Source of the DNA: an uncultured Sulfurovum sp.
GTDB lineage: Bacteria; Campylobacterota; Campylobacteria; Campylobacterales; Sulfurovaceae
Assembly: GCA_947313765.1 (NCBI GenBank)
Contig: CAMZNQ010000171.1
Location: 1 to 13,208, forward strand
DNA: 13,208 nt
Direction: 5' to 3'
The first letter of the stretch is position 1, and each line of letters opens with the position of its first letter. Shown here in pieces: positions 1 through 13,208 of the stretch. The notes under the pieces were generated by a model, which had not been told where the DNA came from, did no database searches, and saw only the letters and a list, made by a program, of their open reading frames with translations. The position numbers and the translations under genes are program-made.

Positions 1-8
1 AGTGTGTT

Positions 9-37
9 AAAAAAAGCAGGATGATTTTTTAATCATC
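9..37 (-). terminator. Intrinsic terminator of der
   Basis: On the minus strand a perfect 7-bp stem (GATGATT / AATCATC, positions 37-31 and 26-20) closes an AAAA loop. After CTGC it is followed by a run of seven T (positions 15-9). The left arm is built from the last Asp codons of der and part of its stop codon, so the gene ends inside its own terminator. The stem is short and AT-rich, but the U-tract makes rho-independent termination likely. Confidence 0.72.
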
Positions 38-1435
38 ATCTACTCTCTGCCCACGTTTTCTAGGGCTTAAATCAATAGGTACTCCTACTAAATCAAATTT
101 TTCTCTAAATATATTCATCAGATACCTCTGATAGGAGAAGTGTAAATGGTGGGGTCTATTTACAATAATTGCAATTTTAGGAGGTTTAATCTCATATTGT
201 GTTGCAAATTTAATATTTACAGATGCTCCATTATGGCTTGGTGGGTGGTGTCTACCTATGGCATATTTTAGCACTTCATTTAGTTTTGCTGTAGGAATTC
301 TTTGTTTATATCTCTCATAAATATCAATAATATCATCCAATATTTTATGAACTCTTAATCCTGTTTTTGCACTAATTGTAATTAGTGGAGCATAGTGCAA
401 AAACTTTAATTCATCACGAATATTCTCAACAGCTTTAGTATATGTCTCTTCACTATCTCCATGAATATCCCATTTATTTAGAATAATCATACAACCAAGT
501 TTATGTTTTTCAATTAAATTTGCAATTCTCTCATCTAACTCCAATACACCAACAGTTGCATCTATTACAAGAAGAGCAATATCAGCATTTTCAAGCATAG
601 TTTCAGTACGTTCAAATGCAAATTTTTCAATACCTAAAATCTTACTACGTTTTCTTATCCCTGCTGTATCTACAAATGTAATTTTATGGTCTTTGTACTC
701 AATCTCTTCATCAATAGGGTCTATAGTTGTTCCAGCTACAGGAGAGACAACGGCTCGTTCTTCATTTAATAGAGCATTTAAAAGAGATGACTTTCCTGTA
801 TTTACACGACCAATAATAGCTACTTTTAGCTCTCTATCTTCATCCTCTTCATCAGCAATATGAACCATCTCTACAATCTCTTCAAAGTTTAGTTCTCTAT
901 CTTCTACAGTCTCTTCTACTCTCTCCTCTTCACGCTCTGGGATATACTCCTCTAACCAAGCATAAAAATCGTTCATATAACGGTTGTGAGATACAGACAT
1001 GGGAAAGGTTCTATCAGCTCCAAACTCCAAAAAATCCCAATAACGCAAAGATTCATCTTTATCATTGTCAATTTTATTAACTACCAATGCAATTGGTTTA
1101 TTTAACTCTTGAAGACCATAAAAAAGCTCTCTATCCTCTTCATGTGGAATATTTTTTCCATCAACAATATATACGATAATATCAGCCTCTTGGGAAGCAC
1201 GAAGTGACATCTTTTTTACAGTAGAAAACATCTCTGTAGAGTCATCTATACCTCCTGTATCTATCACTTCAAAATCTCTATTTCCAGAGATTGTAACTAC
1301 TCTTTTTTTTATATCACGAGTTGTTCCTACAACATCTGATGTGATAGCATCTCTCTCTCTTAGTAATCTGTTAAAAAGGGAGCTTTTCCCTACATTTGGT
1401 CGCCCTAAAATGGCTACTTTTTTAAGTTTTTTCAT
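29..1435 (-). CDS. der: Ribosome biogenesis GTPase Der (EngA)
   Basis: Der is an essential double-GTPase needed for maturation of the 50S ribosomal subunit. The 468-residue product carries two G domains. The first has a P-loop GRPNVGKS (11-18), DTGG (59-62) and NKID (120-123). The second has GRVNTGKS (209-216), DTAG (256-259) and NKWD (320-323). A C-terminal KH-like domain covers about 385-460 and ends in a basic RKRGQR segment typical of rRNA-binding tails. Between the G domains lies a very acidic linker (162-202, 21 Asp/Glu). The length is normal for the family (about 440-500). The ATG start sits directly before the first P-loop strand and has only a weak purine-rich ribosome-binding site. 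The gene is monocistronic, with an extended -10 promoter upstream and a terminator overlapping its stop codon. Identity is certain. Confidence 0.98.
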   Translation of the reverse strand: MKKLKKVAILGRPNVGKSSLFNRLLRERDAITSDVVGTTRDIKKRVVTISGNRDFEVIDTGGIDDSTEMFSTVKKMSLRASQEADIIVYIVDGKNIPHEEDRELFYGLQELNKPIALVVNKIDNDKDESLRYWDFLEFGADRTFPMSVSHNRYMNDFYAWLEEYIPEREEERVEETVEDRELNFEEIVEMVHIADEEDEDRELKVAIIGRVNTGKSSLLNALLNEERAVVSPVAGTTIDPIDEEIEYKDHKITFVDTAGIRKRSKILGIEKFAFERTETMLENADIALLVIDATVGVLELDERIANLIEKHKLGCMIILNKWDIHGDSEETYTKAVENIRDELKFLHYAPLITISAKTGLRVHKILDDIIDIYERYKQRIPTAKLNEVLKYAIGRHHPPSHNGASVNIKFATQYEIKPPKIAIIVNRPHHLHFSYQRYLMNIFREKFDLVGVPIDLSPRKRGQRVDDD

Positions 1436-1486
1436 AAAGTATCTTTCTAATTATAAAAATTTAATATTTAGTTTAAAATTATTGAA

Positions 1487-1495
1487 ATTATAGCA
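1487..1495 (-). promoter_or_regulatory. Extended -10 promoter of der
   Basis: The minus strand reads TGCTATAAT, a perfect TATAAT with a TGn extension. A T-rich stretch (TTTTTG) lies about 14 bases further upstream, as is common for Campylobacterota sigma-70 promoters, which lack a clear -35 box. Transcription would start near 1480, giving a leader of about 45 bases. No start site has been mapped. Confidence 0.6.
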
Positions 1496-1560
1496 GGTTT
1501 TATTCAAAAATGCTCTTTTTAACTTTTTGTAATATAAATAGAGATATTCTAATATTTAAA

Positions 1561-1580
1561 TTAACACATTTTTAACACAT
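1561..1580. repeat. Tandem 9-bp direct repeat in the der/DUF3108 intergenic region
   Basis: TTAACACAT occurs at 1561-1569 and again at 1572-1580, an 11-base period or about one helical turn. Each copy begins with TTAACA, which resembles a -35 box. The second copy has a poor -10 match (TCTATT, 1595-1600) 17 bases downstream. The pair lies 44-63 bases upstream of the DUF3108-like gene. It could be a regulator site or part of its promoter. It could also be chance in AT-rich DNA. Confidence 0.4.
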
Positions 1581-1623
1581 AAAGATGTTTTAATTCTATT
1601 TATTGAAAACATAAAGGATATTG

Positions 1624-2364
1624 ATGAAAAAGGTATTGATGATTTTAATCTTCTTAGTTACTACACACTTAAGTGCAGAAGTGATTAAAGCAGATTATAA
1701 AGTTGAGTTTGGAATTATTGGAGAGATTGGTATTGCTAACGCTATTTTAACAAAGTATGAGAACTCTTATGTGATAGATGTAGCATTGAAGTCTACAGGA
1801 GTTGCAAAGATGCTTTCAGGAAATAGAAAAGAGCATCATATCTCAAAAGGACATATAGAAGATGGATTGATGGTTAGTGACCTATATCAAGTTATAAAAT
1901 CTCATGGTTCTAAGAGTGAAAATAAAATCTATAGGATTAATCATAAAACAAAAAAAGTTACAAAAGAGTATCAACGTTGGAAAGATGGAAAGTTAGTAAA
2001 AGAGAGTAAAGAGACAATAGATTACTACTCAAAAGATGACCTTTTAACACTATATTTCAATTTAGATAAAAAGATTATAGATAAAAAAGAGCCTAAAGGC
2101 TATGTTTTCAAAGCAGTTGGAGCAGAGAAGCAAAAAGGTAAAGTGGATGTTGTTATTCCTAAAAAAAGCGAATTAGATGATTACAAAGAGTATGTAGGTA
2201 AAAATAGAGATGGTAGTTGGTATGCTAGAGCCATTATTAATCAAGATATATTTTCTAGCGATAAAGGGGAGTTGATGTTACGTATTGGCAATGATGGAAT
2301 CACACAAAAAGCTGTATTGAAAGATTTAATCTTTTTTGGAGATATTCGAGCTGAAAAGTTATAA
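1624..2364 (+). CDS. DUF3108-like periplasmic protein of unknown function
   Basis: The product has 246 residues. An N-terminal signal peptide (Lys-Lys, then a hydrophobic core, probable cleavage near Ala18) suggests export to the periplasm or outer membrane. The remainder is hydrophilic and rich in Lys, with beta-strand-like alternation. It resembles the DUF3108 family found beside envelope genes in Campylobacterota, but no catalytic motif is visible and the function is unknown. The open frame begins with TTG at 1621. I prefer the adjacent ATG at 1624 because AAGGA (1614-1618) is then 5 bases away, against 2 for TTG. It converges on an M23 peptidase gene, ending in a shared hairpin, so a role in cell-wall or envelope assembly is plausible but inferred only from position. 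The family call is from recognition of overall pattern, with moderate certainty. Confidence 0.8.
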   Translation: MKKVLMILIFLVTTHLSAEVIKADYKVEFGIIGEIGIANAILTKYENSYVIDVALKSTGVAKMLSGNRKEHHISKGHIEDGLMVSDLYQVIKSHGSKSENKIYRINHKTKKVTKEYQRWKDGKLVKESKETIDYYSKDDLLTLYFNLDKKIIDKKEPKGYVFKAVGAEKQKGKVDVVIPKKSELDDYKEYVGKNRDGSWYARAIINQDIFSSDKGELMLRIGNDGITQKAVLKDLIFFGDIRAEKL

Positions 2365-2384
2365 GTACTTAAATAAGTACTTAT
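2361..2384. terminator. Bidirectional hairpin between DUF3108-like gene and M23 peptidase
   Basis: A perfect 10-bp stem (ATAAGTACTT / AAGTACTTAT) closes an AAAT loop. It is followed by CTTTT on the plus strand, and by AACTTTT on the minus strand. The TAA of the left gene (2362-2364) is in one arm and the TAA of the right gene (2381-2383, minus strand) is in the other. The same bases also form two copies of the palindrome TAAGTACTTA (2362-2371 and 2374-2383). It probably stops transcription from both sides, though the U-tracts are short. Confidence 0.6.
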
Positions 2385-3586
2385 CTTTTAGGTAGATTTT
2401 TAAAGCAGTTTAGACATCTACTACTCTCTTTTTTTATAATTATTTTTCTCTTTGTCTCAGCAAATTGTGGTCTATAGTGTTTAACTAGTTTTCTTAATCT
2501 TTTATAGTTAGAACCTCTTAGCTTAATCTGTTTTCTAACCTTTCTTCTCTTTACATAACGAGCAGGATTTATTGCACGACCGTTTTTATATAATCCAAAG
2601 TGAAGATGTGGACCTGTACTTCTACCAGATGTACCGACATATCCAATAACTTTACCCTGTTTGACATAAGAGCCAACGTGAAGATGTTTTCTGAAACGAC
2701 TCATGTGTGCATATAGAGTCTTTACACCATTTTTATGTTTTATCTGAATAACTCTACCATATCCACCTTTCCATCCTCTATATACAATTCTACCACTAGA
2801 AGATGCAATGATTGGAGTTCCATATCTAGCTGCATAATCAATTCCTAAATGGGCTCTATAGCGATGTAGTATTGGGTGGTAACGACGTTGTGTAAATCCA
2901 CTTGATATTCTCTTTATATTTCTAATAGGTCGTATAAAACCAGATTTATTATATATAAAAGTACGATGATACTGTTTTCCTGTTGAGTCGTAATATTTAT
3001 CTTTAAATAGGAATCCATAAAAAGGTTTTCCTCTTACCTCAATTAAACAAGCTTCAATTTGTGGACTTGAATAGGCTTTATTATTTTTATATTTTTGTGT
3101 ATAGAAGATGATAATTCTGTCACCTTTTCTCATTTTATGAAAAGGTATAGCCTTTGAATATACAGCCTCTAGCTCTTTACCATAATACCAACTTCCTGTA
3201 GCATTATGTAAATCTTTTTTAAATCCATATTTTTTACGAATAGATATGGTCTTCTCTATGAGTTTATATGAAATAGGTACAAAATCAGCTACAAAACCCT
3301 TTTTTGTTCTTTTTATCTTTAACATAAGTTCATCAGATATTGGAATAGTTATACTTTTAACTCTTCCATGCTTTTTTATAACTCTATAGGTTTGATTTGA
3401 TTTTATCTCTTGAATAAGCTCTTTATCTTCCCTATCCATATTATAATATATTTTTTGAGGAATGTGATATCGTTTGAGTAAACCTAAAAAGGTTAATTTC
3501 TTCTCCCATCTATACTCTTTAGCCTCTAAAGATTGTATAGATATAGATAAAAATAGTATTATTAAAATAATAAGTCTTTTTTTCAT
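2381..3586 (-). CDS. M23 (LytM) peptidoglycan peptidase, Csd3/HdpA-like
   Basis: The product is a 401-residue exported zinc metallopeptidase. The signal peptide (about 1-22) is followed by N-terminal regions (about 23-220) resembling the prodomains of Helicobacter Csd3/HdpA, then a LytM domain (about 225-345). Zinc and catalytic residues are visible: HxxxD (His246, Asp250), His294 in YAHMSR, and HLH (His327, His329). In H. pylori, Csd3/HdpA (about 400 residues) trims peptide stems and crosslinks and helps set helical cell shape; the same activity here is inferred from domain order and length. The tail after the LytM domain (346-401) is strongly basic and ends with a CxxC pair (Cys391, Cys394), which is odd for an exported enzyme. 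The ATG start has an AAGAAGAG ribosome-binding site. A weak -10-like TAAAAT lies at 3622-3617. The gene is convergent with the DUF3108-like gene and divergent from the EamA gene. Confidence 0.9.
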   Translation of the reverse strand: MKKRLIILIILFLSISIQSLEAKEYRWEKKLTFLGLLKRYHIPQKIYYNMDREDKELIQEIKSNQTYRVIKKHGRVKSITIPISDELMLKIKRTKKGFVADFVPISYKLIEKTISIRKKYGFKKDLHNATGSWYYGKELEAVYSKAIPFHKMRKGDRIIIFYTQKYKNNKAYSSPQIEACLIEVRGKPFYGFLFKDKYYDSTGKQYHRTFIYNKSGFIRPIRNIKRISSGFTQRRYHPILHRYRAHLGIDYAARYGTPIIASSSGRIVYRGWKGGYGRVIQIKHKNGVKTLYAHMSRFRKHLHVGSYVKQGKVIGYVGTSGRSTGPHLHFGLYKNGRAINPARYVKRRKVRKQIKLRGSNYKRLRKLVKHYRPQFAETKRKIIIKKESSRCLNCFKNLPKR

Positions 3587-3663
3587 TTATGCTCTTCTTT
3601 GTAAAAAAATTTCTCTATTTTAACTGAAATATTCTTATTTATACGTTTTTTCTTTAACTCTTA

Positions 3664-3672
3664 TGCTAATAT
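3664..3672 (+). promoter_or_regulatory. Extended -10 promoter of EamA-kdsA unit
   Basis: TGC followed by TAATAT (3667-3672) matches the TGn-extended -10 layout seen before der and proC. A T-rich stretch lies at 3646-3655. The predicted start near 3679 would give a leader of about 20 bases, just enough for the AAGGAG ribosome-binding site at 3685-3690. Confidence 0.5.
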
Positions 3673-3698
3673 TGCGAAAAAAATAAGGAGCTCATTTT

Positions 3699-4607
3699 TT
3701 GAAAAAATATATACTAGGTATGGATAGAGGAGTTCTATTTATGCTATTAGCATCTCTCTCTTTTGCTATAATGGGTGGATTTGCTAAAACAGTTTCAGAG
3801 GTGCTACCTCCTGTAGAGGTTACATTTTTTAGAAATGTATTTGGTGTTGCCATAGTTGGATTTGCAATTTACAAATCTCCATTAAAGCAGATAGGAGGTA
3901 GACCACTTCTACTTCTATTTCGTGGAGTAATGGGATTTATGGCTCTTTTGGCATATTTCTACATTATTGCTTATATTCCTTTGGGCGAAGCAGTAACCTA
4001 CAATAAAACCTCTCCCATTTTTGTTGCTATTTTTGCATACCTTTTTTTAAATGAAAAATTAAGTCATATTGCAATTTTAGCTATTATTCTTGGTTTTATA
4101 GGGATTGCATTTATCTCTATTCCATCTGTTGGTAGTTTTACTTTTAACAAATATACTCTTTTAGGAATTTTTTCAGGACTTGGTGCTGCATTAGCCTACA
4201 CATCCATCAGAGAGCTTAGAGAGTATTACGATACAAGAGCAATTGTAATGAGTTTCATGGGAGTTGGAACTCTTGCTCCTATCCTATTGATGTTAGTAAC
4301 GCCATATATTAATGCTCCAAAGAGTTTAGATTTTATGTTTGCAGAGTTCATAATGCCACAGGGAGTTATATGGCTATATGTAATTATTATGGGAGTCTCT
4401 GCTACCATTTCACAAGTTTTAATGACAAAAGCATATGAGTATACAAAAGCAGGAATTGTAGGAACAATATCCTACACCAATATTCTTTTTGCACTTATTA
4501 TTGGTATTGCACTAGGTGACCCTATACCAACCCCTTTAAAAGTTTTAGGTATAATTTTAGTCATAATTTCAGGGCTATTGGTAGCCTTTTCCAAGGAAGA
4601 AAGATGA
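3699..4607 (+). CDS. EamA/DMT-family membrane transporter
   Basis: This 302-residue inner-membrane protein consists almost entirely of hydrophobic segments, about ten helices arranged as two EamA repeats (about 10-140 and 155-296), the standard drug/metabolite transporter plan. The substrate cannot be read from the sequence; relatives export amino acids, nucleobases or other metabolites. The start is TTG at 3699, supported by a perfect AAGGAG at 3685-3690 with 8-base spacing. The first in-frame ATG (3720) has no such site and would remove seven residues. Its stop overlaps the kdsA start (ATGA), so the two are one operon and probably translationally coupled. A link to lipopolysaccharide precursor metabolism is only suggested by this pairing. 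Confidence 0.92.
4593..4607 (+). promoter_or_regulatory. kdsA ribosome-binding site and ATGA overlap
   Basis: AAGGA (4593-4597) lies inside the last codons of the transporter gene, 6 bases before the kdsA ATG. The kdsA ATG (4604-4606) overlaps the upstream TGA (4605-4607). This arrangement permits re-initiation by ribosomes finishing the transporter. Confidence 0.75.
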
Positions 4608-5404
4608 TATTAATAGCTGGTCCATGTGTACTAGAGAGTCGTGATAATGTTATGAGAATTGCAGAGTCATTAACTTCATATCATGAAGATTGTACAAAAG
4701 ATTTCTATTTTAAAGCAAGTTTTGATAAGGCAAATAGAACATCACTAGACTCTTTTAGAGGGCCGGGTTTAGATGAAGGGTTAAAGATGCTTCAAGAGGT
4801 GAAAGAGCAGTTTGGATTTAAACTTTTGACAGATGTTCATGACTATACTCAACCAAAAGCAGTAGCAGAGGTAGTTGATGTTTTACAAATTCCTGCTTTT
4901 CTTTGTCGTCAAACTGATTTGCTTGTAGCTTCAGCAAAAACCTCTGCTGTTGTTAATATTAAAAAGGGACAATTTCTAGCACCACAAGCGATGGAACACT
5001 CTGTGGCTAAAGTTTTGAAAACAAGAGGCTTTAATGGAGAAGTTAGCTATGAAAACTCTGAAAAATATGGAGTTTGGTTAACAGAGAGAGGAACAACTTT
5101 TGGATATGGAAATCTAGTGGTAGATATGAGAGGATTAAAGCAGATGAGAGAGTTTGCCCCTGTGATATTTGATGCTACACACTCTGTACAACAACCAGCT
5201 TCAGGTGGAGCAACAAGTGGGGGAGATAGCTCTTTAGTCCCGTATTTAGCAAGAGGAGCTTCAGCTGTTGGTGTAGATGGCTTTTTCTTTGAGACTCACT
5301 TTGACCCAAGCATAGCTTTAAGTGATGGAGCAAATATGATTGAACTTAAAAAGTTAGAACAGTTAATTCATCAAATAGATAAAATAAGAGCTATTTCATC
5401 TTAG
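4604..5404 (+). CDS. kdsA: 3-deoxy-8-phosphooctulonate synthase (KDO-8-P synthase)
   Basis: KdsA condenses phosphoenolpyruvate with arabinose-5-phosphate to form KDO-8-phosphate, the first committed step to the KDO core sugar of lipopolysaccharide, in the cytoplasm. The 266-residue length fits the family. Recognisable motifs in order: AGPCVLES (5-12), [11 protein letters not shown] (37-47), LTDVHD (75-80), CRQTDLL (101-107), the glycine-rich [11 protein letters not shown] segment (161-171), DATHSVQQP (190-198) and LSDGAN (239-244). Cys8, His193, Glu230 and Asp241 correspond to the four metal ligands of the Aquifex aeolicus enzyme, so this should be the metal-dependent class; E. coli KdsA has Asn at the Cys position. 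Second gene of a two-gene unit behind an EamA transporter, convergent with murJ at a 10-base gap. Confidence 0.98.
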
Positions 5405-5422
5405 GTAGATATCTCTACCTAA
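5401..5422. terminator. Hairpin shared by kdsA and murJ ends
   Basis: A perfect 9-bp stem (TTAGGTAGA / TCTACCTAA) closes a TATC loop. The TAG of kdsA (5402-5404) lies in one arm and the TAG of murJ (5415-5417, minus strand) in the other. Neither side has a U-tract, so it may act as an mRNA 3'-end stabiliser or a weak terminator rather than a classical one. Confidence 0.5.
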
Positions 5423-6833
5423 TCCACCCCATAATCAATCCATTAATATATATTAAAAATATTGCAGAGACAATTAGACCTACTATAAGATAGATACTCT
5501 TTTTAAGATTTAATATATTTAAAATTTTATCAAACCCAACCCCTTTTAGAGTTAGTATAAAAAATATAAATCCACCAATACTTCCAGATAGTGCAAGACC
5601 CATTGCCCCCATATAGCTCATAAGTATAAATGATATAGTGACATTAATCATTAGAGTAACTGTTGCAATCTTTGCTGCTTTGGTATGCTCTTTGTTTGCA
5701 TATAGGAACAGAGAGAATAGTTTTGCTAAACCGTAAGGGATAAGCCCTAGCATATACATACTTAGTACATCTGCTGTATCTTTTGTCATGGTTGGGGTAA
5801 AGTTTCCTCTCTCAAAAAGTAACCATACAATTGGTTCAGATAAGATTATCCCCATTAGTGTAGCTACTCCAAGGAGGGCTAATAGAATCCAAAATACACG
5901 GCTTAGATGTTGATATGCTAAGGTTTCATTTCCATGTTTTAGAGCTTTTGAGATGGCAGGGAAAAGAGCCATAGATGCAGCAATAGCAATGATAGCAAGA
6001 GGTAATTGAAATACACGATTTGCATAGAATAGATATGATATAGAGCCTGAAATAAGGAAAGAGGCTAGAATGGTATCTATGAAAGATGAGAGTTGAGGCA
6101 TTGAGTTTCCCCAAACAAATAGAAAAAAAAGACGATTAAAAAGCTTTGTCTCCTCTTTTAACTCTTTCTGTTTACTCTCTTTATTTCTATATTTCCAACC
6201 ACCTATTAAAATACGATGCATGTTAAATTTTTTAATTGCAATAATATGAGCTGTTACTTGCAGTAATCCACCAATTAGAACAGCAATAGATAGTGCAAAT
6301 ATGATTGTTTTAGGTTCATTGCCCATATAGATTATGAGAGCAGAAATCATAGAGATATTTAGAAGAGCAGTAGAGAGTGCAGTTGTGGCAAAATGTTCTC
6401 TATATTGAAGTAGGGTAGCTAAAAAAGTAACAATGAAAACCAAATCTAAATACCAAAAGTTTATGGCAGTTAAGGGTGCAGAAGAGGCTATCTTTTCATC
6501 ACTCCAACCAACAGCAATGGCTTTTGTAAGAAGTTCTGGAAAGATAGTTACAAAGATGGACATCAATACCAAAATAAGCATAAAACGTAAAAAAATAGCC
6601 GTAGCAAATACCCCTTTCTGTTTAGAGGCTATAAATGATGGCATAAATGCTTGAGTAAAAGCACCCTCTGCAAAGATACGCCTAAAAAGATTTGGAAGTT
6701 TGAAAACGACAAAGAAAATATCTGAATACCCCGAAGCTCCAAGAGCTGATGCCATGAGGACATCACGCCCTAGACCTGTAACACGAGAGAAGAGAATGCC
6801 AAAACTATTTGTAAAAATTGATTTTAATTTAAT
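5415..6833 (-). CDS. murJ: Lipid II flippase MurJ (MviN), probable ATT start
   Basis: MurJ is the MOP-superfamily flippase that moves lipid II across the inner membrane for peptidoglycan synthesis. The protein is hydrophobic throughout, consistent with 14 helices, and includes the family block FKLPNLFRRIFAEGAF. The longest frame with a standard start begins at ATG 6755, but that drops the first helix. Open frame continues upstream and encodes FTNSFGILFSRVTGLGRD, which is strongly family-like and includes the counterparts of the essential E. coli Arg18 and Arg24 (here Arg17 and Arg23). No ATG, GTG or TTG lies between the in-frame stop upstream and this block. A perfect AGGAG (6845-6841) is 7 bases before an ATT codon (6833-6831) followed by Lys-Leu-Lys. 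With ATT as start the product has 472 residues. A sequencing error or mutation of ATG is the alternative. The gene lies 49 bases after pyk and is likely co-transcribed with it. Confidence 0.95.
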   Translation of the reverse strand: MKLKSIFTNSFGILFSRVTGLGRDVLMASALGASGYSDIFFVVFKLPNLFRRIFAEGAFTQAFMPSFIASKQKGVFATAIFLRFMLILVLMSIFVTIFPELLTKAIAVGWSDEKIASSAPLTAINFWYLDLVFIVTFLATLLQYREHFATTALSTALLNISMISALIIYMGNEPKTIIFALSIAVLIGGLLQVTAHIIAIKKFNMHRILIGGWKYRNKESKQKELKEETKLFNRLFFLFVWGNSMPQLSSFIDTILASFLISGSISYLFYANRVFQLPLAIIAIAASMALFPAISKALKHGNETLAYQHLSRVFWILLALLGVATLMGIILSEPIVWLLFERGNFTPTMTKDTADVLSMYMLGLIPYGLAKLFSLFLYANKEHTKAAKIATVTLMINVTISFILMSYMGAMGLALSGSIGGFIFFILTLKGVGFDKILNILNLKKSIYLIVGLIVSAIFLIYINGLIMGWIR

Positions 6834-6845
6834 GATAATACTCCT
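6831..6845 (-). promoter_or_regulatory. murJ Shine-Dalgarno and ATT initiation codon
   Basis: The minus strand reads AGGAG, then TATTATC, then ATT AAA TTA AAA. Spacing of 7 bases is ideal for the ATT at 6833-6831. The in-frame codons ATT and ATC just upstream are spaced 1 and 4 bases from AGGAG and fit less well. An in-frame TAA stands about 20 bases upstream of the ATT, so no more distant start is possible. Confidence 0.65.
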
Positions 6846-6882
6846 AAAATTTTAACACTAATTCTATCTAAAAAAAATAATA

Positions 6883-8310
6883 TTAAAACTCTAAATTTAA
6901 AACAGCCTCCATTCCCTCACGATTTAGTAGCCTAATAAAGTTTGTCGAGCCTGTTTTACCTGTTGTTGCACCCATTGTGATTATAAATCTACTATCCATA
7001 GTTGCATATTTCTTTTCCAATATCTCATATACAAAATCATAGATAAGTCTAGTTGGATTTTTTATCTTATCCATAATAAAGAGTGGATTGACTCCCCAAA
7101 CTATATTTAATTTTCTATGTGTTTTTAGTGAGTGACTAATGGCATATATGCTCTGTTTGGGTCTAAATTTTGATAGAGATTGAGCAGATGTTCCAGACAT
7201 GGTAAATGATACAAGTGCCTCTTTATCTAAATTTTTTGCTAACTCTACAGCAGATTTAGCTACAGCATCATCTATGCACACTTTTGAGAACTCTTTAAAG
7301 TAGGGATACTCTTTCTCTACATCTTTAATCGTATCGTGTAGTACCTCTACAGCTTCTAGTGGAAATTTACCAATTGTAGTCTCATCACTTAACATAACAG
7401 CATCAGTTCCATCATATACAGCATTTGCAATATCACTAACCTCTGCACGTGTAGGGAATGGATTATCTTTCATGGTAGTCAACATTTGAGCAGCCGTTAT
7501 GGATGGTTTATTCATTCTATTTGCTGTTGCAATAATATGTTTTTGAATTCTTGGAAGTTTTGTAACCCCAAACTCTGCACCCAAATCTCCACGAGCAACC
7601 ATAACTCCATCACAAAGTCCTAAAATCTCCTCTAGGTTATTGATAGCCTCTCCTGTCTCTATTTTTGCAATGATAAAAGGGTCAAAATCATTATCTTTCA
7701 TAATCTTTTTTGCTTTCAAAATATCCTCTTTTGTCTGTACAAAAGATAGTGCAATAATATCAATATCATTTTTAGAACCAAACTCTAAATCTTTAATATC
7801 TTTTTGAGTTATGGATGATATTTTTAGTTTAGTTTTTGGAAAATTAACCCCTTTTTTAGAGGTTAGTTCCCCACTATTTAATAGTTCTAGTTCTAAATGG
7901 TTTTCATCTTTATCTATAACTACTGTTTTTATTGTTCCATCTGCAAAAAAGACTTCATCTTCAATCTCTACCATATCTATTATCTTTGGATAAGATAGAG
8001 CTAGAGAGTAGATATCATCACTATTATCCTCTTTTGTTAGTTTTAGTTTATCTCCAACATTGAGTTTTAGTACACCATCAATATCGCCAATTCTAACTTT
8101 TGGCCCTGAAATATCTTGAAGAATAGCCACCTCTTTTTTTAGCTCTTTTGAAGCTTGACGAATAGAGTTTATCGTCTTTGTATGTGTTTCGTAATCCCCA
8201 TGAGAGAAGTTTAATCTAAATACATTTACACCTTTTTTTATTAATTTTTTTATCATCTCTAATGATGAGGTTGCAGGTCCTACTGTTATAACTATTTTTG
8301 TTTTACGCAT
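6883..8310 (-). CDS. pyk: Pyruvate kinase
   Basis: Pyruvate kinase transfers phosphate from phosphoenolpyruvate to ADP, the last step of glycolysis, in the cytoplasm. The 475-residue length is typical of bacteria. Visible motifs: KIVITVGPA (5-13), FRLNFSHG (31-38, substrate-binding Arg32), QDISGPKVRIG (65-75), the active-site AKIETGEA (215-222, catalytic Lys216, metal ligand Glu218), ARGDLG (239-244, metal ligand Asp242), and MLSDET (306-311). The usual ATQML motif reads AAQML (273-277): Ala274 replaces the Thr implicated in proton transfer (yeast Thr298, rabbit muscle Thr328). MLSDET also differs from the common MLSGET. The C-terminal domain holds GATTGKTGSTN near the end. ATG start with AAAGGAA about 10 bases upstream. 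It is divergent from ruvA and lies upstream of murJ in a probable two-gene unit. The enzyme call is firm; catalytic competence with Ala274 is less certain. Confidence 0.96.
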   Translation of the reverse strand: MRKTKIVITVGPATSSLEMIKKLIKKGVNVFRLNFSHGDYETHTKTINSIRQASKELKKEVAILQDISGPKVRIGDIDGVLKLNVGDKLKLTKEDNSDDIYSLALSYPKIIDMVEIEDEVFFADGTIKTVVIDKDENHLELELLNSGELTSKKGVNFPKTKLKISSITQKDIKDLEFGSKNDIDIIALSFVQTKEDILKAKKIMKDNDFDPFIIAKIETGEAINNLEEILGLCDGVMVARGDLGAEFGVTKLPRIQKHIIATANRMNKPSITAAQMLTTMKDNPFPTRAEVSDIANAVYDGTDAVMLSDETTIGKFPLEAVEVLHDTIKDVEKEYPYFKEFSKVCIDDAVAKSAVELAKNLDKEALVSFTMSGTSAQSLSKFRPKQSIYAISHSLKTHRKLNIVWGVNPLFIMDKIKNPTRLIYDFVYEILEKKYATMDSRFIITMGATTGKTGSTNFIRLLNREGMEAVLNLEF

Positions 8311-8351
8311 AAAATAATATTCCTTTATATAATTTGTGATTTAAATGTGAG

Positions 8352-8357
8352 ATTATC
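8352..8357 (-). promoter_or_regulatory. Possible -10 box of pyk
   Basis: The minus strand reads GATAAT (one mismatch to TATAAT) about 42 bases before the pyk start, with a run of T about 15-20 bases further upstream. It is the best candidate in the 125-base pyk/ruvA gap on this strand, but the match is weak. Confidence 0.3.
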
Positions 8358-8408
8358 CCTCTTTATTGATTAAAAAACACTTTTAAACAATAGATTAACA
8401 TTAAAGTA

Positions 8409-8416
8409 TGTATAAT
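8409..8416 (+). promoter_or_regulatory. -10 promoter of ruvA
   Basis: A perfect TATAAT (8411-8416) is preceded directly by TG. The predicted start is near 8423, giving a very short leader that begins just before the AAGAGG ribosome-binding site (8426-8431). No convincing -35 box is present. Confidence 0.5.
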
Positions 8417-8435
8417 TTTGTAAAAAAGAGGTTAA

Positions 8436-8993
8436 ATGATAGTTGGAATAGAGGGAATAATAGATAAAAAAGAGCCAACATTTATACATCTAAATGTAAA
8501 TGGTATAATTTATCAAGTAGATATCTCAATTAATACTTCAAACTCTATATCTGAAAATAGAGTAAAGCTTTTAGTAACACAGATTATTCGTGAAGATGCC
8601 AATATACTTTTTGGTTTTCTTGATATAAATGAAAAGAAGATGTTCGATACTCTAATTAAAATAAATGGAGTAGGACCAAAAGTAGCAATGGCTACCTGCT
8701 CAACCTTTACACCTGCAACTTTTTCAAGAGTAGTGGCAGATAAAGATGTATCATTGCTAAAGCGTGTTCCAGGTATTGGACCAAAATCTGCAAGTAGAAT
8801 CTTAGTAGAGTTGGTGGATTTTATCGTAGATGGAGGTTTAGACGAATCTGCTCCAAGTGGAATGAGTGATGCTGTTTTAGCATTAGAGAGTTTAGGGTTT
8901 AAAAAAGAGCATATTCGTAAAGCTCTATTGGGTGCAACAGGAGATACAGCCTCCTTAGTCAAACATGGACTAAAGAAGTTGCAGAGATTTTAG
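8436..8993 (+). CDS. ruvA: Holliday junction branch migration subunit RuvA
   Basis: RuvA binds four-way DNA junctions as a tetramer and loads the RuvB motor for branch migration during recombinational repair. The 185-residue product is of near-normal length. It has an OB-fold domain (about 1-62), two helix-hairpin-helix motifs INGVGPK (76-82) and VPGIGPKSA (111-119) that grip DNA, and the small C-terminal RuvB-binding domain (about 143-185) after a Gly/Ser-containing linker. ATG start with GAGG four bases upstream, slightly close. It is not next to ruvB or ruvC here, which is common in Campylobacterota. It forms a single-gene unit, divergent from pyk and convergent with lon. Confidence 0.97.
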
Positions 8994-9048
8994 CAACCGT
9001 TCCGTAAACCGTTAAGGGTGGGGTAGTTTCCTACCGTATGGTGCTAAA
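8989..9048. terminator. Structured GC-rich spacer between ruvA and lon
   Basis: Outer arms TTTAGCA (8989-8995) and TGCTAAA (9042-9048) pair over 7 bp and contain the TAG stops of ruvA (8991-8993) and lon (9046-9044, minus strand). After a one-base bulge, CC (8997-8998) can pair with GG (9040-9041). Inside is a 5-bp hairpin GGTAG / CTACC (9022-9026, 9031-9035) with a TTTC loop. AACCGTT is repeated at 8995-9001 and 9007-9013, and CCGT occurs four times. The 50 bases between the stop codons are about 52% G+C, far above their surroundings. There is no U-tract. It may be a bidirectional 3' end or a small repeated element. Confidence 0.45.
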
Positions 9049-11476
9049 CCAAAGCTTCAGCCAAGACCTCATCAATTACAGAAACAGGGATAATATCTAT
9101 TGCCTCTTTTACCTCATTTGGTATCTCATCTAAATCTCTCTCATAATTTTTATCTGGAATTAATGCTTTTGTTACACCTGATTTATATGCTGCGATAAGT
9201 TTCTCTTTTAATCCACCTATTGGTAATACTTTTCCTGTTAAAGTAAGTTCTCCTGTCATTGCTACTCTATTATCTACTCTCTTTTCCGATAGAATAGAGG
9301 CAATAGCTACTGCCATTGTAATACCTGCACTAGGTCCATCTTTTGGAGTTGCTCCCTCTGGAACATGGATATGAAGGTCATAACGTTTATAGACTTCACT
9401 TATCTCTATCTCTTCAATAGTTTCACTATTTTTACTATTTAGAGGAATTATCTTTTTAGCTATTGGCAACATGCCATTATCTATTAAAATTTTAACTACA
9501 GAAAAAGCGATATAGACAGATTCCTGCATTACCTTTCCAAGACTTCCTGTAAGTTTTACTGAACCTTTTCCTTTAAGCTTAATGGCCTCTACTTTTAGAA
9601 CATCTCCACCAACTGATGTCCATGCTAATCCATTAACTACACCCAATAGTGGTTGCTTATCTACCGATGAAGCTTCAAATACCTTTTTATCTGCAAACTC
9701 TGGTAAATCTTTAATTTTTATTTTTATCCTCTTCTCTTCCGTAGTAAGAAGTTTAAGAGTAGATTTTCTCATAAGAGATGCAATCTTTCGTCTAAGTCCT
9801 CTTACTCCAGATTCTCTTGTATACTCATCTATTAAAAGCTTTAGGGCTGGGTCTGTAATTGAAAATTCATCTTTTCTAAGAGCATGTTTTTTTAACTCTT
9901 GTGGAATAAGATACTGTTTAGCTATCTCAATTTTCTCTACAGGTGTATATGAACTAATAGAGATAAACTCCATTCTATCTCTAAGAGGTGCAGGGATATT
10001 ACCTACATCATTTGCTGTTGCAATAAATATTGCTTTAGAGAGGTCAATATTGAAGTTTAGATAGTAGTCTCGATACTCATGATTCTGTTCAGGGTCTAAA
10101 ATCTCTAAAAGTACAGATGTTGGGTCTCCACGATTTCCTCTCCCAACCTTATCTATCTCATCTAAAACAACGACAGGATTCATACTTTTAGCTGTAATCA
10201 AACCTTGAACAATTCTACCAGGCATTGCACCAACATAGGTTCTTCTGTGTCCTCTTAACTCATTTACATCTTCCATTCCACCTAGTGCTATACGAACTAA
10301 TGGTCTATCTAAAGCTTTTGAGATGGAGTTTGCTAAAGATGTCTTACCCACACCTGGAGGACCATAGAAACATAAAATAGTTCCAGCACTTGCATCTAGT
10401 GTAATCCCTCTCTTTTGGGCTAATTCTCTTACTGAAAAAAATTCAACAATTCTCTCTTTTGCCTTCTCTAAAGAGAAATGGTCAAGATTTAGTCTCTCTT
10501 GAACATCCAACACCTTTAGCTCTTTTTCTATAATTTTTCCAAATGGAAGTTCAAAAATCCACTCCAGATAGGTCTGTATTTGACTAGCATCAGAAGAGTC
10601 TGGATGCATACGAGCAAAACGATTTAACTGCTTCGATATCTCATCATAGGTATCCTCTTCAACTAAAGACTTCAACTCTTCAAGATTTTTTCTAAACTCC
10701 TCTAACTCCTCTTCCCTTTGTGCATCAACTCCTAGCTCTTTGTTAATCTCTTTAATCTGCTCTTTTAAAAAATACTCTTTATTTGTCTGTTCTATCTTAG
10801 TATGTACTTTAGAACGAATCTCTCTCTCTACTCTAGCAGACTCTATTTCGGAGACAATAACATCAATCACTTTCATTAAACGATGTTCAATATCATCTTC
10901 ACTAAAAATAGTGTAAGCTTCTGTTTTAGAAAGGTGCAGTAGAGAGGATACCAAATCTACAATACGATATGGATTATCTGTCTCTGAAATGGTTTTGAGT
11001 AGGTCAGAGGGGATAGAGTTATTTACTTTTGATAGTAGCTGAATTTTTTCATTCAATACACCAATTAATGCTTGAATTTTTAACTCATCATAAGTTAGAT
11101 TTCTAATAACATCTACTTCTGCTTGTTGAAAAGCTTTATCATCTACTGATGTAGTCTCTAAATCTCCTAAGATTTTACCTTTTTCTAACCCTTGAAAGAG
11201 AATTTTTACACGACCATCAGGAATATTAACTTTTCTCATAATAGAGCCAAGAACACCAATTTGATGAATATTTTCTCTATCTCGTGAACCCTCAAAACCA
11301 TCTTTTGTTGTAGTCAATATAATAGGAGAGTTTATCTCCATAGCATAGGTTATGGCATCAATATCCTCTTTTTTAGTCAAAAAAATAGGGCTTATCATAA
11401 ATGGATATAGAAAAAGTTTATCCTCTATAACCACAGGAATCTTTGTTGGAAACGGTTCATAATTACTAAGTTGCAT
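9044..11476 (-). CDS. lon: ATP-dependent protease Lon (LonA type)
   Basis: Lon is a cytoplasmic hexameric AAA+ serine protease that degrades misfolded and regulatory proteins. The 810-residue product has the complete LonA plan. It comprises an N-terminal substrate-binding domain (about 8-200), a charged coiled-coil region (about 205-290), and an AAA+ module with Walker A GPPGVGKT (372-379) and Walker B VVLDE (436-440). The C-terminal protease domain has catalytic Ser716 in PKDGPSAG (711-718) and Lys759 in GGLKEKL (754-760). The Ser-Lys spacing of 43 equals that of E. coli Ser679/Lys722. The ATG start has AGGA 6 bases upstream. It lies 12 bases after bamD and is very probably co-transcribed with it. 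No CIRCE or other heat-shock operator is evident upstream. Convergent with ruvA. Confidence 0.98.
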   Translation of the reverse strand: MQLSNYEPFPTKIPVVIEDKLFLYPFMISPIFLTKKEDIDAITYAMEINSPIILTTTKDGFEGSRDRENIHQIGVLGSIMRKVNIPDGRVKILFQGLEKGKILGDLETTSVDDKAFQQAEVDVIRNLTYDELKIQALIGVLNEKIQLLSKVNNSIPSDLLKTISETDNPYRIVDLVSSLLHLSKTEAYTIFSEDDIEHRLMKVIDVIVSEIESARVEREIRSKVHTKIEQTNKEYFLKEQIKEINKELGVDAQREEELEEFRKNLEELKSLVEEDTYDEISKQLNRFARMHPDSSDASQIQTYLEWIFELPFGKIIEKELKVLDVQERLNLDHFSLEKAKERIVEFFSVRELAQKRGITLDASAGTILCFYGPPGVGKTSLANSISKALDRPLVRIALGGMEDVNELRGHRRTYVGAMPGRIVQGLITAKSMNPVVVLDEIDKVGRGNRGDPTSVLLEILDPEQNHEYRDYYLNFNIDLSKAIFIATANDVGNIPAPLRDRMEFISISSYTPVEKIEIAKQYLIPQELKKHALRKDEFSITDPALKLLIDEYTRESGVRGLRRKIASLMRKSTLKLLTTEEKRIKIKIKDLPEFADKKVFEASSVDKQPLLGVVNGLAWTSVGGDVLKVEAIKLKGKGSVKLTGSLGKVMQESVYIAFSVVKILIDNGMLPIAKKIIPLNSKNSETIEEIEISEVYKRYDLHIHVPEGATPKDGPSAGITMAVAIASILSEKRVDNRVAMTGELTLTGKVLPIGGLKEKLIAAYKSGVTKALIPDKNYERDLDEIPNEVKEAIDIIPVSVIDEVLAEALV

Positions 11477-11488
11477 TGCTATCCTAAA

Positions 11489-12145
11489 TTAGTTAAATAC
11501 AGAGTCTATAAAATCGACTTCTGGTGCTTTAATATCTGCCATGTGTAGTGGAGATTTCTTATTTTTAGCTCTATATACTTCAGATGCTTTATCTTTACCT
11601 ATACGAGCATATAGATTTGCGATATTTTCATTTAACATATATTGAGCCATATTGAGACGAACTCTAATAGTCTGAACTACAGGTTTATATATTGATAATG
11701 GGTATTTTTTAATAAAAGAGTCAACCTCATTTAGTGTATCTATCATCAACTTTTGGTCTTTGTTAATATCTTTAATCCCTAAAAAAGCAGCTTTTATTTT
11801 TAGAAATTTTGCCTGTTCAATACCTGAACCTAGAGCATACTTCTTTAGGTACTCATCTAAATAGTAGTCTGCCATTATGAACTCTTGCTCATCCATGTGT
11901 GCTTGTGCCAATAGGATTGTAGCTGTAGGTAGCATAGGAGAACGCATATGTTCACTTCGCAAAGATATATAGTAATTATCTGCTTTGTCTAGGTTCGATG
12001 AAGCTACCTCTTTTACAATATTTTTATACCAATATATAGCTGGTTTATCATACTCATTTACTGCATCTTTTTGGCTACATCCCAAAAAGAGAGAGACAAA
12101 TATTAACATAGTAAATATTTGTTTAATATTTATGACTATTTTCAT
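11489..12145 (-). CDS. bamD: Outer-membrane assembly lipoprotein BamD
   Basis: BamD is the essential lipoprotein of the BAM complex that inserts beta-barrel proteins into the outer membrane. The product (218 residues from the chosen start) has a lipoprotein signal peptide ending in LFLGC, with Cys23 as the lipidation site. It continues as alpha-helical repeats consistent with the TPR array of BamD/YfiO, including paired segments such as ADYYLDEYLKKY. The open frame extends to a TTG at 12187. I prefer the ATG at 12145 because TAAGG lies 6 bases upstream and the signal peptide is then of normal length; the adjacent ATG at 12148 is only 3 bases from the site. The pair bamD-lon matches Cj1074c-Cj1073c of Campylobacter jejuni, which supports the call. 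Divergent from proC. Confidence 0.9.
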   Translation of the reverse strand: MKIVINIKQIFTMLIFVSLFLGCSQKDAVNEYDKPAIYWYKNIVKEVASSNLDKADNYYISLRSEHMRSPMLPTATILLAQAHMDEQEFIMADYYLDEYLKKYALGSGIEQAKFLKIKAAFLGIKDINKDQKLMIDTLNEVDSFIKKYPLSIYKPVVQTIRVRLNMAQYMLNENIANLYARIGKDKASEVYRAKNKKSPLHMADIKAPEVDFIDSVFN

Positions 12146-12192
12146 CATTAACCTTATATTTTTTTTTAAAGAAATATCATACCTCAAACTCT

Positions 12193-12198
12193 ATTATA
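12193..12198 (-). promoter_or_regulatory. -10 box of bamD-lon unit
   Basis: The minus strand reads TATAAT about 48 bases before the bamD ATG. It is back to back with the proC -10 box, six bases apart, so the two promoters probably compete for polymerase. The predicted leader of about 40 bases contains a run of nine A (12167-12159). Confidence 0.45.
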
Positions 12199-12201
12199 TT
12201 T

Positions 12202-12210
12202 TGCTATAAT
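12202..12210 (+). promoter_or_regulatory. Extended -10 promoter of proC
   Basis: TGCTATAAT (-10 box at 12205-12210) is identical to the der promoter core. The T-rich sequence upstream fits a Campylobacterota sigma-70 promoter. The predicted start near 12217 leaves a leader of about 25 bases carrying AAGGA. Confidence 0.6.
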
Positions 12211-12241
12211 CACTAAAAATCACATAAGTAAGGATAGGACG

Positions 12242-12988
12242 TTGACGTTAACAATTATTGGAGCAGGGGCTATGGCAGTAGCTATGGCTCATGGCTTAAA
12301 AGATAAGTATGAGTTGGAGTTTGTAGCAAGAGATATCTCTAAATTAGAAGAGTTAAAAGAGGAGTTTTCTGCCACTCTCTATCCTTTAGAAGATTTTGAT
12401 ATTAGAGGTAAAAATATAATATTAGCCGTCAAGCCTTACGCCCTAGAAACAGTTTCAACAAAAATCAAAGGTGAAGCATTAACTCTCTACTCTGTTTTAG
12501 CAGGTACTACACTAGAGAGTTTAAAAGAGAGTATCTCTGCAAAGAGCTACATAAGAGTTATGCCTAATGTCTCTGCAAAATTTCAAGCTTCTACTTCAGT
12601 AATAACTGGAGATATAGAGAAAAAAGAGGAGGCGATGGAGATATTTTCATCTATTGGAGATAGTTTTTGGGTAGATAGCCAAAAAGAGCTAGATATTGCT
12701 ACAGCCATTGCAGGTTCTGGACCAGCACTCTTAACTTTGGTAGCAGAAGCTATGATGGACGGTTTGGTTAAAGAGGGAATGAAGAGAGTTGATGCTATTG
12801 CTGTTACAAATTCACTCTTTAAAGGTTTTGCTCCTCTAATTGCATCTAACCACCCTGCCATAATTAAAGATAGTGTAATGAGTCCAGCAGGGACAACGGC
12901 TGCTGCTTATGGAGTATTGGAAGAGGGAGCTGTTAGAAGTTCATTTATTAAAGCTGTTGGGGAGGCTTTTAAGATTACTCAAAGATAA
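12242..12988 (+). CDS. proC: Pyrroline-5-carboxylate reductase
   Basis: ProC reduces 1-pyrroline-5-carboxylate to proline with NAD(P)H, the last step of proline synthesis, in the cytoplasm. The 248-residue product has an N-terminal Rossmann motif GAGAMA (7-12), AVKP in the next strand, RVMPN near 104-108, and the family signature in its helical dimer domain, IAGSGPA and later MSPAGTTAAA. It is slightly shorter than the usual 260-280. The start is TTG at 12242, with AAGGA (12230-12234) 7 bases upstream. The first ATG (residue 11) lies inside the nucleotide-binding motif and cannot be the start. In C. jejuni proC is separated from bamD-lon by fliW, which is absent here. Confidence 0.96.
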   Translation: MTLTIIGAGAMAVAMAHGLKDKYELEFVARDISKLEELKEEFSATLYPLEDFDIRGKNIILAVKPYALETVSTKIKGEALTLYSVLAGTTLESLKESISAKSYIRVMPNVSAKFQASTSVITGDIEKKEEAMEIFSSIGDSFWVDSQKELDIATAIAGSGPALLTLVAEAMMDGLVKEGMKRVDAIAVTNSLFKGFAPLIASNHPAIIKDSVMSPAGTTAAAYGVLEEGAVRSSFIKAVGEAFKITQR

Positions 12989-13006
12989 AAATATTAAATT
13001 TATTTT
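12988..13006. terminator. Weak AT hairpin between proC and the right-edge gene
   Basis: AAAATA (12988-12993) and TATTTT (13001-13006) can form a 6-bp AT-only stem over a 7-base loop. It touches the stop codons of both convergent genes. The stem is too weak to be a confident terminator. Confidence 0.2.
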
Positions 13007-13208
13007 AAAGATTTTGTCTAAAGTATAGTAACTGTACCAATCCAACCATAAAGGTAACCATAAATACAACACCACCACTAAGATTTGACCCATCTGCGTA
13101 CACCATAAGCTGTACTAACCAAGACCCATCACAATGGACAGGAGTTGGAAAGACTGGGAATATTTTAAGTATTAAACCAAAAATCAATAAGACAGGTAAA
13201 ATGGATTG
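13005..13208 (-). CDS. C-terminal part of an unidentified membrane protein
   Basis: An open frame enters from the right edge and ends at TAA (13007-13005), giving 67 residues of a protein whose start lies beyond the window. It shows two hydrophobic segments: one just inside the edge (around ILPVLLIFGLILKIF) and one near the C-terminus (around GGVVFMVTFMVGLVQLLYF). They flank a loop with PTPVHCDGSW and YADGSN. This pattern fits a small inner-membrane protein or the last helices of a larger one. I do not recognise the family. It converges on proC with a 16-base gap. The conserved-looking loop and compact spacing favour a real gene over chance. Confidence 0.55.
   Translation of the reverse strand, partial: QSILPVLLIFGLILKIFPVFPTPVHCDGSWLVQLMVYADGSNLSGGVVFMVTFMVGLVQLLYFRQNL

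Follow-up and report, generated by a model that had tools for sequence, protein, structure and literature searches.

Few bacterial genes are documented with an AUH start codon (AUU, AUC or AUA), and the case described here concerns murJ, the gene of the lipid II flippase. In Escherichia coli, infC and pcnB start at AUU. Staphylococcus aureus infC (AUA), cvfC1 (AUU) and ccpN (AUA) are described as having an AUH codon behind a strong Shine-Dalgarno (SD) sequence, with both elements conserved in relatives and with reporter expression below that from AUG (PMC13009471). Streptomyces sigR has a GTC start which is conserved in Streptomyces and was misannotated, and its repression by IF3 was demonstrated (PMC5472188). 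No paper joining murJ, the start codon and AUU was found among the open-licence PMC literature.

The murJ gene studied here is similar to the S. aureus genes in its AUH start behind a strong SD, but the genes are different ones and those of S. aureus have extended SDs instead of the core AGGAG/GGAGA found before murJ. Further, reporters were used there (PMC13009471), and the murJ start, predicted from sequence, changes repeatedly within one genus. With sigR it shares a non-canonical start, a strong ribosome-binding site and a misannotated start, although sigR begins at GUC, encodes a stress sigma factor and is known to be repressed by IF3 (PMC5472188). Compensatory evolution, in which a suboptimal start is joined to a stronger SD as in murJ, is described mainly for GUG and UUG (PMC5622118). 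Thus, murJ appears to join the known AUH- and GUC-start genes with a strong SD, and its evolutionary turnover would be unusual among them.

In the window, i.e., the whole stretch of DNA analysed (13,208 nucleotides from an uncultured Sulfurovum sp., genome G000), the initial annotation had placed the start of murJ at a non-canonical ATT codon (Table 1). The murJ frame does lack ATG, GTG and TTG upstream of 6755, as had been stated, and CTG is likewise absent between TAA 6854-6852 and ATG 6755-6753; after the stop, the minus strand reads AAT TTT AGG AGT ATT ATC ATT AAA TTA AAA TCA and so on. The perfect AGGAG noticed earlier, seven bases 5′ of ATT, was found again at 6845-6841, and it is a strong, well-spaced SD of the core, not the extended, type. 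The protein predicted from ATT begins with Met-Lys-Leu-Lys, and its residues 5–17 form the tryptic peptide SIFTNSFGILFSR. RNA folding of the start regions of the window and of loci L005, L007 and L009 was no better than that of shuffled sequences (z −0.39 to 0.98), and Rfam gave zero matches in window positions 6400-7300. A possible −10 element, TAGAAT, is common to the leaders of the window and of locus L002, while a sigma-70 scan returned no minus-strand site at 6861..6866.

Table 1. Elements of the murJ start region and their positions in the window.
Feature	Position	Strand	Basis
murJ, lipid II flippase	5415..6833	minus	472 codons counted from ATT, then TAG stop; TIGR01695 and PF03023 matches
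ATT, inferred murJ start codon	6831..6833	minus	aligns with relatives' ATG and with ATA/ATC of four other genus genomes
AGGAG, Shine-Dalgarno	6841..6845	minus	7 bases 5′ of ATT; duplex energy −6.8, strongest of 5 ATH leaders
Spacer TATTATC, AGGAG to ATT	6834..6840	minus	sequence
ATT ATC, two more in-frame near-cognate codons abutting inferred start	6834..6839	minus	sequence
TAA, in-frame stop shutting murJ frame upstream	6852..6854	minus	sequence
TAGAAT, possible −10 of murJ promoter (tentative)	6861..6866	minus	by eye and hexamer match
MurJ codons 2–26, most of helix 1	6756..6830	minus	pN/pS 0.078 (four ATH genomes); helix 2–31 in model
CGT, R17 (E. coli MurJ R18)	6783..6785	minus	alignment to 7wag; invariant in 33 sequences
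CGT, R23 (E. coli MurJ R24)	6765..6767	minus	alignment to 7wag; invariant in 33 sequences
ATG, first ATG/GTG/TTG of murJ frame, residue 27	6753..6755	minus	some gene callers start here; upstream duplex energy −4.0

Conserved neighbours of murJ were searched for with six window genes, and only ruvA lies near murJ, in four of ten loci. With this result, it is improbable that murJ translation is coupled to an invariable upstream gene. In the window (6885-8310), an ORF resembling pyruvate kinase by eye lies between ruvA and murJ, while in L002 (395-949) ruvA is directly upstream of murJ. Despite the differing upstream gene, the surroundings of the possible −10 element are similar in both.

A scan of genome contigs yielded 110 stretches encoding relatives, and the best 80 of them were used. 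Among 34 genomes of the genus searched, murJ was found in 26, and its start was readable in all of them: 21 have ATG and five have ATH, i.e., ATT in the window, ATA in G011 (L005) and ATC in G030 (L007), G032 (L009) and G033 (L106). In each of the five, GGAG is located exactly seven bases 5′ of the ATH codon. The ATG of the relatives aligns exactly with the ATT of the window, which, with ATA or ATC and a same-spaced GGAG in the four other genomes, supports the non-canonical start proposed initially. ATT itself is not conserved, as the nearest relative, L002 (92% protein identity), has ATG. At the outset, ATT had been expected to be either conserved or an error; instead, the start codon alternates repeatedly between ATG and ATH. 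The murJ gene of a more distant Sulfurovum (L023) starts with TTG. A motif script located 102 murJ starts in the window and the fetched loci. After identical leaders and those with fewer than 60 bases upstream were dropped, 81 distinct leaders were kept (75 ATG, five ATH, one TTG). Four loci missed by the script (L076, L079, L080, L107) have ATG by eye. As side observations, a single TAA lies within the murJ frame of G004 (L090, G004:C255:2253-3656), and a record titled Bathyarchaeota archaeon MAG (L046) holds a Sulfurovum-like murJ with 65% identity, perhaps on a mis-binned contig.

Anti-SD duplex energies lay between −6.4 and −6.8 in the five ATH leaders. The TTG leader had −6.1, and the 75 ATG leaders had a median of −2.4. 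A strong SD is associated with a non-ATG start of murJ (Fisher p 1.4e-6, which is optimistic because the leaders are related). For 542 conserved starts of G000, G030 and G032 taken as background, the median was −4.2, and about 27% had values at or below −6, so the SDs of the ATH leaders are good but not extreme. The ATG leaders of murJ have weaker SDs than 461 background ATG starts (p 6.6e-14, with differing species mixes and related rows). That murJ carries a single strong initiation element, either AUG or SD, is a tendency, since five of the 75 ATG leaders have an SD at or below −6. The SD-like sequence before ATG 6755 is moderate (−4.0) and near the background median, and a short second product is, therefore, possible. 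The codon preceding the start is ATH in all five ATH leaders compared to 28 of 75 ATG leaders (p 0.01); these tandem codons may be due to chance or may offer a second near-cognate start. Seven of the 75 ATG leaders, in which an SD is nearly absent and a −10-like hexamer lies 5–8 bases away from ATG, are predicted to be leaderless; this is no convincing excess over 29 of the 542 background starts. Conversion between leaderless and leadered mRNAs has been described in the phylum of this bacterium (PMC3847290).

The encoded protein scores 330.6 bits from ATT and 300.2 bits from ATG 6755 against the NCBIfam model murJ_mviN (TIGR01695), both above the cut-off of 235.55, i.e., 30 bits are lost upon truncation. 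The Pfam model MurJ (PF03023) is blind to this difference (327.1 bits full-length, 327.4 truncated), as it matches the protein only from residue 27 onwards. In an alignment with 7wag, residues R17, R23 and R273 correspond to R18, R24 and R270 of E. coli MurJ (R270/R273 counted by eye), which are reported as essential (PMC9973255). Counting ATT as residue 1, R17 and R23 are invariant in 33 aligned relatives and precede ATG 6755, in agreement with the early observation that conserved helix 1, including the counterparts of R18 and R24, is encoded 5′ of the first ATG. A structure predicted from 33 sequences (mean pLDDT 76, residues 1–4 below 50) has a single helix at residues 2–31; judging by this model, a start at residue 27 would take away most of helix 1.

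Selection was assessed in four ATH genomes (window, L005, L007 and L009; L106 was left out as too short). Summed over the six pairs, codons 2–26 contain 60 synonymous and 14 non-synonymous differences (pN/pS 0.078), compared to pN/pS values of 0.102 for codons 28–52 and 0.202 for codons 53–130. Hence, codons 2–26 are under purifying selection among these genomes. Upstream, the frame is closed by stops within at most 12 codons in the window, L005, L009 and L106; in L007 the adjacent codon is already a stop. Between L007 and L106, leader length varies by seven bases, so the stretch before the start is not read in frame. Taken together, these results indicate that translation begins at or beside 6833.

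A MurJ tree of 67 rows was computed after removal of the first 26 residues. On it, the four ATH rows require four start-codon changes, and this number stays the same if poorly supported branches are disregarded. The window (ATT) clusters with L002 (ATG) with a support of 99/95. The murJ start would, on this tree, have changed at least four times between ATG and ATH in the Sulfurovum-like clade. Eight changes are needed if nine truncated protein clusters are counted as non-canonical. Among 120 listed of 3,705 matches, at least nine clusters begin exactly with MAS[A/V]LGAS (P0008, P0009, P0010, P0012, P0015, P0031, P0034, P0035, P0041); these protein entries probably represent further ATH murJ genes. 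P0045, P0046 and P0051 start at other internal places and were excluded from this count. P0050, which is the protein of L005 (ATA), also begins at this internal Met, but the same protein is present at full length as P0028 (source NCBI), beginning with MKLKSIF. The expectation that automated annotation truncates murJ at an internal ATG holds for entries like P0008 and P0050; on the other hand, P0028 demonstrates that not every pipeline truncates. A survey reports one AUG-to-AUU switch among 61,358 ancestral AUG starts (PMC5622118), a number which may be too low because it relied on annotated starts.

Orthologs were surveyed for ATH starts in 304 gene instances, with flagged genes judged by eye, and then in 600 instances (49 of G000, 260 of G032 and 291 of G030; some genes are counted twice due to overlapping stretches and loci of the same genome). 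In the larger survey, 114 instances were flagged, and only those were retained for which a more upstream canonical start exists in an ortholog; consequently, a gene with ATH in both orthologs could escape the added part. With this limited filter, no clear ATH gene besides murJ was found in the 600 instances. An ABC-transporter gene of G000 (L237:10069-11778, contig C260) carries AAA, next to nine consecutive A, where the relatives have ATG; the missing start is perhaps an assembly error. A peptidase-like ORF on the same contig (L237:4218-6683), whose start falls within a region conserved with G030, seems to be frameshifted. For the remaining flagged genes, either a canonical start is close by or the ORF is short or shifted, as judged by eye.

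E. coli infC resembles murJ in its AUU start, whereas in the Sulfurovum genus every one of the 23 infC loci read out of 30 has TTG as the start, preceded by GAAGG (L109-L138; G000, G030, G032 and G033 are included, G011 is not). Thus, no IF3 autoregulation via an AUH start is seen in the genus. IF3 itself scores over the cut-off in 31 of 34 genomes. In the incomplete genome G000, 23 tRNAs were found and 22 read, among them two CAU tRNAs with features which we take to be of the initiator type. With murJ as the only clear ATH gene among the 600 instances, infC starting at TTG in the loci read and ordinary CAU tRNAs, the initiation apparatus looks ordinary and murJ appears as a special case.

Based on these comparisons, we consider it likely that murJ has a real but weak, SD-compensated AUH initiation, similar to infC, sigR and ccpN. 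AGGAG would position the 30S subunit at AUU 6833-6831, where an ordinary initiator tRNA (anticodon CAU) would pair with the first two bases, mispair with the third and deliver formyl-Met, giving a full-length MurJ of 472 residues. We infer that initiation occurs at this AUU and not at a neighbouring ATH codon. A start one or two codons upstream, at ATC 6836 or ATT 6839, is improbable: an ATH codon does precede the start in every ATH leader, but the ATG of the relatives aligns to 6833, and the spacing to GGAG would be four or one instead of seven. A start at ATG 6755, yielding a MurJ of 446 residues without helix 1, would use the sole canonical start, at which several database entries begin and which has an SD-like sequence. 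Nevertheless, we regard it as very improbable, as the selected codons 2–26 hold residues reported as essential and the same Met is also found in most loci whose ATG start lies further up. No more credible is an altered apparatus, i.e., a variant initiator tRNA or a lax IF3 with ATH starts widespread in the lineage. ATH starts of murJ do occur in several genomes of one genus, but the survey of 600 gene instances with its limited filter, the CAU tRNAs of the incomplete genome G000 and the distribution of IF3 described above speak against it. The assemblies are draft metagenomes and the nearest relative has ATG, which might suggest a base error, the possibility raised at the outset; however, five genomes carry three different codons at equal SD spacing, and the leader of the window differs from that of L002 at many positions. 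A base error at ATT is, therefore, excluded in practice.

A more probable rival shares the AUU start and differs only in its purpose, with no regulation involved. ATH may be nearly neutral and tolerated since the SD was or became strong, with ordinary MurJ output, and to this we give only slightly less than an even chance. Repeated changes in both directions and the association with SD are expected from compensatory drift, and a similar association for GUG/UUG has been published (PMC5622118). On the other hand, known AUH and GUC starts are reported to cut expression strongly (PMC5472188, PMC13009471), and the ATG leaders of murJ are weaker than background ATG starts, suggesting that low initiation itself is retained. 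In SD-compensated AUH initiation as we favour it, we would expect a weak start against which IF3 discriminates, with the strong SD compensating in part, and the clade would alternate between AUG, usually joined to a weak SD, and AUH, joined to a strong one. Low murJ output, IF3 sensitivity and a throttle on wall synthesis may follow. A further reading, which we consider doubtful, is that murJ is kept in IF3-disfavoured states, namely predicted leaderless AUG in some species and SD-driven AUH in others, and that evolution swaps them while the coupling is retained. It is based on the action of IF3 against both kinds of start: raised IF3 is reported to inhibit model leaderless mRNAs (PMC9031893), and in vitro it acts against weak pairs at the third position, e.g., AUU with CAU (PMC10158994). 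The lack of a convincing leaderless excess counts against it.

For the clade, the finding points to an annotation fault, as MurJ entries from an internal Met lack the greater part of helix 1 together with two arginines. The changes on the gene tree, at least four, would be natural replicates for studying why AUG is abandoned and how the ribosome-binding site compensates. If the coupling to IF3 were true, the capacity for lipid II flipping would follow the ratio of IF3 to ribosomes, and growth of the wall would thereby be tied to the translational state.
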